Below, one piece after another: positions 1-56,931 of a stretch of DNA of 56,931 nucleotides. Origin of the DNA: Nitrospirota bacterium (lineage in GTDB: Bacteria > Nitrospirota > UBA9217). The notes beneath the pieces are model-generated. The model had not been told where the DNA came from. It did not search any database and was given only the letters and a program-made list of their open reading frames with translations. The first letter of the stretch is position 1; each line of letters begins with the position of its first letter. The DNA lies in assembly GCA_035516965.1 (NCBI GenBank), contig DATIZR010000019.1, positions 1 to 56,931 of the forward strand, read 5' to 3'. Both the position numbers and the translations under genes were made by a program.

Positions 1-1197
1 CGGCCTCAAGACCCACCCGATCTGACCGTCGCCGGCATTGGCGCTTACCGAGGCAACCCTGTTTGCGGCATCCACCAGGAACGCTTTGTAGACACCGGCC
101 CCGGGATAGTTGCCATCCTTGAGGCACAAGGCATCTGCCGCCCCGATCCCCGTTGCCTTGTGCGTCCCCTCGGCGGCGACCAGGTTCCCGTCGAACACCG
201 TGGCAGTGACGAACGTCTTGCGGCTCGCCGGCTTCTGGTAGTCGTACAACTGCTGCACTTCGCTGTCTGACAACGTGCGGCCGTAGTATCGGATATCGTC
301 GAGCGCACCGTTCCAGTAGGTGGCCGCCGGCCAGGCGTTCTGGCCGAGGTCGAGCGACGTCAGGGACGCCGCTCCCACTGCGCCCGATTTCGTGGCCTGC
401 GACACAAGCGCTCCATCCTTATAGAGCTTGATCAGCCCCGTTGTGTCATCATAGGTCCCGACGACATGGGCCCAGGTGTTCTGCGAATACGTCATGGACG
501 TGCTCATGGTCGCACCGGGGATCACGGTGAGGATCATCGATCCGTGGATGCTGAAGAGGAAGTTGCCGTAGACGATCGATCCCGTGAAGGTGGTGTTGGT
601 GGTTTTCGTCCAGAGGGAGAGGCTGAAACCGGTGCTGCCCGGCGCGGAGATGGCGCCGGCCACGTGGACCTTGGCGTCGGTACCGTTGAAGCTGCATGCC
701 GAGCTGCTGTTCCCGTACCGGTCCGTCGTATAGGCGAAGCCGCCGCTCGGCGTGCCGTTCGCGCTGCCCACGGAATCGTTCACATTGCCGTCGCATTGGT
801 ACTCGGCCGCCAGGCCGCTGGTCACGTCGGTCACGGTGCAGACGACGGCTACATCGGTGACGTTTGCGCTGCCGACCGTGCCCGTCCCGCTGGTGACGAC
901 GCACTGCTTGCCTCCAGGCTGCGCCACAGAGGCGACGCTGTAAGTGGCATTGCTGCTGAGACCCGTCGGGAACGTGAACGTGCCGTTGGAGGAAAGCGCG
1001 AGGTTGTCTCCGCCGTTGTTCGTCAGGACGAGACCCGTGCCGGTCAGTCCGCTTACGACGCCGCCGACAGAATAGGTGGCCGCGGGCGGAGCCACGAACC
1101 CGACTCCGCCTCCTCCTCCGCTGCATCCCGTGATCATAAAGGAAATGAAAAGGACCACTATGCCGAGTGAAGCCTGGGTTGTCATCTTCCGATCCAT
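1..1197 (-). CDS. Surface lipoprotein with LamG-like domain, 3' end cut by window edge
   Basis: The frame is open from an ATG at 1195-1197 to base 1 (399 codons, no stop), so the C-terminus lies outside the window. AGGAGGAA precedes the start. The N-terminus is a lipoprotein signal: charged MDRKM, a hydrophobic stretch, then lipobox ITGC with Cys25, followed by a Gly-rich linker. Residues about 42-120 form a beta-rich repeat ending in VAVVC, a module common in secreted proteins of environmental Proteobacteria. Residues about 130-320 look like a concanavalin A/LamG fold (SLWTKT, WAHVVGTYD, GALDDIRYYGRTLSDSEV). From about 330 a DUF1554-like segment begins (TATVFDGNLVAAEGTHKATG, then AADALC). 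It is probably an outer-membrane-anchored glycan-binding or adhesion protein. The fold calls come from motif reading only. Confidence 0.8.
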   Translation of the reverse strand, partial: MDRKMTTQASLGIVVLFISFMITGCSGGGGGVGFVAPPAATYSVGGVVSGLTGTGLVLTNNGGDNLALSSNGTFTFPTGLSSNATYSVASVAQPGGKQCVVTSGTGTVGSANVTDVAVVCTVTDVTSGLAAEYQCDGNVNDSVGSANGTPSGGFAYTTDRYGNSSSACSFNGTDAKVHVAGAISAPGSTGFSLSLWTKTTNTTFTGSIVYGNFLFSIHGSMILTVIPGATMSTSMTYSQNTWAHVVGTYDDTTGLIKLYKDGALVSQATKSGAVGAASLTSLDLGQNAWPAATYWNGALDDIRYYGRTLSDSEVQQLYDYQKPASRKTFVTATVFDGNLVAAEGTHKATGIGAADALCLKDGNYPGAGVYKAFLVDAANRVASVSANAGDGQIGWVLRP

Positions 1198-1292
1198 ATG
1201 CTTCCTCCTGATGTGAGGTAATTGGTCTTTCCGCTTCAACTAACCGCTACCTATACCCGCTTGCCTGCCGGGCGCCGGACTGCCTTTTTCGA

Positions 1293-1754
1293 TCACGCCG
1301 CGCCTTTCTTCGCCGCTTTCTTCTTCACTATCTTTTTCTTCGTTTTCTTCTTCGGTGCATGCCAGTTGCGCGGGACGGGCTGCAGCATGCTTACGCGGTT
1401 GCCCTCGGGGTCGGTGAACGAGACGTAGCTTCCCACGCCGGGTATCTCCATGGGCTCGCCAAGCACAATGCCGCCCGCCTTGACGACCTTCGCGATCGCT
1501 GTTTTGATATCGCCCACCGCGATGACAAGGGACGGATATTGCGCTGGCCAGTCGGGTTTCTTCGGGTAGAATCCTCCGTTGATCGCACCGGGCCTGGTAG
1601 GCCCCTTCTCGCCGGTTTCGACGGTCGTCGCGAGGACATAGCTGCCCATCTCCTCGCCAAGCATCTGTGTCTGCCAGCCGAATGCGGACCTGTAGAACTT
1701 CGCCATGCGCACACGGTCTTCGAAGGGCATCTCAAAGTGAACGACGGGATCCAT
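1293..1754 (-). CDS. VOC/glyoxalase-fold protein with lysine-rich C-terminal tail
   Basis: The 153-aa product starts at an ATG with GAAGGAGA upstream. Residues 1-128 are one vicinal-oxygen-chelate unit: VVHFEMPFED near the N-terminus, FYRSAFGW, then GSYVSFTDPEGNRVSMLQP, the usual last strand of glyoxalase/bleomycin-resistance-like proteins. Most family members stop there. This one continues with a tail of about 20 residues that is more than half lysine (PKKKTKKKIVKKKAAKK), resembling histone-H1-like or nucleic-acid-binding tails. The substrate is unknown; these small proteins are often annotated as predicted lactoylglutathione-lyase-related enzymes. It has its own ribosome-binding site and sits apart from its neighbours. 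Confidence 0.8.
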   Translation of the reverse strand: MDPVVHFEMPFEDRVRMAKFYRSAFGWQTQMLGEEMGSYVLATTVETGEKGPTRPGAINGGFYPKKPDWPAQYPSLVIAVGDIKTAIAKVVKAGGIVLGEPMEIPGVGSYVSFTDPEGNRVSMLQPVPRNWHAPKKKTKKKIVKKKAAKKGAA

Positions 1755-1875
1755 AGCATACTCTCCTTCTGAAGTAAGAAGGATGAATTAAGTAAACACC
1801 TACAGCCTCTTACTTCTTCCTTATGAATTCTGGGGCTTCACCCAGCGGCCATAAACGAGTGCTAAACTTATTTCT

Positions 1876-1892
1876 CGCGCAAAGCCGCAAAG
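1876..1892 (+). repeat. 17-bp dispersed repeat, copy 1
   Basis: The sequence CGCGCAAAGCCGCAAAG occurs here and, as an exact inverted copy, at 14254-14270. Both copies lie in gene-free sequence. Short GCAAAG-based motifs of this kind are common intergenic repeats in related environmental genomes. Confidence 0.6.
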
Positions 1893-2105
1893 ACGCAGAG
1901 GTAAACTTCTGGGACATGCCGGGTTTGGTTAAATGCCTTGCTTTCCCTGCGCCTTGCAGAAGTCCCATGCGGCTATTCCCGGCAGGTGACCGAGGACGAG
2001 GGTGAAGCATTTCGGATGTCCGAAGCCCAAAGGGCAAGTTTCCGAAATGTACCGAGGACGACCGAGCATGACGGACAAGAATGGTCGCCGGGTGCCCTTC
2101 TTTGG

Positions 2106-2137
2106 GTCACCTTGCTTGGGCACGCAAGAAAGGTGAC
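2106..2137. repeat. Imperfect inverted repeat (hairpin)
   Basis: The arms GTCACCTTGCTTG and CAAGAAAGGTGAC pair over 12 of 13 positions around a short loop. No U-run follows on either strand, so a structured intergenic repeat is more likely than a terminator. Confidence 0.5.
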
Positions 2138-2246
2138 AAGAGATTTATACAGGTGCGAGGACCTGCGAACCTCGTCTTTTTGATTGTTACAAAGAGCCCA
2201 TCCGGGCTCGGACTTTGGAATTGACACTCTTTTCTATGCGCTCCGG

Positions 2247-2810
2247 TCATTTGCCCGCGGTGTTGGTCGCAACCCACGCAGCAAAGGCATGCATGAACTT
2301 CGCCGCGAATTCACGGACCGAATCATTGGTGAGATTGCCGCTCTCGTCGAAGAGATTCGCGGCATTCCCTATATACGCCTCCGGCTGCTGCATTGCGGGG
2401 ACATCGATGAACACCAGCGATTGCCTCAAGTGGTGGTTCGCGCCGAATCCGCCGATGGCTCCCGGCGAGACACTCACCACCGCGCCCGGCTTTCCCGCCC
2501 ACCTGTTCTTTCCATAGGGACGGGAACCCACGTCGATGGCGTTCTTGAGCGCTCCGGGCATGGAGCGATTGTACTCGGGTGTTACGAACAGGACCCCGTC
2601 GAACTTCTTCAGGCGCTCCCGGAACTCGGTCCAGACTGCCGGCGGGTTATCATTATCAAGGTCCTGATTATAGAGCGGAAGCCCTCCGATCTCGATGATC
2701 TCGAGCTCGAGCGAATCAGGTGCAAGCTTCATCATCGCCTTTGCCATTTTGCGGTTGAGCGAGTCCCTGCGCAGGCTTCCGACGATGACCGCTATTCTTT
2801 TCCGTGCCAT
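2247..2810 (-). CDS. NADPH-dependent FMN reductase
   Basis: The 187-aa flavodoxin-like protein carries the phosphate-binding motif GSLRRDSLNRK (about residues 11-21) and the FMN-contacting motif TPEYNRSMPGALKNAID (about 77-93), typical of the ChrR/YieF/ArsH-type NAD(P)H:FMN or quinone reductases. Length matches the family (180-190 aa). It probably acts in the cytoplasm, passing electrons from NAD(P)H to flavin, quinones or other acceptors. The start codon lies inside the end of the upstream FAD-oxidase gene (19-bp overlap), with GGAGC upstream, which indicates translational coupling and a two-gene operon. The physiological acceptor cannot be told from sequence. Confidence 0.88.
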   Translation of the reverse strand: MARKRIAVIVGSLRRDSLNRKMAKAMMKLAPDSLELEIIEIGGLPLYNQDLDNDNPPAVWTEFRERLKKFDGVLFVTPEYNRSMPGALKNAIDVGSRPYGKNRWAGKPGAVVSVSPGAIGGFGANHHLRQSLVFIDVPAMQQPEAYIGNAANLFDESGNLTNDSVREFAAKFMHAFAAWVATNTAGK

Positions 2811-4366
2811 TGCCGCTCCTCTCTCCCTGCCAACCCGAGCCCTTCACCAGGTGCTCGGCTGCGAAGGCCTGCCGGATCGACCCGTGAGCTGACCGGAAGT
2901 GCGGTGCTCTGATAGGCGTCGTAATACTTGTCCCAGAGCTTGTTCCGGAATTTGTTTGTCGGGTCCACCATTCTTTTCAGGGCGAAGAACTCCGGCGCGC
3001 GGGGATAGGCCCTCAGGAATTGCTCATAGGTCGCATGCGGTTGATACGGCAGGTAGTAAGTGCCGCCCGCGTTTATTGCCGCATCGATCAATTCGCGGGT
3101 CCAGGCCGCGACCTTTTCCCGCGACGCGCTGTCCGTGCCCTGTTTATAATACACGACGAATGCGAAGACCTCCTGCCGGGCCCATGCCATGATCGTTCCC
3201 GGGTCGCGTTCGGCATGCCGGACCGAGACGTTGATGACGTTGACCCGGTGGTGCCGGAAGCAGTCGCACATTCTCGGAACGAATTCGTCGAACCGCTCTA
3301 CGGGAACGAAATATTCCTGAAGAACATAGGTCGAGTCGCTGCGTGAGGACGGCTCCAGCTCCGCAACGTCATAGCTCGCCTCGTAATTACGCCACTCCAC
3401 GCATTCGCCCCGGTACATCAGGGAGTCCACGATATACTGGCGGATGGCCTTGCCCATCGGCCATTCGGAGATCACCCAATAGGTGAAGCGGTCGAGGGAG
3501 TAGTTCCTGCCCCTCGGCATCAGCCGCTCCTGTCCGGTTGCCGGTTCGTCGGTCTTCACATAGGATACAGCATGGACCGTGTCGTACGCGTCGGGGTAGA
3601 TATCGGCATTGTGGAATACGATCTCCTTTGATCCACGAACCTCCCGGAAGAAGTAGCCCGGGTAGTCGGCAAGGGGCATCGTCCGGTGCCGGCGCTTTAC
3701 CCTGCCGTTGTCGGTCAGATCGAGGGTCGCCTCGGTGATGACGCCCAGGCCCCCGTATCCCCCGATGACCCCGTAGAAAAGCTCGCGGTTCCTGGCAGGG
3801 GTAGCTTCGACAAGCGCCCCGTTCGCCAGAACGACCTTCAACGCACGCACCGAGAGGACAAGGGGCCCCTGTCCGAGATACCTGCCGTGCGCATTGACGG
3901 AAAGCGACCCGCCGACCGTAAAATTCGCATAGGTCTGCATGATCCGGACGGAGAGGCCGTAGGGATCGATCCGTTCCTGGATCTGACGCCACCGTGCGCC
4001 CGCCTGGACCGTGATGGTCCTTGCAACGGGAGAGAACGCGAGGATCTTGTTGAACCCGCGCATGTCGATGTGAAGCGCGCCTTCCGTCGCCGTTTGTCCG
4101 CCCATGCTGTACCTGCCGCCGCCGATCGAGATGGGTCCGGGATTGCGTTTAACGGCTTCGACGATCTCTTCGGTCGTTGTCGGCGTTATGATGCGCGCCA
4201 CCGCGATCGGATTGAGTTGGGTAATGTCATTCACAACGGCCGGCAATGCGGGCCGTTCAACGGGCGTGACGATCGCTCTCCGGACCGATGCCCCGAAAAG
4301 CAGCGCGACCGCGATCAGCGCCGTACAGCCCAGCCGTTTAAGAACGCTCTTGAAGGGCGCGTTCAC
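2792..4366 (-). CDS. Membrane-anchored FAD-linked oxidase (PCMH/VAO family)
   Basis: The GTG at 4364-4366 is chosen as start because GGAGGAAGAGGGAGCC lies directly upstream; an in-frame TTG at 4456 would add 30 unlikely residues. The product is 524 aa. Residues about 10-30 (CTALIAVALLFGAS) form a signal anchor or uncleaved signal peptide. An FAD-binding type 4 (PCMH) domain follows: PISIGGGRYSMGG, then ITVQAGARWRQIQ, then FTVGGSLSVNAHGR and GGYGGLGVITEATL. The C-terminus resembles sugar-lactone-oxidase-type cap regions and ends the homologous part with DPTNKFRNKLWDKYY. The usual His for 8-alpha-histidyl FAD is absent in GGGRYSMGG, so the cofactor is probably non-covalent. The substrate is unknown. 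It overlaps the FMN reductase by 19 bp. Confidence 0.82.
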   Translation of the reverse strand: MNAPFKSVLKRLGCTALIAVALLFGASVRRAIVTPVERPALPAVVNDITQLNPIAVARIITPTTTEEIVEAVKRNPGPISIGGGRYSMGGQTATEGALHIDMRGFNKILAFSPVARTITVQAGARWRQIQERIDPYGLSVRIMQTYANFTVGGSLSVNAHGRYLGQGPLVLSVRALKVVLANGALVEATPARNRELFYGVIGGYGGLGVITEATLDLTDNGRVKRRHRTMPLADYPGYFFREVRGSKEIVFHNADIYPDAYDTVHAVSYVKTDEPATGQERLMPRGRNYSLDRFTYWVISEWPMGKAIRQYIVDSLMYRGECVEWRNYEASYDVAELEPSSRSDSTYVLQEYFVPVERFDEFVPRMCDCFRHHRVNVINVSVRHAERDPGTIMAWARQEVFAFVVYYKQGTDSASREKVAAWTRELIDAAINAGGTYYLPYQPHATYEQFLRAYPRAPEFFALKRMVDPTNKFRNKLWDKYYDAYQSTALPVSSRVDPAGLRSRAPGEGLGLAGREERQWHGKE

Positions 4367-4505
4367 GGCTCCCTCTTCCTCCCTTGCCCCCTGCCAGGGT
4401 CCCGTGCGCAGCACAGGGGACGTTGATACGTGACAAGCATTACGCCAGACCGTCAAATGCTCGCCATTCTCTCGATCAAGCCCTCATGGAGTCGGATCTT
4501 TTTCT

Positions 4506-5630
4506 TCACCCCATCGCCTGTCCCAGGTCCTCGATCAGGTCCTCCACGTGCTCGATGCCCACGGACAGCCGCAGCAGCGCGTCGCTCACTCCGATCCGTT
4601 TCCGTTCTTCCGCCGACATCTTCGCATGCGACGTCTTTGCCGGCGAGCAGATCGTAGTCTCGATCCCGCCGAGGCTCACGGCAGGCCGGATGAGCTTCAA
4701 GCGCCGGAGGCAGTCATCGGGGCTGACGGCTGCGTCCAGCTCGAAGGAAAGCATGGCGCCGAAGCCCGTCATCTGCGACCGGGCGAGGCTGTGGCCCTGC
4801 GAACCGGCGAGGCCGGGGTAAAAGACCTTCTTCACTTCTTTCCGCTCCGAAAGATATCCCGCGATCCTGCCGGCGTTCGAGGTCTGACGCTCCATCCTGA
4901 GAGCAAGGGTCTTCAGGCTCCGCTCGAGCAGGTAGCAGGTTTGGGCGTTCATGACTCCGCCGAAGTGCCTGGCAAGGTCGCGGATGGTCTTCGCCTTTTC
5001 GGTTGAAGTCACCGTTATGCCGCAGCAGAGGTCGCTGTGGCCGCCGAGATACTTCGTGCCGCTGTGCACGACCACATCCATGCCGAGGCCGAGCGGGTTC
5101 TGCAGGACCGGGCTGGCGAAGGTGTTGTCGATGATCGAGACCACGCCCTTGTCCCTGCAGCAGGCTGCCACCTTCCGGATGTCGATAACGCTCAGGAGCG
5201 GGTTCGTCGGGGACTCGATGACCACGACCTTCGTTTCCTTGCGGATCGCCGCGCATACGGCCTCGGCGCTCGTGGCCGCGAAGGTGTGCGCGATGCCGAG
5301 CCGGGCGAACGCGTCGGTCGCGAAGGAATGCGTCCCCCCGTAGAGCTCGTCCATCATGACCACGTGGTCCCCGGCCCTGGCAAAGGCGCAGACGGTCGTA
5401 CTGATCGCAGCCATGCCCGAGCCGAACAGCACGCCGTCCTCGGCGCCTTCGAGGCTGCAGAGCTTCTCGACGATGACGCGCTGGTTGGGCGTGTTGAAGT
5501 AGCGCGGATAGGGAACGTCCTGCCGGTCGCGGTACTCGAAGGCCGAAGAGGGGTAGATCGGCGTGTTCACCCCGCCGGTTACCGGGTCGAAGATGCCGCC
5601 GCTATGAACGCATTGCGTGTCCTTTTTCAT
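4506..5630 (-). CDS. Cys/Met-metabolism PLP enzyme (cystathionine gamma-synthase/lyase type)
   Basis: The 374-aa fold-type-I PLP enzyme has the trans-sulfuration signature: SGMAAISTTV, VMMDELYGGT, ESPTNPLLSVID, IDNTFASP with the PLP-contacting Asp, and HSGTKYLGGHSD with Lys193 as the Schiff-base lysine. The C-terminal VSLGGIETTICSPA and LRLSVGIEHVEDLIEDL are typical of cystathionine gamma-synthase, cystathionine gamma-lyase and methionine gamma-lyase. These activities cannot be separated from sequence alone. The start MKKDTQCVHSG matches the family N-terminus. Length is normal (370-400 aa). It is preceded by a short intergenic region and is probably monocistronic. Confidence 0.9.
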   Translation of the reverse strand: MKKDTQCVHSGGIFDPVTGGVNTPIYPSSAFEYRDRQDVPYPRYFNTPNQRVIVEKLCSLEGAEDGVLFGSGMAAISTTVCAFARAGDHVVMMDELYGGTHSFATDAFARLGIAHTFAATSAEAVCAAIRKETKVVVIESPTNPLLSVIDIRKVAACCRDKGVVSIIDNTFASPVLQNPLGLGMDVVVHSGTKYLGGHSDLCCGITVTSTEKAKTIRDLARHFGGVMNAQTCYLLERSLKTLALRMERQTSNAGRIAGYLSERKEVKKVFYPGLAGSQGHSLARSQMTGFGAMLSFELDAAVSPDDCLRRLKLIRPAVSLGGIETTICSPAKTSHAKMSAEERKRIGVSDALLRLSVGIEHVEDLIEDLGQAMG

Positions 5631-5713
5631 TCCCTTTCCCCTTCCCGCAGTCCCGTCCCTTTCGTTTAAAAAAGCTTATTATAAACGGCTCGGAATATCA
5701 AGGCGAAAAGATA

Positions 5714-5746
5714 AAAAGCCCATTGCCGAATGAGGGCAAGGGCTTT
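5714..5746 (-). terminator. Rho-independent terminator downstream of the DUF6765 gene
   Basis: The arms AAGCCCATTGCC and GGCAAGGGCTT pair with one bulged base around a short loop. On the minus strand the stem runs into TTTTTATCTTTT, as expected for transcription arriving from the gene that ends at 5831. Confidence 0.7.
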
Positions 5747-5830
5747 AAAAAATTAAAAATAACGTCGCTTTCTATATTAATATACTCTCCCAGCTGCCAA
5801 TTAAAATATGCCAACAGCCATCACGGGTAT

Positions 5831-6799
5831 TTAAATAAACTTCGCTGAATCCAGCACCCACGAAAGCTGCGTTTTTGCCGCGTGCTGAAATCTGATCCAG
5901 TGAGCATTTCCGTCTTTTAAAGTGATGTTGACGAATCCCGGCCGCGGCAAAGGTGCTCCCGGGATCGTGGTGGCGTCAAGGATGTTCCCGGTGTTTCTTA
6001 TAAAACTAAGCGCCTCGTTGATCCACTTGTCTTCATCGTATTCGAACTGGATGCTGTATTTGTTTCGTATCTGTTTAATTCGCGAATTACTATCCGTAGC
6101 CCCGACAAATTGCTCGCATGCTCCCTTTACACCACTCCAACTCGCGGACCCTTTATTTATCAAGCCGAATATTGCCTCCATGGCCTGAATGGCTCGGTCC
6201 CGATTCTTTATGTCCTCGTTGATCCTTTCGTCCCTCCATGTGGTGGATATCTCGTCCGGCATCGTGAGGACTTCGGCTTGTCCTATATTCGGCGGGATGT
6301 TTTTTACAATGTTGTGGTAGACCCTGTTCCAGTCTTCATGAAATGCGCTGAACCGTGTATGCGACCATGTATCCGCGTAAGTATGAAGAGCAATTCCGAG
6401 CTTGTATAGATCATTTTGCGATTTTGCCGCATTGACGAGTGCCGTCGAGCGGGTGCAGCCCTCATCAGTACAGAGAGGGTTTGTGTGCCCGTTTATGGAC
6501 GCCTTGTTGTCCCCGGGAATGAAATGAAAGGGGCAATAGGCGTAACGCTGAACATGAAGGTCGAAGCAAGTGAAATCCTCACCTTGGGTAATTATCGGGA
6601 ACGTGATCTCCGTGGCATCCTCGATTCGTTTTGGGAAATCCACGTAAAATCGGCCAAACTCGTCCGACACGACGTACTGGCGTTCCTTGTTGTTGTCAAC
6701 GTATTGCGACGCGTAGGCGAGCACTTCCGCATCTGCATCGGTGTACGCTGCTTCCTTTGCCAAGCCATATATAAGGTAGTAATGAAAATCGATTTGCAT
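5831..6799 (-). CDS. DUF6765 family protein
   Basis: The 322-aa product begins MQIDFHYYLIYGLAKEA and continues AYASQYVDNN, the typical opening of DUF6765 proteins. His- and Asp-rich motifs follow: CPFHFIPGDN, GIALHTYADTWSHTRFSAFH and an acidic C-terminal half. The HTYADTWSH segment recalls the helical metal-binding pattern of the zinc-dependent phospholipase C/S1 nuclease fold, so a metalloprotein is plausible but unproven. No signal peptide or membrane segment is visible. GAGGAGG lies just upstream of the ATG. It is the last gene of the minus-strand accessory patch and is followed by a terminator. The family has no established function. Confidence 0.75.
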   Translation of the reverse strand: MQIDFHYYLIYGLAKEAAYTDADAEVLAYASQYVDNNKERQYVVSDEFGRFYVDFPKRIEDATEITFPIITQGEDFTCFDLHVQRYAYCPFHFIPGDNKASINGHTNPLCTDEGCTRSTALVNAAKSQNDLYKLGIALHTYADTWSHTRFSAFHEDWNRVYHNIVKNIPPNIGQAEVLTMPDEISTTWRDERINEDIKNRDRAIQAMEAIFGLINKGSASWSGVKGACEQFVGATDSNSRIKQIRNKYSIQFEYDEDKWINEALSFIRNTGNILDATTIPGAPLPRPGFVNITLKDGNAHWIRFQHAAKTQLSWVLDSAKFI

Positions 6800-6881
6800 G
6801 CGGCCTCCTCAATTAACTGTAATTCGCGTTCATACCCTCGTGACTAATGGTGTTAAGTCTTCAAACGCCTGCGGGGGGGGG

Positions 6882-7562
6882 TTAAAAGCCGTATGAGATG
6901 ACAACTCCGTATCCGGTTTTTGTTACTTTCTTAGTTCTGACCCCCTGCTCACCTGCTGGTAGAGGCATGCCTGCCTCAAACCCATCGGCCAAGACCCGGG
7001 CGTTTGGGTCCATAATGAATCCAAAGCCGATATTGAAACTGCCACCGTCGGTAGGGTTATTTTTGTATTTTGTAGCAAGCATTAGGCCGGCGATTGCGGA
7101 CTCGACAATCTTGTCATTTGTCGTTTGCACACCTAAAAACCATCCCCAATACAGCGGTCCTGTGATGTGTCCGAAGAAGTTATGGGTTTCAAACACTGCT
7201 CCTAATATATTGTTATCTCCTTCATCAATGGAGACTATGCCATTTTGCACTGACGTCGCAACAACCCTTGATTTACCATGGAAATGAGATCCCAACAACC
7301 CTATGCCAAATTTAAACCCGTACATCTCTAGATTTTGCTGAGCGGCTTCATAGTTCTGATCATTTTTTTTAGACAGATCTTCTTTTTCCTGAGGACTGGA
7401 GGGTGATTCTGCAATTTTTTTCTTATTCTCTTCGTATTTTTGTTCAATCTGCTTTTTATTCATCGTGCTTGCATCTAGTGTTTCCAATGCTAGACCAAAA
7501 GCTGTCGATAAAAATGTTAAATTCAGAAGCGCTACTGCGACTGGCAGGTAAATCTTTTTCAT
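6882..7562 (-). CDS. Secreted, probably outer-membrane, hypothetical protein
   Basis: This 226-aa protein is not recognised. Residues 1-23 are a clear signal peptide (MKKIYLPVAVALLNLTF...STAFG). Residues about 30-75 are highly charged and helical (KKQIEQKYEENKKKIAE). The rest alternates polar and hydrophobic residues in strands rich in Gly and aromatics and ends GYGVVISYGF, with a C-terminal Phe in a beta-signal-like motif. It could be a small outer-membrane barrel with a periplasmic coiled N-terminus. AGGAGG precedes the ATG. The gene is visibly AT-rich (many AAA, ATT and TTT codons) compared with the rest of the window, which suggests recent acquisition. Confidence 0.65.
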   Translation of the reverse strand: MKKIYLPVAVALLNLTFLSTAFGLALETLDASTMNKKQIEQKYEENKKKIAESPSSPQEKEDLSKKNDQNYEAAQQNLEMYGFKFGIGLLGSHFHGKSRVVATSVQNGIVSIDEGDNNILGAVFETHNFFGHITGPLYWGWFLGVQTTNDKIVESAIAGLMLATKYKNNPTDGGSFNIGFGFIMDPNARVLADGFEAGMPLPAGEQGVRTKKVTKTGYGVVISYGF

Positions 7563-7686
7563 TGCAAATCCTCCTTATCTTAGCTCTTATAAAAGATCTC
7601 TTCACAAATTCAATTTCAAAGCGCTTGCTATCAAAATGACCTCTCTCTATACCATTATTTCGTCGTGTTCCTCAGGCTTGGACAAA

Positions 7687-7757
7687 TAGGGACGTTGTCA
7701 CTCAGCGCGCTTAACTTAATTAGGCAAAAAAACTCAACCCAGGAGACAATGTCCCTA
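7687..7757. repeat. 71-bp element bounded by 13-bp inverted repeats
   Basis: The ends TAGGGACGTTGTC (7687-7699) and GACAATGTCCCTA (7745-7757) are inverted copies matching at 12 of 13 positions. Palindromes beginning with a GGGACrTTGTC core are frequent as REP- or MITE-like elements in this kind of genome. It sits 6 bp beyond the stop codon of the TIG-domain gene and could also act as its 3' stem-loop. Confidence 0.6.
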
Positions 7758-7763
7758 AAACCC

Positions 7764-8822
7764 TTAATTTTGGCGAATGATGTTGTATGGATACGGCTCA
7801 GAAGGTTTCCCGTCGTCATTCGTCACGACGATCTTGACTTGTGTAGGTGACATTCCGGACGGGACAGCGACTTTAATTGACGTGTCTGTCCAGTCTTCCT
7901 TCTTATCAACCGCACCTTTCTGTTCATCGAACTTCACAATGCCTTTCCCTTGCTGTTTGCCAAACCCTTTGCCAGTCACCGTGACCTTGTCACCGGCCTT
8001 GGCTCCCTCGGTCGGATCGACTTGCGATATCGTGGGCACTGTGGGTACTACGGAACCCCCGGTCTTTCCGTCACCGGACTTGGTGGCGCTGGCGGCCTCA
8101 GTGGCGGCCTTGGAACCAAAGTAGAATCCCGTGATCGCTGTCAAGGTGCCGGCCAGTAACATGAGTAGCTTCTCCGCTATGTCGGGAACCTTGCCGGGCG
8201 GGAACACGACGAGGTGGAAGACTGCAATAGCCAGGACGAGGATGAGCGTCACTGCGACAATGCCTCGCGTGAGCCCAGTGAGGCCTGTTGGCCCCTGGTC
8301 CATGTCCGCGAGGAGGGCCTTGATCTGGTCGATGGTCGCATTACACCCGTCCAGTTTGTTGAGAACTTTGGACCGCTCCGCGTAACTCCTATTGATGTCG
8401 TAAAAAGTGAAAATAGACGGCGGCAAAACGATGAGAAAAACATATAGAAGGAGAAGCCAGACTCCCTTGATTCTCTCCGTGGACTCTACATATTTCAGTT
8501 GTCCTACGGCCACCACCTTGTCGTCCTTGCCGAGGACCTCAACGTCGGCCAGACCTACAAGGTCGAGTTTCGGAAGTTGGACGGACAACTTGCCCTCCGA
8601 CCGTTTCACGTCGACTACTTGTCCGCCTAATCGAATATTTTTGATCTCTTCCTGATTTTGGATGCTCTTGTCCAGCGTGATTATAATCGTCGGAGTTGTG
8701 CCCTTCAGGATTCGATCGGGACTGAAGCGTGCCTCAGGCTGGTCCGCATGAATATTTACGGCTGCTGCTGCAAAGACGACCACTGCGATAACGGCGATGA
8801 ATGTGATGCGACGTATACGCAT
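7764..8822 (-). CDS. Three-TM membrane protein with C-terminal IPT/TIG domain
   Basis: The start is the ATG at 8820-8822 (MRIRRITFIA) with AAAAGGAGG upstream; the frame is open further upstream but lacks support. The product is 352 aa. Residues 1-27 are a signal peptide. Residues about 30-112 form a beta-rich extracytoplasmic domain (ARFSPDRILKGTTPTIIITL) that resembles another Ig-like unit. Predicted membrane helices lie at about 120-141, 187-207 and 217-237, with a charged loop (142-186) between the first two. A Gly/Ser/Thr linker leads to an IPT/TIG domain (262-348: PTISQVDPTEGAKAGDKVTV, TGKGFG, VPSGMSPTQVKIVVTNDDG). TIG units bind ligands or other proteins at cell surfaces. The specific role is unknown. 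Confidence 0.7.
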   Translation of the reverse strand: MRIRRITFIAVIAVVVFAAAAVNIHADQPEARFSPDRILKGTTPTIIITLDKSIQNQEEIKNIRLGGQVVDVKRSEGKLSVQLPKLDLVGLADVEVLGKDDKVVAVGQLKYVESTERIKGVWLLLLYVFLIVLPPSIFTFYDINRSYAERSKVLNKLDGCNATIDQIKALLADMDQGPTGLTGLTRGIVAVTLILVLAIAVFHLVVFPPGKVPDIAEKLLMLLAGTLTAITGFYFGSKAATEAASATKSGDGKTGGSVVPTVPTISQVDPTEGAKAGDKVTVTGKGFGKQQGKGIVKFDEQKGAVDKKEDWTDTSIKVAVPSGMSPTQVKIVVTNDDGKPSEPYPYNIIRQN

Positions 8823-9048
8823 AATGCCTCCTTTTCGGCGATTGCTACCGCACCCGACGTGCGGATAGTCCCTGCAGTCCGCGAAAGTTGACAGGCCCGT
8901 TCTTATCACATATTGCCCCGCCAGGTCTAGGCCGACGACTGGGCAACGCCCTCTTAATGCTCCTATGGTCAAATAAACGCTAACTGAGTAACCCTGATAT
9001 AAGGTGCGGGGCTTGGCCCCTGCCAACCTTAATAGGGGTCACACTCGG

Positions 9049-9432
9049 CGACAAATCTCGGATGTTGACAACTGCGCCCGGACTCAAGAAGTTCAAGTCT
9101 TCATCATATCCAAGGTTCGCTTCTGCAAACTGCTACCGCATTTTTGTTGCCCTCTCTCCCGGCCGGCCGAGTGGACGAGTTGAGCTTCAAGAGTTAATTA
9201 GCCTTTGTCGCGTCGATCACATCGCCGGCCGAATGCATGATCGATTGAACATCTCCCAGGGCGACGGCTGAAGCCAGTTGTACGACAGGCTCGGCTATTT
9301 TCATCACGTTCTTGACCCGCCCCGCGGTGTCCGCCGCGCTGCTCAGGGCTTTTTTTGCGTCATCGATCCTGGATATGCAATTCTGTATATTGCCTCCCCT
9401 GCTTCCGATGGTTTTTGCGTGCACGGCTGAAA
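9049..9432 (-). repeat. Repeat module, unit 1 (5'-truncated gene plus conserved 3' flank)
   Basis: Unit 1 comprises the flank at 9049-9193 (starting GACAAATCTCGGATGTTGAC on the plus strand) and the gene-like part 9194-9432. The flank aligns imperfectly with those at 9445-9594 and 10218-10356: a shared TCAAATCTcGG/aTGTTG start, a CTGCTACCG/CTGTTACCG-type core and an AATTAA-type end at the stop codon. The intact gene in unit 3 shows that unit 1 lost the 5' third of its gene. Confidence 0.65.
9194..9432 (-). pseudogene. 5'-truncated paralogue of the 131-aa gene at 10357-10752
   Basis: The readable product from AVHAKTIGSRGGNIQNCISR to the stop is almost identical to the C-terminal 77 or so residues of the intact copy (changes include A to G, V to A, R to H and S to A). 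Homology stops abruptly after GCGTGCACGGCTGA near 9432, where the sequence switches into the 3' flank of the next module. No start codon with a ribosome-binding site lies in the remaining frame, so it is probably not expressed as a full protein. Confidence 0.7.
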
Positions 9433-9444
9433 GCGCACTCGTGG

Positions 9445-9639
9445 TCAAATCTAGGATGTTGACAAATATACCCGAAGTTAAAAGGATCAGATCTGCATCA
9501 GAGACATAGACAGGGCTGGCTTATTCATCTTGTTTTCGTGCCGTTTGTTACTCTATCTACAGGTTGTCCGTGCTGACGCGGCTAGCCTGACAAGTCAATT
9601 AACTTTCGCAGCGTAGATCGCGTCGCCGGCTGAACTTTT
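9445..9639 (-). repeat. Repeat module, unit 2 (3' flank plus last 14 codons of the gene)
   Basis: The flank begins GTCAAATCTAGGATGTTGAC and contains CCGTTTGTTACT, which is also found in unit 3. It ends at 9595-9639 in a remnant encoding KSSAGDAIYAAKVN-stop. This aligns with the end of the intact copy (RSAGDVIDATKSN-stop). It is the most eroded of the three modules. Confidence 0.6.
9595..9639 (-). pseudogene. C-terminal remnant of the same small gene
   Basis: Only the last 14 or so codons survive (SSAGDAIYAAKVN then TGA); upstream sequence is unrelated and AT-rich. It is recognised by its alignment with the ends of the copies at 9194 and 10357. Confidence 0.6.
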
Positions 9640-9682
9640 GCTTGCACGATATCGCTGCATGAAAATTATTTTGTGTTTTTTT

Positions 9683-10195
9683 AAACATCCGCGCATTACC
9701 CGCAACCGATGCAACTATTATTGACCGCTGATCAAACTTATCAGAAGCCCTCCTAGTCTGGACGACCTGTTTTAGTAATAGTGGGTCCATCAGGGTATCC
9801 AATGGCACTAAGTGGTGTATTCCAAACATGAATACTATTCCAGTTGAACTGGAACCTATCCATTACTGCCGGGGATTCAATCCATCTTTTCTTTCCGTTG
9901 TCAAACAAAAACACCTTAGGATTGTCGTAGCATCTGAAAAGTATCGCTGTTTGATCCACGGCTGGCCCATCGTCTATGGCATTGATGTCAATGTCGAGGT
10001 GGATATTGTCCCATGTTTTAAAAAGTGCATCATAAACCCCTGGGTTCGGTATTCCACGCTTTTTGCCTTGGTCAATCACGTAGACAGTATCTTCGCCAGG
10101 TTTTCTAAATCTGAGCCCATCAAGGTCTGTTCGCAGTCCCATTTCGTCCTCCTTCATTTGGTTGGCTCATTCAGCGATTAAATGCGCGGATGTTT
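9683..10195. repeat. 15-bp perfect inverted repeat flanking the 129-aa gene
   Basis: AAACATCCGCGCATT at 9683-9697 recurs as its reverse complement AATGCGCGGATGTTT at 10181-10195. The interval holds exactly one gene (9753-10142). The segment sits between repeat units 2 and 3, so it may be an inserted cassette. No transposase is present. Confidence 0.55.
9753..10142 (-). CDS. Hypothetical protein with two tandem about 50-residue repeats
   Basis: The ATG at 10140-10142 (MGLRTDLDGLRF) is preferred over one five codons upstream because AAGGAGGACGAA precedes it. The 129-aa product has two similar units: the first opens VYVIDQGKKRGIPNPGVYDA and runs to IDDGPAVDQ; the second opens VFLFDNGKKRWIESPAVMDR and runs to YPDGPTI. 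Each has the pattern V-[FY]-[VL]-[IF]-D-x-G-K-K-R-x-I-x-x-P, an aromatic residue before N-x-I-H, and a closing DGP. Such units occur in secreted or cell-wall proteins of several phyla, but there is no signal peptide here. Function is unknown. An inverted repeat flanks the gene. Confidence 0.6.
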   Translation of the reverse strand: MGLRTDLDGLRFRKPGEDTVYVIDQGKKRGIPNPGVYDALFKTWDNIHLDIDINAIDDGPAVDQTAILFRCYDNPKVFLFDNGKKRWIESPAVMDRFQFNWNSIHVWNTPLSAIGYPDGPTITKTGRPD

Positions 10196-10217
10196 TTCAT
10201 ATCATCATTGGAACTCA

Positions 10218-10752
10218 CGATCAAATCTCGGCTGTTGGACGCGGGACCCAGAGAGTCTCTTCATCATAGGTAAGCGGCGCCTACTCAAACTGTTACCGAG
10301 CCGTTTGTTACTTTCTCAGCATCCGGGTGTCCGGAGAGTGTGCTAAGCTTCTCGTGTTAATTGGACTTTGTCGCGTCAATCACATCGCCGGCCGAACGCA
10401 TGATCGATTGCACATCTCCCAGGGCGACGGCCGAGGCCAGTTGTACGACAGGCTCGGCTATTTTCATCACGTTCTTGACCCGCCCCGCAGTGTCCACCGC
10501 GCTGCTCAGGGCTTTCTTTGCGTCGTCGATCCTGGAGATGCAATTTTGGATATTGCCTGCCCTGCTTCCGATGGTTTTTGCGTGCACGGCTGACGCTTTG
10601 TTGAGCGTATCGACGATGGCCTGGTTTATCTTTGCTATATCGTCTATGGAGAGCTGCTCAACCTTTTGCTGTTTGAGCTTTCTCAGATTGCCGGCCATAT
10701 CGATCAGGGCGTCGCGCGCCTGGAGCATTTGCTGTACATCGGGCTTAACCAT
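10218..10752 (-). repeat. Repeat module, unit 3 (complete gene plus 3' flank)
   Basis: This is the most complete module: flank 10218-10356 (GATCAAATCTCGGCTGTTGG at its left end, CCGTTTGTTACT inside) followed by the intact gene 10357-10752. It serves as the reference for the decayed units 1 and 2. Confidence 0.65.
10357..10752 (-). CDS. Hypothetical helical protein, intact member of a local gene family
   Basis: The start is the ATG of MVKPDVQQM at 10750-10752, behind GGAGGAAAGAATAGGG; an ATG nine codons upstream has no ribosome-binding site. The 131-aa product is almost entirely helix-forming, with Lys/Gln-rich and Ala/Val-rich amphipathic stretches (LRKLKQQKVEQLSIDDIAKI, then AVDTAGRVKNVMKIAEPVVQ). 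It has no signal peptide, membrane segment or family motif that I recognise. Two decayed copies of its 3' half lie at 9194-9432 and 9595-9639. The amylase gene ends 42 bp upstream, so the two may be co-transcribed. Confidence 0.65.
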   Translation of the reverse strand: MVKPDVQQMLQARDALIDMAGNLRKLKQQKVEQLSIDDIAKINQAIVDTLNKASAVHAKTIGSRAGNIQNCISRIDDAKKALSSAVDTAGRVKNVMKIAEPVVQLASAVALGDVQSIMRSAGDVIDATKSN

Positions 10753-10794
10753 CCCTATTCTTTCCTCCGGCTTTTTCATGTTGGGTCAAAACCC

Positions 10795-12129
10795 TCACCC
10801 CTCCAGCACATACACCGCATACCCTCTTGGCGGGGCGTAGAATTCACCCCAACCATCGCCGTTGGTCCATTGCTCCTGCGGAATCCCCGCATCGTCCCTT
10901 CCGCGCCACGCCGCAGGAACGAATCTCGTGTTGCTCCACTGCGTCTTTACCCCTGCCCCGTTCCAGGCATCGCCCCGGTTGTTCATGACGAAGACGAGCC
11001 CCTTTTGCGCGCCCATGCCGCTTCGCTGCATGATGTAGAGGTCGTCGTCGCAATGGAGGATTGATGTTCCACCCCCCGCGTGGTCTTCATGCACCCGCAC
11101 GAGGGCATCGATCCCGCCCTTGAGCCCTGCCTGCGCCAGTCCCCACGTGTAGTAGTCCTGCCAGAACACGCAGGGGTAACCCTCGTGGGTCAGGATGAAG
11201 GCGTAGGCCAGCATCTTTTCGTTCACGATCGGATCGTCGCGCGCAATGTCGTGGTTTTCCACGAACGTGACGGCCTGATAGGGCCTGTCTTTCATGAGGG
11301 TCCCGCCCTCGGCCAGGCTCCTCAGGCTGAACCCGTAGGTGTCGCACAGGTCCTTCAGGCGATAGCGCAGCGGAAAATCGAAGGCGCCTGCCGGGTTGTC
11401 GGACCAGGCATTCGTTTCGTCGAGCCAGTCAGAGATCCTGCGGTCGCTGTCCCAGCATTCGCCCACGCCGAAGGGCTTCAAGACCGTTCCGTTCCTGATC
11501 GCCCGCAGCTCCTGGATCGCGCGGACCATCCAGCCTCCGTACCCCTTGACGCAGTCATACCGGAAACCGTCGAAACGTATGTCTTCCAGGAGCCACTTCG
11601 CGTATTCGATGAGATGGGTGTACACGGCGGGGTTCCGGTGGCAAAGGTCGGGCATGTCGCCGAAGGCCATCTGGTCCCAGCGTTCGTACGGGGAAGGATG
11701 AAAATAGGTGTAGTCGCGCTTGAACTTGCCGCTCTTGGGAATGAACCTCGTCCATCTCTTCTGATTGTCGAGGGGGTTCAGCTCCTCGCTGTCCCCCCCG
11801 CTGTTGTGATTGATCACCAGGTCGGCATACACGTTCATGCCGCTGTCGTGGGCGGCCCGGATCAGTGCGAGCAGCTGGTCCTTCGAGCCGAACCAGGTCT
11901 TTGTCGATCCCTTCTGGGCGATGTCCCCGAGGTCGTAGTAGTCATACGGGTCGTACCCCATCGAGGGGCCGCTCAGGTTGGCGGCCTTGCTCGCGGGAGG
12001 CAGCCAGAGCGCGGTGAAGCCCGCGTCTTTCAGCGAGGGGACCTTTCCCTTGACGTGGTCCCACCACTCGTATTCTTTTCCTTCCAGCCTGGGGCAATCC
12101 CAGTAGAACGCCTGCATGATGACGCCCAC
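10795..12129 (-). CDS. Cytoplasmic alpha-amylase, GH13 family
   Basis: The start is a GTG at 12127-12129 behind GAGGAGG. The 444-aa product opens MGVIMQAFYWDCP without a signal peptide and has the GH13 catalytic barrel. Region I is YADLVINHN (about 101-109). Region II is FDGFRYDCVKG with nucleophile Asp192. Region III is GVGECWD with acid/base Glu224. Region IV is FVENHD with Asp294. The layout (QAFYW opening, YDYYDLGDIAQKGS) fits the bacterial/plant-like cytoplasmic amylases that hydrolyse alpha-1,4-glucans such as glycogen. The C-terminal beta domain ends GYAVYVLEG. It is transcribed away from luxI and shares that gene's upstream region, including the lux box about 160 bp before its start. 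Confidence 0.9.
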   Translation of the reverse strand: MGVIMQAFYWDCPRLEGKEYEWWDHVKGKVPSLKDAGFTALWLPPASKAANLSGPSMGYDPYDYYDLGDIAQKGSTKTWFGSKDQLLALIRAAHDSGMNVYADLVINHNSGGDSEELNPLDNQKRWTRFIPKSGKFKRDYTYFHPSPYERWDQMAFGDMPDLCHRNPAVYTHLIEYAKWLLEDIRFDGFRYDCVKGYGGWMVRAIQELRAIRNGTVLKPFGVGECWDSDRRISDWLDETNAWSDNPAGAFDFPLRYRLKDLCDTYGFSLRSLAEGGTLMKDRPYQAVTFVENHDIARDDPIVNEKMLAYAFILTHEGYPCVFWQDYYTWGLAQAGLKGGIDALVRVHEDHAGGGTSILHCDDDLYIMQRSGMGAQKGLVFVMNNRGDAWNGAGVKTQWSNTRFVPAAWRGRDDAGIPQEQWTNGDGWGEFYAPPRGYAVYVLEG

Positions 12130-12285
12130 GGAACCTCCTCACGATGTCGATTAGCAATGGGTGTTGTGGGAACGGACAAGTGTTATTGCGCGTGGCGTTC
12201 TTCTTCGTGCGGATTCCGGCCAATGCATCCCGGCGTCCTCCGCTGGTTTCCTCTTTAAACTATAGTAGGAAATCCCGGATACGTC

Positions 12286-12305
12286 ACCTGTCAATAGTGA
12301 CAGGT
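12286..12305 (+). promoter_or_regulatory. lux box (predicted LuxR-type operator)
   Basis: ACCTGTCAATAGTGACAGGT is a 20-bp perfect palindrome in its outer 7 bp per arm; one more C/G pair outside extends it to 22 bp. The outer half-sites ACCTGT and ACAGGT and the total length equal those of the Vibrio fischeri lux operon operator. Its centre is about 69 bp before the luxI start codon. If the promoter is class II (operator centred at -42.5), transcription would start near 12338, with a weak extended -10 (TGCTAT region, 12324-12332). The site also lies in the upstream region of the divergent amylase. Confidence 0.85.
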
Positions 12306-12364
12306 GCATTTGCCCGCGTTCGATGCTATTGATGGGTGTCAGATCATTCCAAAAAGGAGGAACT

Positions 12365-13126
12365 ATGAATATGCGGATTGTAGATACAGGCGGGATGTTG
12401 CCGGAAGTGACGGGTCGGATGGACTATCGAAGCATCGTACTGCAGGAGGCGGATCTCACGGTGAGGACCCTCATCGAGGAGAAGGACAAGGCGCAGGCCT
12501 ACCGGCTGCGCCACCGGATCTTCTGCGATGAGCTGAAATGGGTCCTTCACTCCACCGATGCCATGGAGTCTGATGAGTACGACCGGAACGCGGTCTTCTT
12601 CGGGGTCTTCGATGCGGGTAACAGGCTGGTTTCCTTCCTCCGGCTCATCATGCCCGGCCGCCAGTTCATGATGGAGAAGGAGTTTCTGTCTCTCGTCGGC
12701 CCGGAGCACCGGATAAGGAAGGAAATGGATACGGCCGAGATCTCCCGGTTATGCGTTGCGCCCGAGGCGCGGCACAATCACCTGGCCGGCAATTTCGATG
12801 TGCACCGGATATCCCTGATTCTGTTCAAGGGAGTCTATCAGTGGTGCGTGCTCAACAGGATACAATATCTCTACGCGGTAACGGAGCTGAAGGTATACCG
12901 TCTGTACTGTCTCAAAGGTTTTCCCTACCAATTGATCGGGAGGCCCGCGACGATGCCCGACGGGGTCACGGTCGTCGCCGTGATGCTGGACTGGCATGAA
13001 TTTGAAACGATGAACGCGGTCAAACGGCCGGATCTGTTCGACTGGTTCAGGCCGACTCGATTATCCCCGCTTCCAGGGCAATCGCAACCGCATGGGACCT
13101 GCTCGACGCGTTCAGCTTCAGCTTGA
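12365..13126 (+). CDS. luxI: Acyl-homoserine-lactone synthase, LuxI family
   Basis: The start is the ATG at 12365 behind AAAAAGGAGGAACT; an earlier in-frame codon at 12323 lies upstream of this site. The product is 253 aa. All ten residues usually conserved in LuxI enzymes can be placed with correct spacing: Arg49, Phe53 and Trp59 (RLRHRIFCDELKW), Asp70 and Asp73 (ESDEYD), Arg93, Phe107, then Glu125, Arg128 and Val131 (AEISRLCV). These enzymes make N-acyl-homoserine lactones from S-adenosylmethionine and an acyl-ACP or acyl-CoA. The protein is longer than typical (190-220 aa), with about 25 extra N-terminal residues and a C-terminal tail encoded in the region overlapping luxR. It probably forms an autoinduction loop through the lux box. 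The acyl group cannot be predicted. Confidence 0.9.
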   Translation: MNMRIVDTGGMLPEVTGRMDYRSIVLQEADLTVRTLIEEKDKAQAYRLRHRIFCDELKWVLHSTDAMESDEYDRNAVFFGVFDAGNRLVSFLRLIMPGRQFMMEKEFLSLVGPEHRIRKEMDTAEISRLCVAPEARHNHLAGNFDVHRISLILFKGVYQWCVLNRIQYLYAVTELKVYRLYCLKGFPYQLIGRPATMPDGVTVVAVMLDWHEFETMNAVKRPDLFDWFRPTRLSPLPGQSQPHGTCSTRSASA

Positions 13127-13817
13127 TGTTTTGACCGTGAAAGTGGACGGTCCTTTCGCTGATGCGCAGGATCCGGGAAATGTCCCAGGTGCTTTTTCCC
13201 TGCGTCATCCACCTCAGCACCTCCTTCTCCCGAAGCGACAGGGTGCCTGCTGTCCGGGACCGGTCGTACTTGACGGCCCTGCAGAGCGCCTGGTGGAGAT
13301 GAGGGATGGAGACGTCGAGAATGGTTTCCGTGCGGCCGCTCTGCTCCACGGCCCTTCCGGCAAAGGAGAACAGGCTCCCCTCTTCGCCGGTGAAGCTCCG
13401 GACTCCGTGCGTGTAGCCGCGGTCGAGGCCGAAGTCCTGGGCGAGGGAAAGGAACCCCTTCGGAGGCGGCATCTTCCGGTAGGTGTCGGCCCAGTATTGG
13501 ATCCGGAAGTTTGCGAAATTCTCCTGGAGAACGGGGTCGATCTGCTCGTAATTTCTCGTGACGTAGAGCTCGATCCATTCCGAGGGATAGTTTTCATTGA
13601 CGATATCGAGTGACCGGATCTGCCCGTCCATTCCCTTTTTGCAGACAAGGCACGTGGTGACATCGTAGGCCATCAACGTCTTCAATCTCGCAAGGAGTCC
13701 CCTGAACGCATCCAGATCGTGGCAGGCAAGGCTCTCCTGGATCAGTTCGAGAAGAGAACAGGCGTCCTGATGGGACAGGTTATGAATACCGGCTTTTGTT
13801 GCCGAAGACAGGCCCAT
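13047..13817 (-). CDS. luxR: LuxR-family acyl-homoserine-lactone receptor/activator
   Basis: The 256-aa product has GAGGGG upstream of its ATG. Residues about 20-180 are the autoinducer-binding domain with the canonical contacts Trp81 and Tyr85 (YPSEWIELY), Asp94-Pro95 (EQIDPV), Trp109 (QYWADTYRK) and a Gly at 138 (THGVRSF). Residues about 192-254 are the GerE-type helix-turn-helix (LSLREKEVLRWMTQGKS, ISERTVHFH, KLNASSRSHAV). Length and order match LuxR/TraR/LasR. It is convergent with luxI and overlaps it by 80 bp. The probable target is the lux box at 12286-12305. No lux-box-like palindrome was found upstream of luxR itself. Confidence 0.92.
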   Translation of the reverse strand: MGLSSATKAGIHNLSHQDACSLLELIQESLACHDLDAFRGLLARLKTLMAYDVTTCLVCKKGMDGQIRSLDIVNENYPSEWIELYVTRNYEQIDPVLQENFANFRIQYWADTYRKMPPPKGFLSLAQDFGLDRGYTHGVRSFTGEEGSLFSFAGRAVEQSGRTETILDVSIPHLHQALCRAVKYDRSRTAGTLSLREKEVLRWMTQGKSTWDISRILRISERTVHFHGQNIKLKLNASSRSHAVAIALEAGIIESA

Positions 13818-14079
13818 GGCTGTGATCCCCTCACGGGCGGAAATCGGCCCGTTTGATACTTCGCGTCCCGATAAATTTTTTTTGCAGAAGGGCGATGAGT
13901 GAATCCTGATGCATTTCTTCGAACGGACACTGCAAACATGCTACGAAAGGTAACGTTCGTTATTCGATATACGTATTTGAATCGAGGCGTGTTTTATTAT
14001 CGTGAACATTTCCCTGCTTGTCAAGAAATAAAAAATCCGGCATTCGGACCGCTTCCTGCCTTTCTTCGGTGCAGCCGGC

Positions 14080-14229
14080 CTACGGGTTCTCGCACACCTT
14101 CATCCCCTTCTGTTTGAACCAGTCGCAGGCCTGCGTGAGGTACGGCTTGCCCTTGTTGTCCCTGTCGAGCGCGATCAGGTAGTGGGCAGCGTCGAACAGG
14201 TCGGCCTGCAGGGTTCGCTGCTCAACTCC
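14080..14229 (-). pseudogene. C-terminal gene remnant
   Basis: An open stretch ending in TAG reads EQRTLQADLFDAAHYLIALD followed by a short basic region, QACDWFKQKGMKVCENP and the stop. This looks like a real protein end (balanced composition, two Cys near the C-terminus). Upstream the plausible protein sequence (DPNRVELSS) continues only in another frame and then dissolves into repeat sequence, so a frameshift plus truncation is likely. The parent family is not recognised. Confidence 0.4.
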
Positions 14230-14253
14230 ACGCGGTTGGGGTCCCCTTTGCGA

Positions 14254-14270
14254 CTTTGCGGCTTTGCGCG
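14254..14270 (-). repeat. 17-bp dispersed repeat, copy 2
   Basis: This is the exact reverse complement of 1876-1892 (CTTTGCGGCTTTGCGCG on the plus strand), about 12.4 kb away. It lies between the gene remnant and the four-helix-bundle gene. Confidence 0.6.
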
Positions 14271-14461
14271 ATAAAAAAGTCAGGCCTTCAGGGTGGGACC
14301 CTTCATTGCCATCGGTTCATGAAGGGAATAGGGACCGAGGGGGGGAAATCGCAAATCAGACGCGGTGACGGGGCGACGGGGAAAAACGTAAAGCGGACGC
14401 GGTGACCGAGTAGCGAAGGGGTCAGAGTAGAAACGACAAGGCGAAAGGCCTGACAACATGA
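14271..14461. other. G-rich intergenic sequence downstream of the four-helix-bundle gene
   Basis: No gene is seen. There is an inverted repeat CCCTTCAT...ATGAAGGG near 14307-14335 and two copies of GACGCGGTGAC near 14359 and 14395 within G-rich sequence. Similar G-rich strings occur on the opposite strand on the other side of the four-helix-bundle gene. Confidence 0.45.
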
Positions 14462-14839
14462 CTACCGCAAAATCGAGTTGCCTGAATCCCGAATCATGGC
14501 AACGAGCCGTGCCATGATGTGTTCATATTTCTGATCCAGGCTCTCCGCGGTCTGCTTCTCGATGTAAGAACAACGCAGTGCAAGCTCAATCCGGGTTTGC
14601 GTTTCACATGCTTCCGACTCGCAATCGTTCAGTTTGCTCTTGAACGCTGCCTCGTACCGCCTCTTTCTCCAGGCTTCTGAAATATTTGCCGGCACTGAAC
14701 GGGAGGACCTGCGTATCTGATCGACAAGGGAATATCTTTCCTCAGAAGGAAACGTTTTCGTGACCGCGAAGATATCCATGGCCGCATCCATTGCATCCTG
14801 CCCTACCTCTAACTCGTTATGGCCTCGGATATTGCCCAC
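14462..14839 (-). CDS. Four-helix-bundle protein (S23 / intervening-sequence protein family)
   Basis: The start is a GTG at 14837-14839. The 125-aa product fits the family throughout: HNELEVGQDAMDAAMDIFAV, then FPSEERYSLVDQIRRSSRSV followed by PANISEAW, a Lys/Arg-rich turn, a helix LNDCESEACETQTRIELALR, and a closing helix. The first member was found encoded in intervening sequences of 23S rRNA genes, and a relative (Avd) works with diversity-generating retroelements. No rRNA or reverse transcriptase is nearby, so this is a free-standing copy of unknown function. Low-complexity repeats flank it on both sides. Confidence 0.85.
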   Translation of the reverse strand: MGNIRGHNELEVGQDAMDAAMDIFAVTKTFPSEERYSLVDQIRRSSRSVPANISEAWRKRRYEAAFKSKLNDCESEACETQTRIELALRCSYIEKQTAESLDQKYEHIMARLVAMIRDSGNSILR

Positions 14840-14880
14840 TCCGCGACTCCCGTGCCCCTGACGTAGCAGCCTCGCTTCAC

Positions 14881-14980
14881 CGTCTCTCGACTGCCTTAAC
14901 GTCTGCTTGTCTCCGTGTCTCCCGTCTCCGTGTCTCCCGTCTCCGCGTCCCCTGTCCGCCTTACCCTCTCCGCGTCTGTT
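14881..14980. repeat. Pyrimidine-rich short tandem repeat tract
   Basis: The tract repeats GTCTCCGTGTCTCCC-type units (GTCTCCGTGTCTCCCGTC, then again GTCTCCGTG, TCTCCCGTCTCCGCG). It lies between the ribonuclease J stop and the GTG of the four-helix-bundle gene. It is not plausibly coding. Confidence 0.7.
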
Positions 14981-14983
14981 TCA

Positions 14984-16702
14984 TCATATTTCCAGTATGA
15001 TCGGCAGGATCATGGGCCGGCGCTCCATCCGCTTGTTGATGAACTTCTTGAGCGCGGACCGGACCCGGGCCGAGACGAGCGACCAGTCGCCCTTGGCCTC
15101 GGGGATCATGACCAGGAGCGTGTCCATGACCACGTCCTTCACCTCGGCCAGCAGCTCCTGCGAGGCGTCCTCGAACACGAACCCCCGCGACACGATGTCC
15201 GGACCGCTGACGACGCTGCCCGTGGTCTTCTCGATGCCGAGGATCACGATCACCACGCCGTCGTGGGCGAGCTTCATCCGGTCCCTGAGCACGACGGTCT
15301 CGACGCCTCCCTCGGCAGCCGATCCGGTGGTCTTGCCGTCGATGTAGACCCTCCCCACGTTCACGATGCCCGCCCTGCGGGCGCTGTTCTCCGTGAACTC
15401 CATCACCACGCCGTTCTCGATGATGAAGATGTTCTCCTCGGGGATGTTCACCTTTGTCGCGAGCTGGGAATGATAGACCAGGTGGCGGTACTCCCCGTGG
15501 ACCGGGATGAAGTATTTCGGCTTGATGAGGGAGAGCATGAGCTTCAGCTCCTCCTTGGAGGCGTGGCCCGAGACGTGCACCTCGGAAACCTTCTCGTAGA
15601 ACACCTCGGCGCCGTGCTTGAACAGGTGGTTGATGATGCGCGTGACGCTCCGCTCGTTCCCGGGGATCATCTTGGAGGAGAGGATAATGGTGTCGCCCTT
15701 CCTGATCTGGAAGTGCTTGTGCTCGTTGGCCGCCATCCGGGAGAGCGCGCTCATGGGCTCGCCCTGGCTTCCCGTGGTGATCAGGACGACCTGGTCGTCG
15801 GGCAGGTTCCTGAGGGCGTCGATCCTGAGCCACGTGTCCGCCGGCATCCTGAGATAGCCCAGGTCGAGCGCGATCTGGGCGTTGGCGATCATGCTCTTGC
15901 CGTTCAGGATCACCTTGCGGCCGTGCATGACCGCGACGTCGATGATCTGCTGAACGCGGTGGATGTTCGAGGCGAAGGTGGCCACCACGATCCTGCCCCG
16001 GGCGCGGCCGAAGATGTCCTCCAGCCCGCGCCGCACCTCCTTCTCCGAGAAGGTGTAGCCGCCCTGGCCGGCGTTGGTGCTGTCCGACAGGAGCACGAGC
16101 GTTCCCCGGTCGCCGTACTCGGCGAAGGTCTTGAGGTCCATCACCTCGCCGTCCACGGGCGTGGGGTCGATCTTGAAGTCGCCCGTATGGACGACCCTGC
16201 CCGCGGGCGTGGTGATGCCCAGGCCGACGCCGTCCACGATGCTGTGCGTCACCCGGATGAACTCCACGCTGAAACAGCCGAGCTCCACCACTTCGCGCGG
16301 CCTCACGGTGACGAGCTCCGCCGAGGCATCGAGACCGTGCTCCCTGAGCTTTTCCTTCACGAACCCGAGCGTCAGCCGCGTGCCGTAGACCGGCACGGGA
16401 AGCTCCCGCAGCAGGAACGGGAGCGCGCCGATGTGGTCCTCGTGGGCGTGGGTGAGCACGACGGCCCGGACGCGGTCCCGGTTCTCGAGCAGGTAGGAGA
16501 AATCGGGGATCACGATGTCCACGCCGAGCATCTCGGCGTCGGGGAACATGAGCCCTGCGTCGATGACGAGAATGTCGGTCCCGCATTCGAGGACGGTCAT
16601 GTTCATCCCGATCTCGCCCACGCCGCCAAGCGGAATGATCGAGAGGCTATTGCCGTTGCCGGGAGGGGGGGACGATTGCTGCGGATCGGGGGCTTCCTGC
16701 AT
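14984..16702 (-). CDS. rnj: Ribonuclease J
   Basis: The 572-aa metallo-beta-lactamase/beta-CASP nuclease starts at an ATG behind AAGGAGCGCT. After an unstructured N-terminus (residues 1-18) come IIPLGGVGEIGMN and the metal-binding motif LTHAHEDHIGALP (His85, His87, Asp89, His90), VVHTGDFKID, and the beta-CASP motifs LLSDSTNAGQGGYT, VVATFASNIHR and TTGSQGEPMSAL. SEVHVSGHAS and PKYFIPVHGEYRHL complete the active site, followed by the C-terminal domain used for oligomerisation. RNase J combines 5'-3' exonuclease and endonuclease activity in RNA decay and rRNA maturation. It stands alone here. Confidence 0.95.
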   Translation of the reverse strand: MQEAPDPQQSSPPPGNGNSLSIIPLGGVGEIGMNMTVLECGTDILVIDAGLMFPDAEMLGVDIVIPDFSYLLENRDRVRAVVLTHAHEDHIGALPFLLRELPVPVYGTRLTLGFVKEKLREHGLDASAELVTVRPREVVELGCFSVEFIRVTHSIVDGVGLGITTPAGRVVHTGDFKIDPTPVDGEVMDLKTFAEYGDRGTLVLLSDSTNAGQGGYTFSEKEVRRGLEDIFGRARGRIVVATFASNIHRVQQIIDVAVMHGRKVILNGKSMIANAQIALDLGYLRMPADTWLRIDALRNLPDDQVVLITTGSQGEPMSALSRMAANEHKHFQIRKGDTIILSSKMIPGNERSVTRIINHLFKHGAEVFYEKVSEVHVSGHASKEELKLMLSLIKPKYFIPVHGEYRHLVYHSQLATKVNIPEENIFIIENGVVMEFTENSARRAGIVNVGRVYIDGKTTGSAAEGGVETVVLRDRMKLAHDGVVIVILGIEKTTGSVVSGPDIVSRGFVFEDASQELLAEVKDVVMDTLLVMIPEAKGDWSLVSARVRSALKKFINKRMERRPMILPIILEI

Positions 16703-16848
16703 AGCGCTCCTTGCCGGTGCCGAAGATGGATCTGTTCTATCTTATTTAGCGCCGCTTTTCAAGCGCGATCTTCATCGGGGCGGGGGCAGGAGCAGGACGG
16801 CAATCGTGCCCGGGCCCCGCTCCCCGGTCGGGAAGGGCTCACGCCTGC

Positions 16849-19551
16849 CTACTGCCAGAGGGCGCGGAGCGCCTCCTTGAGCTGAATGAGGTCATAGGGC
16901 TTCGCGATGGCCGCGCTGAACCCGTAGGTCCGGAAGTTTCTGAGGATGGGATCATCGGCATATCCGCTCGATACCACCGCGCACACGGCCGGGTCGATCT
17001 GCTGCAGCCTCCTGACCGCTTCGAGGCCTCCTGCGCCGACGGGTACGGTCAGATCGAGCAGAACGAATTCAAAAGGCCTGCCCCGGTCGCGGGCCAGCCG
17101 GTATCGTTCTACGGCCTCGCCTCCCTCCCCGGCGCATTCCACCTCGTAGTCGAGATATTCCAGCATTTCCTTCACGATGGTCCGTACCCGTTCTTCGTCG
17201 TCCATCACGAGGATCCGTTTTCGCTCCCTCCCTGTTGCCGGCTTTTCCTGCGGCAGGCGGGCCGCTTCCGCATGCGGCGCTGCGAGGGGAAGAAGAACAT
17301 GGACGGAAGTGCCCTTTCCCGCTTCGGAGTCCACGGTGATCATTCCCTGGTGCTTGCGCACGATGGAATGGCAGATGGCAAGGCCGAGGCCGCGCCCCCG
17401 GCGGCTCCCGAATTCCCTGGTCGTGAAATAGGGATCGAAGATCTTCGGCAGGTTCCCGGATGATATGCCCTCTCCGTGGTCAATGATCGAGATCCTCAGG
17501 TACGACCCCGGCTTGACCTGCACCGCTTCGGCCGCGCCCAGGACCGTGCTGGTTGCGGAGACGCGGACAATGCCGCCGCCCGGCATGGACTCGGCGGCAT
17601 TCGTCACGATATTCATGATCACCTGCTTCAGCTGGCTTTCGTCGGCATGGAGCGCAGGGAGCGCGGAAGGCAGCTCGAATTCCGCCTTGACACCCGAGTC
17701 CCGGAGCGCGAGCGCAACGGCCTCGTTCAGGAGCCGCGGCACGGACAGGGCCTGCATGAGCGGCTCGCCGCCCTTCGAGAACGTGAGCAGCCGGTAGCTC
17801 AGGTCCTTTGCCTGGGCACAGGCATCCTCGGCGCTGGTCAGCAGGCGGGACACCTTGATATCGGCGGGAACTCTCATCTTCGCCAGGGTGACATTGCCCA
17901 GGATCGCGGTCAGGAGATTATTGAAGTCGTGGGCGATGCCGCCCGCGAGGATCCCGATCGACTCGAGCTTCTGCAGCTTCAGCAGTTCCTGGCCCAGCCG
18001 TTTGCGTTCGGTGATGTCCTCCACGAAGCCGAGGATCCACGATTCTCCGGAGCCCTGGCGGATCACGGACACCGTCAGCATGCCCTGCATCACGGTACCG
18101 TCTTTTCTGAGATACCGTTTTTCCATGCCGAAGTGCTCCTGCCCCTGTTCCAGCGCGGCGTTCAGCAGGCGGATATTTTCCGCGTCGTCATCGGGAACGC
18201 TGATCTCGGACACGCTCTTTCCCGTGAGCTCATCCCGGGAATAACCGAGCATGCGCTGAAAGGCCGGATTGCAGCTCACGATGCGCCTGGACTTGTCCGT
18301 CACGACCATGCCGAAGGCGGCCCGTTCAAAGACCATCCGGAAGCGCTGCTCGCTCATCTGCAGGAGCTCCTCCGCCCGCTTGCGCTCGGTGATGTCCTCC
18401 CCGATGCTCGCAAACCCGGTCACCGCTCCCTGCAGGTCGTACAGAAGAGTATTGTTCCAGCGGATCATCAGCTGTTCGCCGCTTTTCGTCCGGATCGGGT
18501 GTTCGAAATGAGCGGGAACCTGGTCATGACGGGGATCACGCGGGACCGGGAACGCGGCGGGCGTGTCCGGCATGAACACCTCGGACCAGTTCTTCGCCAT
18601 CACCTCCTCGACCTTCCATCCCGTGAGCGACAGCAGGAAGTCGTTGCAGAAGGTGATGTTGCCGTCCGCATCCAGGATCACGGCGATGAGGGTGACATGC
18701 GCGAGCAGATCGTGGAACCGGCGGTGCGCCTCCCGGAGGGACTCTTCGGCCAGCATCCTGTTCGAGATGTCACGGCTGAACACGGACAGACCGTGGCGGG
18801 AAGGGTAGGCTGTGATCTCGTAGAAGCGGCTGCGGCCTTCCCCCTTCTCCTGGGTCACGAGGGACTGCCGTTTTCCGGTCCTGAGGACCGCGCGGTAGAG
18901 CCGCTCGACAGAAGCATGCGCGGGCCCCGGGAACAGCTCCGTGAAGGTCTTTCCCAGGGCATCCTTCGCGGCGATGCCGCTCACGGTCTCGCAGGCGCCG
19001 TTCCAGTAGGTATAGCGGAGCTCGTTGTCAAGGGCGCAGTAGGGGTCGCTCAGGCTCTCTGCCAGCTCATGGTATTCAGCCTCGCGCTCGCGCACCGCGG
19101 CCTCGGCCTGCTTTTGGCCGGTCACGTCCTGGTATATCCCGCAGACGGCGGAAACGCCGCCGCTCTCGTCGAAGAGGGGAAACTTGAGCAGGGTGAAGTT
19201 GTGAAGTTTTCCCTGGAACGGGAGGGACAGTTCACCGGTGACCCTGCCTCTGGTCTCCCGCACCTGCTTATCGTCCACGTTGATGCGGGCGGCATACTCC
19301 GCGGGGAACAGCGCCTCCGCCGTCTTCCCGATGAGGTCCTTTGCGTCGGCGGCCATAAGCCGCTCGAAAGACTTGTTCACAAACAGGTATCTTCCCTCGA
19401 GGTCCTTGATCACGATCGCCGAAGGCAGCCCATTGAGACAGCCCTGGTGCAGGCTCCCGCGGCCGGAGGATTCGAGCTCCGCGATCTTGCTGCGGAGCGC
19501 CCGCAGCTCCTTCTTGAGTTCCTCAATGGTGCGGTCTTCGTCGTTTCTCAT
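16849..19551 (-). CDS. Cytoplasmic multi-PAS hybrid histidine kinase with C-terminal receiver
   Basis: The ATG at 19549-19551 (MRNDEDRTIEEL) is chosen because AAGGACG precedes it; the frame is open 29 codons further up. The 900-aa product has no signal or membrane segment. After a short coiled coil come four PAS domains (about 32-150, 155-270, 272-400 and 400-525), each ending in a DITERKRAEE-like linker. The HisKA domain has the phosphoacceptor motif GGIAHDFNNLLTAILGNV. The HATPase domain follows (NIVTNAAESMPGGG, DHGEGISSGNLPKIFDPYFT, GRGLGLAICHSIV). The receiver occupies about 775-900, with the phospho-Asp in VLLDLTVPVG. The NtrB-like core suggests redox or ligand sensing. No DNA-binding partner is adjacent. 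Confidence 0.9.
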   Translation of the reverse strand: MRNDEDRTIEELKKELRALRSKIAELESSGRGSLHQGCLNGLPSAIVIKDLEGRYLFVNKSFERLMAADAKDLIGKTAEALFPAEYAARINVDDKQVRETRGRVTGELSLPFQGKLHNFTLLKFPLFDESGGVSAVCGIYQDVTGQKQAEAAVREREAEYHELAESLSDPYCALDNELRYTYWNGACETVSGIAAKDALGKTFTELFPGPAHASVERLYRAVLRTGKRQSLVTQEKGEGRSRFYEITAYPSRHGLSVFSRDISNRMLAEESLREAHRRFHDLLAHVTLIAVILDADGNITFCNDFLLSLTGWKVEEVMAKNWSEVFMPDTPAAFPVPRDPRHDQVPAHFEHPIRTKSGEQLMIRWNNTLLYDLQGAVTGFASIGEDITERKRAEELLQMSEQRFRMVFERAAFGMVVTDKSRRIVSCNPAFQRMLGYSRDELTGKSVSEISVPDDDAENIRLLNAALEQGQEHFGMEKRYLRKDGTVMQGMLTVSVIRQGSGESWILGFVEDITERKRLGQELLKLQKLESIGILAGGIAHDFNNLLTAILGNVTLAKMRVPADIKVSRLLTSAEDACAQAKDLSYRLLTFSKGGEPLMQALSVPRLLNEAVALALRDSGVKAEFELPSALPALHADESQLKQVIMNIVTNAAESMPGGGIVRVSATSTVLGAAEAVQVKPGSYLRISIIDHGEGISSGNLPKIFDPYFTTREFGSRRGRGLGLAICHSIVRKHQGMITVDSEAGKGTSVHVLLPLAAPHAEAARLPQEKPATGRERKRILVMDDEERVRTIVKEMLEYLDYEVECAGEGGEAVERYRLARDRGRPFEFVLLDLTVPVGAGGLEAVRRLQQIDPAVCAVVSSGYADDPILRNFRTYGFSAAIAKPYDLIQLKEALRALWQ

Positions 19552-19637
19552 GGTGCGTCCTTTGACTTCCCCATGCGGGGGGGAACGATGTTTGTTAGTA
19601 TAGCAGAAGATACCTGAATGCGACCGGGAGCCCGGCA

Positions 19638-20318
19638 TTAAAAACAGGTGCCCACGAACGTTGTTCCCGCGTACTTCCTGCGCACGTAGTCCAGGGAGCG
19701 GTGGAAGTCCGGAGAGGTGTCCCCGAAACTCAGGTGCCGGGCGTTCATCGGGACGGCCATGGTCCGGACCCCGTGGTTGACGCGGGCGTTCAGGGAGAGC
19801 TCCTCGGCATAGAGATGGAAGCCGAGGTTCTCGTCGAACCGCAGCCCGTGCTTTTTGACGAGCGATGCGTGAACGATCAGGCAGCAGCAGTCGACGGTGT
19901 CGACGGGAACGGGTTTTGTGATCGGGATGCCGTGATCAAAGAACCGGTTGTCGCCCCGCGCCTGTCGGATCCGGCCCAGGAGCACCTTCTTTTCCAGGAC
20001 GATCTTCCCTCCCCGGACGAAGAGGCCACGCCTGCGGACGGCGCCGATCGGGCCGTAGAGGGAGTCGCGGTCGAGCTCCCGGAGCCGGGCCATCGGGTCC
20101 TCGTCAAAGCCGAAGTCCTGGTGGCAGAAGACGAGCCAGGAGTCCTCGTTCATACGGCTTTCGATGAAGTGGTTGTACCGCCGGGGAATGCCGATGTTCT
20201 CCGCCCTGTTGTCGTACGCGATGACCGGGTATTTGTTCATGAACGGATTTTCCCCGATCATCGTGCGGAACACGTCGTCGTCGTTCTTCACGCAGATTAT
20301 CTGGAGCGGTCCGCTCAC
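19638..20318 (-). CDS. Glycosyltransferase of the StrF-like family
   Basis: The 226-aa protein resembles the glycosyltransferase-2-like/StrF group: IICVKNDDDVF at the N-terminus, then AYDNRAENIGIPRRYNHFIE, the core WLVFCHQDFGFDEDP, VDTVDCCCLIVHASLV, and an acidic motif FHLYAEELSLNAR where the metal and acceptor sites usually lie. It is probably cytoplasmic. Its start overlaps the stop of the upstream SGNH gene by 4 bp (ATGA-type coupling), making it the last gene of the glycan-modification operon. It may add a sugar to the glycan that the other three proteins acylate. The donor and acceptor are unknown. Confidence 0.7.
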   Translation of the reverse strand: MSGPLQIICVKNDDDVFRTMIGENPFMNKYPVIAYDNRAENIGIPRRYNHFIESRMNEDSWLVFCHQDFGFDEDPMARLRELDRDSLYGPIGAVRRRGLFVRGGKIVLEKKVLLGRIRQARGDNRFFDHGIPITKPVPVDTVDCCCLIVHASLVKKHGLRFDENLGFHLYAEELSLNARVNHGVRTMAVPMNARHLSFGDTSPDFHRSLDYVRRKYAGTTFVGTCF

Positions 20319-21457
20319 GGCGCGCCTTCCTCCCGCGTTCGCCTTGCGAGGCGTCCCGGTTCCTGCCGTTCCCCCGCGGCTTCGAGCTGTTCACGCTGTT
20401 TCCGTACATGGCCGTCCACGTTCCGGGACGTGACGAGCACGCCGAAGTCGGCCGGGACAACGACCCCGGGGGCCCCGAACATCTTCCTGAGCATCATGTC
20501 GCCCACCAGGTGCCGGAAGTGGGAGGTCTCGTGGTAATAGTAATTATCGGTCGTTATCGTGTTCAGGCCGCTGAAGTCGTAGTAATCGCTGATGCCCGCC
20601 AGCTCCTGCTTGAAGGCAAGCAGCAGGGCCTGGTCGGCGCCCAGATAGGTTGTCCGCTGGATCGGGTCGATGAACAGGGTCAGGCGGATGTTCCGCTCCT
20701 GTGCAAGGGCGACGATCTCCCGCAAACTTGCAAGGGTGTTCGCAAGGTTATCGCCGTAATAACGGATCGGTTTCTCGAACCGGGGGTCATGGCGGTGCTT
20801 CTCGACGTCCTGCTCGATCTCGTCGTCGCAGGTGGTGCAGATCACGCGGCCGGAATCATAGAAGTCGTAGAGGGTCCTCCGGGACGCCATCCTGCCTTCC
20901 CGGGTATAGTTGTACCTGAGGTACTCGCGGATCGAGGGAATGAAGCGCTTGATCTTGACAAAGTATTCGCTGTAAAAGGAGGCAGGCCTCTTTCCCGACA
21001 CCCGGTAATGGGCCTGCCGCATGAGGTCGTTGGTGTGCTTGCCGGGGTCGATGACGAAGGAGAATTCATCCAAAGCGATCATCACGTTCCTGATGCGGAT
21101 CCCCTCCTTCAGCATCAGCTTCAGGGTGTCGAGAAATTCATTCGGCAGCCCCTCGGAATATGCCATGTTGTACCAGGCTCCGTTCGTCATTTTTTTTGTG
21201 TCGATCTGAAGCGCCCTCGACGAGCCGAAGAGGAACGAATCGTACTTGTCCTTGTGGCCGAGCAGGTATTTCATCTTGATGAAGTTCTCGTTCGGCTCCT
21301 GGAACTGCCGGGAGAAATCCGTGCGCAGGATCCCGTAGGCGTCCACGGTGCAGTTGATGAGAATGACCAGGCCGATGACGCCCAGGACGCTGAGCAGCAG
21401 GCTGATCACCCAGCGCTGATAGGACATCCTGCCGGTCTTCATGCGAAGAGAGCTCAT
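20315..21457 (-). CDS. Membrane-anchored SGNH-like protein of the acylation operon
   Basis: The 380-aa product has a basic N-terminus and one signal-anchor helix (about 15-36, WVISLLLSVLGVIGLVILIN), placing the rest in the periplasm. YDSFLFGSSRALQID supplies the SGNH block I serine (GSSR, about 78-81), and YYYHETSHFRHLVGDMML near residue 335 resembles the C-terminal block with the catalytic His. It has no strong family name; comparable proteins are repeatedly found next to MBOAT acyltransferases. The C-terminus is rich in Arg, Glu and Gln. The stop of the AlgJ-like gene is 4 bp upstream and the glycosyltransferase gene overlaps its end. It could be a second acyl-transfer or esterase subunit. 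Confidence 0.68.
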   Translation of the reverse strand: MSSLRMKTGRMSYQRWVISLLLSVLGVIGLVILINCTVDAYGILRTDFSRQFQEPNENFIKMKYLLGHKDKYDSFLFGSSRALQIDTKKMTNGAWYNMAYSEGLPNEFLDTLKLMLKEGIRIRNVMIALDEFSFVIDPGKHTNDLMRQAHYRVSGKRPASFYSEYFVKIKRFIPSIREYLRYNYTREGRMASRRTLYDFYDSGRVICTTCDDEIEQDVEKHRHDPRFEKPIRYYGDNLANTLASLREIVALAQERNIRLTLFIDPIQRTTYLGADQALLLAFKQELAGISDYYDFSGLNTITTDNYYYHETSHFRHLVGDMMLRKMFGAPGVVVPADFGVLVTSRNVDGHVRKQREQLEAAGERQEPGRLARRTREEGAP

Positions 21458-21461
21458 GGGG

Positions 21462-22520
21462 TCAGAACCTCATGCTCTCGGCGATCTTTTTCACGGCCTT
21501 CCAGCTCCAGTGCGTGTCGTCGGCGTAATAGACGTCGCGCTCCCCCTTCCGGATCTCCCCTTCAAGGATGGCCTTGGTATCGACCAGAACATACCGCCTG
21601 GGCATCGCCCGGAGCAGCTCGAAGAAGACGCTTTTCGGATAGGGGTTGTTCACGATATAGCCGCTGTACATGTTGTATTTGTCCGCAGCCGGCATGAAAT
21701 ACAGCGTGATCCCTTTCTTGCGCAGGAGGTCGGAGACCCGGTTGAAATGATCGTTCAACAGCCGGACGTTCTGCTCCGTTGCGAGCGGAACGCTTTCCAC
21801 ATCGGAGCGGTAGAACAGCAGCTTCCGCTCGTTCTTCACGCTGAAGCAGGGGGCGCTCATGTCCCTCGCGCAGACGTCGGAGAAGAACGCCCGGTCCGAG
21901 AACCGGTACAGAATGCTGTACAGGATGAACTTGAAATTGCCGGTGTTCAGAAACCCCACGTCCGGGGGATTGAACACGTAGGCCGCCTTCCGGTAATAGC
22001 GTTCCACCTCCGCGAGCGGCCTGGTCTCGCTGGCGTCGAAGGAGCCCGCATAGGCGCCCACGCAGTTCCGCTCCACCGTCTCCACGATGAGAAACCGGGG
22101 TCTCACCCGGTCCAGGTACCCGCTGTTCATCAGCACCACCGCCGTCGCAAGCTCGGAGGCCCCCGGGAGCGGCTGGACGTTCAGGACATCCAGCCCGTGG
22201 AGCGACGCGATCCAGTCCTGGTAGAGCGGGTCCCTGCCGTTGTCCTTCACATTCGAAAAGGAGTCGCCGATGGTGAGGACGTCCACATGCTCGCCGCGGT
22301 AGTCCGCGTTCTCGATGTGCCTCCGGGCAAGGGTGAATTCCGGCTTCCGGTAGTGCTTCGACCCCACGACATAGCCCATCCGGTCCAACCCGCCGTTATA
22401 GTATTTCTTGAACGTGAGAATGTCCTCGGTGTAGAGCTTCCAGACGAACAGGTTCAGGGCAATGAACACGAGATAGATGCCGACGAGGGCGAATACCCAT
22501 TTCTTATAAGCGCTCTTCAT
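21462..22520 (-). CDS. AlgJ/AlgX-like SGNH acetyltransferase
   Basis: The ATG at 22518-22520 (MKSAYKKWVFALVG) lies 2 bp after the MBOAT stop; longer frames upstream only shadow the MBOAT gene. The 352-aa product has one N-terminal membrane anchor (about 8-27). The SGNH Ser is in VLTIGDSFSN (Ser87), and the Asp/His pair is in YYADDTHWSWKAV near the C-terminus, as in AlgJ and AlgX. These periplasmic proteins move acetyl groups, delivered across the membrane by an AlgI-type MBOAT protein, to polysaccharide hydroxyls. The tight operon supports that role here. The glycan acceptor is unknown. Confidence 0.82.
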   Translation of the reverse strand: MKSAYKKWVFALVGIYLVFIALNLFVWKLYTEDILTFKKYYNGGLDRMGYVVGSKHYRKPEFTLARRHIENADYRGEHVDVLTIGDSFSNVKDNGRDPLYQDWIASLHGLDVLNVQPLPGASELATAVVLMNSGYLDRVRPRFLIVETVERNCVGAYAGSFDASETRPLAEVERYYRKAAYVFNPPDVGFLNTGNFKFILYSILYRFSDRAFFSDVCARDMSAPCFSVKNERKLLFYRSDVESVPLATEQNVRLLNDHFNRVSDLLRKKGITLYFMPAADKYNMYSGYIVNNPYPKSVFFELLRAMPRRYVLVDTKAILEGEIRKGERDVYYADDTHWSWKAVKKIAESMRF

Positions 22521-22522
22521 CG

Positions 22523-23986
22523 TTAAAAATTGAAATACAGGAATTCCGTGACCCGGTTGATGTTCAGGATCGCATAGATCGCGGTCGCAGCAGCAAAAAG
22601 GACCGTTTTCCACGTCGGCTTGAAATCCCTGGTCATCTCGTTCGAGTTGCGCGCCGATACCGAGACGATCAGCAGCACGACGAGAAGGATCCACACGTTG
22701 TGATGGATGGGCTTGAAGAACAGCTGGCCGAAGGCGACGCCGTAGTTCCTGAGGAATCCGAACTTCCCGGCGACATCGGACGACAGCATCACTCCGTTCA
22801 GGCCGGCCATCGCCTTCAGCACCTTGAGGGCGTCCGGCCAGGACCGCGCCCGGAAGAAGACCCAGGCGACGTTCACGAAATTGAACGTGATGAACCAGGC
22901 CAGCAGGCGCGGCATCCGGAGGTTGAGCGAGGACCAGAGCCGGTGGATTGCCGTGGCAACACCGTGCAGGAAGCCCCAGAAGACGAAGGTCCAGCCCGCC
23001 CCGTGCCACAGCCCCCCGACCAGGAATGTGGCCATGAGGTTCTGGTAGGTCCTGAGCGTACCTTGCCGGTTGCCGCCCAGGGGGATGTAGACGTAGTCGC
23101 GCAGGAAGCGGCTCAGGGTCATGTGCCAGCGCCGCCAGAAGTCGGTGATGTCCAGGGCCTTGTAGGGCGAGTCGAAGTTGATCGGCAGCCTGATGTTGAA
23201 CAGCAGGGCCGCGCCCAGGGCCATGTCGGTATAGGCGGAGAAGTCGAAGTAGAGCTGGAGCGTGTAGGAGAGACTCGCGACCCAGGCCTCGACGAGCGTC
23301 AGGGCCGATGCTGCCGCGAAGCCCGCGTTCGCTACCGGAGCGAGATCGTCGGCAATGATGATCTTCTTGAACAGGCCCACGAAGAACAGGAACAGGCCGA
23401 GCGATACGTTCCGGTAGTCCAGGACCTTGTTCCGCATGCTCGCGAACTGCGGCATCATCTCCTTGTGGTGGATGATCGGCCCCGCGAGCAGGTGCGGGAA
23501 GAACGTCACGAACAGGCCGTAGTTCAGGAAATCGTACTCCCGGGCCGTTCCCTTGTACGTGTCGACGAGATAGGCGATCTGCGTGAAGGTGAAGAAGCTG
23601 ATCCCGAGCGGCAGGACGATCTTCTGCAGCGCCAGGTCCAGGCCCGCGAGCGCGTTGATGTTCGCGATGAAGAAGTCCGTGTATTTGTAGTAGCCGAGCA
23701 GCAGGACATTGAAGAGGAGGCCGGCGAGGAGGATGTATTTCCGGGAGCCGGCGTCGGGACGATCCTTCCCGGACCTTCCGAGGGACGAGCCGACGCCGTA
23801 GTTGACGAGAATGCTTGCCAGGATCAGGGCGAGATACTTGACGTTCCACCAGCAATAGAACACGAGCGAGGCCAGGACGAGCCAGGCCGTGGCAGCCCGG
23901 GTATAGCGCCACCGGTTCAGCAGGAAATAGATGATGACCGTGAGGGGAAGGAAAATGGAGAAATATTCGAATGAGTTGAAGAGCAT
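22523..23986 (-). CDS. MBOAT family O-acyltransferase (AlgI-like)
   Basis: The 487-aa polytopic membrane protein has about 10-12 hydrophobic segments. It contains family motifs LPLGISFFTFTQIAYLVD, LLAGPIIHHKEMMPQF, LQLYFDFSAYTDMALG, WRRWHMTLSRFLRDYVYIPL and GGLWHGAGWTFVFWG, where His328 is the expected catalytic His. AlgI-type proteins pass an acetyl (or other acyl) group from a cytoplasmic donor through the membrane to periplasmic SGNH partners. It is the first gene of a tight four-gene operon (gaps of 2 and 4 bp, then a 4-bp overlap). Confidence 0.92.
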   Translation of the reverse strand: MLFNSFEYFSIFLPLTVIIYFLLNRWRYTRAATAWLVLASLVFYCWWNVKYLALILASILVNYGVGSSLGRSGKDRPDAGSRKYILLAGLLFNVLLLGYYKYTDFFIANINALAGLDLALQKIVLPLGISFFTFTQIAYLVDTYKGTAREYDFLNYGLFVTFFPHLLAGPIIHHKEMMPQFASMRNKVLDYRNVSLGLFLFFVGLFKKIIIADDLAPVANAGFAAASALTLVEAWVASLSYTLQLYFDFSAYTDMALGAALLFNIRLPINFDSPYKALDITDFWRRWHMTLSRFLRDYVYIPLGGNRQGTLRTYQNLMATFLVGGLWHGAGWTFVFWGFLHGVATAIHRLWSSLNLRMPRLLAWFITFNFVNVAWVFFRARSWPDALKVLKAMAGLNGVMLSSDVAGKFGFLRNYGVAFGQLFFKPIHHNVWILLVVLLIVSVSARNSNEMTRDFKPTWKTVLFAAATAIYAILNINRVTEFLYFNF

Positions 23987-24160
23987 TTACGCTGTCTGAA
24001 AGAAATTGATTTTGCTCAGGATACTACCTGTCCGGGGAGGGCATGTCAACTGGATTTTTCGGACTTTGGGAGGGTATGCCGGTCATCCGTCGAGCGCGGC
24101 CGGAGCATGACGTGTCTTTTCCTGCGGCTTTCCCCGGGCATCAGGGGCCGCCCTTCGGCG

Positions 24161-25693
24161 TCAGCTCACCCGCCGGTCGAGGCTCCGGTACTGGATCGCC
24201 TCGGAGACATGGTGGGAGGCGATGGACTCGCTCCCCTCGAGGTCGGCGATGGTGCGGGCGACCTTCAGGACCCTGTTGTAGGCGCGGGCCGACAGACCGA
24301 GCCTGTTCATGGCCTTCTCCATGAGCGACTGGCACTGCTCATCAATCCTGCAGTATCTGCGGATGTGGCGGGGCTTCATGTGCGCGTTGGCATAGATGCC
24401 GTCATTCCCGAACCGCTCCTGCTGGATTGACCGAGCCCGCGTCACGCGCTCGCGGATGGACAAGGACGGCTCGGCCGGGGCGTCCGAAGCGATTTCGCCG
24501 AACTTGATCGCCGGCACCTCGATATGGATGTCGATCCGGTCCATGAGCGGGCCGGAGACCCGCGAGCGGTAGGTCTGGACCTGGTGGGGTGAGCAGAGGC
24601 ACTGGTGCAGGGGGTCGCCGTGGAAACCGCACTTGCAGGGGTTCATGGCAGCGATCAGCATCAGGGATGCCGGATAGGTGATGGACGTGACCGCGCGGGA
24701 TATGGTGACCTGTCCGTCCTCGAGGGGCTGGCGAAGCGCTTCGAGCACGTTCCGCTTGAACTCGGGCAGTTCGTCGAGGAAAAGCACGCCGTTGTGAGAC
24801 AGGCTCACCTCGCCGGGTTTCGGAATCTGGCCGCCTCCGATCAGGCCGGCATCGGATATTGTGTGGTGCGGCGAGCGGTAAGGCCTTGTCGCGATGAGAG
24901 GCTGGCCCTGCTTGAGCAGGCCCATGATGCTGTGGATCTTGGTCGTTTCGATGGACTCATCGAAACTCATCCGGGGAAGGATCGAGGGTATCCGGCGAGC
25001 GAGCATCGTCTTGCCGGAACCCGGCGGGCCGATCATCACGATGTTGTGGGCCCCGGCGGCCGAGACCTCGATGGCGCGCTTGGCGTGCTCCTGCCCCTTT
25101 ACCTCCGAGAAGTCCTCCTGGTACGCGGAATAGGTCTCGAAGGCTTCCTGGATGTCGACCTTCAAGGGCTCGACCGCGGCGTTCCCGGTCAGAAATTCGA
25201 CCGCCTGGGGCAGGGTGTGCATGGCGTAAACCGGCACGGCATCGACGACCGCCGCTTCCCGTGCATTGTCAGCGGGGACCACCATGCCCCGGTAGCCGGC
25301 CTTTTTGGCCAGCACGGCCATGGACAGGAGGCCCCGGACCGGCTTCACCCTGCCGTCGAGCGAGAGCTCCCCGACGATCAGATACCCATTTACCGCTTCC
25401 TGCGCGATGATGCCCTCGGCGATCAGCATCCCGATGGCGATCGGGAGGTCGAAGGCCGAGCCTTCCTTCTTGATGTCGGCGGGCGCCAGGTTGACGACGA
25501 CCTGCTTGAGCGGGAAGTCAAATCCCGTGTTCTTGAGCGCGGCGCGGACGCGCTCCTTGCTTTCCTTGACGGCAGCGTCGGGAAGACCCACCGTGGAGAA
25601 GAACGGCAGCCCCCTGCTCGCGATGTCCACCTCTACTTCGACGGGGTAGGCATCGATGCCGAGTACCGCAGCGCTGGTGACCTTGGCGAGCAT
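24161..25693 (-). CDS. comM: YifB/ComM-like Mg-chelatase-related AAA+ ATPase
   Basis: The ATG at 25691-25693 ([20 protein letters not shown]) behind GGGAGG is preferred; the frame is open further upstream without support. The 510-aa product has the N-terminal Lon-protease-like fold of this family ([20 protein letters not shown]), Walker A in [15 protein letters not shown], Walker B in LFLDELPEF, sensor region [11 protein letters not shown] with the characteristic Cys-rich segment [14 protein letters not shown], and the C-terminal [20 protein letters not shown] helical lid. In naturally competent bacteria ComM is a branch-migration helicase in DNA integration. It is widespread beyond them, so its presence does not by itself prove competence. 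Confidence 0.93.
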
Positions 25694-25888
25694 GGAACCT
25701 CCCGGTGCGACCGGTGAGCCCCCTTCGCGGGAGCCGTGGGGATGCCCAGTCGCGGGATGGCACGCGACGCTCGGCCCTGCAGAGAAACGCCAGGCCCCAC
25801 GCATGATGAGACACGCCCGTTCGTAATAGGCTGAATTGTTATAGCAGAGAAAAACCGGGGAGTCAAACCGAAAAGCGGGAGGAGAGGT

Positions 25889-27499
25889 TCACTGCTCGAT
25901 ACGGGTGACGAAAGCACCGACGAAGTGATTGGTACGAACATAATCGGCAAGGGGCAGTTCCTTGACCACCCCTCCGCCGGGTGTGCCGCTGCGGTCCTTG
26001 TTCCCCGCGGCATGGATGACGTAGGGTTTGCCAGACTTGATGTGCACGATGGAGAGGTGGGCTACGATCTCATCGGAAGCCCGCTTCTTCGGGTCCTTGA
26101 CCCAGTAGATGATGTCGCCGTCCTGAAGCTTCTTTTGGAACATTCGCGTGGCAAGAACGGATTTCGGCAGGATGTCAACGTCGCCCTTGCCGCGCGTGCC
26201 GGCGATCGCTCTGGTCGGGCCCAGCTCCGCGGTCAGGTTCCTGCCCCACTTGCCGCTGAAGACCAGGTCCTCGCCGTATTCGAAACGCTGGTCGTAGTTC
26301 GTGACCAAGCCGTCAACAAGCCTGCCCTGCGTGATGAAACGGAGCGAGAGAGCCCTGTCGATGGCCTCTGCCGGCGTGCCGCTCTCGGCAAGCTCCACGG
26401 ACCGGAAGGCGTGGTACATGCAGTCCACCTTTTCGTCCGCCACGATCCGGTTCGTCCTCACGTAGAGCCCGAGGGGGTCGGGGTCATAGGGCGTTCCGAC
26501 GAACCGGCCGGCCCAGTAGGAAATGCGCTTTCCGAGGGGCAGGCGGGCGACCCGCGCTTGCGCGAGCAGAACCTCGTCGGCTGTCATCTCCGCGGGCGTC
26601 TTGTCCCGGTCGGTCTCGGCGCCGATGATCCTGAGCCCCGTCTGAAGCGAATTGGCATACCGTCTGTCGTACAATCCGGCAAGTTGTATCGACCCTTTTC
26701 GCGCCGCATGGAGAAATCTGCCGTTGCCGAGATAGATCCCTTCGTCGCCGTTGAAGAGCAGGATGTCGCCGGGCTGCAGGTCCTTCTTTGCCACCCGCTC
26801 TGCCCTCGACTTCAGGGAGTCCCTGTCCATGCCGAGCGGATACCCGTAGATCCGGTAGACGATATAGATGAGGCCGTAGCTGTCCATGCCCTGGGCCACG
26901 AGACCACCGGTCTCGTGCCTCACGCCGATGAACCTTTTTGCCGTGCGTACGATGTCGTCGGGCGAGGTGGTATTCGTGATCGGATCGGGGGACCGCAGGG
27001 GGATCACGTCTGCCGCAGCGATGATCGCGACGGAGCGGTCGGGAAACTGGACCTTGTAGCCGTCGGCATTTTTTTCGAGCACCGGGAGGCGCGTTCCCGC
27101 GTAGAGCGGCACTTTGTGGTCGCCGGTCTTGTCCAGGATCAAGGCCTCGGTCTTCGGCGACGCGATAACGATCCAGGGCCTCTCGGGATTCAGGTAGTGC
27201 CGGCCCTTGTCCTTCGGGATATAGACGGCCTCCTGCTGGATCCATCCCTCCCGGTCATCCTGGTCCGGAATCGAGATACGATACCGGTAATCCCGCTTCT
27301 CCAGGATACGTACCTCATCCGCCATCAGGACCTGCGTGCTGAGGCCGGCTTTCGGCGCGGGCCGGTCATGTACATTCGCAAGGGGCACCGAGATGATTCC
27401 GGGGATGGGGTTCTTGACGGGTTCCTGGGAGCTGAGTAGAGCGGGAAACAGGAAGAGCGCACAGACGGTGAGGAATGGTATCGGGAGATGCTTTTTCAT
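25889..27499 (-). CDS. Exported SH3 / NlpC-P60-like / DUF1460-like fusion protein
   Basis: The 536-aa product has a signal peptide (residues 1-24, [19 protein letters not shown]) and is probably periplasmic. Residues about 35-95 are an SH3b domain ([20 protein letters not shown]) followed by a second SH3-like unit (about 110-168). Residues about 180-290 resemble an NlpC/P60 peptidase, including LQPGDILLF and [14 protein letters not shown] with His264. However, the catalytic motif DCSG reads D206-S-Y-G, so the nucleophilic Cys is Ser207. Residues about 325-535 form a second papain-like region of DUF1460 type, with an intact Cys in [10 protein letters not shown] (Cys360) and [18 protein letters not shown] and VIHAAG later. 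It probably binds or trims peptidoglycan through the second domain. Confidence 0.75.
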
Positions 27500-27567
27500 G
27501 TGATGAGGGCCGGGAGCCGGGATGAGCTATGCCGCTGCAGCAGGGATTCCTTGACCTGGAAAAACAT

Positions 27568-27652
27568 TGGTGCCGAAGGGGGGACTCGAACCCCCATGGG
27601 TTGCCCCACACGCCCCTCAAACGTGCGTGTCTACCAATTCCACCACTTCGGC
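27568..27652 (-). tRNA. tRNA-Leu (anticodon GAG)
   Basis: The minus strand begins GCCGAAGTGGTGGAATTGGT, as in bacterial tRNA-Leu. The acceptor arms GCCGAAG and CTTCGGC pair perfectly, followed by discriminator A and an encoded CCA (plus-strand TGG at 27568-27570). The anticodon stem-loop CACGT-TTGAGGG-GCGTG shows GAG. A long variable arm and the T-arm GGGGGTTCGAGTCCCCC complete it. Confidence 0.96.
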
Positions 27653-27759
27653 ACTCACTACGCGCTTGTGCTGTACAGCTGAGGGACACCGGCTTGGACA
27701 GGTTGAGGGAACAGCGGGTACTGCCTGGCCGTGTCCTTTTGACGCGCGTTCTTCCGCGC

Positions 27760-28710
27760 CTACTTCTTCAGGACCGGCTGCTTCGCGGCAACGGCGGTAA
27801 GCCAGCCCGCATGCCGGTTCTCCCGGCCGTGAACGATCTTGAAAAATTCCGCCTGCATTTCCTTGGTTATCGGCCCCGGTTTACCGGTCCCGATCTTCCG
27901 GTCGTCCACCTCGCGGATCGGCGTGATCTCGGCCGCGGTACCGGTGAAGAATGCTTCGTCGGCAATGTAAAGCTCGTCGCGTGTGAACCGCTCCTCCACC
28001 AACCGCATGCCGCGTTCGGCCGCGAGCTGCATGATCGTCTCGCGGGTGATTCCTTCGAGGATCGAAGTGAGCGGCGGCGTCTTGATCACGCCCTTGCGCA
28101 CCATGAACACGTTCTCGCCGCTTCCTTCGGCGATGTACCCGTCAGTGTCGAGCAGCATCGCCTCGTCGTATCCGTTCGTGAGCGCCTCACGCTTTGCCAG
28201 CAGGGAGTTCGCATAATTCGCCGTGGTCTTGGACCTCACCATGGTCGCGTTCACATGGGGCCTGATGAACGATGATATCTTGACGCGGATGCCGTTCTGG
28301 AGCCCCTCTTCGCCCAAGTAGCTGCCCCAGGGCCATACCGCGATCGAGACTTGGATTGGATTCTCCTTCGGGAAGACCCCCATCGCACCGTAGCCGATAT
28401 AGGCGAGGGGCCTGATGTAGCAGGCCTCAATCTTGTTTACCCGGATGGTCTCAAGGATCGCTTCCGTCACGGCTTCCCGGGTGAAAGGCATCTCCAACTG
28501 CAGAATATGGGCGGATTCAAAGAACCGGTTCACGTGCTCGGAGAGCCGAAACACGGCAGAGCCGGAATCCGTCTTGTAGCACCGGATGCCTTCAAAAACG
28601 CCCGTACCGTAATGGAGCGAGTGCGTCAGGATGTGGACTTTCGCGTCATCCCAGTCAACGAACGAGCCATTCATCCATATCTTCTCGGTTGCCTGAAGCA
28701 TAGGGGACAT
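27760..28710 (-). CDS. ilvE: Branched-chain amino-acid aminotransferase
   Basis: The 316-aa fold-type-IV PLP enzyme has the BCAT signature: [62 protein letters not shown] with the PLP lysine in the SKTTANY motif, then [25 protein letters not shown] and [14 protein letters not shown]. It transfers the amino group between glutamate and the keto acids of leucine, isoleucine and valine. The start gives the normal length; an ATG three codons later is an alternative because the ribosome-binding site is weak. It is isolated between the tRNA-Leu gene and a terminator. Confidence 0.95.
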
Positions 28711-28800
28711 TTATAACAGCCTCTGCCTGAATTGTCAATTACTTTTTCCCCTCTTTTGCTGGAGAAAGAGCACATCCGTCGGGGATGAAACCGGATCCGG

Positions 28801-28848
28801 CAAAAAAAAACCCCTTCTGCCCGGTGGTAATGAGGCAAGAAGAGGGTT
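28801..28848 (-). terminator. Rho-independent terminator of the 67-aa gene
   Basis: On the minus strand an imperfect GC-rich stem (AACCCTCTTCTTGCC against GGGCAGAAGGGGTT) is followed by nine T residues. It ends the transcript coming from 28926-29129 and insulates ilvE. Confidence 0.75.
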
Positions 28849-28925
28849 GAGGGAGGAGGGGGCAGGCACGCGCATTATCGCACCAGCCCGGAAATCGTTT
28901 GCAACAGGTCATGCCGGGGAGCCGG

Positions 28926-29129
28926 TTATTCCCCTTTCTTTCCCACCGGCTTCGTCCCGGTCAAATGACGCCGATCGGGATGGGTCAGGAACACTATTTC
29001 CTGGACCTTCTTTTGCAGACGATGAACGGCTTTTTGGGTCTCTTGATCCTTCTCACGATCGTCCATCACGAGGTATCGCTCCAGGCTGGCCCTGAGGTCG
29101 TGTAAACCGTTGTCACCAGCATCGTCCAT
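28926..29129 (-). CDS. Small charged hypothetical protein, 67 aa
   Basis: The ATG at 29127-29129 has a strong GGGGAGGTG about 10 bases upstream, which decides the start; a longer frame to 29324 is not supported. The product (MDDAGDNGLHDLRASLERYL, then a heptad-like charged helix RLQKKVQEIVFLTHPDRR) is soluble, with a probable coiled coil in the middle and a basic C-terminus. A terminator follows. No family is recognised. Confidence 0.5.
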   Translation of the reverse strand: MDDAGDNGLHDLRASLERYLVMDDREKDQETQKAVHRLQKKVQEIVFLTHPDRRHLTGTKPVGKKGE

Positions 29130-29369
29130 CAGAAAAACACCTCCCCGGCGCCCATCGCCAGCAGACAGGAGAAAGCCGACCATGAGAGGCTGTCGTCGGT
29201 GCATTGTCCTGCTAAGAGAAATCATACCAGTCCGGAGACACCCTGTAAATAACCCGGTCGGGGTATTTTCGGGGTAGGGGCTCCCGCTCTGCGGCAGGAA
29301 GGTGGGTCGAAAAAAAGGAGGCATGTACGGGAAATACTGGGAGCATGAAGGGCCGGTCGCTTCAGGCGG

Positions 29370-29993
29370 TCAGATGATGCCTGTCTTGCGGGCCTTGATC
29401 AGGGCCTCGCCGCGGTCCTTGGCCTGCAGTTTTTCGTAAATGTTTTTTATATGCGTATGCACGGTGTGGGAACTGATGCCCAGGCGCAGCGATATCTCTT
29501 TGTAGGTCAGCCCCTGCTCGATGCACTTGACGATGTCCCGTTCGCGCAGGCTCAGGATGTACAGCTCCCCGACGGCCTCGTCCTGAAACTCGTGGATCAC
29601 CTTCCGGGCGATCTTGGGGCTCATGGGCGCCCCGCCCTTGTTGATCTCATGGATCGCCTCGACGATCTCCCGGGGGGTGCTGCCCTTGAGGATGTAACCC
29701 GAGGCCCCGGCTTTGATCGCGGAGAACACATTCTCCCGGTCCTCGAAGACCGTGTGGGCCATGATCTCGATCCGGGGCATTTCCTCTTTCGCTTTTTTGA
29801 TCAGCTCGATGCCGGACATGCCCGGGAGCCCCAGATCGGCAAGCATCACGTCGGGCGCCACCTTCTTGAGAGACCGCAGTGCATCCTCGGCGCTGCTGAA
29901 TCCCCCGGCCACCGTAATCCCCGACTCGCCGCTCAGGAGCAGCTTGAGACTTTCCAGGAGGATGGGGTCGTCTTCGACAATCACCAGGCGCAT
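29370..29993 (-). CDS. NarL/FixJ-type response regulator
   Basis: The 207-aa product has a receiver (residues 1-118): acidic pair EDD at 7-9, phospho-Asp in DVMLADLGLPGMSG, Thr in IMAHTVF and Lys in GYILKGSTPREIVE. A LuxR/GerE helix-turn-helix follows (about 145-207: LSLRERDIVKCIEQGLTYKE, LGISSHTVHTHIKNIYEKL). It lies 21 bp after the stop of a DegS/NarX-type histidine kinase fragment, which would be its natural partner. It has no autoinducer domain, so it is separate from the quorum-sensing receptor. Confidence 0.93.
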   Translation of the reverse strand: MRLVIVEDDPILLESLKLLLSGESGITVAGGFSSAEDALRSLKKVAPDVMLADLGLPGMSGIELIKKAKEEMPRIEIMAHTVFEDRENVFSAIKAGASGYILKGSTPREIVEAIHEINKGGAPMSPKIARKVIHEFQDEAVGELYILSLRERDIVKCIEQGLTYKEISLRLGISSHTVHTHIKNIYEKLQAKDRGEALIKARKTGII

Positions 29994-30014
29994 AAACTCA
30001 CCTTAGCACAGTTT

Positions 30015-30635
30015 TCATTGAATTGCCATACCCTCGGCAGGGTATCGTAAGGGGAAGGGAAGCATGAACCTGACGGCAGTCCCCCTCTCGTTCGAAATAG
30101 CCACGGTCCCGCCGATGTCGACAGCCCGGGTTTTCATATGCGAAAGCCCCCTGCCTCCCGATTGGCCATCGTTCACGCCGATGCCGTTGTCGCGGATCGT
30201 GAGGAGCACTGCCTCGGGAGCGACCCGGAAGCCGACCCTGACTTCCGAGGCCTTTGCATGCTTGATGACGTTGGTCAGCGCCTCCTTGTAGATCTTGAAG
30301 ATGTTCACCCAGGTGAGGCTGCCCGGCTGCTCGGTGATGTCCTGGACATCCGCATCGATCGCAAACCCGATATTGTGCGTCTTGATCATGTTCGCGCCCT
30401 GGTTCCGGAGCTCGACCGCGAGCGTCCGCCACGTGAGGTCCCTGCTGTCAAGGCTGTGCATGAAGCCGCGGACCTCTGCGATGCCTTCCCGCGAAAGCTG
30501 GGATATCGTGGCCAGCAGCTTCCCGACCGATTCCTGGTCTTTCGCCTTCCGCACAAGCTCCGAGAGGATGCTGATATTCGTCGTGATCCCGCCGATGCCG
30601 TCATGCAGGTCCATGAGGAGCTTTTCCTTTTCCAC
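30015..30635 (-). CDS. Histidine kinase core lacking its sensor part (HisKA_3 type)
   Basis: From the GTG at 30633-30635 the product is 206 aa: HisKA_3 motif LLMDLHDGIGGITTNISILS with the phosphoacceptor His, then a HATPase domain (YKEALTNVIKHAKASEVRV, LLTIRDNGIGVND, GGRGLSHMKTRA). Normal members carry an N-terminal membrane or ligand-binding sensor of 150-500 residues. Here coding-like sequence continues upstream (EAEEAKVKFYEESVRQYQER) in the same frame but hits a TAG near 30731, and the next gene begins in the opposite direction. The gene is therefore 5'-truncated, or expresses only a soluble kinase core. It is paired with the NarL-type regulator downstream. Confidence 0.75.
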   Translation of the reverse strand: MEKEKLLMDLHDGIGGITTNISILSELVRKAKDQESVGKLLATISQLSREGIAEVRGFMHSLDSRDLTWRTLAVELRNQGANMIKTHNIGFAIDADVQDITEQPGSLTWVNIFKIYKEALTNVIKHAKASEVRVGFRVAPEAVLLTIRDNGIGVNDGQSGGRGLSHMKTRAVDIGGTVAISNERGTAVRFMLPFPLRYPAEGMAIQ

Positions 30636-30745
30636 CCGGTACCGCCGTTCAGTCTCGATCCGCTCCTGATACTGTCTGACGCTTTCCTCGTAGAACTTGA
30701 CCTTCGCTTCTTCCGCCTCGGAACGCCCCTACCTGGCCTTTCCGT

Positions 30746-30774
30746 TTGACAGACCGCCCGTCAGGCGCTACACT
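30746..30774 (+). promoter_or_regulatory. Sigma-70-type promoter for the universal stress protein gene
   Basis: TTGACA (30746-30751), a 17-bp spacer and TACACT (30769-30774) lie 29 bp upstream of the start codon. Confidence 0.65.
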
Positions 30775-30802
30775 AGAATAAGTTCCTTTCAAGGAGGCCT
30801 TT

Positions 30803-31264
30803 ATGCAGATCAAGACCATCCTCTTTCCTACCGATTTTTCCCGGGGGGCGCGGGCCGCGATGGACCATGCCGTTTCGCTTGCCCGCGACTACGATGCCAA
30901 GCTCATCCTGCTCTACGTGATCCAGGACATCAGCATCGCAGAATGGTACATCCCCTCGTCTCTTTCCATGAGTGATCTCGTTGAGGACATGGAGAAGAGT
31001 GCCTGGAAGGAAATGGAAAAGTGGATCGCGGAGGTTTCGACCGGGGTGAGCAAGGTCGAAAAGATGGTCATGCGGGGCGTTCCTTTTGTCGAGATCATCA
31101 GGACCGCCAAGGAACAGAACGCCGACCTTATCGTCATCGGCACGCACGGCAGGACCGGCATCGATCACATGCTCTTCGGCAGTACCGCGGAAAAGGTCGT
31201 CCGGAAGTCGCCCTGTGCGGTGCTCACCGTGCGCATCCCCGGAAAGGAATTCACGATGCCGTGA
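30803..31264 (+). CDS. Universal stress protein, UspA family
   Basis: The 153-aa product starts behind AAGGAGGCCTTT. The Usp fold opens with MQIKTILFPTDFSRGARAA and ends with the ATP-binding signature GTHGRTGIDHMLFGSTAEKV (G-2x-G-9x-G-S/T complete), followed by KSPCAVLTVR. This places it in the ATP-binding branch, which responds to starvation and stress. It is a single-gene unit with its own promoter; a hairpin follows before the convergent bacterioferritin gene. Confidence 0.93.
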   Translation: MQIKTILFPTDFSRGARAAMDHAVSLARDYDAKLILLYVIQDISIAEWYIPSSLSMSDLVEDMEKSAWKEMEKWIAEVSTGVSKVEKMVMRGVPFVEIIRTAKEQNADLIVIGTHGRTGIDHMLFGSTAEKVVRKSPCAVLTVRIPGKEFTMP

Positions 31265-31296
31265 TGCAATAACCGCAGCGTCAGGGAGACCAAAAA

Positions 31297-31318
31297 AGGC
31301 AGGCCCGAAGGCCTGCCT
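31297..31318 (-). terminator. Terminator between convergent usp and bacterioferritin genes
   Basis: AGGCAGGCC and GGCCTGCCT pair perfectly around a CGAA tetraloop. The adjoining A-run gives a U-run on the minus strand, so it mainly serves the bacterioferritin transcript, and it may act in both directions. Confidence 0.8.
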
Positions 31319-31368
31319 ATCGTCGTCGTTCTCTCTGTCGCGGGTCCGCCCGCGTTCTTCCCGAAGCC

Positions 31369-31794
31369 TTACTGCCCCAGCAGCGTCGTGAACGTATCGT
31401 GGTGGCGTTCTTCGTCGCTCAGGATCTCTTCAAAGAGCAGGCGGGTCGTTTCATCGCCTTCCGATGCAGCCTGTTTGATGATGTCCTTATACAACGTAAT
31501 TGCCTCCTCTTCGGCCTTCACGTCGGCCTTGAGCATCTGCGTTTCATTGCCGCCGACCGCGATCGGATTGGGCTTGGTCGTGGGGTTCACATCGAAGTAG
31601 AAGAGACGCTCCGCGATCTTTTCCGCGTGCTTCATCTCCTCCACGGCGATCTCCTCGAACACGTCCATCAGCGATGGCGAGTTGAGGCCCTTCACCATGA
31701 TATGATGCCACATGTACTGGACGATTGCCTGCAGCTCTCCTGCGATCGCCTGGTTCATCATCTCCGTCAGCTTCGGGCTTGCCTTCTGTACCAT
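31369..31794 (-). CDS. bfr: Bacterioferritin / ferritin-like diiron protein
   Basis: The ATG at 31792-31794 (MVQKASPKLTEMMN) is preceded by GGAGGATTGT; a longer frame is unsupported. The 141-aa four-helix protein has the ferroxidase ligands in order: Glu in NQAIAGELQAIVQYMWH, then EEMKHAEKIAERLFYFD, a Glu in the third helix (VKAEEEAITLYKDI), and EEILSDEERHHDTFTTLL. The Met of EEMKHAE sits where bacterioferritin coordinates heme between subunits. Length is slightly below the usual 155-160 aa. It stores iron as ferric mineral and detoxifies peroxide or ferrous iron. Confidence 0.9.
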   Translation of the reverse strand: MVQKASPKLTEMMNQAIAGELQAIVQYMWHHIMVKGLNSPSLMDVFEEIAVEEMKHAEKIAERLFYFDVNPTTKPNPIAVGGNETQMLKADVKAEEEAITLYKDIIKQAASEGDETTRLLFEEILSDEERHHDTFTTLLGQ

Positions 31795-31930
31795 ACAATC
31801 CTCCTTAGACGTGCATGCGTGAGTGACTCTGCCGGTCAACTATGAAGTAACTATAGCATAGAGACGGCGTCTTTGCCAGGGGGGAAACAGTGATCGAGCC
31901 AGTTTGATCGCGCGCCTTCCTAAATTCCAG

Positions 31931-31959
31931 TTGCCTTGGGCGCCGTCATTCTCTATAAT
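31931..31959 (+). promoter_or_regulatory. Sigma-70-type promoter for aconitase
   Basis: TTGCCT (31931-31936), a 17-bp spacer and a perfect TATAAT (31954-31959) lie 35 bp upstream of the aconitase start codon. Confidence 0.8.
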
Positions 31960-31993
31960 GTGCGGGCATTCATTCGGATAAAGGAGTCCGCCC

Positions 31994-33934
31994 ATGGGCA
32001 AAAATCTTGTACACAAAATCCTGGAATCCCATCTCATGGAAGGAACGCTCAACGCCGGGACCGAGATCGCGATCAGGATCGACCAGACCCTGACCCAGGA
32101 CGCGACGGGCACCATGACCTATCTCCAGTTCGAGGCCATGGACGTGCCGCGCGTGAAAACGGAGCTGTCTGTGAGCTACGTCGACCACAACACCCTCCAG
32201 GACGGCTTTGAGAACGCTGACGACCACCGCTATCTCCAGACCGTGGCGTCCCGCTACGGCATCCGGTACTCGAAGGCAGGCAACGGTATCTGTCACCAGG
32301 TCCATCTTGAACGTTTCGGCAGGCCGGGAAGGACGCTCCTGGGATCCGATTCCCATACGCCTACCAACGGCGGAATCGGCATGATCGCCATCGGCGCGGG
32401 CGGCCTCGATGTCGCCGTCGCCATGGGCGGAGGTCCCTTCTACCTGACCTGCCCCAACGTCGTCAAGGTGAACCTGACGGGTCGACTGAAGCCATGGGTA
32501 TCGGCCAAGGACGTGATTCTCTCCCTCCTGAGGATGCTCACCACCAGGGGCAACGTCGGCGCCGTGCTCGAATACGGCGGCGAGGGCGTGAAGACATTAT
32601 CAGTTCCCGAACGCGCTACCATCACGAACATGGGCGCCGAGCTTGGCGTTACTACCTCTGTCTTCCCGAGCGACGAGGTCACCAGAGCGTTCCTCAGGGC
32701 GCAGCGCAGGGATGCCGACTGGACGGCGCTGGCGGCGGACGCGGATGCCACCTACGACAGGGTGATCGACCTTGACCTGGGCCAGGTCGAGCCGCTGATG
32801 GCGAAGCCGCATTCGCCGGACAGCATCGGCACGGTTCGGGAGCTTGCAGGAATGAAGGTGGACCAGGTCATGGTCGGCTCCTGCACCAACTCTTCTTACC
32901 GCGACCTGATGATCGTCGCTTCGATGTTAAAAGGGAGAAGGGTCTTCCCGGACGTCAGCTTTGGTGTGGCGCCCGGCTCGCGGCAGGTGCTCGAAATGAT
33001 CGCGAAGAACGGTGCGCTGGCGGACATCATCGCTGCCGGCGCGCGGGTGCTCGAATCCACGTGCGGCTTCTGCATCGGCGCGGGCCAGGCTCCCAAAACG
33101 GACGCCGTCTCGATCCGGACCAGCAACCGCAACTTCGAGGGCCGCTCCGGCACGAAGGGCGCGAAGGTGTTCCTCGCCAGCCCGGAATCGGCGGTTGCCG
33201 CGGCCCTCGCGGGCGGCATCATGGATCCCCGCGACCTGGGCATTCCCTATCCGGAGATCGCAATGCCGGAGCAGTTCTGGATCGAGGACTCGATGATCCT
33301 CCCGCCGGCCAGGGACCCCCTGTCGGTGGCGGTGTTCCGCGGTCCGAACATCGGAGATCCCCCGGCGGCCGATCCGCTGCCGGACGCGATCAGGGGCGTT
33401 GCCGCGATCAAGGTCGGCGACAAGATCACCACGGACCACATCATGCCTGCGGGCTCGCGGCTCAAGTACCGTTCGAACATTCCGAAATACGCTGCGTTCG
33501 TGTTCGAAGGGATCGACGCGTCATTCTCGGCGAGAGCGCTCGAAAACAAGAAGGCGGGCATTCACAACATTGTCATCGCGGGCGCGAGCTACGGCCAGGG
33601 GTCGAGCCGCGAGCACGCGGCAATCTGTCCCATGTACCTCGGCGTCAAGGCAGTGATCGCAAAATCCTTCGAGCGCATCCACGCTGCCAATCTCATCAAC
33701 TTCGGCATCCTGCCGCTCACCTTCGCGAGCGAAGGCGATTACGACGTTATCGGAGCCGGCGACAGACTTGAGATCGGGAACATCAAAGCGGCGCTTCGGG
33801 CTGGCAGGGGTCTCGCGCTGCAAGATGCGACAAACGGTAACACCTTTGCCCTGAAATGCGCGGTGAGCGCCAGGCAGATGGACATTCTGCTGGCCGGCGG
33901 GATGCTGAACTATACGAAGGCGCGAAGCACCTAA
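31994..33934 (+). CDS. Aconitate hydratase (compact 646-aa type)
   Basis: The ATG follows AAAGGAGTCCGCCC. The product has the aconitase core: VDHNTLQ, LLGSDSHTPTNGG, IGAGGLDVAVAMGG, then the three iron-sulfur Cys ligands in VMVGSCTNSSYRD and ESTCGFCIGAG, followed by FEGRSGTKGAKVFLASPE. The swivel domain has KVGDKITTDHIMPAG and GASYGQGSSREHAA. At 646 aa it is much shorter than AcnA or AcnB (about 850-900) and matches the compact mitochondrial-like/putative aconitase family common in Deltaproteobacteria and Nitrospirota. It converts citrate to isocitrate, the substrate of the Icd enzyme encoded at 50.7 kb. A strong promoter precedes it and a long hairpin ends it. Confidence 0.94.
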   Translation: MGKNLVHKILESHLMEGTLNAGTEIAIRIDQTLTQDATGTMTYLQFEAMDVPRVKTELSVSYVDHNTLQDGFENADDHRYLQTVASRYGIRYSKAGNGICHQVHLERFGRPGRTLLGSDSHTPTNGGIGMIAIGAGGLDVAVAMGGGPFYLTCPNVVKVNLTGRLKPWVSAKDVILSLLRMLTTRGNVGAVLEYGGEGVKTLSVPERATITNMGAELGVTTSVFPSDEVTRAFLRAQRRDADWTALAADADATYDRVIDLDLGQVEPLMAKPHSPDSIGTVRELAGMKVDQVMVGSCTNSSYRDLMIVASMLKGRRVFPDVSFGVAPGSRQVLEMIAKNGALADIIAAGARVLESTCGFCIGAGQAPKTDAVSIRTSNRNFEGRSGTKGAKVFLASPESAVAAALAGGIMDPRDLGIPYPEIAMPEQFWIEDSMILPPARDPLSVAVFRGPNIGDPPAADPLPDAIRGVAAIKVGDKITTDHIMPAGSRLKYRSNIPKYAAFVFEGIDASFSARALENKKAGIHNIVIAGASYGQGSSREHAAICPMYLGVKAVIAKSFERIHAANLINFGILPLTFASEGDYDVIGAGDRLEIGNIKAALRAGRGLALQDATNGNTFALKCAVSARQMDILLAGGMLNYTKARST

Positions 33935-33960
33935 GGCGGCGTCAAGAGACTTGCCGAATA

Positions 33961-34000
33961 CATGACAAAGCCGCGATCCTGCGAGCGCGGCTTTGTCATG
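33961..34000. terminator. Long perfect stem-loop between aconitase and galT
   Basis: CATGACAAAGCCGCG (33961-33975) and CGCGGCTTTGTCATG (33986-34000) form a 15-bp perfect stem around a 10-base loop between two convergent genes. No long U-run follows, but position and symmetry favour a bidirectional terminator. Confidence 0.7.
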
Positions 34001-34034
34001 AGGACTGAAAAGGAAATTTTCGGTATCGTTTGCA

Positions 34035-35060
34035 CTACACCTTCGCGTCCCTCAGATACTGGGCCGCATCTTCGGGCGGCGTGGGATTGATGTAGAAGCC
34101 AGATCCCCACTCGAATCCCGCGACGCGGGTGAGGCGCGGCATGATCTCGAGGTGCCAGTGGAAGTCATCGTTCAGGGTATGCCAGTGACCGCGCCGCGGC
34201 ACCCGGTTCGGAGCGGTGTAGAGCATGTAGTTGTACGGCGGGGAGTTCAGAACCTTATCGAGCCTCCTGAGCGTGTTCCTGATCGTTCGGGAGAAGTCCA
34301 TGATCTCTTCCTTCGTAACGTCGACATAGGAGCAGACGTGCTTCTTGGGATAGATCCAGGTCTCGAAGGGGAACCGCGGCGCAAAAGGCACCATGACGAT
34401 GAAATGCCTCGTCTCTTCCACGATGCGTTCCGGGGACGAGAGCTCCTGCCTTATGATATCGCAGAAGATGCAGCGCTCCTTGTAGTCGTAGTATGACTTC
34501 GCACCGTCAAGCTTTTCCTTCACGAATTTCGGAATGATCGGGGTCGCAATGATCTGGGAATGAGCATGGTTGATCGCAGAACCTGCGGTCCAGCCCTGGT
34601 TCTTGAAGACCAGCACGTACCGAAGCCTGCTGTCCCTCTCCAGGTCCAGGATCCGGTCGCGATAGGCCCAGAGCACCTTTTCGACCTGGTTCTCGGAAAG
34701 CTCCTCCAGCCGGACGGCGTGATCGGGGCCTTCCACGATCATCTCGTGCGCCCCGATGCCGTTCATCCAGTCGTAGATTCCGCTGCCTTCACGTTCAAGC
34801 GTGCCCTCGATCTCCAGGACGGGGAATTTGCTCGGGATGACGCGGACCCACCAGCCCGTTGTGTTCGGCTGGGTCCGTTCCATGCGAAAGGACATGATTT
34901 CAGGGGGGGTTTTTGCTTCATTGCCGCCGCAGAAGGGGCATTCCGCAGGCGTGACATCATCTTGGGGCTCTTCGAAGGAATAGTCCTCGGGCTTCTTCGG
35001 CCGTTTTGTCGACACGATGATCCACCGGCCCACGACCGGGTCTTTCCGTAGTCGAGACAT
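34035..35060 (-). CDS. galT: Galactose-1-phosphate uridylyltransferase-like nucleotidyltransferase
   Basis: The 341-aa protein has the two HIT-superfamily domains of GalT. The N-terminal zinc site includes CPFCGGNE (Cys41, Cys44); the nucleophile motif lies in SAINHAHSQIIATP (His165-Ala-His167-Ser-Gln). The C-terminal domain has FPFETWIYPKKHV and NDDFHWHLEIMPRL. Classical GalT reads HPHGQ or HPHSQ, so the Asn-His-Ala-His-Ser-Gln form belongs to a divergent branch. UDP-sugar or ADP-sugar transfer are both possible. Its ATG overlaps the stop of an upstream receiver-only gene (TGATG), so the two are translated as a unit. Confidence 0.88.
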   Translation of the reverse strand: MSRLRKDPVVGRWIIVSTKRPKKPEDYSFEEPQDDVTPAECPFCGGNEAKTPPEIMSFRMERTQPNTTGWWVRVIPSKFPVLEIEGTLEREGSGIYDWMNGIGAHEMIVEGPDHAVRLEELSENQVEKVLWAYRDRILDLERDSRLRYVLVFKNQGWTAGSAINHAHSQIIATPIIPKFVKEKLDGAKSYYDYKERCIFCDIIRQELSSPERIVEETRHFIVMVPFAPRFPFETWIYPKKHVCSYVDVTKEEIMDFSRTIRNTLRRLDKVLNSPPYNYMLYTAPNRVPRRGHWHTLNDDFHWHLEIMPRLTRVAGFEWGSGFYINPTPPEDAAQYLRDAKV

Positions 35061-35437
35061 CAGCCGCCAGACCTCGCCTTCTGCTCCGTCAGTACCTTGT
35101 GTACGATCCGTTTCAGCTCTTTGATGCGGATTGGTTTGTTGATGTATTCCGCGGCCCCGAGGCTCATGGCCTTGAGATAGCTTTCCACCTCACCGTAGGC
35201 GGTGACCATGATGACGTCGGTCTTCGCGCCCGTCTTCCTGATCTCCTGCAGCAGCTGGAGGCCGTCCATTTCGGGCATCTTGATGTCCGTTATGATCAGG
35301 TTGTAGGGATTGGCCTTGAACAGTGCGAGCGCCTCGATACCGCCGCTCGCCAGCGCGACTTCATAACCTTCATCGGTCAGTATGGTATGAAAGAGTTCGC
35401 GGGCTCCCTCTTCATCATCTACGACAAGAATCTTCAT
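35060..35437 (-). CDS. Stand-alone receiver-domain response regulator
   Basis: The 125-aa product is a single receiver: DDEEG at 7-11, phospho-Asp in LIITDIKMPEMDG, Thr in VIMVTAYGEVES and Lys in YINKPIRIKEL. There is no output domain, so it works by protein-protein contact (CheY/Spo0F-like). It ends with TGATG fused to the galT start, an unusual pairing with a sugar nucleotidyltransferase. No cognate kinase is adjacent. Confidence 0.9.
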   Translation of the reverse strand: MKILVVDDEEGARELFHTILTDEGYEVALASGGIEALALFKANPYNLIITDIKMPEMDGLQLLQEIRKTGAKTDVIMVTAYGEVESYLKAMSLGAAEYINKPIRIKELKRIVHKVLTEQKARSGG

Positions 35438-35563
35438 CCGTTACCCCAGCGATCATTAGTATTGCAAAAATATCATAAAATACCCGTGTCGTCAAGGTAA
35501 GGGCAAGCTTCTTTTTCCCGGTGCGGTGGTACGACTTCATGCGGAAGGAGTTGCGGAGAAAAA

Positions 35564-36328
35564 TCAGCTATTTAATTCATATAACAATCGAAGCCCCTCG
35601 AGGGTCAATTGCGGCCGGATTTCCTGTACTGTTTTGGTCTCCGGTGACACGAGCTCGGCCAGCCCGCCCGTGGCGACGACCCTGGCATCGGGGGACAGTT
35701 CCTTCTTCATCCGCTCCACAATGCCGTCCACCAGCCCTGCATATCCGTAGAGTATTCCGGCCTGCATGGCGCTGATCGTGTCGGTGCCGATCACCCGCAG
35801 CGGCTTTGCAAGCTCGAACCGCGGCAGCTTCGATGCCCGCTGAAAGAGGGCATCCGCCGATATCTTGATGCCGGGCGTGATGGCGCCGCCCAGGTACTCG
35901 CCCAGCTTCGTTATGGCACAGAACGTCGTCGCCGTGCCGAAGTCCACGATGATCAGCGGTCCTCCGTAGAGACGGTATGCTGCGGCCGCGTTCACGATAC
36001 GGTCGGCGCCAAGCTCCTTCGGGTTATCATACCGTATCGTGATACCGGTCTTGATCTCGTGCGTCACGACCAGCGGTTCGAGGCGGAAGTATTTCCTTGC
36101 CATCTCCTGCATCACGGTCAGGACGGGCGGCACCACGGTCGAAATGATGACGCCCGTCACCTGCCCGAACTCGAGGCCGGCAAAATGAAACAAGTCCTTG
36201 AAGATCATGGCGTATTCGTCGGAAGTGATCTGGCTGTTCGTTCCCACCCGCCAGTTCGCAACCAGGGCCTCCTTGTCGAATACGCCGATGACCACGTTGG
36301 TGTTGCCGACGTCGATAGCTAAAAGCAT
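35564..36328 (-). CDS. coaX: Type III pantothenate kinase
   Basis: Two adjacent ATG codons (36331 and 36328) follow GGAGGAT; the second is preferred because it leaves normal spacing. This gives 254 aa, the family length. It has the ASKHA phosphate-binding loop MLLAIDVGNTNVVIGVF, VISTVVPPVLTVM, NPKELGADRIVNAAAAY, IVDFGTATTFCAI, GGAITPGIKIS and VVATGGLAELV. It phosphorylates pantothenate in the first step of coenzyme A synthesis and is not inhibited by CoA, unlike type I CoaA. It is the last gene of the valS-nadC-birA-coaX run. Confidence 0.95.
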   Translation of the reverse strand: MLLAIDVGNTNVVIGVFDKEALVANWRVGTNSQITSDEYAMIFKDLFHFAGLEFGQVTGVIISTVVPPVLTVMQEMARKYFRLEPLVVTHEIKTGITIRYDNPKELGADRIVNAAAAYRLYGGPLIIVDFGTATTFCAITKLGEYLGGAITPGIKISADALFQRASKLPRFELAKPLRVIGTDTISAMQAGILYGYAGLVDGIVERMKKELSPDARVVATGGLAELVSPETKTVQEIRPQLTLEGLRLLYELNS

Positions 36329-36466
36329 CATATCCTCCGGGGATGGCCCTATTTCATGATCCAAATATGCAAGGGTGTTCAAACGGCCAAAGGTTACAGG
36401 GTTTCAATGCGACATTGTTTAATTGGGACGCATCCTCGTGTAAACAGCGAGCCTTGACTTTGCTGT

Positions 36467-37438
36467 TTATTTCTTGAGGATCGTCACGTCTCCTGAGGCG
36501 ACGGTCCGCACGGTCCCGTCATCCTGCCTCACGATCAGCCGGCCCTCGCTGTCGATGCCCTGCGCGAGACCCTGCAGCGCATCTCCTAGACCGCTCACCG
36601 CTACCCGGTTGCCGATGGTCACATTGAGCGCTCCCCACTCCCGCAGGACGTCGTTCTCCTTGCTCAGGAACACCCCGTACCAGCGCTCCAGCTCCAGCAG
36701 GAGCTGACGCACCAGTTCTGTGCGGTCGACCCGCGCTCCCGCTTCGACGGCAAGGGTCGTCGTGAGCCCGCGAACGTCCGCGGGAAGCTCGCTCATCTCC
36801 ATGTTCACGTCAAGACCGATGCCGAGCACGACATGTTTTATCCGCTCCGGCTCGGCGCTCATCTCCGTAAGCAGTCCGCCCGCCTTCCTTCCGGACAGGA
36901 GAATGTCGTTGGGCCATTTGATCGAGGCCGGAACCCGGCAGGTCGTGCGGATGGCACGGGCGGCGGCGACGGCGCCCATCAGCGTGATCAGGGGCGCCTT
37001 GTGGGTCGGCAGGGCGGGCCTCAGGATGACGCTCAGGTACAGGTTCCCCCTGGGCGAGATCCACTTCCTGCCGAGCCGTCCCTTGCCGCCGGTCTGCGTC
37101 TCCGCGATGACGACGACGCCTTCGGGTGCTCCCTTTGCCGCCATTTCCATGGCAAGCGTATTCGTCGACTCCGTCGCGCTCAAGAGAAGGAGCTCCCTGC
37201 CGATGAGCTTTGTCTTAAGCCCGGACCGTATGTCTTCGATTCTCAGGACGTCGGGAACCGATGTGATCCGGTATCCCCGGGAGGGGACTGCCTCGATGCC
37301 GAACCCCTCTCCTTCCAGCGATTTGATGTGCTTCCAGACCATGGTCCGCGAGATGCCCATCTTTGCAGCCAGCTGTTCGCCGGATACGTATCCGCCCCTT
37401 GACGTCCGGAGGAGCTTCAGGATTCTCTCTTTGTACAT
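36467..37438 (-). CDS. birA: Bifunctional biotin ligase / biotin operon repressor
   Basis: From the ATG at 37436-37438 (MYKERILKLLRTSRG) the product is 323 aa; a GTG nine codons upstream is a possible alternative. Residues 1-65 are a winged helix (YVSGEQLAAKMGISRTMVWK, SRGYRITS) of the BirA repressor type. Then comes the ligase domain: ESTNTLAMEMA, the biotinyl-AMP loop AETQTGGKGRLGRKWISPRG, SIKWPNDILLSGRKAGGLL and GIGLDVNME, followed by the small C-terminal SH3-like domain. It attaches biotin to acyl-CoA carboxylases and, with the helix-turn-helix, can repress biotin genes, none of which are in the window. Confidence 0.95.
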   Translation of the reverse strand: MYKERILKLLRTSRGGYVSGEQLAAKMGISRTMVWKHIKSLEGEGFGIEAVPSRGYRITSVPDVLRIEDIRSGLKTKLIGRELLLLSATESTNTLAMEMAAKGAPEGVVVIAETQTGGKGRLGRKWISPRGNLYLSVILRPALPTHKAPLITLMGAVAAARAIRTTCRVPASIKWPNDILLSGRKAGGLLTEMSAEPERIKHVVLGIGLDVNMEMSELPADVRGLTTTLAVEAGARVDRTELVRQLLLELERWYGVFLSKENDVLREWGALNVTIGNRVAVSGLGDALQGLAQGIDSEGRLIVRQDDGTVRTVASGDVTILKK

Positions 37439-37540
37439 TTGGATCGTTTCACCGTTCAGGCGCACCGACGCGAAGGCTTAAGCAGTAGATTCTGGAGATC
37501 ATTTCTGAGCGTCACTCGCGACTTTGCGGATCAAGTATTT

Positions 37541-38365
37541 TTATTTGATCTTCATGCTGATATCCGCCGCCGGCGCCGAATGGGTCAGGGCGCCCGAAGA
37601 GATAAGATCGACCCCCGTTTCAGCGATCCCGCGGATCGTTTCGAGGGTGACGTTGCCGGACGCCTCAACCTGCGCCCTGCCGTTGATGATCTTGACCGCC
37701 TCGCGCATCGTGTCGATCGGCATGTTGTCGAGCATGATGATGTCGGCTTTTGCGTCCAGCGCTTCGCGTACTTCCTCGAGATTCGAGGTCTCCACCTCGA
37801 CCGTGAGCTTACCCGCTCGTCGTTTGGCGCTCTCCACCGCTTTCGTGATGCCGCCCGCCGCCTTGATGTGGTTGTCCTTGATCAGGACCATGTCATAGAG
37901 GCCCATGCGGTGGTTCTTCCCGCCTCCCATGCGCACCGCGTACTTTTCGAGTTCGCGCAGGCCGGGAAGCGTCTTTCTCGTGTCCAGGACCTGCGCCTTG
38001 GTTCCCGAGACCCGCTCAACGAACTTCGCGGTCAGGGTCGCAATGCCGGACATATGCTGGAGAAGGTTCAGGGCGACCCGTTCGCCCTTGAGCAGGGATC
38101 GCGTAGCGCCGGAGAGTTTCGCGATCTCCGCGCCCGCCGGTATCCTGTCTCCATCCGCGAAGAAGGCGGTGAACTGTATCCCTTCGTCCAGATGGTTGAA
38201 TACCGCCCTGCTCACTCCGATGCCGGCAAGGACGAGTTCCTGCTTCGCCAGCAGGGAGGCGGCGGACGTTGCGTCGCCCGGAATCGTCAAGTCCCCCGTG
38301 ACGTCGCCGGCGCCGATGTCCTCCTGCAATGCTCGCTCTATGAGGTCCTTCAGCTTTGCGTTCAT
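37541..38365 (-). CDS. nadC: Nicotinate-nucleotide pyrophosphorylase (carboxylating)
   Basis: The 274-aa product has the quinolinate phosphoribosyltransferase signature: RALQEDIGAGDVTGDL, KQELVLAGIGVSRAVF, LLKGERVALNLLQHMSGIAT, VLDTRKTLPGLRELEKYAV, GGGKNHRMGLYDMVLIKDNH, VEVETSNLEEV and IMLDNMP, ending in SGALTHSAPAADISMKIK. It converts quinolinate and PRPP to nicotinate mononucleotide in NAD synthesis. It begins 12 bp after the valS stop, so it is probably co-transcribed. Confidence 0.96.
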   Translation of the reverse strand: MNAKLKDLIERALQEDIGAGDVTGDLTIPGDATSAASLLAKQELVLAGIGVSRAVFNHLDEGIQFTAFFADGDRIPAGAEIAKLSGATRSLLKGERVALNLLQHMSGIATLTAKFVERVSGTKAQVLDTRKTLPGLRELEKYAVRMGGGKNHRMGLYDMVLIKDNHIKAAGGITKAVESAKRRAGKLTVEVETSNLEEVREALDAKADIIMLDNMPIDTMREAVKIINGRAQVEASGNVTLETIRGIAETGVDLISSGALTHSAPAADISMKIK

Positions 38366-38377
38366 GGCGACAATACC

Positions 38378-41089
38378 TTACCCCAGCATCTTCAGTCCCT
38401 GCTCCAGCTTATCGCGCCTGGCCTTGAATTCCTCCAGCTTCGCTGTATCCTTCTCTACGACTTCCTTCGGCGCCTTGTCAACGAAGTTCTTGTTCGAGAG
38501 TTTTTTCGCGAACACCTCGATGTCCTTCGAGGTCTTCGCGATCTCCTTCATCAGCCGGTCGCGTTCCTGGGTGAGGTCGATGACTCCTTCGAGCGGTACA
38601 TACACCTCGGCGCCCCTGATCAAGCCCGTTGCCGCTGCCTTCGGCTTCTTCTCGTCAACACCGATCCGGAGCCCGCTCAACCGCGCAAGTGCCGTTACGA
38701 GGGGGGAGCTCCTTTCCAGATGATCTCCGAGCTCGCCGTTCTCCACCTTGACGATGGCCTCCATCTGCATCGACGGCGCGATATTCATCTCGCCCCGGAT
38801 GTTCCGGAGCGCCGTGATCAGGTCCATCACCATCTGCATGTCCCGCTCGATCCCGGCGTCGATCAGGCTATTCTCCGGCACGGGATAGACGGCCACCATG
38901 ATCGATGAGATCCTTTCCCCCGACGCTTTCCGCCTCACGCCTTGCGGTATCAATTGCCAGATCTCCTCCGTGATGAACGGCATGATGGGGTGGAGCAGCC
39001 TGAGCGCCGTCTCGAGCACGTGGACGAGCGCGGTCTGGGCTGCTTTCCGTCCGCGCGAGCCGTGTTCACCGCTCAGCGCAGGCTTGGAGAGCTCCAGATA
39101 CCAGTCACAGTATTCGTGCCAGACGAACTGATACAGCCCGGAGGCTGCATCATTGAACCGGTACTCGGCGAGCGAGGACTGGATTTCTCCCGCGACCGTA
39201 TTCAGCCGCGACAGGATCCAGCGGTCCGCGAGGGACGAGTCCCGGGTCAGGGGCTCGGGATTGGGGGCAAATCCGTCCTCGAGGTTCATGAACACGAACC
39301 GGCTCGCATTCCAGACCTTGTTCGCGAAGTTCCGGTAGCCCTCGATGCGCTCCGGGGACATCTTGATGTCCCGGCCCTGTGCCGCGAAGGCGGTGAGCGT
39401 GAGCCGGAAGGCATCCGTGCCGTACTGGTCGATCATCACCAGCGGGTCGATCACGTTGCCCTTGGACTTGCTCATCTTCTGCCCCTCGGCATCGCGGATA
39501 AGTGCGTGAATGTACACGTGCCGGAAGGGTACCTCCTTCATGAAGTGCAGCCCCATCATGATCATTCGCGCCACCCAGAAGAATATGATGTCCAGCCCCG
39601 TGACGAGCACGGAGGTCGGATAGTACAGTTCCAGCGCCTTGGTTCTGTCGGGCCAGCCAAACGTCGAAAAGGGCCAGAGCGCCGACGAGAACCAGGTGTC
39701 GAGCACATCGGTTTCCTGCCGGAGATTCCCGCCTTTGCACGCCGGACAGGCCTCCGGATCAGTGCGGCTCACGGTAATCACGCCGCAGTCGTCGCAGAAC
39801 CAGGCCGGGATGCGGTGCCCCCACCAGATCTGGCGCGAGATGCACCAGTCCTTGATGTTCCGCATCCACTCGAAATAGGTATTCTCCCACCCCTTCGGGA
39901 AAAATTGAATTCGACCGTCCTCGACGGCCTTGATCGCCGGCTCTGCAAGCGGCGGCGTCCGCACGAACCACTGCGGCGAGAGGAGGGGCTCCACCACCGA
40001 TTTGCACCGGTAGCACTTCCCGATGGAGTGGCTGTGGTCCTCGGTCTTGACGAGATATCCTCGCTCGTTCAGCAGTTCGACCACGACGCCGCGCGCTTTT
40101 CTGGCGGGCTTGCCGGCAAGGAGCTTCTGCACCTCGGGGAGGACATCGGGGATTTCGGGAAGGATCTCAGCCTTGTCGTCAAGCATCTTGATGCGGGGCA
40201 GGTTCGGAACATGCCGGAGGCCCGCCTCGTAGTCGTTGAAGTCGTGGGCGGGCGTCACCTTGACGGCGCCCGTCCCGAACTCGAGGTCCACGAGCACGGA
40301 GTCCCCGATCACCGGGATCCGCCTCGTCGTGAGCGGCAGGTCGACGGTCTTTCCGATCAGGTCCTTGTAGCGGGGGTCGAGGGGGTGGACGGCAACGGCG
40401 GTGTCCCCCAGCATCGTCTCGGGCCTCGTTGTCGCAACCGTCAGCCGTATGTTGTGGTCATGGCTCAACGGGTAGGAGAGGTGGTAGAGCTTGCCCTTCT
40501 CGTCCTCGTGCTCGACCTCGATGTCGGACAGCGCCGTATGGCAGCGCGGGCACCAGTTGATCAGCCGCTCGCCCCGGTAGATGAGCCCTTCCTCGTAGAG
40601 CGTGACGAAAACCTCGCGGACGGCGCGGGATAGCCCCTCGTCCATGGTGAAACGCTCGCGCTGCCAGTCGCAGGACGCCCCCATGCGCTTGAGCTGGTTG
40701 ATGATCCGCCCTCCGTACTCCTTTTTCCATTCCCACACCTTCTCGATGAACGCTTCCCTGCCGAGTTGGTGGCGGTCGATATGGTCCTTCGCGAGCTGGC
40801 GCTCGACCACGTTCTGGGTGGCGATGCCCGCATGGTCGGTGCCCGGCATCCAGAGCGTGTTTCTGCCCGACATGCGCATCCACCGGATGAGAACGTCCTG
40901 GAGCGTGTTGTCAAAGGCGTGGCCGATGTGCAGTGAGCCGGTGACGTTCGGCGGCGGAATGACGATCGAATAGGGGCTCCCGCCGGCGTTCTCATCGGCA
41001 TGGAAATAGCCTTTCTCCAGCCAGAAGGCGTACCACTTCTCCTCCACGGAGCGCGGATCGTAGGCTTTGGACAGCTCGGGTGATGTCAT
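38378..41089 (-). CDS. valS: Valyl-tRNA synthetase
   Basis: The ATG at 41087-41089 (MTSPELSKAYDP) is preceded by AAAGGAG; a frame seven codons longer is less likely. The 903-aa class I synthetase has the HIGH motif in PNVTGSLHIGHAFDNTLQD and KMSKS in AEGQKMSKSKGNVIDPL. The CP1 editing domain lies in between (ATTRPETMLGDTAVAVHPLD), with zinc-type Cys pairs (WCPRCH, CKGGNL region). The anticodon-binding domain and the C-terminal coiled coil (ERDRLMKEIAKTSKDIEVFA) typical of ValS follow. It starts the valS-nadC run and is separated from the chemosensory operon by a terminator. Confidence 0.97.
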   Translation of the reverse strand: MTSPELSKAYDPRSVEEKWYAFWLEKGYFHADENAGGSPYSIVIPPPNVTGSLHIGHAFDNTLQDVLIRWMRMSGRNTLWMPGTDHAGIATQNVVERQLAKDHIDRHQLGREAFIEKVWEWKKEYGGRIINQLKRMGASCDWQRERFTMDEGLSRAVREVFVTLYEEGLIYRGERLINWCPRCHTALSDIEVEHEDEKGKLYHLSYPLSHDHNIRLTVATTRPETMLGDTAVAVHPLDPRYKDLIGKTVDLPLTTRRIPVIGDSVLVDLEFGTGAVKVTPAHDFNDYEAGLRHVPNLPRIKMLDDKAEILPEIPDVLPEVQKLLAGKPARKARGVVVELLNERGYLVKTEDHSHSIGKCYRCKSVVEPLLSPQWFVRTPPLAEPAIKAVEDGRIQFFPKGWENTYFEWMRNIKDWCISRQIWWGHRIPAWFCDDCGVITVSRTDPEACPACKGGNLRQETDVLDTWFSSALWPFSTFGWPDRTKALELYYPTSVLVTGLDIIFFWVARMIMMGLHFMKEVPFRHVYIHALIRDAEGQKMSKSKGNVIDPLVMIDQYGTDAFRLTLTAFAAQGRDIKMSPERIEGYRNFANKVWNASRFVFMNLEDGFAPNPEPLTRDSSLADRWILSRLNTVAGEIQSSLAEYRFNDAASGLYQFVWHEYCDWYLELSKPALSGEHGSRGRKAAQTALVHVLETALRLLHPIMPFITEEIWQLIPQGVRRKASGERISSIMVAVYPVPENSLIDAGIERDMQMVMDLITALRNIRGEMNIAPSMQMEAIVKVENGELGDHLERSSPLVTALARLSGLRIGVDEKKPKAAATGLIRGAEVYVPLEGVIDLTQERDRLMKEIAKTSKDIEVFAKKLSNKNFVDKAPKEVVEKDTAKLEEFKARRDKLEQGLKMLG

Positions 41090-41119
41090 GCACTTCTCCT
41101 TTGACTGCATCCAAATAAA

Positions 41120-41141
41120 AGAGGGGATCTAGGTCCCCTCT
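41120..41141 (-). terminator. Terminator of the chemosensory operon
   Basis: AGAGGGGA and TCCCCTCT form an 8-bp perfect stem with loop TCTAGG. On the minus strand it is followed by TTTTATTTGG. It lies between the operon's last gene (stop at 41183) and valS (start at 41089). Confidence 0.8.
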
Positions 41142-41182
41142 GATGGTTCAACTCCCCATTCCGGACTTCGCAATCCGAACGG

Positions 41183-42535
41183 CTATGTCTCCGCTTTCAG
41201 CCGCTCGATCTCGGCCTTGATAAGCGTCTCGGCGAGATCGGGAACGACTTCCCAAGCCACCTTTTCGATGATGTCGCGGGCGACCTCCTGCACGATCCGG
41301 GACACGGAGCCCTGTACCGCGGCCTCCACTGCGGAGCGCAGCGTCTCCGGGGGTATCTGGGGCGGTTCGAGGGGCGGCAGCGTTGCGAACACCTCCCTGG
41401 ACATGGAAGAGATTGTCGTTTCCGCCATGCGCCGCAGCTCCTGCTCCGACACCGTTGGCGGTTGGAGCGAAGCCATGCTGCCCATTTGTTCTGTGACGAG
41501 CCGCGAGACGGTCCGTTCGACCATGCCCCGGACCTCGTCCTCCGGCATCGGCGGATGCTGGACGGGCGGCATCTTCTCGAACATCTCCCGCGCCATTTTC
41601 GAAACCGCGGCCTCGGCCATGTTCCAGAGGTCGGTCTCCGAGATCGCCGGCTGCTGCACCGCGGCCGAAGCGGGGACTGTTGCCGGTTCCGGCGGGGTCC
41701 ACTCCCGGGCCGCCGGAGCGGGTCTCTTGCCGGGGGCCGGTGCGAACTCCTTTTCCCCATTGACCGTCATATCGAGCGATTCAAAGCTCACGATGTCCTG
41801 GTCCGCTTTCCCGGCCCTGCTCGCCAGGCCGAGTCCCTCACGCATCTCTTCCATGGCCTTCTCACCGATCGGAAGGGAGGTTGACGTTTCGCGGGGCAAC
41901 TGCTCCTCTTCCACCTCTACGACGGGCTCGACCTCGTACACGCCCTCGTCTTCCTCGCCCCCGCCGGGCTTTGTCTTGAGATCGGCCTGGGTGGGCGCTT
42001 CTTCAATGATGGCAAAAATATCTGAGGGGGCCTGCGGCTTCGGCGCGGCCTTCGGCGAAGCAGGCGGAACCGTTGCCGGACGCACGGGGGGCGGCTGCAC
42101 GGGTGACGGCGGCTGAGAGGGCGCCGGACGCACGGCCTCAGGGGCTGGTCCGGCGGCCACCGGCGGTGCTGCGGCAACAGCCTTCTTCACTTTGCTGATG
42201 AGCTCCTGCGACTCGAAAGGTTTCGCGATATGATCACTGATTGAAACTTGTTTGGCCTTCGCCTCGTCGAACACATCGTCGCGGCTCATCATGAGGATCA
42301 CGGGCGTCTTTGTCAGGGCCGGAGACTGCTTCATCCTTCCCGAGAAGCTGTAGCCGTCAACGCGCGGAAGGTCGATGTCCGCGAGCACGACGTGGGGCAG
42401 AAAGCGTCCCGCCTCGCTGAGCGCGGTCTCCCCGTCGCTTACGCACAGAACTTCATACTCTTTTCCCGAAAAAAGCATCTCCACCACCTTCTGGATGGTG
42501 ATGCTTTTGTCAGCCAGCAATATCTTAATCGCCAT
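41183..42535 (-). CDS. Receiver protein with proline-rich linker and C-terminal 32-residue helical repeats
   Basis: The ATG at 42533-42535 (MAIKILLADKSITIQ) gives 450 aa. Residues 1-122 are a receiver (ADKS, phospho-Asp in VVLADIDLPRVDG, Lys in HIAKPFESQEL). Residues about 125-180 are very rich in Pro, Ala and Val, and 180-240 are acidic. Residues 300-395 hold three tandem 32-residue units, each starting near ETDLWNMAE, EDEVRGMVE or EQELRRMAE and closing in a PP-containing turn. A related fourth unit runs into the C-terminal motif KVAWEVVPDLAETLIKAEIE. Similar tails occur in receiver proteins of chemosensory and motility loci of related phyla. It overlaps the CheW gene by 11 bp. It may be a scaffold-type output protein. 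Confidence 0.8.
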   Translation of the reverse strand: MAIKILLADKSITIQKVVEMLFSGKEYEVLCVSDGETALSEAGRFLPHVVLADIDLPRVDGYSFSGRMKQSPALTKTPVILMMSRDDVFDEAKAKQVSISDHIAKPFESQELISKVKKAVAAAPPVAAGPAPEAVRPAPSQPPSPVQPPPVRPATVPPASPKAAPKPQAPSDIFAIIEEAPTQADLKTKPGGGEEDEGVYEVEPVVEVEEEQLPRETSTSLPIGEKAMEEMREGLGLASRAGKADQDIVSFESLDMTVNGEKEFAPAPGKRPAPAAREWTPPEPATVPASAAVQQPAISETDLWNMAEAAVSKMAREMFEKMPPVQHPPMPEDEVRGMVERTVSRLVTEQMGSMASLQPPTVSEQELRRMAETTISSMSREVFATLPPLEPPQIPPETLRSAVEAAVQGSVSRIVQEVARDIIEKVAWEVVPDLAETLIKAEIERLKAET

Positions 42536-42977
42536 GGAGCAACCTTTCAAAATCGAGGATCAGGGCCTCATAGTCCTCGTCGTAGACAAGCCCCTTCACG
42601 AAGCGGGGATTGATGCCCTGCATTTTTTCCGCAGCGGCCGCCTGCTCCTCCAGCTTCGTCATTTTCAGGACGGTATCGACGACGATGCCAAAAGGCCTCC
42701 CGTTCTCCTCCAGCAAAATGATGCTCTGGCCCTTCGGGGTCGAGCCCCCTCCCGCATCGGCGGTGAACCCTATCGGCCCCGGCCTGCCCAGTCCGAGGCG
42801 CTGAACCAGATTATAGACCGGATAGATGGTTCCCCGGTAGTCCAGCAGGCCCTCAACGTACGAATAGGACAGCGGCACCGGGCGGGACGGGCGCCAGGGC
42901 AGGATCTCGATCGCGCCGACAAGCTTGACACCGAACAGCCGCTGAGACAGCAGAAACAACAGATAGCTGTTCGTCAT
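42525..42977 (-). CDS. CheW-like coupling protein 1
   Basis: The 150-aa product is one CheW domain: LLFLLSQRLFGVKLVGAIEI, SYVEGLLDYRGTIYPVYNLV, SIILLEENGRPFGIVVDTVL. A Gly/Pro-rich insertion (about 63-80) separates the halves. It links receptor to kinase. It overlaps the next CheW gene by 4 bp (ATGA-type coupling) and the receiver-repeat gene by 11 bp. Two further CheW proteins are encoded in the operon. Confidence 0.85.
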   Translation of the reverse strand: MTNSYLLFLLSQRLFGVKLVGAIEILPWRPSRPVPLSYSYVEGLLDYRGTIYPVYNLVQRLGLGRPGPIGFTADAGGGSTPKGQSIILLEENGRPFGIVVDTVLKMTKLEEQAAAAEKMQGINPRFVKGLVYDEDYEALILDFERLLHGD

Positions 42978-43384
42978 TGCAACAGCCCTTCCTCATTCAG
43001 CAGCAGGATAAGCTCGCCTTTGTGCCGGATAATGCCGGCATAATACCGCAGCGCGGGGTTCAGCACCCCCGCCGGAAAGGAAGCCGGATTCTGATCGGCG
43101 TCTATGATCTCCGCGACTGCATCCACGAGCAGACCGATGACGCCCTTGATACCCTTGAGCACGAGCAAGACACCGCCGGCCTTGCCGGAAAGATTGAAGA
43201 TCTTCTTGGGGTTCAGGACCGGGATCGATTTTCCTCGGAACGCGACCTTGCCCTCGAACATCGAGGTGAGACCGCCGTCCTTCTGGATCTCGCGGGGAAG
43301 CGTGATCTCCAACAGCTTGGTAATCGGAACGGCGAAGCTCCCCCCGTCCAGTGATAATATCAAAAAACGTCTGCCTTCGTCCAT
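42974..43384 (-). CDS. CheW-like coupling protein 2
   Basis: The 136-aa CheW-domain protein reads FLILSLDGGSFAVPITKLLE, FEGKVAFRGKSIPVLNPKKI, GVLLVLKGIKGVIGLLVDAV and ends in NEEGLLQ. It lies 12 bp after the CheA stop. It lacks recognisable extra domains. Together with its neighbour it may replace the single CheW of flagellar systems or serve a second receptor. Confidence 0.85.
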   Translation of the reverse strand: MDEGRRFLILSLDGGSFAVPITKLLEITLPREIQKDGGLTSMFEGKVAFRGKSIPVLNPKKIFNLSGKAGGVLLVLKGIKGVIGLLVDAVAEIIDADQNPASFPAGVLNPALRYYAGIIRHKGELILLLNEEGLLQ

Positions 43385-43396
43385 AGCGGTTTGAGC

Positions 43397-46129
43397 TTAT
43401 GCGCGGTGTGCCAGAGTGGCGCCGCTCAGGAGCTTTTTGAGCGCCCCGAGCATTTCCTGTTCTTCGAAGGGTTTTACCAGGTAGTCCTGCGCGCCCATCT
43501 CGATGGCCTTCTGCCGGTGCTTCTCGCCGGCCCTCGAGGTGAGCACGATTACGGGGATGTTCATGAGCGCCGGATTGCGCTTCATCTCGGCAATCAGGTC
43601 ATAGCCGTGCATGACGGGCATTTCCAGATCGGTGATCACCGCATCGAACTTGACGCGGCCCATGATGTTCAGCGCCTCCATGCCGTCGGGCGCCACCTCC
43701 ACTTCATAGCCGGTCCGGTCCAGGAAGCGCTGAACATATTTCCGGATACTGATCGAATCATCGACAACCAGGACCCGGGGCTTGCGCCGCGCCGCCTCCG
43801 GCGAGATGGCCTCCCGGGCGGCGATGAAACTCGCCTTGGCGGCCATTGCGGACTCGTCGCCGAAAAGCGTCGCGATATTGAGGATGAGCCGGACGTTCCC
43901 CTCGCCGGAGATCGTAGCGCCGGAGAACATCTTGACGCCCCGCAGGTAATCGCCGAGGGACTTCACCACAATCTCCTCGCGCCCGACAATGTCTTCGACC
44001 ATCACGGCGATCCGTTTTTCCGCCATGCCGAGGATGAGCGTCGGGTGCCGGAACGTCTCCTCTTTCTGGGGAAACTTGCCGACGTTCAGCAGGTCGTTCA
44101 GCATGAGCAGCCTGACGAGCGTGCCGCGCAGATTCACCATCTCCTCGCCGGCGGCGCGCTGAATATCCTTAAAGGAAAACCGGGTCGTTTCCTCCACGAG
44201 GTTCATCGGCACCGCCAGCTCCTGGTCCTTGAACTTCACGATCAGCGCCTGGGCAATGGCAAGCGTGAGCGGAAGCCTGATCACGAATTTGGTCCCGACG
44301 CCCTTTTCGGTCTTTATCTCGATCCTGCCGTTGATCTTCGCGAGGTGCGTCGACACCACATCCATCCCGACACCGCGGCCCGAGATCTTCCCGACGCTCT
44401 GTGCCGTGGAAAAGCCGGGGCGGAAGATCAGGTTCAGGGCTTCCAGGTCGGTGAGGTTCTGCGCCTCGGCCGGGCTCATGAACCCCTTGTCTGCGGCGGT
44501 CTGCCGGAGGACTGCCGGATCCATGCCGCGGCCGTCATCCTCGATCTCAAGGATGATGCTGTTGCCTTCGTGGCGGGCCTTCATGATGAACGAACCGACC
44601 GGCTCCTTGCCGAGCCTTCTCCGCTCCTCGGCGGGCTCGATGCCGTGGGAAATGGCGTTCCTGACCATGTGCATCATCGGGTCGGATATGATCTCAAAAA
44701 TAGTCTTGTCGATCTTCGTCTCGCCGCCTGAGACCACCATGTTGACCTGCTTGTTCTCTTCCCCGGCCAGATCGCGCACCGGCCGCTGAAACATCTGGTA
44801 CAGCCGGTCCACGTCCACCATGCGTGCACGGGTGATCTCATCCTGAAGGTTCGTCGTGATCGTCGAGATGCGCGCCGTGTCGAGCTCGAAGGAGTCGAAG
44901 AAGCCCGCAAGCTCGGTCATGATCTCGTTCATATCGTTCGTGATCTCCGTGAGCTTCCGGGAAAGCAGGTTGAAATCATCATAGCGGTCGAACTCGAGAT
45001 CCATGAAGTCGCTCGATGGTTGAACGACCTGCTCCGGCTCCGCCGTGCCGTACGTAAGCGTATACTCGTATTTCTCCTCGAACTTCTTGATCTCATGCAG
45101 CAGCCGGTTCTGGCTGAATGCCAGCTCCTCGCGGAGCGTCTTGATGAACTCCACTTGGCGCGCAAGCCGGTTCCTGTTCACGACCATCTCGCCGACGAGG
45201 TTCATCAGATTGTCGAGCCGTTCGATGTTGACGCGAATGAACTGCTTCTCGACTTCCCCAGCGTCGGAGGCCCGCCTCCCGAGCCCTCTCTTTTCCTGGA
45301 TGCCGGAACGCTTGGACTCCTCGATCTCCTGCTTCAGGGAAGCCCCGTCCTCCCTGGGCAGCGCAGCAGGTTCGGGCCCCGGAGCCGGAGGGGCCACGGC
45401 AGCAGGAACGCCGGACACGGGCGGAGTTGACAGCGCTGATACCGGCGGCTTCGGTGCAGGCATTGGGGGTTTTGCAGGCTCCCTGTCAGCGATGCGTTCT
45501 CCCGAGACCTCTTCATCGATTTCAAAAGTTCGTTCCCAGGCGAGGTCCAGGTCGTCCTTGGCCTGTGATGCCTGTGCAGGCGGTGGAGCACTCTTCGACG
45601 GAGCCGGGGCAGCCATCTCAGCGTCCGTCTTTGCCGGAGCTTGGACCGCCTTTTCCGGAGCCGGTTTCGCCGGCGGGGCTGCGGGTTTTTCCGTACTCGT
45701 CGGGGCCGGGGCGGCCTGGCCCGTTCCCGCTTGCACCTTGGCGATGATGTCCTTGTAGGATTGGGTGATGCTGTTGACGACGAGGGGGTCTTCAGCCTGG
45801 TTTGCGGCCACGCCGTCAACCATCAGCTTGGCTGCATCAACACTGTCGAAGAGAAAATTCAGGGTCTCTTTCTGGATCGGGATGGACCCGGCCCGGAACT
45901 GTCCGAGCATGTCCTCTGCCTTGTGCGCCACATCGCTGATCCCCTGATAGCCCATCATCGCAGCGGAACCCTTCAGGGTATGCGCCGCGCGGAACAGCTC
46001 ATCGATGATCGAACTGTCGTTCGGGTCCTTCTCAAGGGACAGCAGTCCCTTGTTGAGGTTCTGGATGTGCTCACCGGCCTCGATCAGAAAAAACTCGATG
46101 ATGCCTGATTTGTCGAAGGGGGCAGCCAT
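43397..46129 (-). CDS. cheA: CheA-type histidine kinase with C-terminal receiver
   Basis: The 910-aa hybrid kinase starts with an Hpt domain (residues about 8-110; phosphoacceptor His50 in LFRAAHTLKGSAAMMG). A long Pro/Ala/Lys-rich linker (about 135-270) follows. The P3 dimerisation helix pair has RLDNLMNLVGEMVVNRNRLA. The HATPase has MVRNAISHGIEPAEERRRLG, EIEDDGRGMD and GRGVGMDVVSTHLAKINGRI. The CheW-like P5 domain has LALVK-type strands (AIAQALIVKFKDQELAVPMN). The receiver (about 775-900) has its phospho-Asp in DAVITDLEMPVMHG. This arrangement is seen in FrzE and ChpA/PilL-type systems rather than the flagellar CheA. It starts 5 bp after the MCP stop. Confidence 0.93.
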   Translation of the reverse strand: MAAPFDKSGIIEFFLIEAGEHIQNLNKGLLSLEKDPNDSSIIDELFRAAHTLKGSAAMMGYQGISDVAHKAEDMLGQFRAGSIPIQKETLNFLFDSVDAAKLMVDGVAANQAEDPLVVNSITQSYKDIIAKVQAGTGQAAPAPTSTEKPAAPPAKPAPEKAVQAPAKTDAEMAAPAPSKSAPPPAQASQAKDDLDLAWERTFEIDEEVSGERIADREPAKPPMPAPKPPVSALSTPPVSGVPAAVAPPAPGPEPAALPREDGASLKQEIEESKRSGIQEKRGLGRRASDAGEVEKQFIRVNIERLDNLMNLVGEMVVNRNRLARQVEFIKTLREELAFSQNRLLHEIKKFEEKYEYTLTYGTAEPEQVVQPSSDFMDLEFDRYDDFNLLSRKLTEITNDMNEIMTELAGFFDSFELDTARISTITTNLQDEITRARMVDVDRLYQMFQRPVRDLAGEENKQVNMVVSGGETKIDKTIFEIISDPMMHMVRNAISHGIEPAEERRRLGKEPVGSFIMKARHEGNSIILEIEDDGRGMDPAVLRQTAADKGFMSPAEAQNLTDLEALNLIFRPGFSTAQSVGKISGRGVGMDVVSTHLAKINGRIEIKTEKGVGTKFVIRLPLTLAIAQALIVKFKDQELAVPMNLVEETTRFSFKDIQRAAGEEMVNLRGTLVRLLMLNDLLNVGKFPQKEETFRHPTLILGMAEKRIAVMVEDIVGREEIVVKSLGDYLRGVKMFSGATISGEGNVRLILNIATLFGDESAMAAKASFIAAREAISPEAARRKPRVLVVDDSISIRKYVQRFLDRTGYEVEVAPDGMEALNIMGRVKFDAVITDLEMPVMHGYDLIAEMKRNPALMNIPVIVLTSRAGEKHRQKAIEMGAQDYLVKPFEEQEMLGALKKLLSGATLAHRA

Positions 46130-46134
46130 AGGGT

Positions 46135-48000
46135 TTATTCGACAAAGCCGAGCTTGATCTCCTCGTCACTCGTAGTGATCTGCTCGGTCACCGGCGGAAG
46201 GCCCTCCAGCTCAGGGAGCTCATGTTCGATCGGCTGTCTGATGATGCCTTCCTTGAGCTTGAACCTGCCGATGGCGTCGATGAGCCGCTTGGAGAGCTCG
46301 GCCAGCTTGCCGATCGTGGAGACCGTGTCCTGCACGCCGTGAGTCGTCTCCTGGGTCTGCTTCAGGATGCTGTCCATGGCGTGCGCCACGCTCTCCGTTG
46401 ATTTCACCTGGTCCGTCGCGGCCCGGGTAATGTCCGTCATGAGCGTCGCTGTCTGCTTCACGATCTGCTCGATCTCGCGGAGCGCCGAACCGGCCTGGTC
46501 GGCCAGCCTGGTTCCCTCTTCCACTTCGCGGGTTCCTTCCTCCATGACCGTCACGGCCTCGCTCGTTTCCACCTGGATGCCCTTGATGAGCCCCGTGATG
46601 TCCTTCGTGGCGCGGGCGGCGCGTTCCGCCAGTTTCCGCACTTCATCGGCAACGACTGCGAAGCCCTTACCCTGCTCGCCGGCGCGCGCGGCCTCGATTG
46701 CTGCATTGAGCGCCAGCAGGTTTGTCTGGGTCGCGATCTCGTTGATCACTTCGATGATGGCCCCGATCTCGAGCGAGCGTTCGCCCAGTCCCTTGATCTT
46801 CTTCCCCGTGGTCTGCACCGCAGCCCTGATGCGCTGCATACCCTTGATCGTCTCTGCCACGGATGCTCCGCCCTTGACCGCCGCCTGGGTTGCATTGAGA
46901 GACGTCTGGGTCGCGGCGTCAGCGTTCTCGGCCATGCGCTGCGTCGTATGGGACATGGAGTTCACGGCCGTCGACACTTCCATGATCTGCGAAGCCTGCT
47001 GCTCGGTGCCCAGCCGCATGCGTTCCGACGACTGCAGGATTTCCGAGGTCGAGCGCTGGATCTCGCTGGCCACATTGCTTGCCTGGGTAACAAGGTTGGT
47101 AAGACCGGTGATCATGAGGTTGAACGCGTCAGCCACGGAGCCTAGGGCGTCGGCGGTCACTTCGGCCTTGACCGTCAGATCGCCTTCAGCCGCCGTACTC
47201 ACGACGGAGAGGAGGTCCATGACCTGATGCTGCATCTTGTCCCGGTCGCTTTCGGTCTGGATCAAGCCCTGGAGTCGGTCGATCGTCTGGTTGAATGTGT
47301 CGCCGAGCTGGCCCAGCTCGTCGCCGCGTTTCACGGTCGCCTTCCTTGTCAGATCGCCTCGGCCCAGCGCCTCGGCCACGCGCATCAGATCCCTGACCGG
47401 CGCAATCGTCCTTGCCGCAGCCCACATGGTGAGGATCGAGAGCAACAGGAGGGACCCGGCGCCGACGATCATGATCTTGTACAGCAGATTCCTGATGTTG
47501 TTCTTGATCTGCGTCATATTGAGACCCACGTGCACAGAGCCAAGCGTGCCGCCCGCGATCGGGGAGGCGATATCGATCACCTCGGTCACAATGTCCCTGA
47601 TCGTAATGTTCGCCGCCTGGGTGCTGAAGGGCATGCCGGGCTTCAGGATGTTGATCGATTGAAGCACGCTCGGGACCGCATTGCCCTCGAAGGATGAGGA
47701 GATGACCCTGCCCCGTCCGTCACGGATGAAACAGTACGCGACATCGGGCTGGCTGATAGCCTCGCCCTGGACGAACTGGAGGGCGTTGAGGTCCTCCACC
47801 TGGACCGGCTCCGCGGCCTTCACGCTCAAGCCGTCAGCCAGGATCAGTGTTTTGTTGATCGATTCGTCGCGGAGCGTTACCTGGATCTGATTGTATATGT
47901 AGAACAGGATGCTGGCGCCGAAGATGATGGACATGGTCAGAATCATGAGCACGATTTTGGTCCGGATGCTCATCCGGTAGAATGGACTTCGTATCTTCAT
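46135..48000 (-). CDS. Methyl-accepting chemotaxis protein with double HAMP
   Basis: The 621-aa receptor has a basic N-terminus, TM1 (about 14-36), a periplasmic sensor of about 135 residues, and TM2 (about 173-195). A HAMP domain ([20 protein letters not shown]) and a second HAMP-like unit (about 255-305, [19 protein letters not shown]) follow. The MA signalling domain has the hairpin tip [20 protein letters not shown] followed by [20 protein letters not shown]. It ends with an acidic tail and no CheR-docking pentapeptide. The layout recalls PilJ. It is the only receptor in the operon. Confidence 0.92.
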
Positions 48001-48061
48001 AAGTGTCTGCTCCTTCGCTCGAATTAGGTTTGTACAGCACGAGCTGCCCGAATTTCAGGAA

Positions 48062-48553
48062 TCACTCCAGCTTGATCTCTTCGATGATCTGCTCGACGTT
48101 CAACAGGCCTGCCACGCCCTCTTCCCGCTGAATGACGCTTTTTAAAAAGCGGCTGCGGCTCTTGCCGGGCTGGGCACTCGCGTCAGCGGGCATCGCGAGC
48201 ACTCTGCTGACGGGCACGGCGATCACCTCGGAGACATTGTCGACGACGATGCCGAGCGTCACTGCCCGGTGCCTGATGATCGCGATCTGATTCGGGGATG
48301 ACTGCCGCGGCAGGGAAAGCGCCGCACGGATGTCAACAATCGGAACTATGTTGCCTCGGAGATTCATGACCCCGAGTACGTGCGGTGGAGTGGTAGGGAC
48401 GGGAAATATCTTTTGAGAGATGATGATTTCTGTCAGCAGTTCAACCGGAATGGCATAGAGGTCCTCGCCCATACTGAAGAGGCAGACCCGGATGTCCTCC
48501 TCCCGTATTTCATGGGTCACTCCGGCGCTTACATCAGTGTCGATCTCGGCCAA
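48062..48553 (-). CDS. CheW-like coupling protein 3
   Basis: The 163-aa CheW domain protein reads EDIRVCLFSMGEDLYAIPVE, PPHVLGVMNLRGNIVPIVDI and TLGIVVDNVSEVIAVPVSRV. It ends in an extended tail FLKSVIQREEGVAGLLNVEQ. It is closest to classical CheW in length. It lies between the CheY-like regulator and the MCP. Confidence 0.88.
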   Translation of the reverse strand: MAEIDTDVSAGVTHEIREEDIRVCLFSMGEDLYAIPVELLTEIIISQKIFPVPTTPPHVLGVMNLRGNIVPIVDIRAALSLPRQSSPNQIAIIRHRAVTLGIVVDNVSEVIAVPVSRVLAMPADASAQPGKSRSRFLKSVIQREEGVAGLLNVEQIIEEIKLE

Positions 48554-48571
48554 ACGGCACCCCTCCTCGGA

Positions 48572-48931
48572 TCAGATGTACTTTTTCACGGCCTTCAGCA
48601 GGTCTTCCGGCTTGAACGGCTTGGTTAAATACTCATCGGCGCCCTGTTTCATCCCCCAGAACTTATCGCTCTCCTGGTCTTTCGAGGTGACCATGATGAC
48701 GGGGATGTTCTTGAACTGGTCATTGGTCTTGATGTCCCTGCAGACCTGGAAGCCATTCTTCTTCGGCATGATCACATCGAGAATGATAAGGTCGATCTTC
48801 TCGGACTTTACCTTTTCCTCGGCGGCTTCACCGTCCATCACGGTCACCAGCGTATGGCCTGTCGGCTGCAAAGCCGCCTGGAATATCTGGAGCTCCGCCA
48901 AGCTGTCGTCCGCTATGAGTATTTTGGCCAT
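48572..48931 (-). CDS. CheY/PilH-like response regulator
   Basis: The 119-aa receiver-only protein has the acidic site ADDS at 7-10, phospho-Asp in LIILDVIMPKKNGFQVCRDI, Thr in VIMVTSKDQES and Lys in EYLTKPFKPEDLLKAV. The KKNGFQVCRDIK signature is typical of PilH/PilG-like regulators of twitching-type chemosensory systems. GGAGAACACA precedes the ATG. It has its own AT-rich upstream region with promoter-like sequences and may be transcribed separately as well as from the operon promoter. Confidence 0.88.
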   Translation of the reverse strand: MAKILIADDSLAELQIFQAALQPTGHTLVTVMDGEAAEEKVKSEKIDLIILDVIMPKKNGFQVCRDIKTNDQFKNIPVIMVTSKDQESDKFWGMKQGADEYLTKPFKPEDLLKAVKKYI

Positions 48932-48959
48932 TGTGTTCTCCTTTTTTCAGCACGCAAAG

Positions 48960-48997
48960 AGTATACAAAAATTAACATATTTCTTTTGTAGTGTCAA
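48960..48997 (-). promoter_or_regulatory. Putative promoter upstream of the PilH-like gene
   Basis: On the minus strand TTGACA (48992-48997) is followed by GTTAAT at 15 bp spacing, and further down by TATACT (48960-48965). The region is markedly AT-rich. The exact -10 is uncertain. Confidence 0.45.
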
Positions 48998-49036
48998 GTT
49001 TTCCTTTTATTCCTGCAGGTTCCGGGCGCTCTTCTT

Positions 49037-50359
49037 TTATTTCCGTTTCCGGATCAGATTCACGGAGAGAAGGATGAACATGCTCTTCGCCACATCGAAC
49101 TCGCTCAGACAGGACAGGTCGATGATCTCCTGAATCGTCCGCCTGCCGTCGATGAGGGAGAAGACCGTCATGTCCGTATCGCTCATGCCCCGCGTCGTCA
49201 GCTCCTCGGCATTCCCGATCATGGCCTCGAAGACCGCCGCGAAGCTCGGGATCTTCTGCTGGATCAGGGTCCACTCGTCAGCCCGGCGCGCGCCCTCGAG
49301 AAGCAGGTCGTCAACCTTGATCTGGAGCTGTGTCGTGAACTGGGGCGGCGACGATCTCTCGAAGACAAAGTCGCCATCGCGCCAGGACATGACCCTGTAG
49401 ACGGCGGACTCGGTATGCCTGCGGAGGCACTCCCCGAAGGTCTTCAGGTCGAGCAGCTTCTCCTGGGCAAGCACGCTGTCGATCGGCTTTGCCGTCATTT
49501 CGGCGATGCGCTCGACGTATTTCAGGCTCTCTTCGGCCAACCGGCACGTTTTTTTGAGCAGCGCTTCGATACCACCGTCCTGTCCACTATAGGATGAGGC
49601 AAACACGACAGCCCCGTCACGGAAATAAATGTCGGCATGCTCGTTCTGGCGGGAGATGGCAAGCTTGCCGGTCTGACGCTGCAAGCCGAGCATCTGCATC
49701 ACCTCGACGATCCGGAAGCTCGCGAGGTTGCCCTGGATGCCGGCATTGGTAGGTGCCGGTCCCTTCCCGAGTTCCTGCCGGATGATGTCGGGAAGCCTCA
49801 TGCGGACGAACTCTTCGAGTGTCTTTTCCACAATATCCCGGACCAGAGCTTCCAGTCCCGATGACTGCGCTGCGGCGGCATAGGCCGGTTGAGCCGGTGA
49901 AGGCGAGGACGGGGCGGCGGGAGCAGCGGGAGAAGCCCTCTTTACTTCGCGGGCCGTTTTCGCCTGTGCGGCGGCTTTTCGCCCGTCGATGACCTCGCGG
50001 ATCTTTGCGAGAAGCTCCTCCGGTTGAAAGGGCTTCGTAAAATATTCGGTGATGCCAAGAACGTCGATGAACTTGCTCCCGACCTTGTCGCCCTTTGACG
50101 TTACGAGGATGATGGGAGTGTCCTGGAATTCCGGGTCTTCCTTCAGAGTCTTGCATACCTGGAACCCGTTCATCTTGGGCATCACGAAGTCGACGAGGAT
50201 AACCTCGGGCTTTTCCGCCTTGGCCATGGCGATGCCTGCCTCGCCGTCGGAGGCAAGGACGACCTTGTATCCTTGAGACGACAGGATCATCTCGATCAAC
50301 CGCTGGACCGTCGGGCTGTCGTCTATGTTTAATATTTTTTCCCCAGCCAACCTAGTCAC
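49037..50359 (-). CDS. Receiver - PATAN/DUF4388 response regulator
   Basis: The start is a GTG at 50357-50359. The 440-aa product has a receiver (residues 1-127; DDSP at 13-16, phospho-Asp in VILVDFVMPKMNG, Lys in YFTKPFQPEEL) and an Ala/Pro-rich linker (130-165). A helical segment EALVRDIVEKTLEEFVRMRL follows, then a DUF4388/PATAN domain (about 205-330: QGNLASFRIVEVMQMLGLQR, TGKLAISRQNEHADIYFRDG). A C-terminal helical region ends in SLIDGRRTIQEIIDLSCLSE. PATAN receivers occur in motility and exopolysaccharide regulation, for example in phototaxis and type IV pili control. It is the first gene of the operon. Confidence 0.87.
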   Translation of the reverse strand: MTRLAGEKILNIDDSPTVQRLIEMILSSQGYKVVLASDGEAGIAMAKAEKPEVILVDFVMPKMNGFQVCKTLKEDPEFQDTPIILVTSKGDKVGSKFIDVLGITEYFTKPFQPEELLAKIREVIDGRKAAAQAKTAREVKRASPAAPAAPSSPSPAQPAYAAAAQSSGLEALVRDIVEKTLEEFVRMRLPDIIRQELGKGPAPTNAGIQGNLASFRIVEVMQMLGLQRQTGKLAISRQNEHADIYFRDGAVVFASSYSGQDGGIEALLKKTCRLAEESLKYVERIAEMTAKPIDSVLAQEKLLDLKTFGECLRRHTESAVYRVMSWRDGDFVFERSSPPQFTTQLQIKVDDLLLEGARRADEWTLIQQKIPSFAAVFEAMIGNAEELTTRGMSDTDMTVFSLIDGRRTIQEIIDLSCLSEFDVAKSMFILLSVNLIRKRK

Positions 50360-50383
50360 CCGATACCGTAACGCCGCGGAAAT

Positions 50384-50411
50384 ATTAACATGTTAGGAAA
50401 GTCGCTGTCAA
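50384..50411 (-). promoter_or_regulatory. Putative promoter of the chemosensory operon
   Basis: TTGACA (50406-50411), 16 bp, then GTTAAT (50384-50389) read on the minus strand; the start codon is 25 bp downstream of the -10. The pair ATGTTAAT / TTGACA also occurs upstream of the PilH-like gene. Confidence 0.55.
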
Positions 50412-50485
50412 CAACTATATCCTATTTTAAACCTTCTGCCGACTACATTTCTTGGTGAAGATATGGGCGGGAAATGACGACTGCT

Positions 50486-50509
50486 CCGCTGACCGGTACC
50501 GATCAGCGG
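50486..50509. other. Short inverted repeat downstream of icd
   Basis: CCGCTGA and TCAGCGG pair around a loop that itself contains CGGTACCG. It could end the icd transcript, but no U-run follows. The rest of the 50412-50670 interval shows no gene. Confidence 0.35.
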
Positions 50510-50670
50510 TCAGGCGTGACGGGGCGGCTGCATTTTTCCCAACGGGGATAGTGGCAAGCAGGACTTCTCGTCTGACTGGGTATGCCGACGAGACTCGAGC
50601 AGCGAAAAATATCCAGATTCGGAGGCATTTCTCATCTCCGCGTGTCGCCCATGCAGTCGATCCAGAGTCA

Positions 50671-51864
50671 TCACACCTGCTCGGCGACCCTGTCGATGAA
50701 CTCCTCGGTCAGAGCGTATTTCCCCGGCGTCGGCTCCGCGATGGCCGCCAGGTCCTTGGTCATGGTCCCTCCTTCAATGGTCCCGACCACGATCGATTCC
50801 AGCGTTCGGGCAAAGGCGGCAACATCGGGTGTCCCGTCCATTTCGCCGCGGCGCGCCAGGGCACCGGTCCAGGCAAAGATTGATGCAACGGCATTTGTCG
50901 AAGTGGGGTTTCCCCTGAGATGCTCGTAGTAATGCCGCATGACGGTTCCGTGCGCCGCCTCGTACACATACCTACCTTCAGGCGAGACGAGGACCGAGGT
51001 CATGAGCCCCAGGCTGCCGAAGCCCGAGGCCACCATGTCACTCATCACGTCCCCGTCGTAGTTCATGCAGGCCCAGAGCATGCCACCCTCGGCCTTCATG
51101 ATCTGCGCCACCGCGTCATCGATCAGCATGTAGCGATAGCTGATGCCGAGCTTCTCGAAGTCCGCTTTCCTCGCCTCAGCCTCGTGGTCGAAGATTTCCC
51201 TGAAAAAGGCATGATAGGTTTTGGATATCGTGTCCTTGGCCCCGAACCAGAGATCGCATTTTTCTCCCACTGCGTAGTTGATGCATGCCCTCGCGAAGCT
51301 CCGGATAGACTGTTCGGTATTGTGCATGCCCATGACGACACCGGGACCCTTGAAGTCGTGGACCGTGAGAACTACCTTGCTTCTCCCGTCCGCTGGTGTG
51401 AACACGATCTCGGCCTTTCCTGCTGACGGGACTTTGTACTCCACCGACTTGTAGATGTCTCCGTAGGCGTGCCTGCCGATGCTGATCGGCTTCTTCCAGC
51501 TTCTGACCGCCGGAGGGATGTTCCGAACAATGATCGGCTTGCGGAAGACCGTTCCGTCCAGTATCGAGCGGATCGTTGCGTTCGGGCTCATCCACGCCTG
51601 CTTGAGGCCGTACTCTTTCACGCGCGCCGCGTTCGGCGTTATGGTCGCGCATTTAACTCCCACGCTGAACTCTTTGACCGCATTTGCTGCGTCGATCGTG
51701 ACCTTGTCGTCGGTCTCGTCGCGGTGCTTCACGCCCAGATCGAAGTACTTGAGGTCCATCGTGAGATGGGGGAAGAGGAGCTTGTCCTTGATCATCCTCC
51801 AGATAATCCTCGTCATCTCGTCGCCGTCCATCTCGACGATGGGGTTCTTTACAGTAATGGCCAC
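50671..51864 (-). CDS. icd: NADP-dependent isocitrate dehydrogenase (eukaryote-like type)
   Basis: The start is a GTG at 51862-51864 behind AGGAGAG. The 397-aa protein belongs to the homodimeric eukaryote-like IDH group: [20 protein letters not shown], the substrate loop [35 protein letters not shown], and the metal-binding [40 protein letters not shown] followed by STN marks the cofactor site, with the basic residues expected for NADP. It oxidises isocitrate to 2-oxoglutarate. It is expressed alone; its substrate comes from the aconitase encoded 17 kb away. Confidence 0.95.
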
Positions 51865-52089
51865 AATGGTCTCTCCTCACGAAAACAGAATGTCGGGAAG
51901 TGTTCAGCTGCGAATGCTCGGGATTGTAATGCGGAGCAGCAGGATTGTCAACCAAACAATGAGGAAGTCCATGATGAGTTCGCGGCTCATTGCACGGCCA
52001 GCGGGTCAGTTCTCGGCAGTACGGGATGCCGCCCGCTGCAAGAGCTTCCGGCTCCTGGCTGACAGACACCACCGCGGCCCGGTCCTCCG

Positions 52090-52992
52090 TCAGCGAAGGT
52101 CATACTCTTCCAGGAGTCTTTTGTTGATGTCAATGGCGGCCACGGCCCCTTCCCCTGCCGCGATAGCCACCTGGTCCTGGCCCGTATTCAGGGGCCCCAC
52201 GATATAAAGCCCGCGAAGGGACGATTCGTACGCGCCGCTTACCGCGTACTTGAACCCGGCGGCGTCCTTCTTGAGCGCTAATCCTTTCAAATAGCCGTCG
52301 TTCAGCGTGATGCCGAAGGACGCCATGATGACTTCACAGGGAATACGCTTGCCGCCCTTTAGTTCGATCGCCTCCATCTTTTCCGTGCCGATAATAGCCG
52401 CCGGCTCTTCTACGACGACACGAATGGCCTCGTCGCCCAGCACCTCGATAGCGGCCGCGGGCAGAGTGAACTCGCAGGGAATGAAGGTGATGTCTCTTGT
52501 GTACATCTGCTTCATGGCGATCGCCAGGTTCACGACTTGGAGAGAATTCCCGATAACGATCAGCTTCCTATCCGTTGTTTTATAGCCGTCGCAATCGACG
52601 CAGGTAAAGTAGCTGATCCCGAGGAACCGGTGCACATTTTCGAGAGGCGGGAGGACATCCGTCACTCCTGACGCCGCGATGACAAACCGCGATCGATAGG
52701 CCCTGTCCGTGGTCGAAACGACAAATTCCCCGTTCTTTTGAACGGCCTTGACGGGCTCCCGCTCCACCCGCACGTTGAATCTTCTGGCCTGCTCCTTCCC
52801 GAGAGCGATGATCTCGCTTCCGGCTATATCGCGATGGCCGACAACATTCTCAATGTGCTTCGCATGCCATGTCCTGCCGCCGCTCCGGTCGAGCAGCACC
52901 ACGTCCCTGTTGTATCTGCCCAGATAGATGGCCGCCTGCAGCCCTCCGGGGCCCGCACCGATGATGATGCAGTCATACAGCCGATCGCTCAT
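52090..52992 (-). CDS. Thioredoxin-reductase-like FAD/NAD(P) oxidoreductase
   Basis: The 300-aa flavoprotein has the FAD site CIIIGAGPGGLQAAIYLGRY, the second nucleotide motif around LIVIGNSLQVVNLAIAMKQM (atypical GxGxxG, so NADPH binding may be altered), and GLYIVGPLNTGQDQVAIAAG near the end. The redox motif reads FTCVDCDGYK (Cys131, Cys134) instead of CATCDG of classical TrxB. It may reduce thioredoxin-like proteins, ferredoxin or another acceptor. The GNAT gene lies 21 bp upstream, so they may form an operon. Confidence 0.85.
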   Translation of the reverse strand: MSDRLYDCIIIGAGPGGLQAAIYLGRYNRDVVLLDRSGGRTWHAKHIENVVGHRDIAGSEIIALGKEQARRFNVRVEREPVKAVQKNGEFVVSTTDRAYRSRFVIAASGVTDVLPPLENVHRFLGISYFTCVDCDGYKTTDRKLIVIGNSLQVVNLAIAMKQMYTRDITFIPCEFTLPAAAIEVLGDEAIRVVVEEPAAIIGTEKMEAIELKGGKRIPCEVIMASFGITLNDGYLKGLALKKDAAGFKYAVSGAYESSLRGLYIVGPLNTGQDQVAIAAGEGAVAAIDINKRLLEEYDLR

Positions 52993-53013
52993 ACCCTGCC
53001 TTCCCCGGTCGTG

Positions 53014-53457
53014 TTATTTCCCATAGGCGGCAAGGGACAATCGTTCCATCAAGTGCCCCCGGCACGGGTCACCACTTCTCGTCGCCCGCGGGGAAGGCCC
53101 CTTCTGCACCCGGCTGAAACCGGCATGAGTGAAGTAGCTGGCGTAGCGCGAAGCATACACTCTCTTGAGCAGAGCATGTTCCGCCAGGTGTTTTATGATC
53201 GATGATCCTATGCCCTTTCTCCTGCTGTCTTCGAACAGGGAAATGCATCCGGCATCGTTTTCCTTTTTCAGGATACCAAAGCCGATGATGCGCCTCTCCT
53301 CTGCTGCGACGACCACTTCGGCATTTCCGAGATCGGAACCCGCGTGGTGATCCCGGAGATATTCTTCCACATTAATCAGATCGCTGCCCGTTGCATGCCG
53401 GATCGAGACCATTTTTCCCGTAATGCCCGATACTCCTGTCTTTCGAGGATCGGCCAT
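53014..53457 (-). CDS. GNAT family N-acetyltransferase
   Basis: The 147-aa product has the GNAT core: VSIRHATGSDLINVEEYL at the N-terminus, VVVAAEERRIIGFGILKKEN as beta strands, and the acetyl-CoA loop SRRKGIGSSIIKHLAEHALL in Q/RxxGxG/A form. RYASYFTHAGFSRVQKG closes the fold. The substrate is unknown. It is probably co-transcribed with the flavoprotein gene downstream. Confidence 0.83.
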   Translation of the reverse strand: MADPRKTGVSGITGKMVSIRHATGSDLINVEEYLRDHHAGSDLGNAEVVVAAEERRIIGFGILKKENDAGCISLFEDSRRKGIGSSIIKHLAEHALLKRVYASRYASYFTHAGFSRVQKGPSPRATRSGDPCRGHLMERLSLAAYGK

Positions 53458-54039
53458 AGTATTCTCCTCCTCTCATCACGCCGGAGAACAAACGACCCCG
53501 GAAGCGGAAAAGGGGCGAAGGCCGTTATGGAACCGCGCATCCCTGCCCTCACCCTCTCAGCCAGCATTCCCCCCGGAAGTCCCCTGTTCACTGCGGTACC
53601 GTGTTACTTCAAAAAAAGCCGAACGGTCCTCGTGATTGTTCTTTCGGCAACCCGGCTGTTCTCACGTCGGAATGAAGACCCGTCGCTACCGCCCACTCTT
53701 CCCGAAGTGGCCGGCTTAATCGGGACTATTACCCTCTGATTTTACAGTAGCACCGGAACAGGTGCCTGTCAAGGAGAAGGGCTCGTGACCGCACCTCGAG
53801 GCAGATCCTCGTAGAATCGGAACAGTCCGGGAGTCTATCCTTCGCAGGGGAGGGGATACTTGGCCTTGATCCAGAGGGGCCCGAGCGATATTCTCGTGCT
53901 CTGAGCCACACCTTGTCGCCTCATCGCCGAAGGGGGGTCGCCGCGCAGACCGCCGCTGGCCGTGCGCTTCTGCGAAGCGTATCACTGCGCAGCTGGGTAA
54001 TCGAAAGAGGGTCCGCGGGGAGCAGCCGCAACGATTCGC
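53458..54039. other. Intergenic region without a recognisable gene
   Basis: In about 580 bases I see only short overlapping open frames without ribosome-binding sites or protein-like composition, and no tRNA or clear terminator. A GC-rich stretch around 53930-54000 precedes the Smr gene's stop. Confidence 0.5.
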
Positions 54040-54717
54040 TCAGGTGCGTCGGGGATTCTTGAGAAACACCACAAAGGCTCCGCTTCCGCCCCGGTCCCGG
54101 GGAGCCGGTGCAAACTCCGCAACCATCGCCTTCCCCTTCCCGCGCAGCCAGTCCGCGACCGCTCCCGGGAGGACAGGCCCTTCGGGAGAGTTGATCCCTT
54201 TGCCGGTGATGACAAGCACGGCCTTCTGCCTCCGGTGGTATGCTGCGCTCACGAAATGCTCCAGCTTTAGCACCGCTTCTTTCCTCAGGTGACCGTGGAG
54301 GTCCAGTTCCTCGCCGATACGGATCGTCCCGCGCCTGAGCTGTTTCAGCCGGCTGGAAACGGACTGTCTCGCCTCCTCTCCCGATTCACTTTCCGACTGC
54401 AGCTTGCTAAGGGTCGTGCCGATTTTTTGCATGGCCTGGAGAAACAGCTGCTGTTCCTGCTCGTCACCGCTCTCGCCATCAGGGGCCTTGTTCTTTTTCA
54501 GCTCCGGCGTCTCACCGGGCTCGTCGGCATGAAGCGCACGCGCACCGGACACTGCCCGCATGAAGAGACCGGCGGCGTCCTCTTCTTGTTTTTCCCTTCG
54601 TCCCGGGGACGGCCTTCCAGGTCCAGGTGGTTCGAGCTTGGGCTTGATGCTTTTGAGGGACTTGAAGGGATTGTTGTTGAACGAGGCCAACGGGCCTGTT
54701 GGGTTCTTTTTTTTCAT
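54040..54717 (-). CDS. Smr-domain protein
   Basis: The ATG at 54715-54717 (MKKKNPTGPLASF) is chosen because the protein opens with a typical basic tail there, although its ribosome-binding site is weak; an open frame extends 42 codons further up. The 225-aa product has a charged, disordered N-terminal half with Lys- and Glu-rich stretches. The C-terminal Smr domain (about 135-225) has the motifs ELDLHGHLRKEAVLKLEHFV and VLVITGKGINS, followed by SGAFVVFLKNP. Smr domains are nicking endonucleases or RNA/DNA-processing modules, as in MutS2. The HD-GYP gene ends 64 bp upstream. Confidence 0.88.
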   Translation of the reverse strand: MKKKNPTGPLASFNNNPFKSLKSIKPKLEPPGPGRPSPGRREKQEEDAAGLFMRAVSGARALHADEPGETPELKKNKAPDGESGDEQEQQLFLQAMQKIGTTLSKLQSESESGEEARQSVSSRLKQLRRGTIRIGEELDLHGHLRKEAVLKLEHFVSAAYHRRQKAVLVITGKGINSPEGPVLPGAVADWLRGKGKAMVAEFAPAPRDRGGSGAFVVFLKNPRRT

Positions 54718-54781
54718 ACGATCGATCAGGCAAGCACGCCGTCCAGGATTCGCATCCCGCCGCAATGCAAACAGCCCGTCT

Positions 54782-56014
54782 TCAGTGGTCCGGGTACCGT
54801 TCCGTGATGCTATGAATCGTGTCAAGGCAGCAGAAAAAGGCATCGATCATTTCGGGATCGAACTGCTTGCCGGCGACTGTCCTGATCGTCTCGAGCACCC
54901 GGGACTCGTCCCACGCTTCCTTGTAGACCCTTCGCGACGAGAGCGCATCATAGACGTCGGCAATGGCGACGACCCGTCCGAATACGGGTATCTCCTCACC
55001 CCTTTTTCCCCGGGCGATCCCGGTGTTGTCCATCCGGCCGGGTAGCGGCGTTCCATCGAGCACATTGATGTAGCCGGGATAGCCGCCCCCGTCGAAATAT
55101 TCGTGATGGTTCAGGGCGACAACCGAGGCCGCATCGTCGAAGTCCGAGTACAGCTCCGAGAACAGTCGTGCGCCGAGGTAGGTGTGCCGTTTCATGATCT
55201 CGTATTCTTCCGGCGTGAACCGGTCCGGCTTTTTCAGGATCGAGTCCGAGATGGCAACCTTGCCGACGTCGTGCAGCATGGCTGCCATGCGCAGAACGTC
55301 TCGGTTCTTTTCGATCTCCTCCTGGGCAATGCCCCGCCTCGTCGCCCAGTTCTCGTAGATCGTAACCGCGTAGGACGCGACCCGGTTCACATGGGCTCCC
55401 GTCTCCTTCGGGTCGCGCAGTTCGGCCATCTTGATCATGCGCAGGATCATGGCGCGCGTCATCTGTGCCCGTTCAATCGCCACCGCCGCTGTGTTGGCAA
55501 AGTTCAGGATGAGCGGTTCGTCGCTCTTTTTAAAGGCAACGACCTTGCCCCTCCCGTCCTTCCCGTTGATGAGCTGCAGGACTCCGATGACGTCACCACG
55601 GTTGGTCTTTAGGGGAAAGGTCAGCACCGAAGTGGTCCGGTAGCCGGACAAATTATCATACTGCTTGTTAAAGGAGTAGGGAAGCCCTGGCCCGAGCTCG
55701 TATACATCGGGGAGATTCAGGGTTTCGCCGGTATGGGCGACATGGCCGGAGAGGGACTTGCTGTTGATCGGGATGGAGAATGTGGAGTAAATGAGTTTCT
55801 TACCCGGCGGCAATCGTTTCTGGAGCGTATCGTTCTGCGTATAGCTGAATTTCAGCTGATCGTCTTCCCTTATGTAGATCGATCCCGCATCGGCGTTTAC
55901 CAGCGTGCGCGCTTCCCTGAGGATCTTCTCGAGCAGGACGTCGATGTCCTTCACGCCGGTCAGCTCGATGCCGAGCCTGATGAGCGTGGTCAGCTTCTGC
56001 TTTTCGTTCAGCAT
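54782..56014 (-). CDS. GAF / HD-GYP cyclic-di-GMP phosphodiesterase
   Basis: The 410-aa product has a GAF domain (about 22-182: LRLGIEL-type start, ADAGSIYIREDDQLKF, TSVLTFPLKTNRGDVIGVLQ) and an HD-GYP domain (about 185-400). The catalytic motifs are complete: AAMLHDVGKVAISDSILKKP (His248-Asp249), KRHTYLGARLF, NHHEYFDGGGYPG (Gly311-Tyr-Pro) and FGRVVAIADVYDALSSRR. HD-GYP enzymes hydrolyse c-di-GMP to pGpG or GMP; the GAF domain would bind a small ligand. There is no membrane segment. It is the only c-di-GMP enzyme in the window. Confidence 0.93.
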   Translation of the reverse strand: MLNEKQKLTTLIRLGIELTGVKDIDVLLEKILREARTLVNADAGSIYIREDDQLKFSYTQNDTLQKRLPPGKKLIYSTFSIPINSKSLSGHVAHTGETLNLPDVYELGPGLPYSFNKQYDNLSGYRTTSVLTFPLKTNRGDVIGVLQLINGKDGRGKVVAFKKSDEPLILNFANTAAVAIERAQMTRAMILRMIKMAELRDPKETGAHVNRVASYAVTIYENWATRRGIAQEEIEKNRDVLRMAAMLHDVGKVAISDSILKKPDRFTPEEYEIMKRHTYLGARLFSELYSDFDDAASVVALNHHEYFDGGGYPGYINVLDGTPLPGRMDNTGIARGKRGEEIPVFGRVVAIADVYDALSSRRVYKEAWDESRVLETIRTVAGKQFDPEMIDAFFCCLDTIHSITERYPDH

Positions 56015-56109
56015 GGCAAATAGTAACCGCTCTTCCCCTTTTTGTCAATTGGCGAAACCCGGCGACCGAAGCAGGCGTCTCCTCGCCGCTGTCCTCGCGG
56101 ATTTATCAA

Positions 56110-56138
56110 TTGACTCGTTTGACCTTTTTTGATATAGT
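56110..56138 (+). promoter_or_regulatory. Sigma-70-type promoter of the dksA-like gene
   Basis: TTGACT (56110-56115), an exact 17-bp spacer and TATAGT (56133-56138) give a strong match. The transcript would start near 56145, leaving a leader of about 70 bases before the ATG at 56217. Confidence 0.8.
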
Positions 56139-56216
56139 ACCGCATTCAATTTCAACCGGCGGTCGTTGTAGTGGCGCAAAACGCCGGTCGCACGGTCTGT
56201 TTTACGGGGATTCAGT

Positions 56217-56579
56217 ATGGACAGCAAACTCTTGACCATCAAAAAGAAGCTTCTCAAGCAGCGGAATGAACTGCTGAACGAGGCGGGGCAGACGCTGAAC
56301 AGCAAGATCACCACCGAGAAGGAAAGTTTTCCCGACCCCACAGACCAGGCTGTGGCCGAGTTGGACAGCAACTTCATGCTGAGGCTCAGAGGACGGGAGC
56401 AGAAGCTGCTCAAGAAAATCGATGAGGCAATCGCGCGTATCGAAGGCGGCACGTACGGCGTGTGCGAATCCTGCGGAGAACAGATCAACATGAAACGCCT
56501 TGAGGCCCGGCCGGTGACCACGCTCTGCATCGAATGCAAAACCCGCCAGGAAGAAGAGGAGAAGCTGCAGGAGGGATGA
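56217..56579 (+). CDS. dksA: DksA/TraR-family zinc-finger regulator
   Basis: The 120-aa product has the DksA layout: N-terminal coiled coil (about 1-75, with LTIKKKLLKQRNELLNEAG), an acidic turn SFPDPTDQAVAELDSNF in the position of the DxxDxA tip, and the four-Cys zinc finger YGVCESCGEQINMKRLEARP followed by TTLCIECKTR. It binds RNA polymerase in the secondary channel and adjusts transcription, often with ppGpp. Its length is shorter than E. coli DksA (151 aa) but normal for the family. Confidence 0.93.
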   Translation: MDSKLLTIKKKLLKQRNELLNEAGQTLNSKITTEKESFPDPTDQAVAELDSNFMLRLRGREQKLLKKIDEAIARIEGGTYGVCESCGEQINMKRLEARPVTTLCIECKTRQEEEEKLQEG

Positions 56580-56608
56580 TCCCTCGCATGCGCGACCATA
56601 AAGAAAAT

Positions 56609-56637
56609 CGGCCGGCCCACGAAGCCGGCTTTTTTTA
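56609..56637 (+). terminator. Rho-independent terminator of the dksA-like gene
   Basis: The sequence GCCGGC-CCACGAA-GCCGGC forms a short stem followed by seven T residues, 30 bp after the stop codon. Confidence 0.85.
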
Positions 56638-56753
56638 TTTTCCTTGACCCCTGCACACAAAAAGAAGGCCGTAAACGTGCTTGACAGCTGCTTGAATGCG
56701 TCCCCGAACTGCACACCTGCCACCAAGATCACGGTTACAGCACAAAAACGGAA

Positions 56754-56783
56754 AAGGAGTTAGCCTTGGTCAGCTAACTCCTT
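56754..56783 (-). terminator. Terminator downstream of tRNA-Val
   Basis: AAGGAGTTAGC and GCTAACTCCTT form an 11-bp perfect stem with an 8-base loop. On the minus strand it ends in TCCTTTTCCGTTTTT. It lies 8 bp beyond the 3' end of tRNA-Val. Confidence 0.8.
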
Positions 56784-56791
56784 GTAATTGA

Positions 56792-56866
56792 TGGTGGGCG
56801 CTGCTGGGATTGAACCAGCGGCCCCTGCCGTGTGAAGGCAGTGCTCTCCCGCTGAGCTAAGCGCCC
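56792..56866 (-). tRNA. tRNA-Val (anticodon CAC)
   Basis: The minus strand starts GGGCGCTTAGCTCAGCGGGA. The acceptor arms GGGCGCT and AGCGCCC pair, followed by discriminator A and an encoded CCA (plus-strand TGG at 56792-56794). The anticodon stem-loop CTGCC-TTCACAC-GGCAG shows CAC, and the T-arm CTGGTTCAATCCCAG is canonical. Confidence 0.96.
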
Positions 56867-56931
56867 GAACGGATACTTTTTAACACAGGAAACGCTTGTT
56901 CGTCAAGACAAATCTCAAACACTGTGCCCGG

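Follow-up and report, generated by a model that had tools for sequence, protein, structure and literature searches.

The window (the whole 56,931-nucleotide stretch of DNA analysed) contains a complete LuxI/LuxR quorum-sensing circuit that is native to a lineage of Nitrospirota and probably works. Judged from the sequence, the probability of this reading is about 0.85. An earlier note on this DNA had proposed a complete circuit with a real lux box, and this was borne out, the synthase gene, the receptor gene and a box in the luxI promoter region being adjacent. The elements of the locus are as follows.

10795-12129, minus strand: GH13 alpha-amylase gene, divergent from luxI (PF00128, 69 bits); predicted second target of the box.
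12259-12264, minus strand: candidate divergent -10 element TATAGT from a promoter scan, its centre 34 bp from the box centre.
12286-12305, unstranded: lux box ACCTGTCAATAGTGACAGGT; no shuffle match, sole exact copy in the genome, conserved before luxI across the phylum.
12327-12332, plus strand: candidate luxI -10 element TATTGA, read from the sequence (TG at 12324-12325), its centre 34 bp from the box centre, a presumed spacing.
12355-12360, plus strand: luxI Shine-Dalgarno sequence AGGAGG, read from the sequence.
12365-13126, plus strand: luxI, acyl-homoserine lactone (AHL) synthase, 253 aa; PF00765 at 68 bits, ten canonical residues, solved AHL synthases nearest.
13047-13126, unstranded: convergent overlap of the luxI and luxR 3′ ends, 80 bp with both stops counted.
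13047-13817, minus strand: luxR, AHL-type transcription factor, 256 aa; PF03472 at 85 bits and GerE (PF00196) at 74 bits.
13996-14024, minus strand: candidate luxR promoter TTGACA-17-GATAAT from a promoter scan, 11 of 12 consensus matches.

The lux box was palindromic at 9 of 10 pairs, with outer half-sites ACCTGT/ACAGGT, and its end lay 59 bp from the luxI ATG, in agreement with the 20-bp palindrome about 60 bp before luxI, with outer half-sites as in Vibrio fischeri, that had been described earlier. The V. fischeri lux box has the outer half-sites ACCTGT/ACAGGT and, as in the window, stands beside the synthase gene; luxR, however, is divergent from luxI there, and the targets and the phylum also differ. 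When the window was shuffled 100 times, no chance match to the box within 3 mismatches was obtained, and a looser half-site pattern with two mismatches allowed was expected 0.15 times in the window. The box was the only match to ACCTGTC-N6-GACAGGT at 14 of 14 positions in the 3.8-Mb host genome, and since the genome holds no further exact box, no regulon is visible beyond the locus. A genome-wide lux-box regulon was considered and rejected: 9 sites were found with at most 2 mismatches, compared with 7 for the reversed pattern, and, besides the luxI box, nearly all of them fell within open frames. One clearly intergenic site, 473 bp ahead of a lactonase-like gene, was too weak to claim.

In the family designated f9, which we take to be the Nitrospira family on grounds that include an identical lux box, ACCTGGC-N6-GCCAGGT or a near form preceded luxI at 27 of 29 loci, and one of the two loci without a box is truncated by a contig end. 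At one f9 locus (L029), the box was identical in every letter to the published Nitrospira box, ACCTGGCGGTTCCGCCAGGT. Outside f9, an ACCTGT-type box preceded luxI at 10 of 15 loci, mostly as ACCTGTC-N6-GACAGGT and in some cases imperfect; it was absent or unrecognizable at the other five, including that of G009, which carries the only other luxI of the host class. Near-matches to the box were not in excess in the genomes searched beyond their luxI loci. The LuxR recognition helix read RT[VI]RFH where the box was ACCTGGC (f9) and RTV[HKIN]FH where it was ACCTGT. A receptor adapted to its site should show such covariation, which here amounts essentially to one split between clades. G130 (L069), where two luxR genes flank luxI, has two lux boxes that differ from each other and are separated by 84 bp. 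The f9 loci (L003-L037) also share a conserved motif near TGGAACCATCCGCC, which lies some 20 bp past the box towards luxI. It is unlike a sigma-70 -10 element and could represent a promoter or operator element of an unusual kind.

The spacing of the candidate -10 elements from the box centre (12295.5) was first spotted in the window and afterwards tested on relatives, with hexamers scored as -10-like at 4 or more of 6 matches to TATAAT. On the divergent side, such a hexamer was present 33-35 bp from the box in 8 of 9 non-f9 loci (0 of 5,000 shuffles, p<0.0002) and, with the window left out, in 7 of 8 (0 of 20,000 shuffles). On the luxI side, a -10 at that spacing was present in 3 of 10 loci and was not enriched (p 0.35), and the luxI-side element of the window is itself weak. 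The divergent-side enrichment suggests that the lux box is a two-way switch, and it agrees with the stronger divergent output published for Nitrospira.

In the window, the divergent alpha-amylase gene begins with GTG and has a strong ribosome site, GAGGAGG; the prediction that it is a target of the lux box is given roughly even odds. The gene in this position varies by lineage, being a HisKA_3 kinase in f9, polyketide-cyclase-like in G189, CheR in G275, a hybrid kinase in G292 and a second LuxR in G130. At five f9 loci (L004, L005, L006, L021 and L029) it encodes a HisKA_3/HATPase_c kinase of 260-290 aa without an obvious membrane part. The f9 kinase divergent from luxI is predicted, and likely, to be a quorum-sensing target. 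As for conserved neighbours of luxIR, only paralogue-rich sensor kinases recurred, which could be chance, and these were set aside.

The circuit is predicted to operate as follows. LuxI would join an acyl chain and SAM into an acyl-homoserine lactone, both its function and the chain being predictions, and luxR would be transcribed from its own sigma-70-like promoter. LuxR with the signal would bind the box at 12286-12305, which would stand in for a -35 element, and the bound LuxR would activate luxI, giving positive feedback, and presumably also the divergent alpha-amylase gene. Autoinduction is the likely mechanism given the published activity and binding of the box of NspI/NspR1, from activated-sludge Nitrospira. 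In that system one box gave 14-fold reporter activity on the nspI side and 197-fold on the divergent side, the activity required C8-HSL and LuxR, and the box was bound in a gel shift with RNA polymerase (PMC8553950). Binding of AHL and of the lux box by the window LuxR is supported indirectly, being predicted from the conserved boxes and this Nitrospira relative. The two systems are alike in that a box before luxI is shared with a divergent gene and has outer half-sites ACCTG/CAGGT. They differ in that the NspI/NspR1 box is of the ACCTGGC type and that of the window ACCTGTC; the f9 pairs read do not overlap; the host there is Nitrospira; and the divergent gene is annotated as GGDEF/EAL for NspI/NspR1, whereas the f9 loci read carry the HisKA_3 kinase gene there and the window carries the alpha-amylase gene.

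Profile searches resolved the window LuxR into an autoinducer-binding domain and a C-terminal GerE helix-turn-helix. Equivalents of LuxR W57, Y61, D70, P71, W85 and G113, and of E178, L182 and G188 in the helix-turn-helix, were mapped by eye and are taken to be present; with the PF03472 and GerE scores, they uphold the ligand-pocket residues and helix-turn-helix reported earlier. No lux box was found upstream of luxR. At all 37 distinct luxI loci first examined, luxR was convergent beside luxI. The tail-to-tail overlap of the two genes, which the earlier note did not mention, measured 80 bp in ten inner-clade loci including the window and was shorter in G009 and G033, at 46-49 bp; because the luxI stop lies antisense to the conserved LuxR end, the constant length may simply reflect LuxR conservation. 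In G182 (L074:4323-5598), the luxI and luxR 3′ ends enter sequence unlike that of the other members and overlap by 423 bp, possibly through a rearrangement or an assembly fault.

This layout bears on whether LuxR activates or represses. In the EsaI/EsaR mode, signal-free LuxR would repress and AHL would free it from the box, and EsaR-type repressors use a convergent, overlapping luxI/luxR arrangement. Among solved structures, however, the closest to the window LuxR was CviR (117 bits), which is an activator. The arrangement is the R2 topology found in 53 proteobacterial genomes, with overlaps of 2-79 bp (PMC3386692) compared with 80 bp in the window, and so the overlap is not new; in the trees, the window proteins are placed in a clade distinct from the Proteobacteria sampled. 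While the topology speaks for repression, the box centre stands 34 bp from the candidate -10 elements, the position of an activator, and the characterized Nitrospira relative activates (PMC8553950). Repression by signal-free LuxR was judged unlikely, and activation by AHL-bound LuxR is preferred.

The window LuxI scored 68.3 bits against PF00765 (cut-off 24) in the profile search. Its open frame extends further upstream, and the ATG at 12365 was picked on Shine-Dalgarno grounds. As had been claimed, all ten canonical residues (R25, F29, W35, E44, D46, D49, R70, F84, E101 and R104) were present with the family spacing kept, and in alignment the string RFWEDDRFER matched EsaI and BmaI. All sequence features examined assign the pair to the LuxI/LuxR kind. 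The nearest solved structures were established by sequence search, the AlphaFold2 model built from two sequences (mean pLDDT 44) being too poor for fold comparison. A match to TIGR03694 (PEP-CTERM/exosortase acyltransferase) of 67 bits, below the curated cut-off of 112, and a marginal FeeM match would fit a relative of exosortase-associated acyltransferases or of the N-acyl amino acid synthase FeeM. The TIGR03694-like proteins of the phylum, however, group on a starred branch of their own, with M in place of F29, and lack an adjacent full LuxR, whereas the window LuxI exceeds the PF00765 cut-off and is paired with an AHL-type LuxR and a lux box, and a non-AHL enzyme is very improbable. LuxI-like proteins without a full LuxR, with M for F29 and in a separate branch, were seen in f5, f19, f21, f26 and f36. 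L071, L072, L075, L076 and L077 are LuxI-like with no full LuxR partner, and the two of them that were scanned scored just below the exosortase-acyltransferase cut-off.

As contig C19, the window belongs to a host genome of 3.8 Mb that is 98% complete and 3% contaminated; the class of this host comprised 14 genomes of one family (f1) in this analysis. RNase J, encoded 1.2 kb from luxR, was 83-87% identical within f1, whereas its identity elsewhere did not exceed 69%. The ValRS encoded on this contig was mostly 75-81% identical within f1, with 62-80% for individual pieces of broken matches, and about 49-66% identical outside the family. Since both are closest to the host family, the contig is rightly placed in the genome. 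The host is taken to belong to Nitrospirota, though not to the class of Nitrospira, and the markers showed no sign of a proteobacterial contaminant; it lies beyond the classical AHL producers, as the earlier note had proposed, and outside the Nitrospira family. The host genome had a dsrA match well above cut-off. The Nitrospira-type genome G276 does not carry dsrA; its best matches to the type II DMSO-reductase family, which includes NxrA, are two long proteins that score below cut-off.

Other genes of the host were also read. A gene for a 23S rRNA-intervening-sequence (IVP) protein (14462-14839, minus strand) lies between luxR and RNase J. A chemotaxis-like cluster (41183-50359, minus strand) encodes response regulators, a CheA-type kinase with CheW and receiver domains, two CheW proteins, a methyl-accepting protein and a DUF4388 regulator. 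On contig C46 of the host (G000; L102:3351-4355), an MBL-fold protein resembles AttM/AiiA lactonases (102 bits, cut-off 390). By this sub-cut-off match, the host may also degrade the AHL signal.

PF00765 matches were present in 96 of the 396 phylum genomes sampled, 87 above cut-off; because exosortase-type relatives match PF00765, counts of AHL synthases made with this profile only are inflated. Paired luxIR genes were read in nine families (f1, f4, f5, f9, f19, f20, f24, f25 and f31). The LuxI tree separated the Nitrospirota sequences as a whole from the 14 of Proteobacteria (99/96). In it the window grouped with f1, f4, f5, f19 and f20 (93/94, not starred), and f9 together with f24, f25 and f31 stood alongside. 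In the LuxR tree, f9 formed a single clade (100/100) without the window, which again grouped with f1, f4, f5, f19 and f20 (90/96). Neither window protein, then, belongs to the Nitrospira-type clade; both fall in the other Nitrospirota branch. Phages searched for comparison sequences yielded nothing. The phylogenies proposed earlier thus give a Nitrospirota clade apart from the Proteobacteria sampled, but independence from Proteobacteria is unproven, since that sample consisted mostly of plasmid sequences with a few solved structures and CviR lies near the Nitrospirota LuxRs.

The window LuxI was 59% identical to that of f20, its best match, 45% to that of Nitrospirae bacterium NC_groundwater_1774 (L002; JACRHJ010000013), 40% to that of G009, and about 23-33% to plasmid-borne proteobacterial LuxI. 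Within the host class luxI was patchy, occurring in 2 of 14 genomes, although in G001, of the same genus as the host, its absence is not certain because the luxR gene sits at a contig end (C3:57-362). LuxI is nearer to f20 than to G009 and the housekeeping genes show the opposite, a mismatch that points to transfer between classes within Nitrospirota or to loss of old copies in some lineages only. A proteobacterial contaminant or recent proteobacterial import would accord with this patchiness and with luxI-side neighbours of RNase J that are not beside RNase J in relatives, but is hardly credible when RNase J and ValRS match the host family and the best LuxI match is to another Nitrospirota family and not to plasmid-borne Proteobacteria.

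Earlier papers had already described AHL quorum sensing in Nitrospirota (PMC5767232, PMC8553950, PMC12342949). A Nitrospira japonica strain with NjpI/NjpR was shown to make C10-C14 AHLs; this is a Nitrospirota LuxI/LuxR pair like that of the window, but from the genus Nitrospira, and the paper reports no lux box (PMC5767232). Quorum-sensing genes have also been reported throughout Nitrospirales (PMC12342949). The surprise that the earlier note attached to an AHL circuit outside the classical producers was consequently overstated, AHLs and a LuxR-lux box having been demonstrated in Nitrospira (PMC5767232, PMC8553950); what stands is a host that is not Nitrospira. A 2016 review stated that genome mining of sulfate reducers lacked synthases (PMC5187520), and a literature search of partial coverage returned no paper joining Nitrospirota, dsrA and luxI.

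With this locus, AHL signalling in Nitrospirota extends beyond the Nitrospira family, to a genome bearing dissimilatory sulfite reductase. It adds a different class and metabolism, conservation of the box across the phylum, and a specific and testable proposal of a two-way promoter whose other output is an amylase. With the conserved box, the traits under control of the signal can be probed precisely and cheaply, and the loci collected across the phylum are material for studying joint change of a receptor and its DNA site. Tentatively, and at somewhat less than even odds, Nitrospirota may own an old AHL branch, spanning at least nine families and including dsr-bearing lineages, in which one bidirectional box serves a constant core and the stronger output is a swappable divergent gene (amylase, histidine kinase, CheR or second LuxR). 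If so, the controlled trait would change by swapping the divergent neighbour of luxI, with the signalling core unchanged.
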